From Neelides folsomi (lineage: Eukaryota > Arthropoda > Collembola > Neelipleona > Neelidae), in NCBI GenBank assembly GCA_034687125.1, contig JAQGBZ010000315.1, positions 1 through 64,000 of the forward strand: a stretch of DNA of 64,000 nucleotides. The letters are read 5' to 3'. Positions 1-64,000 of this stretch are shown here, piece after piece. Both the position numbers and the translations under genes were made by a program. The number at the start of each line of letters is the position of its first letter. The stretch's first letter is position 1. Under the pieces are notes generated by a model. It did not search any database and was not told where the DNA came from. It saw only the letters and a list, made by a program, of their open reading frames with translations.

Positions 1-3000
1 CGCCACTTTACTGCAATTACTGTCATATTTTTGAATGTTTCAATATCTGTTAAGTTTAACATACAACAATGAGCATAGCTACCTATGTTAAGTAATAGGG
101 GCGTTTATTCGAACAAGGCGTCTATTTAAACTTAGGCCCTTTTGGGGGGGGCGTTTATTTGAACAGAGGCGTCTATTCGAACAAGGCGTCTATTCGAACT
201 TTTACGGTATGTATTTTAGTGTATGTAAAAGAATCTACCATATACACTGTATATGCTCATGTATCTGTGATTCATATAATGATATTTCGTAAATTCATTA
301 CAATTTCCATTGAAAACCAACATTATGCTAATGAAAGTACCAGTAGAATTACTTTTGCTTATTTTACTGTTTTGTTCGCTCAAAGAGTTCAAGGAAAAAC
401 CCTGAGATTTTAACGGAGAAAATTTCAGGAAAGAAAATTCAAAGAGAGAGAGAAAAATTGTTTTCTGACATGAATTACACCTTTAATTTTCATCATTAAA
501 GTGGAAGAGAGAGAAATTTAATTAAAGAAACGCGCAAGGGCCATTAAAATGAACGTAATTAAGTTTTAGAAATCAATTTACTGTTTCTTTACTTTAAACT
601 TTAACTGTGGGCTTCTCTCCTCGATGTTTCAAATTGAAAGTGACAATTAACAGATATTGTCTGCATTTCCCTTGTTGAAGAATTAACATTACTTTGTAGA
701 TGTGTCTGGTTCTTTGATATGTTTGACCACGTTTAGAACTTTGTACAATGTTGAGTTTCGTGTTACTTGGATTTTAAATGGCGTTTTTGATTTCCAAGAT
801 TCCACTGGGGAATTCATATTGAATAATGAACATTTGGAGTCGTAATGAAGGGAAGGATTAATGACTCGTTTTACTATACAAAATCATGAGGAATAATGTT
901 TAGACCCAGTTCAATTTTCATATCATTTCTCACCGCCCTCGACCGCCGTCGTAAATAAATCTCCAATGTTTGGCCCATCAATTACCAAACTCGTTTATGA
1001 GGCGAGCTGTAAAATATTTTATACATTTATAAAGTGGGGATGTTCATGAGACCAAAATGAGGGCAAATATTGTGATGTTAAAATTCCCACTTACAATTAA
1101 TTTCTCATATTGTCTAATAATTCTTGTCGTTTATATGTTATTATATTGAACTTTGGTCGTAATTCAAACCTCGCAAATATTGTCATAATAAACTTCGGTT
1201 CTAAATTAAAAATCCTAATTTAAATCCACAAATGAAATATCTGCTAGCATTTATTACACATAACATGATATATAATATAATACTATATGTAAAAGACATA
1301 AAATACAGGATATAAAGGTAAACTTGCTTATTAAGAATAAGTCGTAGAAAGAATAAAAGTAAAGGATTTAAAATAGCTGATGAGGATTTGTGGAAATTCA
1401 TCAAAGTTTGATTGACGAGACAAATGGAATATTTTATAAAAATTGCACCAAAGCTTCCAATCTCTTCTTTTCCCAATTCCCATCGTCTTTCACTTAAAGT
1501 TAATGGAGGAAAGTTTCCTTTGGTTTCTCCGCTCTAATTACTCCTTTTATACCGTACAACTACATATTTTATTATCAAGGGCCACTAACAGATAAGTATA
1601 ACGATTTACTAATATCTTGGCTAATATCTGTAGCTAGCCGTACTAATACATACTACTACAATATGTATACTAGGTACATATAGATACCTAGTATATAATA
1701 TTATGTAATAAGATCATTATAAGTCTATAATAAGATGTATTATTTCTTCCCAAAAGAGACTAAAAGTTATCTCTAACTTTCTTTGAAGATAACAAAGTCT
1801 TTGTTACTCCTTTGAATTGATTTCATACCTTTATGTTTTTATTATACTTTAAATAATGATCCTACTTCCCATTGATAATCAACTTTTCAACATAAAAAGG
1901 CTTTGAATTGCACTGTAATATAAAATCCACACTTATGATCAAAACTTTTTGGTTTATTTGGGAAACTTGCAACTTATGGTGAAAGCATAATAAAATAGAT
2001 TTATTACATCTTAAAGCTAAATACCACAAAGAATCAAAATTCAAAAAGTTTCAATTCATACGGATAATTTCCATTTTCAAAATTTCTACAAGTTGTAATA
2101 TACTTAATATATGACAAAAAGTTTTCCTGCATTTATCTCAAATATGTGTAGGAATATATCAGAATCTTGAAAAGAATTTAATTACTCGAGAGAGGAAAAA
2201 TCAAGAAATTGAAAGCGATTTTTCTCTTTGTAATGAATATGGAGAAGAGCGGAATTACATTTCCGCTTCAATTAATCAAAATGAAAGTTAAAATCCCGCA
2301 ATCATGATCAGCCACTGATTTCCACAAAGAGTATATAACTTTTACTTTATAAACTGAATATACCCAACTGTTACATTCCTATTATTCGACTCATAGAAGA
2401 AAGAGTTTTCTTTGCATTGGTAAAACATTTCCTATTCAATCTCCATGTTTAATCTTTGAGTTAAATGTTTGAAACTTTGAATTCTTTCCTCTTACGCATT
2501 AAGCATATTAAGAGACATTTCCCCCAACTCAAATAAAAGTTTGAAGAAATGCGGCGGAACTTAATCATGAAATTAATCGTTCCATCTCCACTTTAACAAC
2601 TTTTCAATTACAGATCCGAAACTTTCAGTTTCTTGAAACGAATCGAATTGAATAAAATTAATAACTTTTGGAGTTATATAACTACACATATGGCTTTTAT
2701 TAATTACAAAGTTAAACTCTAAAACTGAAAATTCACATCAAAAATTATAAGTTTTCAAAATTTGTAAGTTTTCCCCATTTTGAGTATATTTAGCAATCTT
2801 ATATTTTAGTCAAATTGTAATAATAAGGATCTTAGCAAATGGAGTATTTGCCAAAGTAGCTAAAAGACTAAAAGCACATTTAGGATCATAAAAGATGTTT
2901 TTGTATTAAATATAGATTTATTAAATCTGGCACGGCTTCAACTATTTTATTTTATTAAGCATAAGTAAATAGATCTTATCCAAAATGTGCATTTCCAAAT

Positions 3001-4675
3001 GATCATTAAAGTCATTAATACAGTAAAAGGGTTAAAATAGTTAAATTCAAATGCAACTCCTCACCAAGGCGGAAAAGGTTCAAAAGTTTTTTTAAGGCTT
3101 CAAAGATATTTTCAAGACGTTCAAAAATTCCCCAAGTCATTCAGTGCAGAAAAGATTTATTTTCCAAGAGGTCGAGTGATTTACATTCCGTTCATTGTGC
3201 TTTTCGCTCGTTCTAACTCGAGGAGGAAAACTCGGCGGAGGACTTAAAACAAACACGTCATAAAGTTGAAAGCAATAACATTAATTACTCTCTCCGTACT
3301 TACTCCTACTTACACACCAATTAATCTCTTTTAAAGGGACTTCAAGAGCCCATACAATAAACTTTTCACCCAGCCCATTAACCCATTAACAATATATGTA
3401 ATGTTGGATGATTTGAAGGAATATTGAAGATTTACTATATTACATAATACATAATGATTATTTTCTTTCCTTCCTTTATCTTCCCCTTTCTCATTCTTCT
3501 TTTTTAGCGCGCAATTGAGACTGGGACGAATAAGTTTTAAGACCCATCTGCTCTTCCTTGGGCTTTTTCACTCTTTTCGGGTCTGTGTGTGTGCTCAGTG
3601 GCCTTTGGCAATGATGTACAAATTGGATTAGCCAGAGTGCGTTAAAAATAAAGGCAATCGCCACTTCAATGCCATTAATTTAGCTTATTTAACAGATAAT
3701 TCCCTCCCTACAACTTTATTAAGAAATTCACTACAGCTTATAATATAGCTTACTACATAGCTTACAAGTTAATAGCATATAATTATAAATCTTAATTCTT
3801 ATTTAATAACGTTAGTTAAATAATGTTCAAGAATTAACCCAATGAGACGGAAATAAAGGAGATATACAGAATTCCAAAGAATAGATTTACAAATGAGTAG
3901 TATTGCTGCGTAATTTAAGGTACTACTGTGAAATATTTAAGGCTAAACATAATCGATATAATTCAAGATTCTCTTTGAGCCCTGCCTTCAAGCAATTTAA
4001 TCATTTTCACCAACAATGGCGGAGTTCTACAAAAAATACAAATTTTATTATTCCTACAGATAAAACTAAATACTAAAATTAAACCATTACCTTAAAACAT
4101 CAAAATTCCAAAATCTCCAGTTCTCTAAGCAACTTCTTGAGAAAGTCTCGAGAAGTTATGTATACTAACGACTGTGAGTGTGTATTATTAAATCTGGTTC
4201 TTAAATTGAGCGTGAAACTCATTTTGGGCACAAAATAAAAAAATCTCATTTTGAATACTTGTTCTTTTGGTGTCTATAAAATTATATACTTGGATAAGTT
4301 AGATTTCCCTTTCAAGCTTCTGTTCATATAAAGGCTATATTTAATATATATATAGAATATAAAATACACTTATTGTTAATACTATAGTATGTTTAATACA
4401 ATAATACATGTCAGCATATCAAACGTAAATGCTAAAGTATTTCGTGTTAATGCAAAGAAATTTCACGTCTGTCAGAAAGTCTGAAAAAGAAGTCTCGGTG
4501 TAAAAAAAGTAAAAAAGGGGCGAAGATGAGTTGTTGAGAGTAATAAAATACGAAAGTATCATTTATGCAAACAAAGGTTCGCCTAAAAATAAATTTCCAT
4601 TACAGGAGTTGGGGCATAAATTCCTTCACCGGTTGGAATTAGTCTACGGCCGACTTTGAAAAAACCGAGATCATA
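1..4675. other. Gene-free flank upstream of the CCHamide receptor
   Basis: Long AT-rich stretch with stop codons in all frames. The open frames seen (for example 1201-1476 and 1862-2044 on the minus strand) are short, biased to AT-rich codons, and match no family I know. A small palindrome built on ATACTAGGTA / TACCTAGTAT lies near 1666-1695. Non-coding 5' exons of the receptor could lie here but cannot be recognised. Apart from the repeat at 95-205 I see nothing supportable. Confidence 0.6.
95..205 (+). repeat. Degenerate tandem repeat of GGCGTYTATTYGAAC units
   Basis: About five copies of a 14-16 base unit (GGGCGTTTATTCGAAC, GGCGTCTATTTAAAC, GCGTTTATTTGAAC, GGCGTCTATTCGAAC twice) lie in one direct array, broken by a short GGCCCTTTTGGGGGG spacer. 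The array starts TAGGGGCG and ends near TTTACGGTA. This is much more GC-rich than its surroundings and looks like the end or internal array of a DNA transposon. No matching opposite end was recognised in the window, so the family is not assigned. Confidence 0.6.
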
Positions 4676-7600
4676 ATGAGTGAAGATCTTTTGAAGTTTG
4701 AGAATTTCCTTTCCTCCCTCATCACTCCGATGCCGCTGGTCGGGGAAGAGGAAGATTTCGTGTACGGGACATTGCAGAACATTTCCTTCGACTCCTCAAC
4801 TCAGATTTCCGTCGGGGGGAGAAATGAATCTGGAGAGGATGACTATGTTCCTTATGGTGAAAGACCGGAAACTTACATCGTCCCCGTTCTGTTTGCCATC
4901 ATCTTCGTCATCGGAGTGCTGGGGAATGGAACACTGGTGGTCATTTTTCTCAAGCATAGGACAATGAGAAATGTTCCAAACATGTAAGTCAACATTTTTT
5001 TCATTTTATAGGTATAATCATTTATCATACATAAATATAGTAGATCTGTAGGTATACTTATTGATACTCGTATTTGTATTAAAAAGTCAAAATGTATTTT
5101 TTAGCAACAAAAAAATTTTGGTTAGATTTGTAATTCAAAGTGTAAATATTTAAATATCAAATATTGCATTAAAAATGTCTTTGCAACATATGTATTTATT
5201 TCCTCCTTTTCCTCCCATTTAAATTTCCAAATAGCGTGGCGGAGGTCGGAAGTTGTGAATGAGATTTATCTCCACTGATTTATTTACAAGTTATTTACAA
5301 AGAGCTTATCCAACAACTCTTTTAAACTCACATAGATAAGAATCAGACCCTTTAGAATGAAATATAAAACCTTTAAACTCTCCATATATTCATCTTAAGC
5401 ACTTAATAGGTATATGAAATGGATGTACTAATAGATACCTCAAATATTGGTTTGGTACATACATAGATACCTCCATAGTTAAGGATGTTGCACAGATGAA
5501 ATATCTTTTATATTCGTACTTTAAAATGATCTTTGAGTACCATATGGTTTTTTTAAACTTTTTTAAATAGGTATATTTGCTCCCTCGCTGTTGGTGATCT
5601 TCTCGTCATCTTCTTCTGCGTCCCATTCACTTCAACGGTAATTCCCATTTAAATGAACTTAAATCCCATCATAATATAAACCTAATGGGCTATGGCAATG
5701 AATTCAAAAAGAGTGTTTGGCCAAGTGACACGAAATAATCTTATTCGCCCAATTAACATGAAATATCTGTCCAATGAACCCTTTTGACCTAACGAGATAA
5801 ATTTTAAAAATAAAATACATTAATTCTGAAATCATATTTTATTTCTGATTTCAGGTTTACACAGTAGAGTCTTGGCCTTATGGTAAAAACACTTAAGATT
5901 TCTATTTCCACTTTGATGATGCCCAATGATGAATAATTAAATTGGTTTTTAATAAATAAATGTTTTGTATCTCAAGTTTTGATTTCGTAATGGGCGGAGT
6001 TAATGGTTTTCTAGGGACTTTAATTAGCTGTATTATTTAAGGGCTACTGGTCTGTAAATTCTCCGAGTTCATGAAGGACATTTCTGTGGGGGTTTCGGTG
6101 TTCACCCTCACTGCACTCTCAGCGGATCGGTATTTTGCCATCGTGGATCCCATTAGGAAGAGGAAGATTACAGGGGGAAGAGCAAATAGAATTACCTTCC
6201 TAACCATTGCAGGTCTACATTTTTCACTCTTTCAAAAGCTTTTAAAACTCCTTTTACTTCCCTCATTCATTCCCCTTTATTCATTACCTTTATTCATTCA
6301 CAAACCGCTCATCTCATCAGAATGGGGGATGTGGTGAAAGAAAGGAACTTGTGCGAGAAACATCCAAACAAAATATCACTTACTTTGATTAAAATTTGAA
6401 CAACTCAATTATTCAAACAAAAGTTGCCTTTGTTTTAAATAGACAGAATGATAATTAAAATCAACTAATGCTTCGATAATCCAAATTCAAACGCTTTTGA
6501 TCTTTTCAATTTTCCTTTAATCAGTTAATTAATATAAAATCAAAATTGTATCAGGAAAATTTAGGATTTTATAAAGAGTTTCAAATTTTCATAAATTGGG
6601 GTTTTTTTAATTTTTAAAATTCCAATTCTAATTTTTATTTTATTTAAAGTTTAGAAAGCATTTAGATATTTTTGGAAAGTTTGATGACGTTTAAGATGTT
6701 TATTTTGCAAATTTGATAGCCATTTTTGCACTTTTGGTGAGAGTGACTTTATAGTGATGTAACACAATATTTGCAAGTTAAAGGGAATTTGAGATAATAA
6801 AGAATAGTGTTTTGGAACTTTACTCGTGTTGAATGTTTAAGCGTATTTTGATACACCGGGGGTTTTCAATTTCTCTCTTGTCCTTGTTTTTCCTTGGAGG
6901 CAGATGGGCATAATTTCCCTTTGTGTCCGGATGAGCGGGTTGGAATTGGGGAGTTCACCGGGCCATGGTTTAAATTGAATGTTTTGAAGGTATCTGGGTG
7001 CTGTCGGTGGTCCTAGCCCTTCCTTCGGTCCTCTTCTCCTACGTGAGGAAGTTTGTCATGGAGGATACGAGCGAGGAGACGGAGGGACGGACATTCGAAG
7101 TCTGCTACCCTTATCCTCCAAATTTGGGTCCCAATTACCCAAAGGTCGTCTATTCTTCTTTCCTTTACACCTGCGGCCGTCCAAGACATTTCACCCTTAA
7201 CACTTCTTTATTGCTTCCCACTTTCTTTCCACTTTCTTTTACTAACAATTCGAATACAATTGCAAAATCTAACTGCAAAAACGCTACTAACAAAATTAAA
7301 CCGTATATTTACCTATCAACTAATATTTTTTATTTATTTATTTTATTTATCAAATTACCGATACGTATCTTTTTTACCATTTACAGATTTTATTTAATTA
7401 GCTTTGGTTAATTAATTATTATTAAAAATAACATGAAACTATTTAGTTAATTAATGTATGTAATTGTAAAATTATTTAGGAGTAAAAATACAAAAAATAA
7501 GTAACAGTAATTAAAATATCAGTTGTAATTATTAATCATTTGTTATTATTGTTATTAACTATAAAAGTGATATTTTGAATTTAAAAAATAATCTATAAAA

Positions 7601-10566
7601 GCTTATAACATGAATGTGCTTGTAAGAGCATGAAAAACATGGAAGATATTGGGTCTTGTGAAAAACTAACAAAGGAAGATTTTTTTAATATAAAGCGAAT
7701 TTAAAATTAATTGGATATTTAAATTCTCTCCGTTTTCCCAATAGATGATGGTCCTTTTAAGATTCCTTGTGTATTATGCCGTGCCGTTGTTCTTCATAGC
7801 TACTTTTTACATCATCATGGCCCGCCATTTGGTTCTCTCCACTATGAACATGCCGGGAGAGCAGGGAGGACAAGCCAAGCAGATCCAAGCACGCAAAAAG
7901 GTATGTTGTTTTCTATGTGCGCTCCTTTCAACTATTTTACCAGAAGATCAAGAGAAACTCTCACAAATACACACAGACTAGACACATGCACATTTACCAA
8001 ACAGTGCTGTTGTGAAGGAATGTTTATTTTCTCAAAGACCTCCATGAGACTCAATGAGGAATAATATGAGGTTCATTAAACAAATAGAAATTGAGAAACA
8101 TTAATTCATTTTCTCTTTATACACTTTCTATATTTATTGGTTTTCATCTATACTTATTTTCATATATTCTATATATTTTCTCCATTTTAGCATTTTTAAT
8201 GTAGGCAAGAATATTTGTATAAAGATTGTAAAAGGAATTTACTAAAAAATTGAAAATTTATAAGAATTTTTTCATGCAGATAAAAAAAGAAATGGTTTTT
8301 TATCAATTTGATTTTAATAGGAAAAGCCGATTAGGATTTCATGAAATTTTTTTGAGTGAAATATAAATTATAGGGGAAGTGGTGAGTTTGTATAATTTTT
8401 TTCAATCTTGTTTGAAGGTTGCCAAAATGGTTCTGAGCTTCGTCGTCATCTTCGCTCTCTGCTTCTTCCCGAGTCAGATCTTCGCCCTCTGGTTCTACTT
8501 TGATCCGAATTCTGAGAAGAACTTCAACGAGGTTTGGAACGTTGTGCGAATTTTGGGATTCTGCCTCGGGTTCACCAACAGTTGCATCAATCCAATTACT
8601 CTCTACTGTGTCAGCGGAACTTTCAGGAAGGTGAGATACAATTTAAAATAATAATTCAATGTAATATAAATATGTAAATATTACTTTATATATGTCACAA
8701 ATGCCAGAATTTATGATCCATATATACTTTTATCCTGATATAACTTTAAAATACTGATAAATAATTACACTAGTACTTTACATGTATGGAGAAATACTCG
8801 CCTTACTACCAATTCAATATCTGGTAAAGTATACCAGATATTGAAAATTGAAAATACTGATATTTACTTTATCCAAGCATTAATATTATACTATATTTTC
8901 ATATTTAATATAGTCTTCTATGTCAAATTGCATTAAAAGCAGTATTAGAGAATTTCTAATTCATTTGAGGACTTGAAACTTGAATGTCAAGAGGAAATTA
9001 CATTTGCCTCAACTCCATTAATAATTAGGAATTTATCATTTCAAATCCTCGAGGGTAATGAGATTTTGATGCTTATGATGCTATACATTTACCACCAGTG
9101 AAAATCTAGAGTATATTGATTGAACAATCAAATTATGGTTTTTTAGTATTACATCTATACTATAGGTAAAGATATTTCATAATTAAAACAAGTACAGACA
9201 TTCACTATTAAACTATAATATGCTTCTTATAATGTTACAACTGAAGCTATTATCATTGATATAATACACATACATTATAATACATTGTATTGTTGTTGGT
9301 AGCTTATTACTTTATTAGCTTATTATATTTAATATTTTATCATACCTTGAAAGTCATCTAAAAGTGAACATAAGCTGATGTGTAAAGTGAGCAGAAGAAG
9401 TTCTAGTAAGTGCCAGGCGTCGATTCAATCCCACAACGAGCAGATTCCTTTGAACTTGTAAAGCAAGAAATATTGTTTGGAAAAGGACCAAGTATAGATT
9501 TAAGAAATAAAGAGGGATATAATTCCCAACTCATTACAAGAAACAAGACTGGAAATGTTGAATCAATTCATTTTAATTAAAATTTAGTGAGGTCATGTGC
9601 GTGGTGAAGGCCCAATAACTTCATCATGAAGGTGACGGGGACTTTCTTTGTTTTCCAACACTTCGATTGAAAGAAGGAGACGTTTGATGAAAATTCTTTG
9701 GGGTGGCCGGAGGGGATCAATTCCCATAGTCTTTTTCAAGTGCTAACTTACACTTAATAGCTTACCGTTCAATTTACTCCCTGATTTATGTCTCGACCCT
9801 TTTTTGACACGAAATCCCTTCATATATTATTAAGACTTTTGCTCCCTTCTTTGGCATGTTCACACGAGAAAATTCACATCGGAGAAAAACTCTTTTCCAA
9901 CTAATAAAATTCCCAATATCTAAATGTTTCTTATTCTTTATAGCTTTGAATTCAGAGTTTTTGACTATAAATTCTCATATAGAATTATTCCTATACGGTA
10001 ACATGCTATACCTAAATTCAATTCTAGAGTTTAAATACAAGGTTAGTTTAAATTTATATTCTTTATAAGGATTAATTTTAGGATTTATTCTCCTCAATAA
10101 TTTCTAATATAAAAGCGCCAAGGGTTTAAAAGGGTCGTGTTCTTTAAAATCATAATTGTCTGGATTGAATTTCAAGTGCGATAAATAAACTTTGGCTAAA
10201 TTGAAAATAACCATTATGATAAAAAAATGGTATTTGTTTCAGCACTTCAACGCTAAGCTGTTTTGCTGTTGCCCTTGCGTGGGACGGGTCCGTCGTCGAG
10301 GTATGAACGGGGGCGTGAGTGAGGGCGGGAATGGCGGGCTAATTTGTGGCTGTGCCACGCTTAGCAACGCCGGCCACGTCTACGGCGAACAAATCCCCAT
10401 GAGAGATTTGTGCAGGAATGCCGGGCATAGTGGAAACCAGCGGAGGAAATACACATGGGAGTCCCAATCCACGAATGCAACCTCCCAACACAACATCCAC
10501 TTGGCTCTGACGAACCTTCCCGCAACACAACCAACAACCCGCCAAGAGCCAAACAATTTCGCATAG
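4676..10566 (+). CDS. CCHa1-R: CCHamide-1 receptor, class A neuropeptide GPCR, 8 exons, 473 aa
   Basis: Rhodopsin-family receptor of the bombesin-receptor-like arthropod CCHamide group, expected in the plasma membrane of neurons or endocrine cells and signalling through a G protein. Exons: 4676-4983, 5571-5637, 5855-5882, 6042-6212, 6990-7144, 7745-7900, 8418-8630, 10243-10566. All phases agree and the sum is 474 codons. Visible hallmarks: N-terminal sequon (QNISF), TM1 with [19 protein letters not shown]2 with [13 protein letters not shown]1 with ESWPYG, TM3 cysteine (CKF) and [10 protein letters not shown] (DRY), ECL2 cysteine (EVCYP), TM6 with CFFPSQ, TM7 with NPITLY (NPxxY), and a CCCPC cluster suited to palmitoylation after helix 8. 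Exon 3 is only 28 bases. The donor after exon 5 (GTCGTC) is weak, so that junction is less sure. The intron before exon 8 is 1.6 kb. The first ATG follows an in-frame upstream stop-rich region. Confidence 0.93.
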
Positions 10567-13500
10567 ACAACACAAAACCCTCAGTTGTTTCGATCATCTC
10601 AATTACCTCATTTGTATTTTAAAGTTTTTCCCTTTTGTTTTCAACCCTTGAGATTTTTTTACTTTAACTGGGCCCTATTCAAGTCACATTCATCATTAAC
10701 ATTACTTACTATTTAAAATAAAGGAGGAGGCATACAGAATAACTCAACAATGAGATACCTATTATATACAAAGTACAAATATCATATTCATCAAAATTAC
10801 ATAGCTAATCACTGCAGCTTTAATCACACTAATTTAATAATTGGACTCATCATATAATTGGCATTATAGTTTTTAGGTTGTTAGTAAAATTGGGAAAATA
10901 AATTTTAAGGGAAGTAGAATTATAGATTAAATATTTAGGAAAGTAGCTATTAAATATCTACAATATAACATCTTAAAAATTGAAATTTTATGTAATAACG
11001 GATATATCCTAAATACTATATTATACTAAAGGTTAATTTCAGAACATTGAATAATTGTAATAATACCGTTTTTGCAACTTGGAATATATTTTAATGAGAA
11101 ATTACAAATAGTTTGAGAACTTTAAGACCCTCAATATTTAAAAATTATATTTTAGAATTGGAAGGGTAATTAAAGCTTGAAATTTCTGAATAGGAAATAA
11201 ATACAATCAGGGCTATAAAGTTTAGATGTCGAATAGGTCTTCATTCCTTCTATTGGACGAGAACAGCCCCACAAAAACAACAACAAAGTTTAGATGAATG
11301 ATGAATTATTATAATAATATCTAAAAAATACACATCAATTTGCTTTATCTTTAATTGCTAGTTGAATATTCCAAACACCTATCATATTTTCATTAAATAT
11401 TTATAACCTATACATCAAAGTCATTAAATTAATATTAATATTAAAATTAAAAATATTTTTATTTATTAAACATATAATACGATTATGTGTTATTAGATAA
11501 TATTTAAAGTTAGTTGATATTTATTAAAATTTAAGATATGATATAGTAATCATTGTTAAATATATTAGCATTTATTTAATAAAGAAAACACAAACGCAAG
11601 TGTGCTAAGTACCTTATCATTATTATTATAGAAAATAAGACTTATAATTGAAGAAATAATCTTAATATTAAATGTTATAATTTCAAATTCCACTTCATTC
11701 AAGATCAATTTGATAAAATGAATATCTTAAAATCGAAAATAAAATATACAATATTTCATATAAGATTCAATTAGTAAAATAGAAAAATAATTATAAGTTT
11801 AGTTGTCTTAAAATAAGATAAAGATTGTATTTAATATATTATGTATTGTTATACGTATGTTATAAAGAAAACTCTTGAGTCAATTTCCCAAGTTCAATTC
11901 TAGTCAATATGCTTTTTAATAGTCAAATAGGGAAATATCTCAATTTAGAATATAGTATTATGTATAATATAAATAGCGGAAATAGTAGTTTAATTAGAGC
12001 AAAAATTTTAAAATTATAACATAACATTAAATAATAAATTAACTTTAACAATAATACTAATACTTAATACCTTATTTAGATGAGAATAAATTAAATTAAT
12101 CAACTCCTAGTGTTGTCAAACTGGACGTGTAATTCATAAATAAATAAGATTGAACAGATCTCAAATCACAATAAATGTTTTATTTTATTCTTTTCAAGCA
12201 CCTTAAAAGTATAAATTTTTATTTTCGCACATTCCCAGTCCAACTCTGTACTTACAGAATAATTTTCTAATACACAAAATTATGTTCTCAATTCTACTTT
12301 CTAAACAAAAACGACAAACTTTTAGTCAGTTGCAGTTTACACAAAAGTTTTTTGAATGCCTGCATGAATGATGTACTTTAGTTATATTGCACTATGTTTA
12401 ATTTATCAATTTACCAATATCAAGATAAGATTTACAAAATAGTGAAAACGCGAAAAGTGAAAACAATGAGATATTTTATCAAGAATCAGGATAATTATAG
12501 TAGTGAAAATAATAAGATATTGCAAATTAGTAAAAAATGCAAAAAATTGTTATCGAATTGTAATCGAATCATAAGAAGCTTGCGCTTTCAATTAAATAAT
12601 AATTCTTAAAAGTGACCTGGAAGTTCATGGAACTTTTAAACCAGCACCAACAATAACAATATTTAACAATAAGGCCGAACAAAATGAAATAGAATTTCTG
12701 CTACAAAAAAGATTAATTTACAAAATATCATATCCGGGTATTTCCCGCTCCATTGTTTGGCTTACAATAGAGTTGGCATGCACAGAGGAAGTAAATTACA
12801 AAATGTTATACAATTTCTCCAACTCGCCCGTATTTTATAAAAATTGTTAAAAATCATATTTTCAAGATTTGAATGCAAAAATCTCTTCATGAAATCCACC
12901 CCAAAGAACTGGGAAATTCTTGCGTAAAATTTTGCCAGATCAAATCTCCTATATTGAATAATTTCCTAATTCCATTTCTAACAATCCTTTATCCAAATAC
13001 ATCTAAAAGAAAGGTGAATTTTGAATTTACTACACAATAAAAGAAACGATCTACCTTCTTCTCTCTGTGAGCTGAGCGAGTCTCATGAGTGTTTGGCTGT
13101 TTCTTTTTTCCTTCTTCCCTTCCAATCTTTACTTTCCTTTTTGTGAATGAATCTCCCTCATTTTAAATTATTTTAACAGCCGAATTTCTCGACAAATATG
13201 TGCGTTTCAACATATTGGGCAAAGGGTCTTTCCAATAATCATTGAATTTTAAATTTGGATAGAATCCTGGCCCGTAATCCAATTAAAAGTAAATATTTAA
13301 TTAATTTCCATTCTGCATAATAGCTGCATGGAAATGATAACAATGGCAATTCTGATTTAACTATAAATCTAATTATCTTAAACTAACCATATTAAACTAA
13401 ATTTAATTTAATTTAATCAAACTAAACTGAATTACACTAAATTAAATTAACGAAGCATAAATTACATTTATAAAAGCATCTTCGCTTGTCTTTAATATTT

Positions 13501-16500
13501 AAAATCGATATTTACTAACAGGCAAATGGCTACAAATTAACAGTGACTGTGCATCTTGTAATTTTTCTCCCGTTTTATTTATTATAATTTCTCATAATTT
13601 CCATTTGATTTTATTTGAATTGTGAATCCAAGTGATGATTATTTGTAATTGATACAAATCGCATGAAATAAAAGCTTGATATTGACCAAAACTTTTTTCT
13701 ATTTCTTTTGGCACGAGCGTTTGGCCCGGTTTGGTCTTAAGCAGAGCGTGGACGGGGGAGGAAAATCTTTTGGTTTCATCACATCCACCATGGCAGTTTT
13801 GGGATAAAAAGGAATATCGGGGTTTTTATTTGGGCAATGAAAAGAATTGTGGATCGAGTCTTGTGGGTTGTTATTAAAAACAAAAAGGAGATAAACTTTC
13901 CAATCTTCTTCGCATTGATTTGAACAACACAAGTCTTCTGCCCTGCCCGATGACTTCCCCAATGGATTGGGAGAAAACACAAAGAGATAAATACACAAAC
14001 CACTCAACCGAAAACACACAATGAGAAATCATATACTTTTAATATCCTCCATATATCGCATTAACTAATAAACTATAACCCTATTGTCTTTTTCTATTCT
14101 TTTATATCCAATATCAACATAAATACTTATATTGTATTTCTTTATGCATGATATGATTTCGGAATATTCTTATATCTTAAGATATATATACGGAATATAA
14201 GAATTTTCTATATGAAATATTTCTATATTGGTTAATATCAATTTCTAGACGATGCATAGTATTATAGTATAAAGTTTTTCAACATGGTTATTTCAATAAT
14301 TGTTCATGGTTATTTGGTCCATAGTTTTGGTTCTTTTAGTTGATAGTCTTCTGGATAGTAATCCTTTTAATCTCTGCGAGCATCCCATTCATCATTTCTA
14401 CAGAGTTGATAGGAGAGAAAGAAAAGAAAATTCGCATCTGGCCGTAATGGAGACGATGGCCCTGCATAATGATCTTCTCATCATTTTCTCCATCTCAAAG
14501 TGATTTCCTGGAAAGAACTCAAAGTATTAAGTAACACTTTTCATAAATATTAACACAATTTGATATAAAACTACGCCTTTATTTAATGCTCTATAATATG
14601 TATTAAAGTGCCAACATATTTATTCATATAAATTATACAATGATATATGTAGTATGCGCAATGCAATTATTGTCTGGAGCTTTTATAAAATAGAACTTAA
14701 ATAAAATATGTAATATATTATAAGATTATATCTGTAGTTTATAGTATATGGAGAAATATCAACATTTGTGTTTATTAATGTTTTAAATAGAGTGAAATTG
14801 TAGAGAAATGAATTAGACCTTGAGAGCTCGGAATTCTTTTCCCTTAATACAAATATGAATTTATATCTGATATTTAATATTTATAACGTGAATCCTGGCA
14901 AATTGAGATAGGAAAGTTTTAGAAGTAAAATGAAGCGTGTGATGATAGCGGAATTCCCATTTTAATCTAAAGTATTGGAGATATAAAGTTTACTGGAATA
15001 AGCAAAACAATTTATCTGTTTATAATAAAATAAATGTATATAGGATTCTTCTTGAATGCATCACAAATGGGGAAAATCTCTCTCTTGGGTCTCCTAATAA
15101 GCGAAAGTGGAGAAACAGTGAAAGACAATTTGGAAATGGAAAGTTCAGATTTGTATTTTATCTCCATTCTCCCAATCCTACTTAATTTTCAAGATTCCTA
15201 ACTTTCCTTGTTTAATTGAAGAGACCAAGATCTGGCAAAGTTGAGAATTTATAATTATAATCCTGCCGATTCAAACTTTAAAACTTTTCAATTAACAGCA
15301 TTTATATCTTTAAGATTCTTAAGTTTTCTTGCATAATTATAGAGCCTTGTATTATTTTAATCTTAAACAACCAATTTATTGTAAAAAAACTTATATCCGC
15401 CATAATTAAGAATTCAAGAAACTTGGCCCGTATGCAAAATTAAATTAAATACCGAACAATCTTTTAATTTAAAAGTAAATAATATAATACTAACGTTTTA
15501 AATCAAAAGTTCAATATAAATAATACATTTCATTATATAACAAATATATAAAGAATTAGGATAGTCAAGTGCTTATGTTAATGTTATCAGCACATTTTAA
15601 GCAAACTCTTTCCAACAAAATAGTGATTAGTATAAAATAAAAACTTAAGTAAGAATAAAAAAAGGGCTATACCTATAATACCAGAAAATTGCCATTTTGA
15701 ATGTAAGAAAAGGTAAAAGCTGTTGTTTGGTCCTTTTATGATTGAAAATAGTGAAGAAAATTAATTAATCAGGTTGAAGTAGGAAAGAAGGAATTGAACC
15801 AACGGCCATTAAAAGGAAAGTAAATGAGTGAGTTTGATTCGTCAAAGACTTCCAAATGGAACAAACTCCTTGTTTTTTCTCCTTGTGTAAGTGCATTAAA
15901 TGGGATGAGAGTTGTAGTTGGGGAGTTTGCAGAAGACCTTGGTCGCTGAGTAGCTGAGTAAAAGATCATTGAAGTTAATTTGATGGGCGAAGATCCCAAT
16001 GGTTTATGAGTCAGTCCGATTGAATCCAAATGTCGGATTCTCCGAAAACCCCGAATCATCCGACTTTTTCTATCCGCCTTCCAATTCCATCCACAAACCG
16101 AGGAAACTGTGGAGAGGTCCATTACAAGAGAATCGAAAGAAGCTCTTCTTTAAATCACTTCGCTTCGTCTTACTTTCCTATCAAATCCACTTAATCTCCA
16201 CTCATTTAACTTTGGCTATATTGAGACAGGAAATTTACCTTGTTAAATAGCAGTATATCTTTATCGCCAGAAAACTGAAGAAATCTAATAGAAGACATTT
16301 AAATAAATTTTTTATTCACATCTTCCATCTTTCTTAAAACCTTTTTCTTCATTGACTCCATTGAAAACTCGGAATTCCAATTCGGATCTTTTTATATTTT
16401 TATTTAAGTTAAATTCGAAACTAATACTATTAGATTAATAAGGTTTTTTTTGTTAAATATCTAATAAATTTTTTAAATAATTAAATATTCTAAATAAGTG

Positions 16501-16522
16501 AAAAAACTGTTTTTTTCTTCTT
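10567..16522. other. AT-rich intergenic stretch without a recognisable gene
   Basis: Nearly 6 kb with very high AT content and runs such as TTTAATTTAATTTAAT near 13400. The longest open frames (12394-12609 plus; 13699-14019 and 15769-16122 minus) have no recognisable domain, no splice-consistent partner exons and no conserved composition. I find no RNA gene and no long inverted repeat here. The final CCHamide receptor exon ends at the left edge. Confidence 0.55.
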
Positions 16523-16852
16523 TTATTTGGCCATGTATCTTCTAGGAAGCTCTCGGTGTTTCCCTATTTCTGGATCCACAGGACCGTCGGCATACGGAGG
16601 CTGTTTTGGAGACATGCAGAACAGAATAAAGATCTGCACAACATTTACAAATATTATAAATTGTAAGTTTATTTTATATTCCAATTAAATTTTCCGTTAC
16701 TGAATTTAAAATAATATAATAATTTTTAATTTAATTTTAGAATAATTTATTTAATGATTTGGACTTACGGTTAATACAAATACGACGACTGCCCCGATTA
16801 AGATATAGAGGTAAAGTCTAATTTTTTCATCTTGGGGGAATACAAAAGCCAT
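16523..16852 (-). CDS. Small single-pass membrane protein, 64 aa, 2 exons (smORF)
   Basis: Two exons, 16769-16852 and 16523-16633, joined in phase 0 by a 135-base GT-AG intron (donor GTAAGTCC, acceptor TTGTGCAG). The start has a good context (ACCCATGG). The product begins MAFVFPQDEKIRLYLY, continues into one long hydrophobic helix that spans the splice junction (ILIGAVVVFVLT then IFILFC), and ends in a basic, proline-containing tail closing with RRYMAK. Family and function are not recognised. Alternatively these could be the last exons of the adjacent white-type pseudogene: the frame stays open upstream to a possible acceptor near 16877 and the phase would fit. I favour a separate gene because it is intact, has its own start, and its tail is unlike white. 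Confidence 0.55.
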
Positions 16853-17758
16853 GGGTGTTTTTAGTAAAAATCCACTCTATCTAACAAAGTTTATAAAAAT
16901 TTTCTTTAAACGAATCTTCATAACTCGAATGAGAAATTGAAGGGAGGGATTGAGAGAAGTCGACCGGCAGAATCCACAACGACAAATGGGATGGAGGAAC
17001 GTGGAGAAATAAAATAAAAGATCAGTTTGATTGCCATCCCCACTAATTGAGATTTCAAAGGGGAGATCTGAATTTCCATTAGCATTCTTAACTTTACATC
17101 TTTCTTCATTCTTTCAATTGCTACCAAACTAAGGGCCTTATAACCACAATGTGGACCAAACACCCGAATTCCTCATTTTCTCCCGTAATGAGAAAATGGC
17201 CGACTCGCGTGCAAAACAACTCTCATTAATTTCTATGAAGCAAGTTGAGGAAATATTAATTAACTATTTTATTATATGTTTTTAATGGCGAATTTAGATT
17301 GGTAATTTTATTCCATTTCAAACATAATTATAAATAAAAATGAAAGTTAAGATCAACAAAAAATTATTTTAAATGAGAAAATGTACACAGGCAAAATATC
17401 AGATATAAAACCAATGAGAATAATGACTACGCATTGAAGATAAGACTTCCATCAATTTTAGAGTAAAACAATTTTATTATGAAAACATTGCGTATTGTTT
17501 ACATTTACATTCACCACTGACATTGATAAATGAATGAGTTATTTTTGACAGTAGGATTTAATTAACAAAATGAAGAATGCCAAAAATCTGTAGCCTATGA
17601 TGAGACTTATTAAGGAAATCCAGTCAACAAGTGTATGTATTTTCCTATATTATCAAAATACCACTTTTTATTTAATATCGATAAGTTTATATGTTAGTTT
17701 GAAATATGTACAGATATTTTTATAATTAGTTTAACTAGATTTATATATAAGATCTTAC

Positions 17759-19090
17759 TTTATCAAAATGGAGATGTTTGAGAACCATATTTCCAATTGG
17801 AGGACAAGTAGTGGAATTTACTGGGCAATCAATTTTAAGCTGATCCCATTGATATATGCCTGAAATCGAAATGGAAATGAGTAATTTTGTTCATAAATGA
17901 GTTGTGTTTTAATTAATATAAGTATTTTACCACAATATAATTCATATTGAAAATCCTTATGGATTAACTAATGGGATTTAAGTATAAATTTATATCGTAA
18001 ATGAGAATAAATTTTCCTATCAAATAGATAATTTAATTGAAACAAACCTAATAATTCGTTCCCGTACAAGAACCATGAAATGTACTTCAAGGGATAAAAG
18101 GCATAGGGAATTGAGCTAAAAGATTTATAAAATGATTTATTAAGGATATTTGACAATAGAAACATTTCTTTATACGACAATGAATAATTTCATTACTTAC
18201 TCTCTATTTAACAGAAATCCATCGACAATAATCAAAGGAACCATAAGACCAGGAGCAACTGCGAGAGCCAAATCGAGTTTCTCTGTGATTGCGGATACAA
18301 CGTAACCTGAAATGGGATATTTTTTTTAAACTATCGTACCATAGGTAAAATTATAAAAATCAAAATAAGACAATTAAAAGATAATTTTAAAATTCAATAA
18401 AAATGATGTTTATGAATGAAAATTACCGAATGAAGCTGCAACGTTCGCTACCAGAAGCACAATCGCCCAAATGTTAAATTATCTTGCAGCATCCGGATTC
18501 AGACCGATCATGAAGTAAGAAATAACGACGAAGACGCCAGTGAACAAAACAAATAATGGCATTTCGGCCATTGTTTTGGCAAAGAAATAAGCGTCGATTC
18601 GGTAAAGGCCGTTGGTATGTTCGCGCCAAAATATTGGCATTTCACCACAAAGGATCTTTGTTTTATTAATCATTTTATAAATACAAATATGTATAAATAA
18701 TTATTACAATTATTTTGATTGAAATTTGATTAAACTAACGTGAACGACAGAAAACAAACTAGAAAAGCTTGTTTGAGTGAGAAGAAGAAAAAGAGCTCCG
18801 TTGATATTTTGAATTCCCTTTTCATCCGCTTTCGTATCCAAATAAATTAAACTAAGAAGTAATGCTACGAGCTAGAGGATATTTGAAGAATTGGTAATAA
18901 TTATTTTTAATTAATTTAACGATTTAATTCCTTAAAACATTTAAATAATCTTGTCAATATCGTCACGAACAATATTTTAGAAAAGTCTTGCTCTTAGGAC
19001 CATTGGGTCATTTGCAATCGTTCTCACATCTTTGCAGTGCAAAGTTCCAAATTGTCTAATCCAAGATGCTTTATATTTGTAAGTTTTCGA
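17759..19090 (-). pseudogene. White-type ABCG half-transporter pseudogene (transmembrane half only)
   Basis: Exons at about 18980-19090, 18740-18871, 18427-18655, 18201-18306, 18048-18115 and 17759-17859 encode the membrane half of a white/scarlet-like ABCG transporter: KASWIRQF, then INGALFLLL, EMPIFWREHTNGLYR, ISYFMIGLNP, VANVAASFGYVVSA, LKYISWFLYGNELL and IYQWDQLKIDCPVN. Functional relatives pair as half-transporters to move pigment precursors into granules. Reasons for calling it dead: no nucleotide-binding domain is found upstream, an in-frame TAA (18481-18479) sits inside the TM3-TM4 exon, another TAA (18979-18977) falls where the first exon should be spliced, and no clear final TM6 exon follows. 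Most splice sites and intron phases survive, so decay is recent or it is a 5'-deleted duplicate rather than a retrocopy. Confidence 0.8.
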
Positions 19091-19194
19091 AACAACTGTC
19101 AAATGTGTTTATGTATATGCTTTTTTCACTTGGATCAATTTCTATCATAAAATTAATGAAAAATTAAAATACGTAATCAAATTCTAATTTAAAA

Positions 19195-19580
19195 GAAAAG
19201 GTTCAGTTTTGGCCAAAAAATCTCAATCAAGTGTTGTTTGGAATCAGAACACACATTCCACGATCAATTAGAGTTTCTTCTTTCCGATTAGTTTATGGAT
19301 TTAACCCACGATTCAAAGTTGATAATCAGATTAATAATTTGAATAAATCAAATTCGGAAGAGAATTTAGATTTAAAACAATTCAATATGACAGCGAAGAA
19401 GAAGAAAATGAAATGAAAAAATATCTTCAAAGCGTTGACGGCCATTTTAAAGAGTTAAAACAAGAAATGGAAAAGGCAAGAGTTAACATACTCAGTGAGC
19501 AGGAAAATCAAAAGCGGGCTTATGAAAATATGAACTCAACATCAACCAAATTTAATATTGGTGACAAAGTATGATTGCAT
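19195..19580 (+). mobile_element. Ty3/Gypsy-like LTR retrotransposon fossil, integrase C-terminal part
   Basis: The translated region resembles the distal part of retroelement integrase, with the typical pattern FGIRTHIPRS followed by FRLVYGFNPRF, and then a charged, coiled stretch ending in FNIGDKV as in integrase C-termini. It is a short, broken remnant: no LTRs, gag, protease or reverse transcriptase are recognisable around it. Family assignment to Ty3/Gypsy-like elements is by pattern only. Its decayed state suggests an old insertion. It sits between the two truncated host pseudogenes. Confidence 0.65.
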
Positions 19581-20474
19581 TTAAATTCATTTCTATTTAA
19601 TTTAATTTTATTAATTTAATAACATTTTAAAAGTCATGTATATATAGAACTAAAATTGAATTTAATTACTATTAATCATTTTACATTATTTTACATTTAT
19701 TTTTATAATAATATAATTTAACTAATGTAAGAAATTAATTGAATTTATTAATTTTTATATCAAAATAAATATTTTAAAAATACATAATTATGCTTGTATA
19801 GAATTATAATATAATTTAGATATGGTTATAAGTTGAGTTATATTAATCATTTTATTAAACATTTATATTTTTTAAATTTTTTAATTTAATCAACGATATT
19901 ATTTATTTATTCATTTTTAAGGTAATTGTTACGATGATTTTGCCTAATTGTTATGATTATTTACTTGTTAAAAGGATTAATGTTAAATGTTAAACACTCA
20001 TGTGTGTTATGGAAATTAATTAGTGATGTTTTCCTTTAAATGAAACTTTCAAGTTTAGTCTCTCCACAATTAGCGTCCAAATCAGCCCTGTACTTTTCTC
20101 GTAAGTAAAGTCTCATTTTCACTTTACGAAATTAATTTTAAGTATTTAGAAATTTGTTTTGATTCATTGTTGGTTCGTCAACTTTGCTCGTTGATCTTCA
20201 TCTTAAAGATCATTTGTTCGAGTGGAATTGTTTTATTTGCCCCTTCAATCGCTCTTGAGACTTTCCTTGGCTTTCCTATTTGGCTTTCCATTACAGTCAT
20301 TGGACTTTGTGGAACAATTTACATTTCTGTGGTACATTTCATATTATTCATATATTTATCTAAAATATCTATCATTACTAAAAATTTGAATTAATGAATT
20401 TAAATTAAATTAAATAAAACTTTTATTAATATTACAGGGTGGATTGAAAGCTGGTAAAAACATGTTTATATATA

Positions 20475-20571
20475 CTCCCTCGCCCAGTTAGAGAATGGAG
20501 AATCTTTGAGAAAAGCAATGCAAGCCCAAACCAAAATTTGTCTATTCTCATTCTCTAACTGGGCGAGGGAG
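20475..20571. mobile_element. 97-bp foldback MITE, TA target duplication
   Basis: Near-complete palindrome. The left arm CTCCCTCGCCCAGTTAGAG is repeated exactly in inverse on the right and the match runs for at least 23 bases, leaving a loop of about 40 bases. TA dinucleotides flank both ends (20473-20474 and 20572-20573). The shape fits a Tc1/mariner-type (Stowaway-like) miniature element. It lies in an intron of the SLC5A pseudogene. It shares the CTCYCC terminus with the elements at 24020 and 29731. Confidence 0.8.
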
Positions 20572-22628
20572 TAATATCTCATTTATCAAATTAATCATTA
20601 TACCATAGTCTACTTTTTTCCCATTTAAGAACAATTACTACTAGGTATATGCATAAATCAGTGTAAATATAAATGTTTATTTTAATACTAAATGGATTTT
20701 TAATAGTTGTTTGGACGGACGTGTTTTAATTTTTCATGATTGTTGGCGGAATGACTGCGATAGTCGTAAAAGGATTTTCCTCTGCTGGTGGTGTTTCTCA
20801 ATTCAAAATTGCTAGTGAACACGGAAGACTCCAACTATTCGAGTGAGTAAATAATTAAAATATTAAATATGTAAATCAAATATGATACTATTGATTTCTC
20901 CCTGATCTTTCTTCTTATATATTTAAAATATATGGTAAATCAATAATTATTAATTTTTAAAATATTCTGAACGCCTTTTAGGAGATTTCACCTTTGATCC
21001 TTTTATGAGACACAATTTCTTCAATTTCTTGATTGGCTGCAGCTTTTATGGATTTGTGCTTGGCGGGACCCATCAAAGTCAAGTTCAACGTTATTCAAGT
21101 CTTTCCAATATCAACGAAGCACTGAGTAGGTTTACATTTTATATTTATTAGCCAAACTATAAAAACCATGCATAAATAAATAATTTCAATTGACAATTTC
21201 GATGAATGTTTAATTGATTAACTTTTTATTAAAGGTGAGTGTTAATTAGCATTCCTCTCAGCTTGTTTATCTTCAGTGCAATTGTTCTTTCGGGGATTTC
21301 AATATTTGCAACATACGCTCATTGTGACCCGATAAAACTAAATGAAATTAAAAAACCGGATCAAATCATCCCATATTTTGTTGTTAATGAATTAAGTACA
21401 ATTCCTGGAATAATAGGATTATTCACTTCGTGCATTTTTAGTGCAGTTTTAAGGTAAATAAATAGTAAACATTGATTATTGTAAAATGATAACAATACTA
21501 TGCTCGTTGTCATTAAACAACTTTGACATTATTGAATTTTGTCGTTGAATAATAATAATAATTATAGCACGTGCATATTAAATTCTCTCGTGGCTGTAAC
21601 TTGGAAAGATTTTTTCTCCCAAATTCCTTCTATTGCAAAACGAGGGGAAAGAACAAAAGCAAATATTTCTAAAATAATTGGTAAAAATCAAAATTGTACA
21701 AAACATTAAAAATTGCTATAAATAATAATATAGTATTATTCAATATAACAGATATATTATATTCAGATGTGTAATTTGTAATTTTTTTTAAATTAAAGAA
21801 TTTGTTATGGAATTATAAGTAACGGAATTGCATTTCTTGCACAGTTCTTAGGCCCTGTTTTGACTGCTTCATTAAGTGCAGCTGGAGCCGCTGCAGGTCC
21901 GCTGGGTTCTTGCTTTATCATGGGATTATTTATGCCATGTGTCAACAAAATTGTATGAAGCCAACGTGAAAAATTTTTTTAAATTATTTTTAAACTCATT
22001 TAAATTTAAATTAAGGTTTTGTCTTTCCAATTTTTAAAAATTCACCCTTTATTCAATTCTCAGGGTGCAATAATGGGGATGTTGTGCGGATTGATTTCAA
22101 TGACTTATCGTCTGCAATTCCTTTTTGATCAAAAAGGGGAATCAAGGAATTTTGGAAACATTAATTGACCAATGTCCAATAGAAAGAAATTTATCATTTT
22201 ATAAAACGTTTTTGCTCCCTTGAACGCTACATTTGAAGAACAAATCATGTAAAGATATTTTATTGTAAATTTACACTGCCTATTATTATTTGTTATAATC
22301 TAATATGGGACTGGTATACCAATTAGGCAATGTACATTTGTTAGTATATTTAGTCAAATTAGTCAATCTATTGTATATTCATTATTCATCCTCAACTTTC
22401 ATATCCTTTTAGATTTCCATAATTTTACTCATTTCAATAACTGTTATATTATTGTGATTTAGAGAGTGGCCTGAAAAAATATTCCATCTCTCCTGTCTTC
22501 TTTATCCTGCTCTTGGAATTATTATCACTATTTCTACAGGCCTTATTTTTTCTTGTATTTCTGGAGGTAATTTAATTAATTACTAATATCATATTTAATT
22601 ATTTAATTATTTTATGGGTTTATATTTT

Positions 22629-23317
22629 GATGCCATCAGAAAATGAAGGTTTTGCCATTAGAAAATATAATATCACTTTGCCATTGTGTACTTTTGCCAT
22701 CAGAATCATTACGATTTGACATTTAATAAATACTTTGTGCCATTAAATAGTAACCATTATATTTAATTAAAATGTTTTATTAAAAATATTAATATTATAA
22801 GTTTAGTATTAAATTAAACAAAGCAATGAGTGAGGTAATGAGTAAAAAAATATTGAACGAGAAGGGCTTTTTTAGATTTAGATGGTTGTCCACGTTTTCG
22901 CTCTCTCCATTTGGGACAGTTTTAGCTTGTAGTGAAAAAATAAATTGATTCATTCTTGCGGAAATCACAATATATTTGCACATATAGTTTTTAAAAAAAG
23001 GTCAAACGCATTTAGAAATTTCTCAAGATCCACCGTAGCTTACAGGCCAAATCTTGCATACTGGGCTTTTCTGAACGTTTCAAATGATCTCCATTTAACG
23101 GTTTCATGTTGATGTAAATATTTTTCGATATCCACATCTTTTTTCCATATCTTATAATGCATGGCATCTTTAAAGTCACATAATACTTATATATGTAACA
23201 TTTACATTATGTGATGGCAATGTGATTTTTAAATAATGACAGATTTTTTAATCTGATGGCAAGACTTACATTTATTCTAATGGTAAAGGTATTTATTCTA
23301 ATGGCGAGATTGGCATC
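22629..23317. mobile_element. Non-autonomous DNA transposon with GCCATYAGAA subterminal repeats
   Basis: The left end is GATGCCATCAGAA and the right end, read in inverse, GATGCCAATCTCGCC. Inside both ends the motif GCCATYAGAA recurs, at least three direct copies on the left and inverse copies (TTCTAATGG, TCTGATGGC) on the right. The inner 400 bases hold no transposase. A clear target duplication is not visible. It interrupts the last intron of the SLC5A pseudogene. Family not assigned. Confidence 0.55.
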
Positions 23318-23542
23318 CTTATTTTACTAAGATTTAGCTTTTAAATCAGTTTAACTATTAAGTTAAGATTTTTACCATTTTAATTAAAATATTATGTAAA
23401 TATAGGGTGGAGTTCAAGAAAAAATGTAAAGGATGAATATTTATATCATTGGATCAGGAAACCTAATTATTGGGATGAAAAAAATATCGAAAGGAATTCA
23501 AAAAATAATACCGATATTATCCGAAATGTAACTTCTTTGTAA

Positions 23543-24690
23543 AGATTCTCAACCACTAAAATTAAAATTAAAACCATTTAAAAAAATCAAAATAATAAAA
23601 GCGAATTATCTTTCATAAATATTTATTTGAGCTTATGTAAATGCTCATTGTAATTCAAGTCATAAAGCCTGGTGGGAATTGTTGTGTAACTAATCCTTAA
23701 ATAAAACACTATTGCACTTTGATATCCCCTAGTCAATTCCCTATTCAATGCACAAAATAGGAAAATTGATCGAATCAGTTTATTTAACTATTAGACCACA
23801 ACTGCACAGCATTTAAAATAGAAACAAGAATGTAACCAAATGTGTTATATAAAATAATATAACTAATATTCATCAAATAAGATCTTATACTGTATTAATA
23901 ATGTAAACTTTTCCAAGTGTGTTAAATTGCTTATTAGATAAATATTATATATGTATTAGAATAAGAAGTATAAGTAGGTATACAATATTACAGAAAGTAC
24001 TGTAAAAGTACAGTATATACTCCCCAAAGTCAACTGGGTTTGCGCCCTCACAGGAAAGAAGGAAAGTAGTCGAATCAGGGAGCGCGCAAACCCAGTTGGC
24101 TTTGGGGAGTATTAAAAGTTAACTTATTTTAACATGTACCATATATGTAGTAATGTAGTTATGTAAAGAGACTTTGAAGTGAATCACTTGTGTTGACTTC
24201 TCGCCCTGAATGGAACATTTGTTTATATTAAGAGATCTGTGAAAGATAAACTCGAATATCCAGAAGCTATTGAATTGGAGTTAAAGGGGGGAGTGAATGT
24301 AAAATAAATATGTATATGAACTCTGTTTCACTGTTTGTCGACGAATGGAAAAGAAAATACTCTCACTTGTGACATGTGGTCTGGAAAGTCTGGAGGAAAA
24401 TAAGGTCACAAATAATACTTTAATATCAATACTTTTAATTCACTATTAAATATTATTTTAAATTTAACAATCTAAATCCAAAAATTTAAAAATAAATCTT
24501 ATTCATTTAAAGCACAAAAGTCATTTTACGTAAAAAAATTGATAATTAAATTCCAACCGCAATTGTTTGTCGAATAGATTATGCACATTTTTGATTTTTG
24601 ATTAATTTTAATAATTTTATTAAACTGGATCCTCCTCATTCACGCAGGGTTCAATCAGAGTTGAGAGAAGAAATTGAACGAAGAGGTGAA
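23543..24690. other. Intergenic, contains one foldback element
   Basis: AT-rich spacer between the symporter pseudogene and the sushi-domain gene. Apart from the foldback element at 24020-24109 nothing is recognisable. An alternative upstream exon or splice acceptor of the sushi-domain gene (CACGCAG near 24648) may lie at its right end. Confidence 0.5.
24020..24109. mobile_element. 90-bp foldback MITE, TA target duplication
   Basis: Arms CTCCCCAAAGTCAACTGGG and, in inverse, CTCCCCAAAGCCAACTGGG continue into TTTGCGC, giving about 26 paired bases with one mismatch and a short purine-rich loop. TA flanks both ends (24018-24019 and 24110-24111). Its arms differ in sequence from the element at 20475, but design, length and the CTCCC terminus are the same. 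Confidence 0.8.
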
Positions 24691-25617
24691 ATGACGAGTA
24701 GTGGATTTGCACTTGCCGAAACGGCCAGAAAAGATCCATGCATTAAATGTCTTTTACTCATTCTGGTCCTCATCTTTGCTTCTCTCCTAGTCATCTTTAC
24801 AATTACTTTATTTAAAGATTCGCCGAAAGATGAATTAAATGAAGGTACTTAAAAATGCTATTTTAATTTAACAATTTTAAAAATGCTATTTTAATTTAAC
24901 AATTTATTTCTTTTGGCATTTGAATTTACTTTAAAATGATTTATTGTCTTTTAATTGTAGCCTGCAAATCACCCAAACTTGAAGAAAATAGTTTAACAAA
25001 TTGGTCCATTGGGGCTGAGAAAATTGCCTTCACCTGCTTCCCTGATTACTTCCTTGATGAAGGATCAAAAATCGCATTTTCTTCATGCAAAAATGAACAA
25101 TGGGAACCACCACCTCCTTCATGTGTACGTTCAACGTTTAATTAAATTATGCAATTATTCATTAAATTTAACTAAGTTATGCAATTAATCATTGAATTCA
25201 ACGATAAATGTATTTCAGAATATTTTGCCATTATTTCTACAATGTGAAGTGAAGAGGGATGGGTTCAAAGGAGTGGTCCAACTCTGGCAGAACACGACGA
25301 AGGAATCAGCAGAAGTTGTAGGGATGATCGACTACTCCGGAGCAAGGGCCAAAGGTCACGAGAACATCAGTGTTCAGATTGGGAAAAAGTTTTGTAACTC
25401 TTCCACGCTATATGAAAAATTGGATGAAACTCTTTACAATTCTACGCATTTGCTCTCAATCAAATTCAAATCCTCACAAATTGTGGCTTATAAAGGAGCT
25501 GAACTCAAAGCAACCATCGTTTTTATAAATGAAACTTCGACGGTCAAAGTCGTTTATTTGAAACAGGAAAATGTGACTCTCATTATGGAAACTCCATTAC
25601 TTAAAGTTAATAATTAA
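24691..25617 (+). CDS. Type II membrane protein with a sushi/CCP domain, 238 aa
   Basis: Exons 24691-24844, 24961-25124 and 25219-25617 in consistent phase. A short cytoplasmic N-terminus is followed by one membrane helix (CLLLILVLIFASLLVIFTI). Exon 2 is a single CCP module with its four cysteines (ACKSP, FTCFPDY, SSCKN, PPSC) and a Trp before the last cysteine (NEQWEP). The 130-residue extracellular tail has several N-glycosylation sequons (NTT, NIS, NSS, NST, NET, NVT). Its start, KRDGFKGVVQLWQN then VVGMIDYSGARAKGHENISV, loosely resembles the first strands of Cu/Zn superoxide dismutase without the metal-binding histidines; this is a weak eye-match. The ATG at 24691 is the first in frame, but an upstream exon joined at CACGCAG (about 24648) is possible. 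AATAAA follows at 25711. Confidence 0.7.
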
Positions 25618-26346
25618 AACTAACCCGAACTTAACCCTCATTTACTTAAGCTATTTATAATAGTTAGTTACAATTTACTAAATTACAATTAAGATAGAAT
25701 GAGAATCTTCAATAAATTAATTTACTATGATTTATGTAATTCCACATTGATTGTTCGTTTGAACACACGTATTCCGACTATGTTTTTTGAAGACATTTTT
25801 CCAATTCAATAATAAATTTTTTTATTTTACATACTGTAAAAAATATAAAAATATATATTAAAGTTTTTGTAATATCGGGGAAATTATCAAGAAAATAAAT
25901 ATTTTACGAATTGATGGTTTGATTTATTAACAAAATGGCCAAGTGGAGAGAAGATGAGAAATTCAACAAGTCAGCGAGTTAGGCAAATTGCCAATTTGTG
26001 CCAATAAACCTTGCAGAACGTGAAATGATCAGTTGGAGTATTTCCAGTAAAAGGATGTGGGTGAGAGTTTGTGTATCAAATGCATCCTTCATTTCCTCCC
26101 AATTCCCTCACCAAACCTAATTTTAAATAAAAGGGTCACACCAATGACTTAAAAATAACCGACAAATCCTCACCAATCTTCCCCATTCTGCATTCGCCAT
26201 TTCTCAAAACTGAAAGTCATCTTAAATAAGAAACTCTTTTAAATAATATTTAATTCCTTGAATAAATTTTAATTTTAAATATATTAATTTTCAATTAAAT
26301 AAATAATGGTTTTACACATTTAACTGTAAGTACAATAATTACATAT
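25618..26346. other. Intergenic spacer
   Basis: Carries the 3' flank of the sushi-domain gene (AATAAA at 25711-25716) and the presumed 5' region of the CCCH/RING gene. No other feature is seen. Confidence 0.5.
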
Positions 26347-28567
26347 ATGGGAAATTATCAATCCTCGGTGGTTGCAACGACAGCCGCCTACAACCAACAT
26401 CAGCAGGATCATTTTCGCTCAAGAGATCGCAACAACGTGTCTATTTTTCGAAATCATTCATTTGAGCCAAGAACCACGCGGAGGGGAAGCGGAAGAGATT
26501 TCATTCCCAAATGGCTCAAACTCTCAACAAGCGATCAACCAAGATCAACAGTGACCCGAGAGGTCATCACGTCAAGGGTCGTTCCAATGGAAGAGTCAAT
26601 TACATTTGTCAGCACTATTAGCCCTGCGCCAGGAAGGAGGCATAGTATGGATTATTAAATTACTCTTTTATTAAACAAAATAATAATTTTGTATATCTAC
26701 TAATACTTAACATATAACTTTATAACTCAAGAATATTATTTAATTAATATTTTTACATTTTAAAAATTATATTTACATTTTTTTATCCTTAATCAATTAA
26801 ATATTCTATTTAATACATTAAATACATTAATTAATTTATAAAGCATGATATTAATTAAACTTTTATTATAATGCTATAGGCTGCTGGATCTAGCAAAGAA
26901 GCTTGATTTAAGGAAAATGATTAATGATAACTATAACTGGGACAGGTTTAAATATGGATTATAGAATAAAAGGTGGTACTAATCTGAAATGATTATCTGC
27001 TGAATCTGCTTTAATAATTAAATGATTTTTAATCAATTTTAGTCGCATTAGATAAATTCAAAATGAATAAAATTATTGATTGATGTAAAATAAGTGAAAA
27101 CTTTAGTCTTAATAATTATAGCATTTGACTTACACCTCAATCTCGGCATGATAAAATCAATCCAATTTGTAATTAAAATAAACCTATTAAATTATAAAAA
27201 ACACTTTCATTTTTTATCAATTAACTAATTTATCCGTATGGCTATCATTGTTCATTTCCCTCTATTGTTATAGTTAATCGCCAAGTGATCACCACAACAC
27301 GTGAAAGTCCTCCAAGTCCAAGTCCACAAACAATACCAATCAGAAGAACCTTCAGCGACATGCCCATCCAAAGAGCTCTTCCGCAAACATTTCAACCCGC
27401 TCCTTTCCTCAACAGAGTTCCAATGCCGTTGGATCCACAAACAGCGCTTTTCCTCCAACAACCTCCTCGCGTTACTGAACAAAGAACAAGAGAAATGCTG
27501 GGACCGTTTGAAAGTGAAATACAACGACCGTTTGAGAGAGAAATATTAATTAATACAGACGAAAATCTGGCGATTTTGTTTGGACCTTCCAATAAAGATT
27601 GCGGTTTTTATTTCTTTAACAATGGGATTTGTCCTTATGTAAGAAACCACTAATATATTTATTACATATTTAATACTGCAAACTGCAACTGTTGTATTTA
27701 TTTTATACAGTTAAAGTTAATTGGTATACTGGCAAGTTAAATGGTATTCTGATTTTCTGATGTTTATTATATGTTTAAAGGAAGGTAAATGTAATTTCCG
27801 ACATTGTGAACGAGCCTTAAGAACACTTTCCATTTGCCCTAATTGGAAAACGAGCAGATGCAAAGAATGGTCCGCTTGTCCACAAAGACACATGACAGAA
27901 GAACAAATTAGGAAATGGACTCAAAAGGCCCAAGCTCAAAATCAAATCTATCCAAGAACAGCTCAAGCAAATCATATTTCCTCTCCGGGTTCATCAAACA
28001 GCCAATTAGTAATTTAAATTATAGTTTAAATATTAAAACTTATACATTACTTTTTAGTTGATTGACTCGTTTCTTACTCAAACCCAAAATTTTAGTTAAT
28101 TTTAATCAAAATTAACTAAAATTTTTTGAATTTAGCCCAGTTTCAACTTTCGCCAATTGCAAAATGAAGTTCGTAATACTTGTTTGGCCACCAAGAAATC
28201 ATTAGAGGAAAATGTGGGAGTCCCTTGGCGGAAAAGAGACAAAGGGAAGAAAGAAAAGGAAATTGAATGTTGTGTCTGCTTAAGAAATCTCACAGAAGTA
28301 ATTTTTAAAATTTTACTTCCTTAATATTTATCATGATTTCATTACAGAAATATTAAGCAAGTATTAACTTATAATATATTTTAAATAATTAATTACCTTT
28401 GTAATTTGTGAATATTGTAGATCAAAAGGAACGATGAGAAATTGACCTCTATCGAATGTGGTCACATCCTTTGTTTCGAATGTTCAAAGCAAATCATGGA
28501 ATCAGAACGCACTTGTCCCCTTTGCAGGCAAACTTTGAGACTATCCCCGCGGGTTTTATACTTGTAA
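26347..28567 (+). CDS. CCCH zinc-finger and C-terminal RING protein, probable E3 ubiquitin ligase, 399 aa
   Basis: Exons 26347-26644, 27274-27638, 27781-28008, 28136-28297 and 28421-28567, phases consistent, total 400 codons. The N-terminus MGNYQSS fits the N-myristoylation pattern (Gly2, Ser6). About 200 Ser/Pro/Gln-rich residues precede two CCCH fingers: C-x9-C-x5-C-x3-H (CGFYFFNNGICPYEGKCNFR, then H) split by an intron, and C-x7-C-x5-C-x3-H (CPNWKTSRCKEWSACPQRH). The C-terminus is a C3HC4 RING (CCVCLRNL, ECGHILCFECSK, CPLCRQ), also split by an intron. CCCH plus RING is the Makorin-like layout, linking RNA binding to ubiquitin transfer, but the order and count differ from Makorin, so no symbol is given. 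AATAAA occurs at 28607. It is followed on the same strand by a Tudor gene. Confidence 0.85.
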
Positions 28568-29235
28568 ACAAATATAAAATGGCCATTTTTAAAAAATATA
28601 TTCAAAAATAAAAATTTATCACACTGATGGGAGTATTCAAAATGAATCAATTATTCATGAAATTAAATTAAAAAATTCTTGACTCCGTTGGAATTTGGAT
28701 GCATTTTTAATTTTTCATGTATTTACTAAAATACTCAATGTTAAAGGTAAACTACGCTTTTGTTCCATTTCACTTACATTTACTTTTAGTAAAAAGAAAA
28801 AGTGCCAAAGCAGTGCAGTGGTAAAAAATCGAATAAAATAAATAAGTTCTTTGCCATTTGCTATATACTTAATATAGGTTTAAAATGTAATCATGTATAC
28901 TATTTTTTAAATACTTATTATGTTATTGCATTGGCTCATTCATTTATTTATATATAGTATACATACTTACAATTATAGTATAGGTTTTCATGTTATACTA
29001 AAACCATTTGGAATTTGGGCCTCAGAAACGACTTTACTTTTCTAACCCTTTGTATGTTATCATCAAACGGGCAGTAGGAATCGTACGTTTTACAGAGTAC
29101 TCAAGTACTCAAGGCGTTCGTTAATTAAGAATCGAAGGTAAAACAAGCAGAAACAATTCTTTGCATAATCGGGCAAAAGTAAAATCATATTTAGGATTAC
29201 AGTTTGGAGCACTTATTACGATACTGAAAATGGAG
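28568..29235. other. Spacer between RING and Tudor genes
   Basis: Holds the polyadenylation signal of the RING gene and probably the promoter or 5' exons of the Tudor gene. An open stretch ending at a GTAAAA donor near 29144 (reading ...SLIKNR) is in a compatible phase with the next possible exon at 29236 but is not supported by homology. Confidence 0.4.
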
Positions 29236-30776
29236 CGTGTTGAGACGAGGCCCAGAGGAGCTTTGGAAAAAGAATTATGGCAAACTTTTGGCTTCATTTG
29301 AAATTCCACCTTACAAACGTATTTAGTAAAATATTATTTAAATCAATGAAATCAAAAATCATTAAAAATGGCTTATATATTATGTGAAGAATATTTGTAT
29401 AATATATAGTTTTATTCAAAATTAATTATAAAATTTTGTTAGAACCCCTCGGGAATAAGGATCTACGATTTCAACATAAATATCATTCGAATCTTCTTGA
29501 TTGTGGCATTGAACCCCCTCAAGGACTCAGCTGCAGGGCCAAAGTTGTCCACTCCCAAAATCCAATGATATTTTGGGTTCGATTGGATGACAATTGGCCC
29601 GCAATGGCCAATATTATCAATGCTCAGGGTAATTATAAAATCGTTTAAAATTATAAATAAACATAATGTATAATATATTTTAATAAAATTATGATAATTA
29701 AATTAACAATCATTTCAAATTATACATTTACTCTCCAGACGCCGGACGCCGAACCAATGCAGTTCCCGGGTTTTAGAATTTGAATAAGTTTATTATAATT
29801 TTAATCTATAGCAATTAAAATTATGTAACTCTAATTCAAATCAAAACCCGCGAAAAGCATTGGCTCAGCGTCTGGAGAGTATGTAAAAACAAAAAGCATT
29901 GTAATGTAATTATGAATTTTAGATTGGAAGCCCAAAATGGCCGAGATTTCAATGGATGAATTAGGAGCAGCTTGTCTATCAGAAATGCTAAGAGCAACCT
30001 GGGAACCAAATAAGGACGTGTCCAATTTCCCAATTGGAACCCTTGTGACTCACCAGCATATCCAATTGGGAAAGGTCACTTGGTATCGAGCTGTGGTTGT
30101 CGACCAGTCTTCAAAGAGTCGGGGAGTTTTGGTGGTTCGGCACATTGACACTCATCCGGCGCCTGTTCAAGTTGAAGGGGATGATTTGCAACTTCTCCCG
30201 AAGAAATTTTACAGCATTCCGCCAATGGTAATTTAATAATAAACAACACTAAATAGTATTTACGTATTTATAATATTGTAGGTAGAAATTGAAGAAAGGG
30301 AAATTGCTAATATAATGTTTTGATTTTAAGCTTCATCGATGCCAATTTGATTTAAAACTGGAAGATTTTCAGCGTTTTTCTGCCGAAACTATTACGAAGT
30401 ATTTCAATAGACTTTTGGAGAATTCTACCATTAATCTCCAAGTAATTAAAAGGTAATTTATTTTACATTTTTATGCATCTAATCTAACATTAACCATTTT
30501 AATTAACTACAACCCCTATTTTTCTCATATATAAATTTTTACATTATACATATTTAATGATCATATTTTATGAATTTCAGTCCGACTCAACCAAAATTGT
30601 TTAACTTAAAGACTTTTTGGTCGAAGGCTCTCACAGTACGTGGACTCATTGAGGTCAATGGAAAGTTCGAACACATTCATGACGTACTCAAAAATTCAAT
30701 TCCAGCTTCAGAAAAATCCTCAATAAATTTAAACTTAAATTTTTACAGCCTCAGCCTCAATAACATAAGATTATAA
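29236..30776 (+). CDS. Tudor-domain protein (TDRD5/7 or Tejas-like), 5' end incomplete
   Basis: Exons: tentative 29236-29318 (GPEELWKKNYGKLLASFEI), then 29443-29628, 29923-30227, 30331-30452 and 30581-30776. The central part is an extended Tudor domain: LSCRAKVV, IFWVRLDDNW, then VTWYRAVVVDQ, VLVVRHIDTH, LLPKKFYSIPPM. Such domains bind methyl-arginine tails of Piwi proteins and act in germ granules and the piRNA pathway. The first exons could be the end of a LOTUS domain, as in Tejas and TDRD5/7, but this is a guess. The protein ends with about 110 residues without known motifs. The second exon opens with an acceptor, not an ATG, so a start codon and 5' exon are missing from this model. A foldback element sits in the intron 29629-29922. 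Confidence 0.75.
29731..29879. mobile_element. 149-bp foldback MITE, TA target duplication, in Tudor intron
   Basis: Arms CTCTCCAGACGCCG and, in inverse, CTCTCCAGACGCTG. Pairing continues through CCAATGC and CGGGTTTT toward the centre, with an AT-rich loop. TA flanks both ends (29729-29730 and 29880-29881). The left arm has an extra GACGCC repeat. It is wholly inside an intron of the Tudor gene, so it should not alter the protein. Confidence 0.8.
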
Positions 30777-33700
30777 TTTCATTCACATTACTTGATAAGT
30801 TAATTTATTTAATTATTATATTGTATTTTTTATTAATTTAAAGATTCCTTTTTTGTTATTTATTTAATAAATATATTTTTATTGCTTAATTTATTATTTT
30901 CTTGTTAGATTTTTTTATAAATTATGATGTAATTATAAAATATCTAATACTTTTTTATATCCTCCTATTAAATTTCATCGAAATATTAATACTTGTTAAA
31001 TTATTTATAAAATGACAATTTTGTTTAATAAATTGATAAACTACTCGTGTTTTTGATAATGGTCACGAATATTAATTTAAAACATAATGAGAAGTCTAAT
31101 CAACCACGAGAATTCCCATTTTAGACACAAACAATATAGGTTAATGGAAAAGAAATGGAAATCTTAGAGCTAAAAGAAGAATTTTTAAAAAAATTTAATC
31201 ACTCACTGACAATGAGTGAGTGAGACATTCTTTATTAGTTATTACATAATAACGTATTATCCCATGTATACTATACTATTTCTTGACTTTTGAACTTTCA
31301 CTTCATATTTTTATAAAATAAATTTCATCATAATCATAAAGCCATTGATATCATCCAGTAAATACAGATACATACATACAATATATTTGTATTATATTTC
31401 TTATAATTGAACAATTCCCTAAAAATACTCAATAAAAATACCAATAATAATTATGATAAAGGATGATTTTCAATCACAAAAGCGAGAGTAATATGACAAA
31501 TGAAATAAAGTAAGAAATTGTGAAAGATTAAACAAATCCTCAACTTTTCCGACACTTTTCTCAGCTGAGGAGCTAAAGGAGAAAGGTTTGAATAAATCGA
31601 ATCCAACCAATGGAAGCTCAAAGGGGAAAAGTTTGAAATCAAAGGAAACTTTTATGATTGAACTGACTTGAGAATATCTTCATCCATAACTTTCCTGAAG
31701 GCTCCTATTACTTCAAATCTTGTTTCTCTGATGAGTTACGAAGTCCGAAAGATTACATTGAATAACATTCAAGATCCTCCATAAGGTCTTATAATATTAT
31801 TTTATATATTATTTTATCTTTACAAATATTAAATATAATATTTTTAACCTTACTTTAACTTTACTTCCCATATTGAGAGTTCTTAAAGGTCTGGATTTCT
31901 TTTCCATCCTCATTTTTCCAATTTTTCGAGGAGGATTCTTTTCTCTTAAACTCTCCCAGTCATTGGAGACCATGTGAGTTCTCATAAACCAAAAGAGCCT
32001 TTTACCATCTCCTTTAATGGATTTCCTCTCCAAGATTCAAATTCAATTTTCTGCTCTTGAGAGGTGAAAAGGAAAAGAATGAGAAAACTTCATAGTTCCA
32101 AAACCTCTCAATTTTCCTCATGGAGTCAATCGAGGGAACGAGACGAGAAAACGTCCACGTTGATTATGCCAAACTTAATTACTTAATATTCAACCATTAA
32201 AAATTTTACATTATTTATAAATTGAACAGTCGCAGTCTTTTAAAAACAATTTTAAATTCTCTTCCACACATAAATGTTCTACACTTACAGGTAAATACAA
32301 ACAAGATATCTCTACAATGTAAAATTGTAAGTTGGAATATTTATGTTAAATGAAAGTAACATATTGTTATATAGACTTTCTACTTTGTTTAAACTTGTTG
32401 TTAATTGTTCATAAATTGCTATTTCATTTTCCTTTCATCAAATTGACTAATAATAATAAAAAGTAAGATAAATTATATGAAGTTCTTTGAAAGTTAATCA
32501 GAAGCCTTTCAATTCACATCATTTCCATCGATAGTTTTTTTAGTCTTTTTGCTCTATTTCCCTGAACCCAACTTCTACATCTATTTGGACTGTAATGGAA
32601 AAAGTTTGGAGTAAAGATGAAATCTTAAGGACAAGTTTGAGCCACGGCCATCGTCAGAAAAGATCAGCCAAATCCACTTTTATCTTCAACTTTCTTCGTC
32701 TTGGCCTTTATGAAATGTTTCCCATTCTTCCTTATATGATTTTTTATGATCTGTGGATTTTTCGCAAAAACTAACCTTTCTTCACAATCTTTCCATTGTG
32801 CTTAAATGTTTAATTTATGTTTAAAGTTGTCTCTAAAATGTTTTTGGCTTTCGTTGAAGCTTGGCCAAATGATGATTGAACTTTGTAAATTGAATTTTTT
32901 AACAGTGCGTAAAAAAGATCAGGGTTTGAGTAACTACGCAGAAAAAAGTTGTAAAATGTCAAAATGGCTATATGAAAAAATAGAGAAAGAATAAAAAGGA
33001 AGGAAATGAAGAGATTGAATTTGACTTGGACAAATTCACACAAAAGGGTTGGAGATTGAATAAACGGAACAATGCTTGATTTTTGATTTCCTTCGTTGGG
33101 GCTTTGAGATGGAAAAAATTGTTTTTGGCGCATAAAAATTTTAGGTGTTTTTACTTTTACAGGCAACAGAGTGGATATCAGATAGCTTGATAAAAATATC
33201 TTTCGGATGTATCGGTTTTGGACTTGATTGTGAAAAGTGTGTAAAATGATATTCTTCCTTTTTGTAATGGACCTTTTTTTCAAGTAGGGGTAATTGAATT
33301 GTTGGATGAACAGGAGAATGAAGGTATGATTTTGACTTTCGTAAAATTTGTAATAAAATCCTTTTTATATAATCCTTCCTTATTTACTCTTCTTGGAAAG
33401 TAAAAGTATTTGGAATTAGATATGAAGGAAATTGTTGATGACAAAAGTTTAAACTCGCTAATATCAATAACAGTATAAAAGTGGATGAATTGAATCATTT
33501 GTTGGTATAAGGGAGCATTCAATGTCCATAGGTATATTAAGTATAGTAATAAATAATACAATACTTAATACGCTTGTAAGCTTATATCAATATTGTAAAG
33601 TTGTAAAATCAAGTAGTTGGCGATTTTTGTTCAAAAGTTTTATTTTATCTATTCTAAAGCTTTATCATATTAATTATATAATCAATCGCAATTAAACAAT

Positions 33701-34088
33701 TATGCTTATTACATATATATTTTTATATGTGTGAAGTTAATTTGGATAACAAAATTTTAATTCATTTGTAAAGCATGTAAAATCATTAGCAAAAATAATA
33801 GATAGTGATAAATGCCAAGTGTTTTGTTATGAAATATGAAATAAGATGAATAAAAAGATAAGAGGGATTGATACGTAAAACGCTATAAAACTAAAATACT
33901 TATATTTATTTGAGATGATTTCATAAACATTAATTATCTTTACTTTTAACACATTCAAGTAAACAAAATACTTGAAATTTATACACATAAAATTTGGCTA
34001 TAAAATTGTATTATTTATACATAAGGTACTTGTAATTTGCGTTAATTAATAGGAATCATATTTAAGTTTGGTAAGACATGCTGTTTAT
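30777..34088. other. Intergenic stretch without a recognisable gene
   Basis: AT-rich. The open frames here (such as 31809-32033 and 32810-33283 on the minus strand) are hydrophobic or lysine-rich products of composition with no family resemblance. A small CACTGACAATGAGTGAGTG repeat lies near 31200. Nothing else is supportable. Confidence 0.5.
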
Positions 34089-34689
34089 TTATGCTTCTGA
34101 AACTTGAGCATTGACTCGAAGAACTCCTTGACCGTCGGGTGTGAGAGGAACAAAAAGAACATGATTTTCAGCTTCAAACAAATTCTGGATGGTGAAATAA
34201 ACTTCACCAATCAACTCGTTGGGCAAAGCACCATCGTCATCCATCACTTTGATTGAGAGCGACTGTTCAAAATTAATTTATTTTACTAAAAAATAAATAG
34301 TTACGAAAATAAACTTAAAGGTTTAACTTTTGAAATCTGTTATTTACCTGTTGGCTGACATTTTCGGTATAAAAGAATCTCCATGTTTCTGGCCAAGTGG
34401 GATTATTATTGTTTGGGATGAAGACGGTGGTTCCGACTTTCCTTGGTGGTTCGCTTGGATTCATTTGGGTGAAGATATCAAGGTAGGGATCTGATTGACT
34501 TGGAGGAATATTGTCCATTTGTTTCAAACCCCTAATACCATAAATCATTTTTATAATTTTCATATAATTTTATCGTTAATTAGTGATATAAATTTCTTAC
34601 ATTCCAGCGAATTTGAGATCAATCATATACTCTACTGCATAGACGTAAGTGAAAGTTGACAAAAAGACAAAGATCAATTTTGATCCCAT
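34089..34689 (-). CDS. Small secreted C2-domain protein, 148 aa
   Basis: Exons 34601-34689, 34348-34531 and 34089-34262, in phase, 149 codons including stop. Residues 1-18 form a signal peptide (MGSKLIFVFLSTFTYVYA). The rest is one C2 beta-sandwich: IDLKFAGMGLKQMD, SDPYLDIF (loop 1 Asp), NNNNPTWPETWRFF (the conserved N-P-x-W-x-E motif), KVMDDDGALPNELIGEVYF (loop 3 acidic cluster), then NLFEAENHVLFVPLTP. C2 domains usually bind calcium and phospholipid in the cytosol, so a lone secreted C2 is unusual. The Asp residues of loops 1 and 3 suggest it can bind calcium. No sequon-rich tail or membrane helix is present. A TATA box lies about 80 bases upstream. Confidence 0.85.
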
Positions 34690-34760
34690 GATGGTTGAAA
34701 TGTTGAACGATTTCACAAAAGTTAACTTTTCTTTTAAACTAATGATATGACGTTCGCACT

Positions 34761-34770
34761 CCTATTTATA
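34761..34770 (-). promoter_or_regulatory. TATA box of the secreted C2 gene
   Basis: On the minus strand the sequence reads TATAAATAGG, 72 bases before the ATG at 34689, leaving room for transcription to start about 30 bases downstream and a short 5' UTR. A strong TATA box fits a highly or tissue-specifically expressed secreted product. Confidence 0.6.
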
Positions 34771-35772
34771 CTATCGAGAAAACAGAAGGGAGACACTCCA
34801 AGATAGGAAATGATTGATTGATTATGTAAAAATATTATTGGAAATTTTGTTGAGAAGGCGCAGAGGAAGATTAAATGAAGGGAAATCCTATTTGGTTATT
34901 GGGAAATTATCACCACTTCTGTAGTTAATTGAACATAGTAATTGAAAGCGTAATTGACTCCACTTTGTTTACTTAATTTTCCTATTTTTGTATTATCAGG
35001 TGACTTCTCAATTATTTTGATAACTTGTATTCCTAATTTACATATCGAGTTGTGAACATTTCAGTTGAATTATTAATTAACAATTCATATTAAGTTATTT
35101 ATTTAATTAAAAGCATTTTGAATATATGTATTTATGTATGTATTATCTACAAGTACTATTTATATGTATGTAGAGTATGTAATATAAATGGTTCTTAAAA
35201 CTATTTTGAAGATTCTGTAATATTTAAAAGTAAATTATAAAATTAATCTAACTTAATGAATAATTAAATAATGAACCATTTACACTTGATTATGTTTGAT
35301 TATTTATCTTTATTATCTTTTAAACAACATGATGTTACAAACATTGAAATTATTATTTAAATATAATACACGATTAACGGTTTGCTAAAAAGAAAACTTA
35401 CATTTAAAGAAAGCTAAATACCATAAATCTATCTTAATGAAAAATCTGTATATACCTTTTTGGCTTTAAAAAAAAGAAACAATCTACAAATAAAACCACT
35501 TTTTTAATTAAGAGATTATAATAAAATAACTTATTTGGAAATATGTATAATCCTAAAGTATCAAATAAATGTAAAACAATTTAAAAGAGAAATAAAATCC
35601 TCACATAAAAATATATTATTTATTTAAAATTTATTCAAGGACGCTCTGGTTACCAAAATTGCTCAAGTTAAAATTGAGAAAGAATGAAAGAATCTCAATA
35701 TAAAATTCTTCCTTTGCTCTATAACAAAGTAAAATATAAAATAAGGTAAAATAAAGTAAAATCGATATTTGA
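34771..35772. other. Spacer between the C2 gene and the 144-aa membrane-protein gene
   Basis: AT-rich, with no open frame or repeat of note. The right end is the 3' flank of the 144-residue protein gene. Confidence 0.5.
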
Positions 35773-37269
35773 CTAGAAAAAAAGAAAATCCTCCAGAAGA
35801 GATTCTTCATCTTCGTTGACCGAGAGAATAAAATCCACCATTTGGTCTTCTGAGCTTTCCCCCCATACTTTCTTACTATCTGTAAAATGAACAAAAACAA
35901 TTATTTCATATTTGGAAAACACAAAAGTGGTTTTTCCTATTACCACTAATCCTCTTTCTCCTTATATTTTATACTATATTTAATACTGGTATAACTCCAT
36001 TTACTCTAAATTGTCAACTATAAAATATACTTAGTAGCAACGTTATATCTGTACTTTCAGTAACTATGTATTAGGCTTACAACCCGTTTATTAAATTCCT
36101 ACATTCTCATATTTTTAATATTTTTTTACATCTATACAACGTTTATAATATAAGTGTATTCAGAACTTAAAGAACTTACTGGAATACTTTTCTCTTTATT
36201 ATACTGCAAGTGTATTAAATATACTTAAAATTTATAAGAATAAGAGCCAAAAGCCTTAAAACATCACCGTCATATTTCACTAAACAAAGAAGAGAAATAA
36301 TGAAAATAAGTCGCATGGTTTAAAGGCGGGCTCATATAGCGGCAGATTTAATTGTTGAACTTACTTGAGCGGAATTGATCCTGAGTGAATTGAGTGAATG
36401 GAGCCGTCGACGTCGAGGTCCGCTCGAAAGCCCAAAACCCCACGAGGGCCAGAAGAGAAAGGATGAGAAGAATGAAGGCAAGAACTTTCCAGCTTCGTTT
36501 TCCCTTCCTTCCCTCAATGTGAAGGATCGTTGGCCCCGGGTGATGAGTCGTTAGGACCTTATTTTCATAAAATCACATTCATTTTATTCCTCTCCATTAT
36601 CCCACCCCGTCTCTTGTTCTCCCATCGTCAAGACTCTCACATAACATTAATTGGAGAAGGAAACCTCGTATAAGCTCAAAATTTAAATATCGTTTGAATT
36701 GCTGAGTTTCAAAGCGAAGTCTTAATGTAATAAATACGATGGGAAATCTCCATGTGGATGTCCTCATGCTCAGTTTATCATCACAACCCCAAGCTCATTT
36801 CTAATTCATGGAATACACGAAGATTTCCATGTCATGTGAGAAGGAAATTATAAAAAGGAATTTTTAAATTCTCAAAGGCTCATTTTTCTAGGTTTAAAGA
36901 TCATTAATATTTTAATGAAAGTATAATGGAGAATACCAGTATAAGATTCCCGTTCATGCTTAGGACATACCGTCTGTACTTAATTATATACCATATACGA
37001 AAGTTAATTTAAACCATCTAAAATAATTTAATATTTTAAGCTTCTTAATATAATTCCTTTCCGAGCCATGCATTGAAATTGAAAGTCAGGGCGAGCTTTT
37101 AACAATTGAAAGAAAATGAGGAAAGGAGCTTTACCTCTGTGAGAAATGTTTGAGCTGGCGGATAGTAAAAATTGTAATTCTGGTTAACATGTCTGGGTTG
37201 AGGGACGGTGAAAGTATTCGGGTAATGTTGGACGTAAGACGGAAGTTGCTGTTTCGTGTAGCGGTTCAT
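35773..37269 (-). CDS. Single-pass membrane protein of unknown function, 144 aa
   Basis: Exons 37135-37269, 36365-36557 and 35773-35879; phases agree and the total is 145 codons. The N-terminal 60 residues are rich in Tyr, Pro, Asn and Gln (SYVQHYPNTFTVPQP, NYNFYYPPAQ). Then come a basic patch (EGRKGKRSWK), one hydrophobic helix (VLAFILLILSLLALVGFWAF), a Ser/Thr stretch, and an acidic C-terminus (VNEDEESLLEDFLFF). There is no signal peptide, and the positive patch before the helix suggests a cytoplasmic N-terminus (type II). The start is the first ATG in the frame. I do not recognise the family. It lies 650 bases downstream of the DH44 receptor stop on the same strand. Confidence 0.6.
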
Positions 37270-37919
37270 CTTCAACTTCCGCAGTAGAAAAGTGACTTTG
37301 ATGGACTTCAGGACTTCAGTCGCTGAATGTAAATTTTTTCTTATCTGTTCGTCTCTGACGGATGGTTTAAACAAAGAATCATCAATTCTCTTTTATTCAT
37401 ATTTTGATCCATTCGAAGGTTGATGTGAGAAGACGGAGAAGATAAGCAAATTGATTTTACAAAGATACTATTTATCATTTAAGTTTACAAAATAACAAAA
37501 TACACCTTGTTTTGTTTTTCGTATACACATTTCATAGTACTCTACTAGGTATATTACCGTATATTGTCTGTATTATAGAGTGTTAAGTATAAATTTTATT
37601 ACATTGTAATGTCACAAAACATTTATTATATACACTACATATACCATATATATGATACATACACAGTTCAGATACTTTATAAATATTTATAAGATACATA
37701 ATACATTTAACCTACAATTGATTGATACTTAAATAAAAATTACAAAATAATAAAGGTAATATTTTGGAAATGTCTTATAAGAAACAAAATGTAAAATATA
37801 CTTTACTTAAATTGTGTTAGATCAAAAGACAATGTTCAATTATAGAAAAGGAAGATGTAATTTTGAAAAATGGCTTTAATATTTGTTTAATTTGCTTTTA
37901 GGAGTAAAGACTTAATGAG

Positions 37920-40900
37920 TTAAATAATGGAATTTTCCTCCTTCTCTTCAAGTATCTTCTGTATGGCTGACCGTCTCGGACTTGTTGGTTGACCATTAGC
38001 CGGGACGGAGAGTGTTCCCCCGATCGTCGTCAAACTCGTCATTTCACTCCCAGTCGACTCTTGCTTCCGGAACAGATGGCTCCCAGGCATACACAATCTA
38101 AAATGATTCCCCAGACTCAAATACACCCAGACTCAGCTTCTTTCAAGTCCTATTCAAAATGACTTTCTACATTCTTCCCCAAAGCTAAGAATAAGAATCT
38201 AATGACTAAAATGGAAACAAATCCGGTAATTACGCCTATTTTAATCTTAAGACTCATACTGAACTTATCGTTAGACATCTATCATATAAGTAAGACATCA
38301 GTATATGAACAAAGTACAGGAAATAAATGTTTACCACATGCGTCCACGTATCTTAAAAGTGAATGAAATGATTGCTAAATAAAATAGTAAGACGTAAAAG
38401 TAAAGTAAAGAGAAAAGAGAAAAGTATTGAGTATTAAAGGAACAGGACAAGTATTAAAAGGAGAGTAATTTGGAAAGTTGTTCGATTAACCCTCTCCCTT
38501 TACGCACCGTAAACTTTCCGTTCTTGACCGGGGTGAGCATTCTCGAATGTGATGGACATTATTCCTCCGGCTCTCTTCTTCACAACAAGAGCAGAACGTC
38601 CGGAGACGAATTCGGTTCCAGCGGTGGCGAAGAGCCACACGAACTTCCCCGTTCAGAAAACTATAAATTACATCAAACGCACTATTTTACAAACATCACG
38701 CATCCTATCACTAATTTATCACTTATTTATTAACATTTAAAACGTTTTCTCCATTCTCATTAAATTATATCAAATTGAAAACTTAATTATAAAGTGAATA
38801 ATTTTGATTAATAAATTCACATAAATTAATAAATTAACTCACTTCCCAATATTGATAAATTGGAAAACTTTGAAATTTTTTTAAAAAACTTTATTGGATA
38901 AATTGGATTTGGATTATAAAAGTTTACAAATGAAAAGTTTAACGAATTGTTGAGTCAAAATGCAAATTGAAAGTAACCAGTAAAGAAGAGCAACGAGGAA
39001 TCCCTGGGTTGAAATAAGCAGAGCTCGGATGTGCTCAAAAAACGGAGTTTTCTTGGATCCGGTCATGACAAGGAGATATGTGATTCCCAACAGCGGCATG
39101 AGCACCACAAGAGCTTTGGCTGCTTTCCGCGACTGCTGAGTCTCGGGATTTGTAGCTGATCGGAGTTTCGTTATCAACACCTTTAAACACATTTTGACAA
39201 TTAAACTAAACCATTTACAACTTAATTTAATTTAACGTTTCCACAACGCTTCTTTTACTTCTTGTATTCTCATTTATTTTACTTTTAACCAAAATTTTCT
39301 CAAATTCTTAAATTATGGAATTCAACATTTGCAGAATGCTCATTTTTATTTTCATTTTATTTTAAGAAAATCTCACAATCTGCAATTTGCCGGAAGTTTG
39401 GTGTAAATTCCGCACGAAGTGGATTTGAGCCCTGGTTGTGAAAGTCGTAAACATTTGTTAAGAATTTAATCAAAAAGAGTAGGCGTATAAAAGGAGCTTT
39501 GGTAAAAGTGGAAGAATATCATAAATTGAAAGACTCCTTTTGTATGTATGTATATAAATAAGGATGAGATCTCATACAATGAAGTTCTTTGGGGTGAAAA
39601 ACAGAAGAGTCTGTGTGGGGATATTTACTCAAAAAGGCGGTCCTCGTCTTATCCTCCTTTTTTCAATTTGAGAGGTAAACAATAACAATATAATATACAA
39701 AAGTGAATATAACTCTGATGCGTGGGCATTGATCTTGGGTATGGATTCTATGGTACAAAGTTATACTGTACTATAAGACTATAACATACATACATAATGC
39801 ATGTATTTGTACATAGTACTATACTTATCTAAAATGTATCAATATAATACACCAATTATCAATCTCATGCCCATCATTTTACCAACAGATAGCACTAATA
39901 AAATTTTATGTCATAAGAGCATAACTAACTACCTAATATACCTAACCAATATATCAATATGCTTACCTGTATGTACATATACTATACAGTACAGTATATC
40001 ATACCAAGATAAAACAAACATTGTATAAAAACAAATGAAGATATGTATGAGAATTTTAGACTTAACGAATTGTATAAATATTATTAACATTTTATACCCA
40101 GATATTACATATTTTTTATAATTTCCAGTTTAATAAATGTATTTGTATCCTTCAGATTAAATAATTAAAAACATAATTTATGTGTTTTGAAAAGTACGAG
40201 TTATTTTAGTGGATTAAAAGGAGCGAGTGACTCACCCACATAATCTGTAAGAGGAAGAGGATGTTAGCGGCGAGGACGAGGATCGCAGGAGCTTTGTAAA
40301 TCCAATCCCACAAGTTCTCGTTGATCCATACACACGCCGACAGCTGAATCTCTAAATCCCCACTCTGACCAAAATAAAGGACAAATACGCAATATTCAAC
40401 ACAGCTCCAATAAAACAAATTAGTCTTTACGATCAATGAGGAACGAAAAGCCAAAATATTGTAAAAACATGGCAAATTTTCCTATAAAAGGAGACACTTA
40501 ATCGATCATCCTTCTACTTCAAGTCTCAACCGAAATATTCAAATTTTAATCCTTTGGCTTTCTTCTCCTTGACAGTCCCAGATCAAAAGATTCTCGATGA
40601 ATTTTTAATAACGTGGAATCTTAAGCTTAAGTATCAACCGTTGTAGGTTAGGATTTTTAGATCGATAGTTGAATGAGGTCGAGATTTCATTTAAAAAATA
40701 CAAAGATTATAAATGAGCAAAGAAGCATTTTGGTTCAAATAGGCAAAAGCTTTTAGAAAGAATTTCCTTGTTGAAGAAATGAAGACGAAAGTTTTTACAT
40801 TTTAGATAAAGACTTAAAAGGGCTTATCAAATGCGCATTAAAGATAAAGAATATACGAAGAAGTTCTTACATCTGTATTTTGAGACTTTGTAAACCATTT

Positions 40901-43900
40901 CGCCAAGCACCAACTAACAACAACGAGTATTGGACAACCTTCAAATAATAAAAATAATTAATTGATTTCAATTAGTATTTTTATGCTAATGTAGATTATA
41001 ATTATACGAAAAGAAAATAATTGTTAAAAAAATTTTTTTACCCCAACCAATTGAAGCGTAGAGTCGTAATTTGATGTTTTCAGCAACAAAAGTCTGTACG
41101 ACAAGGATGTAAAGGTAAAGCCCTACATTAACCAAAAATCAATTTATTTCCATGTTAAATAGATACTCTACTGGAGTAAATACGACATATAAAATGTCCC
41201 AATAATTTTCAAATTACAATACCTACAAATTCATATAAAAATAAGATGAATTCAATATGCTGAATTCAACTACACATTATGTATATGGTATGGTATGTGT
41301 GTATGTAGTAGCTGCCAAATTAAACGACATCTCATTTACTTTAATGCATCCATGCCATATATTTAAACTACGTATAATATAAAATAAGGTGATAAAACCT
41401 CTCATTTAAATGGTATTAACAGATAAGAATCTTGTCACTACCTAGTATTGAAATAAATGTATAGATACACAACAAGTTATATATTGATACAAGATGTACA
41501 ATTTTTTTAGCATGTATAGTATTTGCATGTACATGCATCTCTGTAAAAGTCCTAATAATTTATAAGTATTTTGCATAAAAAGGGAGAAATTATTGTCGAG
41601 GGTTTAATAAGGAAGAAGATTATAATTTGGTTATTTAATTAAAAAAGACTACCGCGTTTTTAATTTTTCCATACCTTCCACGAACATCCAAAAAAAGTTT
41701 GTGAGATGAAAGTAATGAAGGAGGATGAAGGTGACACAGGAAGCATGATGGCTGCTGTTTTGCCCCATATGAGACTGAAAGACATAAAAGAGAAGAGTTC
41801 AATTCCACTTTATCGAAACTCCTTCAGGGACAACTTTAACTCATGTGGGCAAAATGGAAAATCCAACATCAATTTTCCCATCAATTCTATTAACATTCCC
41901 ATTACTCTTTCCGCTCTTTCCCACAATCTTTTGAGAGGCATGGCGAATACAGTATAGCGAAAAACAAGCATATTATGCACACACAAGATCTGCTTTTATT
42001 AAATCAAAATGAGAAGGGCCTTTGTGTCCCCATCAAACAAATATCAAATACAAATGCAATGGTTAATGTACCTTGAATCAAAAGATCATATTTCAATATT
42101 TTCATGAATCTATTTCAAATCAAAGGTTAAACAATACATTTATTATAGAGTATTTTTTAATATTGTATAAGGTTTAAGATTCATATTTATTTTATATAAA
42201 ATTGAATTGTCTGGAACTCTGGAGTTTACGAATAATACAAAAAAATAAATCGGTATTAAATGCTTTATAAAGAAAATAAAGAAATATTTATTACATCTCA
42301 ATATTTGTTCCAAATATTATAAAATATTATCTTTGCATATTGTTCTCGAATTCCATTTGTATTTACTTTTTTATTATTAATTTAGGCATGTAATGTATTA
42401 TAAAGTAAGATATAAACAATTAAGGAATTCTCCATTATAAGCAAATATCTACATTGTTCGTTTCATATTTTTCTAAAAAATTATAAGTAGGATTAAAAAT
42501 GCGTACTTTGGAAATGAAAAATAAAAGGAGTTTACCTGAACACTGGTAATAATCCAAAGAGCATCAGCGAGTATATAAGTAATTATGAGATGAGTATGAA
42601 TTTTATTCCTCAGGCACCGGAGCTCCCTACAATTATTTAAATTTTAGGTTGAGGACTTAAATGTGACTTTGTAACTTTGCACAAACTTTGCATACAAATG
42701 GTTGTATTCAAATTGGTTTCTTTTTTTAAATAATCGCATATTATTTTTAATTTTTATCGATTTTTCTAACAAGCGGTAACAATACACTTTATACATCTTT
42801 AACATCATAAATAGAATACGTGAACATTAACTTTAATTTTCAACTTGGCTTGCTCCACTAACTTTAATGCAGCGTCCCAGTGAGACATTTATTCGTGGGA
42901 TTTGAGTGCCATGTACATGCTAACGAAGGCCAACATTAGTGACCATGTGATGATTTTGTCAAAGCGGCCTTTGAGTGGCAACTAGTGGCCAATGGCCATT
43001 AGGGCCCCATCAATGTGCCACTGTTTTGCAACGGTTTTGCCAGCAATGCAAACTAGCATAGCACTACTTTCGCACTGAAAATGCATTTATTATGCGTTTA
43101 TGGAATTATGGAATATGGGAATTATGAAATTTAAATAATTATTTAAATATTTATACGTATATTTAATTATGAAACAGCTACATTTTGTTTTACAACCCGT
43201 TGAAAATTCAACATCGATTACTGGAACTTGTGATTCGTTTCCACCTATAAATTTTAAAATTAAATATTAATTTAAATGTCCTTAAATTTTGTATTATGAT
43301 CATAATTGATTTTTAAGTTTGGAATTACCTTCGGGTGAATTGAAAAGGTTCAAATTCCAAGTTTTGTTTGAATCCAGATTTCTTGCTCTTAAACGTCCTT
43401 GTTCCATTTCAATATCAGATCGGTTTAAAGTCTCGATTTTCAAGCATTCATATTTTCAATTTAAAATGATTTAAAAAATATTATCTTTAGTATCAGAATA
43501 CACAATTTAATCGGAACACTTCCAATAATACTTCACTCAAAAACTTTACAACTATATAATTAAATTGGAACATTTCGGATTTAACTTAATTTGATTGAAA
43601 GAATTAATAATGAATTTACAATAAAAAAAACTTCCACAGCCTCTTAACTTCACCTCCAGACAGGAATAATCTTGTCCCTTCAAAAGCTAACTTATGACAT
43701 GCGCAAATATTGGTATTTAGAAATAGTTGGGAAACAGTTGCCCTTTAATGGCCAATTCAACATAAAAACGAGCATTTAAAAGAAATGGATTAGGCATAAT
43801 GGGGCATTCATGGCTTATACTGGCCACGCAATCATGTAAATTTGATGGCAATTTTGTAATTGCCCAATGATGGTTTTTTGGTAGCTGGCCATCAAATATG

Positions 43901-46900
43901 TTGGCCACCCTTAGCACTTAAAAAACATTCGTTGCCATTTATAAGATTTGTGCTGGCCAACTGACCATCAAAATCCACTAATTCCCATGCTTTTGCCAAT
44001 CACAGGCAAAACAGTGGCCATTTGGCCATCAAAGGCCATTTACGTGGCAAGTTTTGTGTCTCACTGGGGTACTACTGCAACTGACTTTCAATCAATTCCT
44101 TTCCATACTACTAGATTAAATATTCAATACTGTATTTGATCATTAAGTATTTAGTATATAATAATAATAATTAAGTAAAAAGAAACCGATTTAAATGATA
44201 TGCCAATAAATATCAAGTAATGTAGATAATTCTAATATACAAGTAAATATGTTATTTGTCTTTATCATGCTTATATTTTTGTTCATACTTGAATAGGAGG
44301 AATATGAGGAAGGCAATGACGAGTCCTGTGAGGGAGAGACAATAGCCAGCAAAGTACACTCCGGTGGTGATCTCCAAGTTCCTATTCGTCTCCGGGGAAA
44401 GCGTTGAGGAGTGGAGGGGAACGCAGTTGGAGTAGTTTGTCTTGTTCTGCCAAAAGCCGCCTTCCTCACAAAGTCGGCTCACCGTCCCTGCAACACACAA
44501 TGGAGCTGAATGGGGAGATTGAGAAACCTCTTAATTGGGTCTTCTAATCCTTCTACAAAAAGACCCCATTCTTTCTTATCTTACAATACACACAACGATA
44601 CGTACAATACAATAAACAAGTTATAATGCTTTCTCCACTCAACTCGAAATATTCTTATATTCTTATACGGATATCCCCTTATCTTCAACCTCAGCCCTGA
44701 AGAGGTCAAGTCTTTAGTTTTTATCTCTTTATCAAAGATTCGAAACCAGAAGATTAAAAGTTCAAGGGTTCGAGATCAAAAATGCTTAGATTTTCTCAGG
44801 ATTTATTCATTTCTTGTTCAGATAAATTAATTTACCAAAATACTAAAATTACTGTTAATTACTGATCAAGTATTTATGTTAAATATGAGTAATAAATATG
44901 CAATAATTGGTAAGGGCATATTCTCCGTAGTGCCCATCAGCCCTTATACACTATAAAAATATAGAAACAAATGATTTGTAAGATTTTGATAAAATTGAGA
45001 AGAAATCAAATCTTATTCGATCCATGCCGACAGAAGGAATCATTTTAAAGTCCAATTTATTTCCAAATACAACAAAATTGTTGTTCAAGGGAATCGGAGA
45101 AAAGTCGTTTTTCTCTATAAACAATGACAGACATTTGACTTGAGTGATAGTGAGGTGAATTTAAGTTCGGAGTAGGGAGTCCAAAACCGTATAAAAATAA
45201 ATAAACCGGTTTTCAGTTATTTAAGATCGCAAAAACCGGCTAACCGGTTTTAAACCGGCTTTAAAAAATATTATAAATACCCAATTTTTTGAATTTGTTT
45301 TGATGAATTTTGTGCTAAAGGTATCTATTTATCTATAATGTATTTAATCAAGTCATGTAAATGTTTAATTTTGAATCTATTATGAAATAAACTCAAATTA
45401 TTTGTTTATTAAAATGATGCTCTTTGGTATAACCATAAGAGTATACCAAAATTGTATATTATATATTTGAAAATGTATAAATCCACATAAAATAAATTAT
45501 TTTATTTGAGTTTTGTGAAAAGATAATTTGGGTATGCAAAATACGAACGGTTTTGTAAATAAATCTCGAAATTTTTAAATAAAATTATTAAATTTTCAAC
45601 AGTTTTAAAAACTGGTTAACCGTCCAAAAATCGACGGTTTCGGTTCGGTTTTTTAAAGGACGGTTAACCGGTTTTCGGTTAACCGGTTTTGGACTCGCTA
45701 GTTCGGAACTTTTACAATATTTACAGTTTCATGATCATTCATTCATGTATTGAATTTTCCCAGAAACTAAATAAGAAAAATTATCTCTTCAAAATGGAGC
45801 TAATTTATATATTAAAAAATTCGTGTTATGTTTGATAATTACATACTTAATTTATGATTAATAATTATAAAATTCATCTTATCTTATGAAGACTGATATC
45901 TGATATGAACAAATGTTTTAGTAAGTGCTTTTCATATTTGCTAGTTTTATACTCAAAAACCATAAAAATATGTAAAACAGCTATAAAAGCAAGTTTACTA
46001 ATAAATCGTGAAAAGTTCACATGTAATAATAAATACGTTGAAGGACAATTTTCCGAATTGGCTCAAATGGAGAAAAGAGGAATAAATGAGAAAGGACCTT
46101 TTGCAACGTCAGTTTTCCAAACAGCATTTACTTTTCATTCTGTCGAAAGTTTTGACATTTATGGGTCTCCTGTTGAAATATGATGCTTCATAATTTCAGA
46201 CCCCCTTTATATCATTTATCTACTTTCAAACTTTATATTTATGAATATTTTATCAACGCTCAAGTTGTTCCTATACAATTACTAAAATTTACAAGAGATC
46301 CTTCTAAAGAACTCTTGAGCTTGTTAACCAATATAAATATTGTACAATGGATTAAAATGAAAAAAACATTTAAAATAAGCGAGATTGACAAAAGCAGACA
46401 AGTATTTCCCCAAACATCCAAATTCCATTTTCCTCCCTTGTTGTATAAATAATAGAAAGTTATTGAAAAGAAGATCAATTCATGGGAGAAGATTTGGAGA
46501 AGATGAAGAGTTAAAAAAAGAGGTGAGAAAAATATAAAAGTCAGAATGTGGCTTTGTATTTACGCAAATTCCTCGTTTCATTTCATCTCACATCCATAAA
46601 TATTCTTTGAAAAGAGGAGAGAAAATAAACTCCGAGATTCAAAAATATTCTTTTCGGTGGAGAAATCCTAACATTACAACTCGTTAAAAGAAGAGGGAAA
46701 ATAAAGAATAAAATGAATGAGAATAAATTCTGGAAACAAAGTAGGAATCCTCTTCAATGCACGCACCAAGCTTTTTTAACCTTTCAATTTACTTTTATCA
46801 TTTCAATCCCACTCACACACAGTCATACACTGCACGCACGCACTTAATGTTGAACAACATGATTTTAAATACACTGTCTTTTAAGTTTGGGAAAATTTGT

Positions 46901-49900
46901 AATTCCATTCATTTTGGTTATTGTTATAATTGTTTGACTTTTTAACACACTTAATTTAATCAATTAACATTCCACAATTTCTTATTTAGAGATACAAATG
47001 TAATGTACAATCTATCTCCACAATATGCAATATACAGGATACCTATTATTTACGCTGATTTGATATTATGAGTATACCTAGTTATATGTTTACAGGAATG
47101 TACACATATGTTAGGTCCCTACTCATATATCTCACATTTAGTAGGAGAACATTTGGTATAGGGTAGATGCGTGCCAAATGGAAAAAAGGTCTAAAGACGT
47201 AAAAGACCCATTTCCACGAAATGCATTGAATTGGATCGGTCATTGCGGTCATTGGGTGAATTTGGTCTCATCCATCTTTCTCCGTTTCAATCTTTTCCTC
47301 GTCAATGAAAATGAGTGGGAGAAATAAAATGATAAAAGGAAATTGAGGTTTCCACTTTCAATCAAACAAGTTGAGAAAATTGAATTCCTTTGACTTCCCT
47401 CAATCAAAGAAAGTCCTCAATCTTCAAGTCCTTCGCTTTCACTCATTCTTAATCAGACCCAACTTCTTAGTTCTTAGATACAATTTATTTACGTGAGAAG
47501 ACTTGAGCTCCGATAAATAATAAGAATAATAATACTCGCTGGAATTAAACTTTTCGTCTCAAAGGATTACTTTGTTTACAGTTCCTATACTAATATACAG
47601 AGTGAACCATACTCTGTACTCTGTAACTCTGTACAGATACAATAGTATTTTATATCGGTTATACTTATGCCTATACCACAGAATACTCAAATTATACTAT
47701 ATTGACAATTTGACAATAATTGACTTTGATTTAATCAAAAATCAATATTTATATTTATAAGTCTAAACTACGAAATTGATTAAAGAAATAAACTACAGAT
47801 ATAATGTAGAAGATAGGACAAAATTTTATATTACATATTTATATTAATATTAATATTAGTTTTATATTAAGTTTAATATAAATGTTATGCTGTAGGAACC
47901 TAAGAATATTTCATTTGTAAATATTTGTATCTTTATAACTATAATGCAGACATGTATGAGAATATGAGACACATAAAATGCAAATATGACACTTTTATAT
48001 AAGTTTGTATTTAAATTACTGAGGAAATTACAACTGATATAAGGAAAAGTTACGCTTGGAAACTTTACGTAACCTTTTATGGTTGATGAAAAGAATTAAT
48101 TTTGTAAACAAAAGAGACATTCGATCCAAAAGAGACACGGGAACACCTAAACCCATTAAGCTCCTTTCTTTACATTGAAACATTCATTAATAATACGGAT
48201 CTTACAAAGGAAAATGAAAAGGATGCACTTAAAGTAGGCTTATAAATACAAATACAGAAAATACAAATACGTTTGTACATGTTACATATCTAATCTATCA
48301 TTATAAAATTTATACTATATAAAATAATTGATATGATTTATTACTTATATCATATCATAAATTATAACAATCGTAAGAAAAATGCCTACTAGTTTAATTA
48401 ACATGCAAGTTGGCTCAATTCTAATCAAGATGTTTTAAATATTGGATGAATATGGATCTCATTGATCAAACCGTCTAATCTCTTTCCTTCCACTTCGCAT
48501 CATTTAATTAAAAGTAACATTAAGGGTGGAAGAATTTTATCAAGAATATGTTTCCTATGATTCTTTATGTTCTATGAAACGAGACGCAATAAAGCATTCC
48601 CTACACGAAAAATTTACGATCGTCATTGACCCTTAACCATGCAGTCACATAAAATAAGCCAAAAAATTCATTAAAATTACAAATGTATGGCGGAATGCAT
48701 CTGAAAATAAAACGCTTCATTAAGTTTAATATTTAGTGTCCCGCCTTTTATAAATACAAAGTTACTTATTTTATGTCCTTACTAAAAATGATAAATTGTC
48801 ATTCACATATTAAGAATAAACTTATTCTAAGAAAGGGAAAAACTTTTGTTCATAAATTCATGAACTTTTACATTCACCCACAATAGCTCATAAAAATGCT
48901 GATATTTTTTCTTTAAAATAATAGCAAATGTGTGTAATTGAAAATATCACATTTAACAAAAATAGCGATCTTTGACGTTATTGTCCTTACAGAAAAAGTA
49001 AATGAGAAACCAAAATTTATTAAATTGCTCTTTTATATTCATTCATCTTACTTAATTTGAAACTGCTTAGAAAATCCCATAGAATCAAATTGAATTCCGA
49101 GAAACTTCTTTGAAAGGGTTGGAAATTAAAAAAAAACTTTGGGAAATATTGAGCCTTGAAGGAACTCTTTGAACTCTAAATTTTGTCTGGGCTTCAAATT
49201 TTGAATATTGATGATGGCCATTGAGAGATTGAGAGAGCGCCGAGAAGACAAATTGAATTATTGAATTTCCATTCTCCCTTTATTTATGCAATAATGTACA
49301 AGGAGCGGAAGTGAAAGTCTTGGGAGTTTAAAGACATTAAAGAGTCCATTAGTTCAATTATCAATTGAACTTCCAACCCGAGTTTCTCTTCTCTTTGCTC
49401 AGACTTTATTAAATCTTCTCTGCGGAAGTTCAAGTTGTGGGGAATTCAATTCTCAAATGCCACTTGTAGATTCACTGCGTATTTTCCATATATGCCAACT
49501 TGTTTCATACTTCAGACTCAATTTCATAACGAGAAAATTTAATATTTACCCCTGTTGCATTATTCATTATTCATTATACTTATACAATAGAATTAACAAT
49601 CAAAGTATGTACAGATATAGACCCATTGCATGAAGAAATTAAAAGTATGCTTAAAATGACAATAAAATGTTATTGGAAATTTTCTTATTTGAAATTATAA
49701 TTAAAAACTGGAATGATTATGACAATTGTTAAAAAAATCTTACTCGACGTGTCATAGGCGATTCCATTCAATTGTGAGAAGCACGGGAGCGTGACGATTT
49801 CCCCATTTCTAGCCGCTGGCCAACAAAGGATTTTGTCCCAATGTTGGCTGCACACTTCTCTTGATCCTTCTTGCCACTCGTTGTACAGAACTGAGTCGTT

Positions 49901-50110
49901 ATTGACATTGAGATGAGGGAGCGGCTGGAGCCGACAGAGGAGTTCTTCTTCCGAAATAGTATGGCTCTCGTTCCCCAAAATCCTCTCCAGCTCACTCGTA
50001 TCATAATGGGGCTCTTCAGGTGCCATATGATTTGACATGTCCTCCAAGTTTCCATTAGATTTAATGGTGAAGGGAGGAGAAGAGGAGATGAACTCATTTC
50101 CTCTCACCAT
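37920..50110 (-). CDS. Dh44-R: Diuretic hormone 44 (CRF-like) receptor, class B GPCR, 10 exons, 522 aa
   Basis: Exons 49744-50110, 44289-44487, 42536-42626, 41675-41774, 41042-41122, 40871-40938, 40236-40364, 38978-39180, 38508-38660 and 37920-38097; phases fit and the sum is 523 codons. The secretin-family hormone-binding domain is visible ([31 protein letters not shown]), followed by seven helices: TM2 with [19 protein letters not shown]3 with [21 protein letters not shown]2 [18 protein letters not shown]6 with [18 protein letters not shown]7 with [17 protein letters not shown]. Resemblance is strongest to insect DH44/CRF receptors, which raise cAMP in Malpighian tubules and neurons. The C-tail has FCSCC and many Ser/Thr. 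The exon 9 donor is GTGCGT. No signal peptide is seen in exon 1, so a further 5' exon may exist. Intron 1 is 5.3 kb and holds a hAT-like element; intron 2 holds another transposon. Confidence 0.9.
42876..44068. mobile_element. Non-autonomous DNA transposon, CCCAGTGAGACA ends, GGCCAT-rich
   Basis: Inverted ends CCCAGTGAGACA (42876-42887) and TGTCTCACTGGG (44057-44068), 12 bases exact. The outer 200-350 bases at each side are packed with variants of TGGCCATCAAA / TTTGATGGCCA / TTTTGCCA, while the inner 600 bases are plain AT-rich DNA. The target duplication is not clear. The short open frame 43717-43917 is not transposase. It lies in intron 2 of the DH44 receptor. Confidence 0.65.
45173..45700. 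mobile_element. Non-autonomous hAT-like element, 528 bp, with 8-bp target duplication
   Basis: Ends TAGGGAGTCCAAAACCG and, in inverse, TAGCGAGTCCAAAACCG (16 of 17 identical). Flanks GTTCGGAG (45165-45172) and GTTCGGAA (45701-45708) form an 8-base duplication with one difference. Both 8 bp and a TAG-start are typical of hAT transposons. Subterminal AACCGGTTTT / CGGTTAACCGG repeats are dense at both ends. The centre is AT-rich with no transposase. It is inside intron 1 of the DH44 receptor. Confidence 0.85.
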
Positions 50111-51777
50111 TTTCTCCTCTTCTCACTCCGTCAAACTCTGTCAATCTGAGGGTCTTGAGGACACTCGAAAGAAAAAACACCGAAAAGATGAAAAAAGAGG
50201 GAGAGCCATTTTAATCTTCTTAATCCACGAATGTCTTCTCTGAAGATAAAACTTCACAACTTTACCATTTAGTTTACATTAAAAAGTTTACTTTCCCTGA
50301 TTAAACCGTATAAGATTCATTTGGGCGTAAAGTCTAATTTAACTTTTGTATATTTCCTTGTTTCCACTTCAAAGTGGGGATTTCACAAGCAATCGGGTGA
50401 ATCTTAAAATGAATATTTATCCTCTGCATTAAATTTTACTTACAATTTCAATGTTAATTTGTCTAAGGGAGTAAATCACTATTCAAGACAAAGGCGTGCA
50501 AATCGAGAATACTACAAATACGGATCCTTGTATCCACGAGTTTTATTCCACTTGTAAAATTATTAATTTGTAGGATTAAGATTTCAAAATTATAAAGTTT
50601 TATTGATTCCCAGTTTATTCTTTTAGAAGCCGCAATTTATTATAATTAAGTTGGCTCGGATCGTCAAATTGAGAATTTGTGATGATGATTGTAAAATAAT
50701 GGTCGGAATTGGAAACTTTCGTTCGGGATAAATGCACGGAAACTCAATTGAACATAATAAATGGAAATCAGATTTTATGGGAAAATCAGCTTTCGGTTAA
50801 ACCTTCTCCAATAAATATAATGAGTTTTAATAAAATTCAATTTACCATTTACTTTCAATAAGTAAAATATAATCACTTAAAAACCTTTCTTCGTAATTCA
50901 ATTGAAAAACCTTTCAAACAACACAATTAAAATCAATTTAATCAATTTAATCAAATTAATTTTCCCTTCTTGTCAACTTGATTCTTAAACCCATAAAAGT
51001 AATGCTGGTGCATAATGTTATTTAATATAAATTTAGTGAAAGTGATCTCTTTAAAGGCGAGTTTTTGTGGAGAAAGTGACTTTTGATCGGAACCTTGCGG
51101 TCGACTGAAGGAAGAAGAGAAAATCTGTTTCTCCTTTATAACTCTCCGTGCTCCGCCGTCGTTTGTTTTCTATCTCATTCGCCCTGCGTTGTTCCAACAG
51201 TTGCATGTCCTTTCTTATTTCCCCCAATAAGTTTTTATTTATTAAAGGTCACTCCCCCGGTTTGATGAATTACACAAACTTGGTGTTATTAATCAATTTT
51301 CATGTATATTTACTATATCATATTAACGACGAGGATAAATAATTGACAATATTAAAATACCTATATTAGTCTTAGATATGAGTATACTATTACAAATATG
51401 GATTGTATATTTGTACTTTCTTTTACTATTAATTGATGATATACGGTATGAATAAATTAAATTTATATTTACATAAATATAGCATTTATTTAAAAAATAT
51501 AATAATATTTAGGTATTCTGAAAACTATATACAGGTATATATAATATGTAATTGAGCTTTTACCAAGATGTAAATATTTTAGTAAATATTTTATAATACA
51601 AGGTATATTCATAAGATTTTTATCAACTGAAATTGTTAATTTAAAAGGGTTTTATTCAAAATCTTGGTGATTTTAATCTTCAAATTGCTTCTCCTACATG
51701 TTGACGACGGTTAGAAATCATCTCTTCCATGTTATTGTCTTTGTAAAGTCGAAACTCCTCCACACATTCAAAACTCC
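50111..51777. other. Spacer between DH44 receptor 5' end and fucosyltransferase 3' end
   Basis: No convincing gene; the short open frames at 51083-51342 look accidental. It should contain the receptor promoter (to the right of 50110 on the minus strand) and the fucosyltransferase 3' UTR, where TTTATT at 51651-51656 gives AATAAA on the minus strand. Confidence 0.5.
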
Positions 51778-53172
51778 CTAAGCTCTGTTCCGTTCATATT
51801 TTTGTATATTCTCATTCTCAAACATTTTACTTTTTTCCCACCACTCTTTAACATTTTCAATTATACTAACTTTTCCAAAATCTTCATTTAACTTTTGACA
51901 CAAAGAGCAAAAACTCTTGATAAAAATTGGTATATTCTCAACAATGTAATTTTCCCTCCATTTGTGATATTCTGCATAAGCTGTTTCATTCTTGTCCAAA
52001 TACTTGAGATATTCCGCTAAAGCTTGGACAGAATCAAAGTCCCGGACGTCGATGAAGGAATTTGGAGGAGCAATTACGGAATAATTTACAGCACCATAAA
52101 CAACCGGTACAAGTCCATTGACCAATGACGAATAAAATTTTTCAGTGACGTAGTCTTTGGTAAGGGAATTTTCAAAGGCCAAGTAAAATTTGTAATTTTG
52201 ACCTAGAAATGGATAACAATCAGATGGGTTACAATGTCGATTGAGAAGAAGTCTTTCCCCTTGTGGACATTTGAGTTTCCCACAATATCCATATTCATCA
52301 AATTCTGTAAAGTTTGAGAGTTCTTTTAATAATTTGCCTCTGTTACTACTTTCGTAAATGCAATTTGAGCGGGCAATAGCAGCCATTTTCCTTTCATCTC
52401 TACAAATTAAATTTTAAACTAATTCAATTCATATATTTTTTAAACGTTTAAATAAATAGAAAATAATCTTAATATTTTGTAAAATAAATAGAAAATATTA
52501 AATAATCTTAATATTTTGTAAAATAAATAGAAAATAATCTTAATATTGTGTAAAATAAAATATTTTTTTAAATATTATAAAATTTATTTAGGTAATCGTA
52601 AATTGATTTTACCTTTTTGGCTTAACAAAATTCTCTCGTTTTTCCCGCTTTCTAACCGTTCCATAAGATGCCACAATATCGGAATCTAGCATGTGAGTCA
52701 TCGTCCAATTGAATAACGAAGAGAATAAATCCAATTTCGTCATTGTATGAATTTGAGACTCAACAGTGTAGAAAATCCAATATTGAGAAGGGTTTCTTAA
52801 TAAAGGTAAATCACTTGCGTTCAGATCTCTCGTGTGAAAAACAACGGCATCGGACATATTAATTAAACCACGATCAAATGTAGGAATGCAATTGTTAAAA
52901 CTACAATTTTCATATTCATTATTTTTAAGACAATAAGATGAAATCGAAGGAGCCTCATAATAAATTGGTGTCCACATTTGAATAAGAAACGTCCGATTTC
53001 TCTGAGTCACATTCTTTAAAATCTTTTGAATTTCATCGGTTTGGTCAAATAGTAATATTTTGAATTGTTCTGTTTTTAGTTGTAATATTTCTCTATTAAG
53101 CATCGTAAACAAAATTCCAAATACACAAAGTAAAAAGAAATGCAACCGTTTGGAACGCCAATTTTTGATCAT
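51778..53172 (-). CDS. Alpha-1,3-fucosyltransferase (GT10), 393 aa, 2 exons
   Basis: Exons 52613-53172 and 51778-52399, joined in phase 2. Type II Golgi layout: short basic N-terminus (MIKNWRSKR), one helix (LHFFLLCVFGILFTML), stem, then catalytic domain. The GT10 core is clear: YWIFYTVESQIH, then DSDIVASYG in the acceptor half, KMAAIARSNC, CPQGE, and the donor-binding signature YKFYLAFENSLTKDYVTEKF followed by NGLVPVVYGAVNYSVIAPP. It would transfer fucose from GDP-fucose in alpha-1,3 linkage, on N-glycan core or antenna GlcNAc; which one cannot be read here. Length is normal for the family. The intron (52400-52612) carries an AT-rich tandem repeat. Confidence 0.93.
52440..52562. repeat. AT-rich tandem repeat in the fucosyltransferase intron
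   Basis: Three imperfect copies of a roughly 35-45 base unit built on AAATAGAAAATAATCTTAATA then TTTTGTAAAATA. It is wholly intronic and has no coding effect. Confidence 0.65.
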
Positions 53173-55042
53173 CTTCTATATAATATTAAAAACCAAAATA
53201 TACTATTTAATACAATTGAGAAATATGTTACAAAAATACATTATCTTAAAATAAAATTATAAATTTTTAATAAAAACAATATAAAATATTGTACAGTTTA
53301 GAAATGATTTCTAAACAGGACAGTAACTATTTAAGTTTCATATAAGATCAAATTTGAAGTTGAATAAACAAAATATCAATAACTCTTTAACCAGCAATAA
53401 TTTTTACTGATATAAACGGCACTTATTTGCGGGTATTTCAATTTCAAGTTTTTCATTAAAAAACAAGGTTTAGTTATGAAGATGAAAATTTAATAATAAA
53501 TGTAAAGCTTTTAAGGAAAAATATTTGCGTTTGGAGGATAGGTTAGATTTACTGCATTTACTGGTTTGTTCGAATGAGTTTTTTATGCATTCTGCGATGA
53601 TTTAACAATAAGTATGTATAAAATATGTAATTATTAAATATTTATGTCATTTGCATTACATAAATATATATTACTAATATTATTTCCAATCCGATTTTTT
53701 CATTATTTGCATAAACATGAACACACGCGTACATAATAAGATAAAATATTTATTTTCATTGCAATAAATTATTCATATTTTACAGGTTAGTAAATAAAAT
53801 TAACATTATTATATTTAAATTATTGACAACGAGGCAAATTCACCCAATTTATACATTGGTATTACTAATCTAATTACACGATAATGGGAAATTGATTTTC
53901 CGCACGATTCACTCATATTTAATTTTCTTTTATTTGGGTCGAGGTCCCATATTAAGAGTAATATCAATCCTCAAAATATTTAATAAAGTATTAATATTTG
54001 CTTTTTTATTAGATGAGTAAAAAACATTTATGGAAAAATAAAATTGCTTTATTATCATATACTAACAATAAGGTGCGTTATCGTGTTTTTAAGCCGTCAT
54101 CCATTATATAATTTTTAACAATATGTTCACCACTCGTTCTGATTTTATCTAACATTAAGAGAAAATTTGAAATTTATTTACAAGGTTTACTGGATTAGTA
54201 AAACTTTAAGTAATGGTAATATTATATAAGTGTATGTGTATCGTAAATGATGTTGAGTTTTGGAAGCGAATGATTAATCATCATAAAAGATGAGATTTGA
54301 CTCTTTGAGAAATGACACAATATTATAATATTACATATAGTATGTATCTAACGAACTTGAACTCTGAAAAGTGATTGATAAGAATCTTTGAACTTGAAAC
54401 ATTCAGAAATGTATGAAATAAAAATCAAATTGAAAGACTCATGCACTGACAGCATTGAGCTATAAAAGTATTTTTAACTATGTGCCATATAATGTATGCC
54501 AACTTTTTAATTCTAAATTCATATTAACTCAATATTTTCATATACAATCATTACTTATTTATGCAAACCTAGTACATAATAATATACATTATAAAGTATA
54601 TTTTATTGATGATCAAATGTGGATTATTATAATTGAGAAAACATATATTAATTGAACATTGAATGTATGCAAATTTTAACATGTTAAACACAGCCTTGAA
54701 TGAAGATGCTTACAACTTAATGTTAGGTAAGTGGCTAATGTTTGATGCCATTATTAAGGGCAATATAAAGATTACATTTTACGGTCTTACCTGTATATTC
54801 ACAAATAGTATATTTAATATTAAAATAGATACAATATTAAATAAATTATAATATAACTTTTATGGGTAATGATTAATGTTAATATATTTAGTTAATATTA
54901 TAAATGTTTTGAATTCTTGAATAAGGTAAATAAATTTGTTTCTTAGGTGGGGTCAAAAAGATTATCGTTGCGACATTTTTAAGACTATAAATTGGCGAGC
55001 TTTCTTTCATCTTCTTTATTGGGCATTTGTAAAAGATTTAAA
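53173..55042. other. Intergenic stretch between fucosyltransferase and lipase
   Basis: AT-rich, divergent promoter region: the two genes are transcribed away from each other. Apart from the lipase TATA box nothing is recognised; the frames at 54455-54851 are AT-composition artefacts. Confidence 0.5.
54986..54992 (+). promoter_or_regulatory. TATA box of the lipase gene
   Basis: TATAAAT in the context AAGACTATAAATTGGCGAGC, 57 bases before the lipase ATG at 55043. This leaves about 30 bases to a start site near 55015 and a very short 5' UTR. Confidence 0.55.
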
Positions 55043-57209
55043 ATGGAGAATTTAAATCTTTGCATTACGTTGTTAATTGTTGCCTCTGGGATTTCGACCA
55101 TCCAGGCCCAGGCATTATTACCAACAGTAGCTTCATTAAACTGCACGGGTGCTCCGGCCGATTCATGTTGCAATTTTATCAAAAAGGGCCTATTGCCATC
55201 TAATAATAGTCAACAATGGAATAAAACAACAGTAATAAATTAAACACAATTATTATTTTTTAATTTCTAATGTTTAAAGTAAATTCTTTTCAGCCACAAC
55301 TTTTAGATTTATTCAACATAAGCTATAAAACTTACACAGTTGAATCAAAAGGATACATTTTGACATTGTTCAGAGTCTTCAACAACGCAACCAAAGGACC
55401 AGTTTATCTTAATCACGGACTTATGGCCGAATCTGTCGATTGGTTCATAAATGATCTGGCTACTGGAAAAACAGTAGGTAATTTCAATCCATACACATTC
55501 TATATATCATTCTATAACATTTTTATATTTCTACTTAAATATACATATTCGTATATTCACTAATTCACAAATACAATACATAGTATACATAGAGAAATTA
55601 ATTTAATTAAGTAATTTCAACTCAAAGTACTTAATAGCAATAGAGTTATTGACAAAATTGGTACTTTTTAAAAATCTTATTTTTTTAAATAAAAAGTTCA
55701 AGTTTTGATCAATGCTGGATATGATGTTTGGATCGCAAATGCCCGTGGAACGAAATATTCAAGTAATACCACAATCACCATGGATACCAATACTTATTGG
55801 AATTTCACGTAATTTTTAAATCTTTTATTATTGAAAGTAATACGAAAGGAAACTTTCAAACTAATAGATAAATATGCAATTTACTATTTTTAGCTGGAAT
55901 GAACTGGGGAAAGATGACGTTCTCGCTGTCATGCAATTCATCCTTAAGGAGACTGAATACCGAAAATTGGCCTATATTGGGCATTCCATGGGAGGGACGC
56001 AATATTATGTGAGGATGAGTCAACCACCAGCAGCCGATGGAACCAACTCGAATGATATGGTCAGCATTGGAGTTCTCCTCTGTCCCGCCGGATTTATGCA
56101 AAACGTTGGGGGACCTTTGGGATTTGCTGGAAGGAATTTTGGCGATTTTGTTTCTGTAAACAAAAAATATATAATTTCTTGTATAAAATAAAAGTAGCTA
56201 TTTATATTAGAGCATATATGGTATACGGTATATATGGTATGGTATGGTATATGGTCACTATTATTTATAAATATATATATATATATATTTATAAATATTT
56301 ATTACATATCCTATATATTAACATTTAATATTTGTATTCTAGTCTAAATTCTAATATCAATAAAATATTTAATATGATTTTTATAAATATTTTTTCTATA
56401 TGTAGTGGCTTGGTGTAGGGCCAGTATCTATACCACCTGCTATTGAAGGAAATTTATTAGCACCACTTTGTAGTTCGGGTTCGGGGAGCTATCTTTGCGC
56501 TAACGGGGCTTTCATCCTCATGGGATTTAATTACAACAATACAAATTGCGTAAGTATTAAATATTCAAATACTCATTTAATAACTATTTAATCATGATTA
56601 ATATTTGTCAATGTAATTATTTAGTGTCTGTGGTCTCACAGATAATCCAAAAATTCAATATAGTGTAGATGAGTAAGTTATGAATGTAAAATACAAACTG
56701 CTTTGAATATGCAATTTCAGTCACAAATCGCTTTCGCATTGGGCCATTTCCCGAATCCAACTCCAGCCAGATCTATCATGCACTATGCTCAAGAAGTGGC
56801 TTCAGGAAAGTTTCGCGAATACGACACTAGGTTTTATGGGAGCTTATTCGACTCATTTATTAATGTTGGCAAGATACCCGCCAATTACAAGTTAAGCTTG
56901 ATTACTGCACCAACAGCTATTTTTTGGGGTGGTCAAGATTACTTAGCCGATCCAAAAGTAAGTCATCATTCATCATAAATTAAAATTAAAATTTTAACCA
57001 ATTATTAATCCAAGACTTGTTTTTTTAAAATAATTTAATTTTTTCAGGATGTTAATTACACGATCAGTCAAATGAATAATGAAACTATTGTATACAAAAA
57101 ATATATACCCAGCTACATGCATTTAGATCCCATCATGGGAATGGATGCTTATGACGTTGTTTACGTTAAAATCTTGGAATTGCTAGAGCAGTATCCACCA
57201 GAACGATAA
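55043..57209 (+). CDS. Secreted acid lipase (AB-hydrolase, gastric/lysosomal lipase family), 427 aa
   Basis: Exons 55043-55231, 55294-55477, 55703-55808, 55894-56155, 56406-56549, 56721-56957 and 57048-57209, 428 codons in phase. A signal peptide (MENLNLCITLLIVASGISTI) is followed by the acid-lipase N-terminal region with YTVESKGYILTLFRV, GPVYLNHGLMAESVDW and YDVWIANARGTKYS. The nucleophile elbow is GHSMGG. The acid is the Asp in GGQDYLADP and the His is in YMHLDPIMG, so the triad is complete. It should hydrolyse triacylglycerol or cholesteryl esters in gut lumen or lysosome. A cysteine cluster (NCTGAPADSCC) between signal peptide and catalytic domain is not usual. Several sequons are present. 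It has a TATA box and an AATAAA at 57307, so it is likely a complete, strongly expressed gene. Confidence 0.93.
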
Positions 57210-57720
57210 CCTAATTCATAATTCCATTCAAAATGTCTTGTGTATTTAAAATTACAATTCAAGTCGTCTTAAGGTTTTGTATGTTATAATTCTTGATAAT
57301 CAACTGAATAAATTGGCATAATTAAACCTCAATTAATTCGTAGATTAATCCTCAATAATTAGAAATTATTTATTACCTATTCATCCTCGTCTTTACACAA
57401 AACAAATTTCATTTTTGCGAATTTTAGCATCTTTTACATAAATATTCATAAACTACAAAAAGATATGATTTGAAGAATTTAGTTCATTCAGCAATATTCA
57501 GCTCTCAGCATCAGCACAGTAAACGTTTATCAAAATTCAAATCTTACCTTGCAATTGCATTTCATCAAATAGCGTGATTGTATTAATTGTATATTGTGAC
57601 CCCTAGTAACTAGTCTTTTTAAAAACATTCATCCAAATTATAGAAAATAATATGTAAAATGCAGTAAAAATTAACAAGTGCATTAATCACGGCCGTAGCG
57701 ACCTAAACATCATCTAAATT
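57210..57720. other. Short spacer between lipase and Asn-rich protein gene
   Basis: Lipase 3' flank with AATAAA at 57307-57312, then the presumed promoter of the next gene. No other feature. Confidence 0.5.
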
Positions 57721-59060
57721 ATGGCAAGTTATAATCCTTCACTCGGTCGCTATGCCAAGACCCGAATGACCAAAACAAAGAAGAGGAGCACAAAGTATGA
57801 AGTTGAGTCAGTGGGTCTTTCTTATCCCCAAATGTACGAGAATGTTCATCAGCCTTATTATCCTGGACCAGAAGTTCAACAAGACTACATTTCCCCAAAT
57901 GGTCAATCGCAAGCATGGACTTCTGTTCCTCCTCTTAATTGTAATTAAAAATCCAAAATCATTTCATTTATCTTATATTAATAAAACTAAAATTAAAAAT
58001 AATATTGATTTCATAAAATTGTAATTAATTACAATAAATTGTTTTCAAAGATGGGCGAGGTCAACAACCAGTTGGAAACCGCGGCCCGGCTTGGATCCCC
58101 CTTCAAATGTCAATTGAGAATATGAAGAATATGTTTTCTGGCGGGATGAAGGGACATGTTCCAAATCTCAAGAGTCGCTATGTCCGATCTAAACCTCAAC
58201 AACCCCCGCGAGCGCGCTACTACCACCATGACGAAAAACGGAAAGTTGTTTTCAAAGACGAGCTCGACGGGCGATTCTCCAAGCTCGTATCAATGAATCC
58301 CTTCGGCAACTCCAAACCTCTCGTAATCGTCGAAGGCGAATCGGGGAATTTTATGAACGAGGAAAAAGAACCGAGTTGGATTGTCCCACCACCAGACAAG
58401 CGTGGCTATGAATACAGTAGATATGAAGAAAGGGAAGAAATTCATCCTGGTCCTCGTTCTTCAGATGAACATGAACCAGTCGAAGAACCAATTTCAAATA
58501 CTCCACAATTGCAGCAATATCCTCCGATTCCGAATAACTACAACATGAGCAATAATATGAATATGGGGAACAAAATGAACAATAGGAACTATGACATGAA
58601 CAACACAAACAATGATACGAATAACACGAACAATGACATGAACAATAGGAATAATGCCACAAACAACGCCATGGACAAAGATGAGCGAAGAACGAACAAT
58701 TATATGGACAATAACATGAATATCAGTAATTTGCCAATCGAACAACGAAAGGAAGTTCAACAAGTACAGTGTATCGAAGAACAAAGTTCCATCATTGAAG
58801 CTGAAAATGAACAGGAGCAATATTCAAGTGAAGGGGAAAGTTCCGATGACCATGAACAAATTAAAAAAGCTCCTTCTTTTCATTCTAAGAAAATCGGGCC
58901 GGATGAAATTTTCGTAAAGAATCACAAAACCATTTCAACCATGACGGAGAAGATAGGAACCTGCAAGGAGAAGAGGAAAAACGAACCAAAGCGATTGTAC
59001 ATAAGGGAATCTTCGGAGACACATTTCGTATTTGGCCCTGCCCAAATAATAATCTTATAA
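57721..59060 (+). CDS. Basic, Asn-rich low-complexity protein of unknown function, 409 aa
   Basis: Exons 57721-57940 and 58051-59060 joined in phase 1 (410 codons). The N-terminus is basic and Tyr-rich (YNPSLGRYAKTRMTKTKKRS). The middle contains PFGNSKPLVIVEGESGNF and WIVPPPDKRGYEYSRYEERE. Then comes a run of MNN-type repeats (NYNMSNNMNMGNKMNNRNYD and so on, about residues 220-275), a Glu/Ser-rich acidic stretch and a basic C-terminus ending PAQIIIL, which could be a PDZ-type ligand. There is no signal peptide or membrane helix. Local GC is higher than the surroundings, and coding is supported by the long intact second exon. I do not recognise a family; the C-terminal segment from KKAPSFHSKK to the end looks most ordered. 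Confidence 0.7.
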
Positions 59061-59591
59061 AAAGCTCCTGGCCAAGGTGAAAAAATCTGATTCCATCCAA
59101 TCAGAAGATAATACTTTGAGCAAATAACGACGTTTATATTTAGTTAGCTGAAAGGATTTCAAATCAAATACTTTTTTAAATAATTACTGTCATTGATTCC
59201 AAGAAATTAATTAATTTGCTGAATTATTAGTGTTATTTTAAAATTTATTGAAATGTACGAACTCTTCTTTTATTGCCATCATTTTAGCTTTTCATTCATT
59301 TACAAATATGATTTAATTCTTTTAAACAATTAAATATATTATTTTTCATTTCACCCAAATAAGTATTTGTATAAACTTTATAGTATTTAAAAAAATGATA
59401 GACTTTAAGACGTAACACATAATTTTAAACAATATATTATTAGTATAATAAAATCTAATAAAGATCAAGTGCATGAATAAGTAAGAGAAATAAGTACAGA
59501 TGTAATTTGCAACATAATTTCTAAAATAATTACAAATTAATTAATTTTGATATTGTCAAACAATTCTACCTCGTCAAATTTTATATCGATT
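59061..59591. other. Convergent 3' spacer
   Basis: Lies between the stop of the Asn-rich protein gene (plus) and the stop of the ankyrin/GH20 gene (minus). AT-rich 3' flanks only. Confidence 0.5.
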
Positions 59592-62500
59592 TCAAGGGCT
59601 TTTGATGGGAGAAACGATGAGTCGCCCAGTCAAATGTCTCGTAGAATCAGGGATAAAACGCTGAAGCAATGATGTCAATTGGTAAAGTGAAGTTTCAATC
59701 CCCTGTGGCAAATTCCTGATCATCCAAACTCGTCGATATTCTTCAATGACCATCAGAAGCCTATTTAATGAGAATGAGTAATATTAAATATATTAATAAG
59801 ATGAATGAAAAAACATAAATAAATTGTGGCTCAAAATATAAATTGAAAAATATTTATCAAGATACTTAAATGAAATTCTAAAATTGAATAATAGGAAAAC
59901 GAAGTAATGTAAAAATACAAAGTAGTTGTAGTTAAAAGTATAAATTGTATAGGGATAAACAATACAAATAATTACTTATTAGCAATATCCGTCCTTAATG
60001 TGGGTGGAAGATTAGAAATCCCAAGATTGACAACTTGAAGTCCCAAATTGCTTCGTGGATTTACTCCAGCTCCAACTAAACATCGTCCAATTCTGAAATG
60101 TAAAATACAATCTTGAAAAATTATTACCCAACAATTAAGTATATTGAGGATTTATTTACCTATTGGTAAAAAATAAATATTATTATTGTGATATTTATTC
60201 CTTATATTTGAGTGATTAAATGTTAAACCTTGAAGCTAAAAGGAACATTTCCATTGTAAGGCCGATCTCATCCAAATACTCCGCGTGTTCTTCCTTCCAT
60301 TCTGACCCATTCAATGCACTTTGGCATTTCTTTACACTTCTCAAGCATTTCTATAAAAATTAACAATCCAAGTCAGTAAAATAATCACATTATAATTTAT
60401 ATTAAGTTACACATATCCAACTTGGTTTATAAACTTTATAGTAACAGTTTAAAGTCATACAATGAAAGAATCCACAGTGAGATGATCCAGTGGAATTGAG
60501 TCTGGATGAGTGAGAAGTCGATAAAGAGTCGTCCCTTCGGAAGACGGCAAATTACTCATATCATTTGCTTCCTGATTGAGTGATTGTCTCAAAAGCGTCG
60601 TTTCAGCACATCCAAGATCGATTATCACTTGGCCCAAAATCCCACTTCGATCCCCTAATACATGCAAACTCAAAAGACTTGCAAGGGAATTTTGAAGATA
60701 TTCCTACAAAAGGGAAATATAATGAAGCCATTAACTTTACATATATATTGTGAATCAAATATTAATTAAAATACATTAATTTTTAATTGAATTTAGTTAT
60801 AATAACTAACCCAGTGCGTATTTTTGTTCCAAGCCAGACCAGCCGATAAAAGAAATCCAGGCCAAGCGAACAACATTGGTGTCAGACTATTCACTCCAGT
60901 CCAATGAGCAACAATCAAACCAAGAGAGGAGTTATACGAGGCAGCGAGAATTGCTTGATAAATATTTGATAAAGCAGCTTCAGGGCACCCAGACTTTTTA
61001 TAAATCATTTAATTAAAACAATTTCATTTCAGAACATGGATAGTTATTAAATTAAATATACAAGAGTATGTTTTATTAAATTTTATATATTAACTCACAA
61101 GACTAGACCAGGCACTAGTTCCAGCACATAAGACAGTTCCAAGTCCATTTTCTCTTAATTCGCGAATTCCATCACCAAAATTGTAATCACCCTTTATAAA
61201 ATAAAGTCATAAAAGTTAATTGTTAATTGGAGTACAAATTTCATTTAATATTATTGATTTGTAATTAATGAGTGAAAATTATTTGTAATTAATGAGTGAA
61301 AATTTACCCTAAACCCATATTGAACTAAAATGACATTTGGAGGGAGTGTGAGAAGAGCTGAATGAGCATTTCCAGCATTTGAACAGAGAAAGACCATGGA
61401 ATGAGCGGGGGATGAGAAAGGAATTAATTCCCAAAGAAGTGACCAATCACCGGACTCAACGCTGTGTGAACTGAAGATCAATTTGCTCAATTGAGGACCA
61501 AGGTGGATGAATCTAATAAACAAAATTAAATGAAAAACTGTTTACTTAATAAATAGTTTCATAAAATTAAATATTTACTTTGATGAAGGGAATGAAAGCA
61601 GAATTGTCGAAAGCACCGGTTTCACTTCCTCAATAAAGTCCAAAATGGAAATTTCATGAGAAATGTCAATCGCCGGGACGAGTGTAATTGAAAGATCCGA
61701 ACAGTGACGATCAATTGCCAATAGTTCACTATTAGATAAATTAAAAAACATAATTATTGTTCATATCCATATTAATTAGACTAAACATAATTTTATATTA
61801 TAAATATAACATAACATATTAAAATCTGAAATAATTGGAATTAGCTAAAATATAATCTTACGCATTTGTATAATAAATTGGTGGTTTTGAACTTTTTGTG
61901 TCAAATCTCATTTGAAAATGTATAAAATTGATTTTGAGATGTGATAAAGTGCGAATGACGTCGAAGAGACTTTCCTATAAAAGCAATTACAATTTAATTG
62001 ATTGTAATTGACTATAATGCTGTTTATACTTAAAGGTAATCTAGATCGTTTATTATAGTTGTGATCTTTTATAATATCTTAAAAATGACATAGCTTACAA
62101 TATTAGGGATTCGTTCTTGAGAAACGTCAATAAGAACTGCTCTGTGATGTAAAGATGGGGAATCTTCAATGAGAACTGGTGGAATTCCACCGGACGGTCC
62201 GTAGAGCGACAATAGTTGAATGAAAGTACAAATGGCATAATACAATCCTTCAATGTCACTTCCAACAATGTTCACCTACAAATACATTGCAAAAATAAAA
62301 GAATTAAACCTTTACGAAATTACGATTAATTATTCAAACAAAAGCCTATATTGACAATCTAAATAATTTATTAAAAATTAATTTTTAATGGTATTTTTAT
62401 AATTAACCACGACCTTATTGCTTGTTATATGAAGTTTATATGAGCCAGGTCCACCAAGAACTGAACTTTGGTTTACAGTGGCGTAAATTAGACTAGCTGG

Positions 62501-64000
62501 AGAGGAAGGAACAACTTTTGAAGAAATTTCAACTCCTTGGGCACTCACTTCATAACCCAACTTTAAGAAATTCTCTTTGTGAACGCCAAAAACATCCAAG
62601 ATTCTAAAAGTCAAAAGGAAAATTAAAATCATATAAACTAACACAAATCTGCTCCCCAATGAATGCAATGTAGTGTTTTTACATTAAATAGTATCTTATT
62701 TTATTATTTAATTGTAGATAAATTTTTATACTTGTGTAGCGGAGTTGGTGAAGGGAGAACAGAAAGGTGAAAGAGCTTTTGTGGACGAAATTGAAGGCCT
62801 TCGAGCTGCCGCAAAGACCGTGGCTGAGGCCAAAGAAGGTTCAATTGACCATCTGTGATCAAAGGCGAAATCGGAGCTTTGAGTTCAAATCCTCTTATTG
62901 TGCTTTCCAAACCCTTAATTAAATCAATAGAATTTCATTGTAGAATCTCATAATCTTCCATGGCAATCTAATAGTTTAATTTTTAATAATCAAAACAAAA
63001 CATGGCATTTATTGAATCAAGAGATCACTTACATTAAAACCAGAAAATAAAATCGGAGGTGAAATGGGTCCTCCGTTCAAATTCAAATTGACTGGCGACG
63101 AAAGTAGCGATTCTAGTGACGATGTTTGCCGATTACGCTTTTTGAATTCAGAAGCGAGAAATCTACTCATCAATGAAAAAATCTCGGCTTTTCCACTTTG
63201 TGCGGCCAAATCAAGAGGGGATTCTTCACCAAACTTCCTATATAAAAATTAAATAAGATCAACTTGAGTTTAGTAAATATTTGATTTGATATAGAAAATT
63301 TTAACTAATGATTTACCCTTTATGAGCCTTGATCAAAGGAGAAGCCTTGGCTTTTAGCAATTCTTGAATAATTTCAATGTCTCCTCTTTCAACAGCATCG
63401 TGTAACGGAGTGACTCCTATCAATTAAAAATAATAAGTAAAATACCAAAATAATTTTAAATGTCCTTAAATCGCAATTTTATAATACCCTCAGAAGTTTC
63501 AGCCTCAACATCAGCACCTTTATCTACAAAATAAGCCATTTTAAACTCATTAGGAAAATGCTAAAATATTTCAAAAACTAAATCCAAAATATTATTAATT
63601 ATTAGAAAAATGTTGTATGAAGACTAATGGATTACCAATCAAGAATTTAACTGTAGCTAGATTTGCGAAAGACACAGCCCAATGAAGAACAGAATTTTTC
63701 TTTTCCTCACAATCATAAGAATTGAGTTCAACTCCGGCTTTAATTAATTCTTCCATACGACGAATACTAAAAAACATTTATAGCCAAATCAAATCTTAAT
63801 AACCTATGAGCATAATAAAAATTAATTAATTTTTAATGATAAAATAAATTTACTCATTGGCTGCAGTGGCACGGAGAAGTTCATCGACATAAACTTGAGT
63901 TGCAGTTTCATTTGAAGCCAATTCCAGAGGAAGTTCTCCTTCTTTATTTTCAAGTGTCACGTCTGCCCCTGCCATCAGAAGCGATCTCATCAAATCCAAT
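59592..64000 (-). CDS. Ankyrin repeats fused to hexosaminidase-D-like GH20 domain, catalytic pair absent; 5' partial
   Basis: Seventeen in-window exons in consistent phase: 63854-64000, 63636-63766, 63488-63523, 63317-63416, 63033-63237, 62732-62913, 62408-62603, 62099-62275, 61862-61974, 61579-61728, 61308-61512, 61099-61191, 60811-60993, 60461-60703, 60229-60350, 59976-60092, 59592-59760; about 855 residues, with the start beyond the window. The N-terminal part is ankyrin repeats (LMAGADVTLENKEGELPLEL, SVLHWAVSFANLATVKFLI, GVTPLHDAVERGDIEIIQEL, ESPLDLAAQSGKAEIFSLM). The rest follows GH20: SNKVVVNIVGSDIEGLYYAI (small domain), HHRAVLIDVSQERIPN, LKINFIHFQMR, ITLVPAID, and a hexosaminidase-D-like body with SLGLIVAHWTGVNSLTPMLF. 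Where active enzymes have H-x-G-x-D-E, this reads HLGPQL, so the Asp-Glu pair is gone. There is no signal peptide in view; probably a cytosolic, non-catalytic protein. Confidence 0.82.

Follow-up and report, generated by a model that had tools for sequence, protein, structure and literature searches.

At one end of the 64,000-nt stretch of Neelides folsomi DNA analysed here (the window), exons on the minus strand read from ankyrin repeats into a module of the family 20 glycosylhydrolases (GH20). This raises the questions of whether these exons form one gene, whether the GH20 module could still be an enzyme, and what role the product would play in the cell. An earlier note on this DNA called the layout undescribed; in the open-licence literature, judged by titles and abstract openings, we found no paper on an ankyrin-GH20 protein. 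Pseudoenzymes of another family, GH18, are known from arthropods (PMC7414880). The reading that we prefer, with a probability of roughly 0.66, is that a single gene encodes a 914-aa, probably cytosolic fusion of ankyrin repeats with a GH20 pseudoenzyme, which works as a scaffold or adaptor. If this is true, the joining of a GH20 pseudoenzyme to protein-binding repeats would represent a new route from a glycosidase fold to a scaffold or reader. The skew of residue loss toward the active-site face described below is a testable signature of function change.

Gene structure and coding evidence

Within the window, the gene occupies positions 64000 to 59592 of the minus strand, where 17 exons join into a single open frame of 853 codons plus a stop and every border has a GT donor or an AG acceptor. 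The contig beyond the window edge (assembly of 75.1 Mb in 840 contigs) supplies exon 1 and the rest of exon 2, whose full span is 64094-63854, and the complete gene consists of 18 exons with an ATG start, no internal stop and a product of 914 amino acids. Searches of the assembly gave 39 Chitin_bind_4 matches, as fits an arthropod, and no Col_cuticle_N match, the latter in a search run without a positive control. The exons, all on the minus strand, are as follows, with the supporting evidence in brackets.

64371-64284 (contig numbering), minus strand: exon 1, outside the window
63854-64000 (to 64094 on the contig), minus strand: exon 2, 3' part in the window, ankyrin repeat region, LDLMRSLLMAGADV (frame, Pfam ankyrin)
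63636-63766, minus strand: exon 3, ankyrin repeats, SVLHWAV (frame, Pfam, codon score)
63488-63523, minus strand: exon 4, ankyrin, 36 nt (frame, codon score)
63317-63416, minus strand: exon 5, ankyrin repeat, TPLHDAV (frame, Pfam, codon score)
63033-63237, minus strand: exon 6, final ankyrin-like repeat, SPLDLAA, and linker, followed by the donor GTAAGT (frame, codon score)
62732-62913, minus strand: exon 7, remaining linker and beginning of domain 20b, LNLLWPQP, no in-frame ATG (frame, family profile, codon score)
62414-62603, minus strand: exon 8, domain 20b (frame, Pfam, family profile)
62099-62275, minus strand: exon 9, end of 20b and barrel strand 1, HHRAVLIDV (frame, PDB sequence matches, family profile)
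61862-61974, minus strand: exon 10, barrel strand 2, INFIHFQMRFD, containing residue 472, the earliest Met in the GH20 part (frame)
61579-61728, minus strand: exon 11, barrel strand 3, LVPAIDISHE, up to the beginning of strand 4 (frame, alignment)
61308-61512, minus strand: exon 12, strand 4 region, FIHLGPQLSKL (family: NVGCDET), and strands 5 and 6, MVFLCSN and VQYGF (frame, alignment, conservation)
61099-61191, minus strand: exon 13, strand 7, CAGTSAWSS (frame, family profile)
60811-60993, minus strand: exon 14, strand 8, IVAHWTGV, and barrel end (frame, family profile)
60461-60703, minus strand: exon 15, helical C-terminal domain (frame, family profile)
60229-60350, minus strand: exon 16, helical C-terminal domain (frame, family profile)
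59976-60092, minus strand: exon 17, helical C-terminal domain (frame, family profile)
59592-59760, minus strand: exon 18, end of the helical C-terminal domain, VWMIRN, and stop codon (frame, family profile)

A codon model that penalised stops, trained on 2205 codons from other genes in this genome (nine of ten training pieces, the tenth lacking an open frame), ranked the chosen frame first among the three in all 17 of the 17 exons in the window. GC content was 19% in the introns versus 30-47% in the exons, and the 16 introns inside the window were each 66-215 nt long. Tail to tail with this gene lies a plus-strand open frame of 340 residues (window 58038-59060) with an asparagine-rich stretch of NN/MN repeats.

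Domain content and family placement

Pfam found tandem ankyrin repeats well over the cut-off (Ank_2, 1.1e-15; 58.3 bits versus a cut-off of 27.3), which makes the product an ankyrin-repeat protein. Glyco_hydro_20b also exceeded its cut-off (2.7e-7), the Glyco_hydro_20 barrel was matched only below it (0.39), and an NCBIfam search gave matches only under the cut-off. Among PDB sequence matches to the GH20 part, GH20 enzymes were on top, mostly across 20b and the first strands.

Using a 328-aa GH20 query, tblastn against plasmids retrieved a haloarchaeal family 20 glycosylhydrolase (95% coverage, 8e-19), the first full-length relative. The same part found no relative in the genome contig collection; phage tblastn gave 11 partial matches, none reaching 80% coverage, and a family search of viral contigs found no member. 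Starting from two copies in the haloarchaeal organism, we confirmed 378 relatives in prokaryote genomes and retained the best 80, which together with two plasmid proteins form the family set of 82 on whose choice the conservation counts below depend. The profile built from this set (the best 80 of 378 plus two) scored the arthropod part at 193.5 bits, whereas the top of 500 shuffled controls reached 2.3 bits. This score and the Glyco_hydro_20b match place the protein in the GH20 sequence family. By BLASTP (E<=1e-3) the GH20 part matched 82 of 82 members (again the best 80 of 378 plus two). Identity with the closest relatives found was 22-25%. The profile match is full length, made up of two local matches, one from 20b to strand 3 and one from strand 6 to the helical C-terminal domain, which leave the strand 3-strand 6 stretch uncovered; this stretch is about 40 residues shorter in the fusion protein (85 residues vs 127 profile positions).

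In a tree of 33 rows, including 29 of the 82 family members, the fusion protein grouped with the prokaryotic family and apart from hexosaminidase D (HexD) with support of 97/99; its branch, with a length of 10, is saturated and was flagged as unsure by the program, so that the placement is unsure and does not demonstrate lateral transfer. An own-genome search with P0002 revealed no second subfamily member; the weak matches that it gave fell on other GH20 genes and on a single exon of the fusion gene. Judged by sequence, the GH20 part belongs to a prokaryotic 20b-GH20-helical subfamily, which these searches found only in prokaryotes.

The earlier note had described the fold as hexosaminidase-D-like. 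This description did not survive comparison: a two-sequence profile of the HexD genes of the same genome (L036 and L038) gave no match to the fusion protein, against 193.5 bits with the prokaryotic subfamily, and BLASTP gave none either; HexD identity was rejected. A MAFFT alignment of the fusion protein with the HexD pair alone was of too poor quality for use.

PMC2492878 argues that eukaryotes acquired GH20 twice, and that the second acquisition sits within a clade made up largely of Firmicutes, alongside Chloroflexi, Verrucomicrobia and archaea. It is conceivable, though rather improbable, that the gene described here represents a third kind of GH20 taken up by animals from prokaryotes besides those two, which in this arthropod line was joined to ankyrin repeats and became a cytosolic adaptor, or a reader of beta-GlcNAc marks, without catalytic function.

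Catalytic loop

The sequence KFIHLGPQLSKL is present at residues 538-549 of the fusion protein, at the place where, according to the earlier note, GH20 enzymes have H-x-G-x-D-E. The sequence is there and Asp-Glu is gone, but the alignment is less certain than claimed. Aligned by eye without gaps, H-L-G of the fusion protein falls on N-V-G of the family and Asp-Glu becomes Gln-Leu; MAFFT and HMMER place H-L-G on the following D/E-L-G and leave the N-V-G-C-D-E stretch deleted or unmatched. Under either alignment, strand 4 is without Asp-Glu. The pair, which follows barrel strand 4 in all 82 prokaryotic members (best 80 of 378 plus two) and by which a GH20 enzyme is recognised, is absent from the fusion protein. 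The proposal that the module is catalytically dead is upheld at the level of sequence, and the best reading of the module is that of a pseudoenzyme.

The same genome contains 11 other GH20 genes (matches grouped by place), nine of which have the H-x-G-x-D-E motif. The remaining two, of the HexA/chitinolytic type, have HMGADDV and HMGGDDV, with Asp replacing Glu; they lie at L037 1410-2408 (G000:C3, about 334,400-335,400) and at L041 about 9373-9531 (G000:C158:29872-30030). With Asp at the acid/base Glu position, these two genes may be inactive or altered. Altered catalytic residues are not unique to the fusion in this genome; both are lost in the fusion only. The genome also has many long open reading frames of ankyrin type scattered through it, the longest running for some 1500 aa with no stop, for example at C682:12450-16385, C756:9084-10739 and C563:3504-22230 of G000, in contrast to the intron-rich fusion gene. 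Elsewhere, a 722-residue open frame on the minus strand (L003 5993-8161) has by eye the look of an ionotropic-receptor-type membrane protein and adjoins a gene further along the contig that, also by eye, is subtilisin-like.

Pattern of residue loss

The reference fold was the predicted structure of a Paenibacillus member (L052; alignment with 22 others of the 82; mean pLDDT 91.2). It places the active-site face in this bacterial member and does not cover the fold of the arthropod protein; the face, defined as strand ends and the loops after them, was drawn by where strands and loops begin and end in the model, not by distances. Columns near-invariant at >=95% in the family set (best 80 of 378 plus two) were split by position. 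The fusion protein retained 14 of 54 near-invariant residues on the face (10 being deleted in the alignment) versus 34 of 55 elsewhere (Fisher p=2e-4). The difference persisted when the threshold was moved to 90% (17/68 versus 42/77) or 98% (9/36 versus 18/26). Outside the face, 7 of 10 residues were retained in 20b, 9 of 11 in the helical domain and 18 of 34 in the barrel, which has there too lost about half of its near-invariant residues. Within the barrel alone, plus three flanking columns, the contrast was weaker (14/54 on the face vs 19/37 in the rest, p=0.016). In the HexD controls L036 and L038 it was reversed (p=0.04 and 0.007, from partial alignments): 16 and 15 of the 54 face residues were retained, against 4 and 2 of the remaining 37. 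The fusion protein thus matches the subfamily profile without sharing most of the subfamily's near-invariant face residues (14/54).

The family residues retained, in L052 numbering, are Arg139 and Asp144, His223, Gly382-Thr383, Trp386 and Trp420, with Arg139 in strand 1 and the His, both Trp and Gly-Thr on the active-site face. Besides Asp-Glu, those lost are Glu176, Asn217-Gln218-Asn219, Trp332, Asp334, Trp355 (replaced by Tyr), Asp419, Asp422 and His425. As computed from these alignments, residue loss is concentrated on the active-site face, and the flanking domains are better preserved.

Proposed role of the fusion protein

The layout runs from N-terminal ankyrin repeats through a linker of about 50-60 residues to the GH20 module, which comprises 20b, the TIM barrel and the helical C-terminal domain. 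Hydropathy revealed no signal peptide or membrane-like stretch (top 19-residue mean 1.37 vs 1.87 in the HexD control L038); therefore, the protein is probably cytosolic. Having dropped Asp-Glu and most face residues, the module would not hydrolyse glycans; its surfaces, together with the ankyrin repeats, would hold protein partners, as the architecture suggests. Since the pocket chemistry is lost while the module and the helical domain are retained, a scaffolding or adaptor role is the simplest reading, and we infer that the fusion protein is expressed and folds.

The earlier note proposed a sugar sensor as well as a scaffold. As a sensor, the dead pocket would bind sugar in the manner of a lectin, for example beta-GlcNAc on cytosolic proteins, with the ankyrin repeats relaying the signal to partners. 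The retained His223, Trp386, Trp420 and Gly382-Thr383 of the face and Arg139 of strand 1 fit such a pocket; the lack of an export signal means that the ligand would have to be cytosolic, and the inactive GH18-derived Idgf proteins show that dead glycosidases are in use in arthropods (PMC7414880). However, most of the near-invariant face residues, including Asp-Glu and all those listed above as lost, have disappeared, and the strand 3-6 stretch is shortened by about 40 residues (85 vs 127 profile positions). We consider this sugar-binding role unlikely, although it survives better than the explanations below.

One gene or two, and intactness

That the 17 phase-consistent exons form one gene, as first proposed, agrees with the open frame, the GT-AG borders and the codon scores in 17 of 17 exons. 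The exon joins were nevertheless read from genomic sequence, and a neighbouring ankyrin gene and a GH20-like gene could have been wrongly merged in the exon model. The acceptor ahead of 62913, TAATTAAG, has no long pyrimidine run, and read-through past the donor at 63033 meets a stop within 24 bases (ORF end at 63009). On the other hand, the 63033|62913 gap is an ordinary intron of 119 nt with matching phase and a size within the range of the other 15 window introns (66-215 nt). In addition, neither exon 7 nor the following two exons contain an in-frame ATG, and the GH20 part lacks any Met ahead of residue 472, which lies within the barrel; the GH20 part therefore needs the upstream exons, and a separate GH20 gene would require an unseen start exon. 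The evidence favours one fusion gene, and a merging of two is decidedly unlikely.

A recent pseudogene, in which the entire gene is decaying and the catalytic losses are meaningless, would be in keeping with the single copy, for which the sequences searched gave no ortholog, and with a divergence so extreme that the closest relatives found share 22-25% identity. In simulations with point changes only, however, redrawing 2% of sites at random broke 92% of 300 copies, and at 5% none of 300 kept its frame, a result that argues against an old pseudogene. With the 914-codon frame and splice borders intact and the losses concentrated on the active-site face, decay of a recent pseudogene is very improbable as well. 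Least probable of all is a functional glycosidase with alternative catalytic residues, for which the Asp and Glu at the end of strand 3 (AIDISHE) might serve as an unusual pair beside the retained His223 and Arg139, given that Asp-Glu follows strand 4 in 82 of 82 relatives (best 80 of 378 plus two) and that, with the exception of Trp420, strands 5, 6 and 8 have altered Trp and acid residues as well.

Comparison with known systems

The prokaryotic subfamily of family 20 glycosylhydrolases aligns full length with the fusion protein through 20b, barrel and helical C-terminal domain (193.5 bits). Its members include Halomontanus rarus WP_276256420.1 (25% identity to the fusion protein) and WP_276256663.1, and others from Paenibacillus, Chloroflexota and Verrucomicrobiota. 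The subfamily keeps Asp-Glu in 82 of 82 members examined (best 80 of 378 plus two), whereas the fusion protein has lost the active site; and no ankyrin family appeared among the Pfam matches of the matched stretches in the 23 of 82 checked, whereas the fusion protein carries ankyrin repeats. Among solved folds, two bacterial GH20 enzymes, GH20C of Streptococcus pneumoniae (5a6b, Z 36.2) and GcnA of S. gordonii (2epo, Z 34.0), scored best by Z for the bacterial member L052; the fold comparison of L052 was used for these two enzymes only, and they were compared with this bacterial model, not with the arthropod protein.

The HexD genes L036 and L038 are GH20 genes like the fusion gene and score 52.6 and 41.9 bits against the prokaryotic family profile. 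They retain Asp-Glu, unlike the fusion protein; no 20b domain was noticed in them by eye, whereas the fusion protein has one, and L038 carries an N-terminal membrane-like stretch that the fusion protein lacks by hydropathy. The two genes presumably correspond to the 'Eukaryote clade B' that PMC2492878 has for metazoans.

The arthropod Idgf proteins belong to GH18 and the fusion protein to GH20, and to our knowledge Idgf proteins have no ankyrin repeats. The likeness lies in the preservation of a dead glycosidase fold in an arthropod, which the inactive Idgf proteins (PMC7414880) share with the fusion protein.
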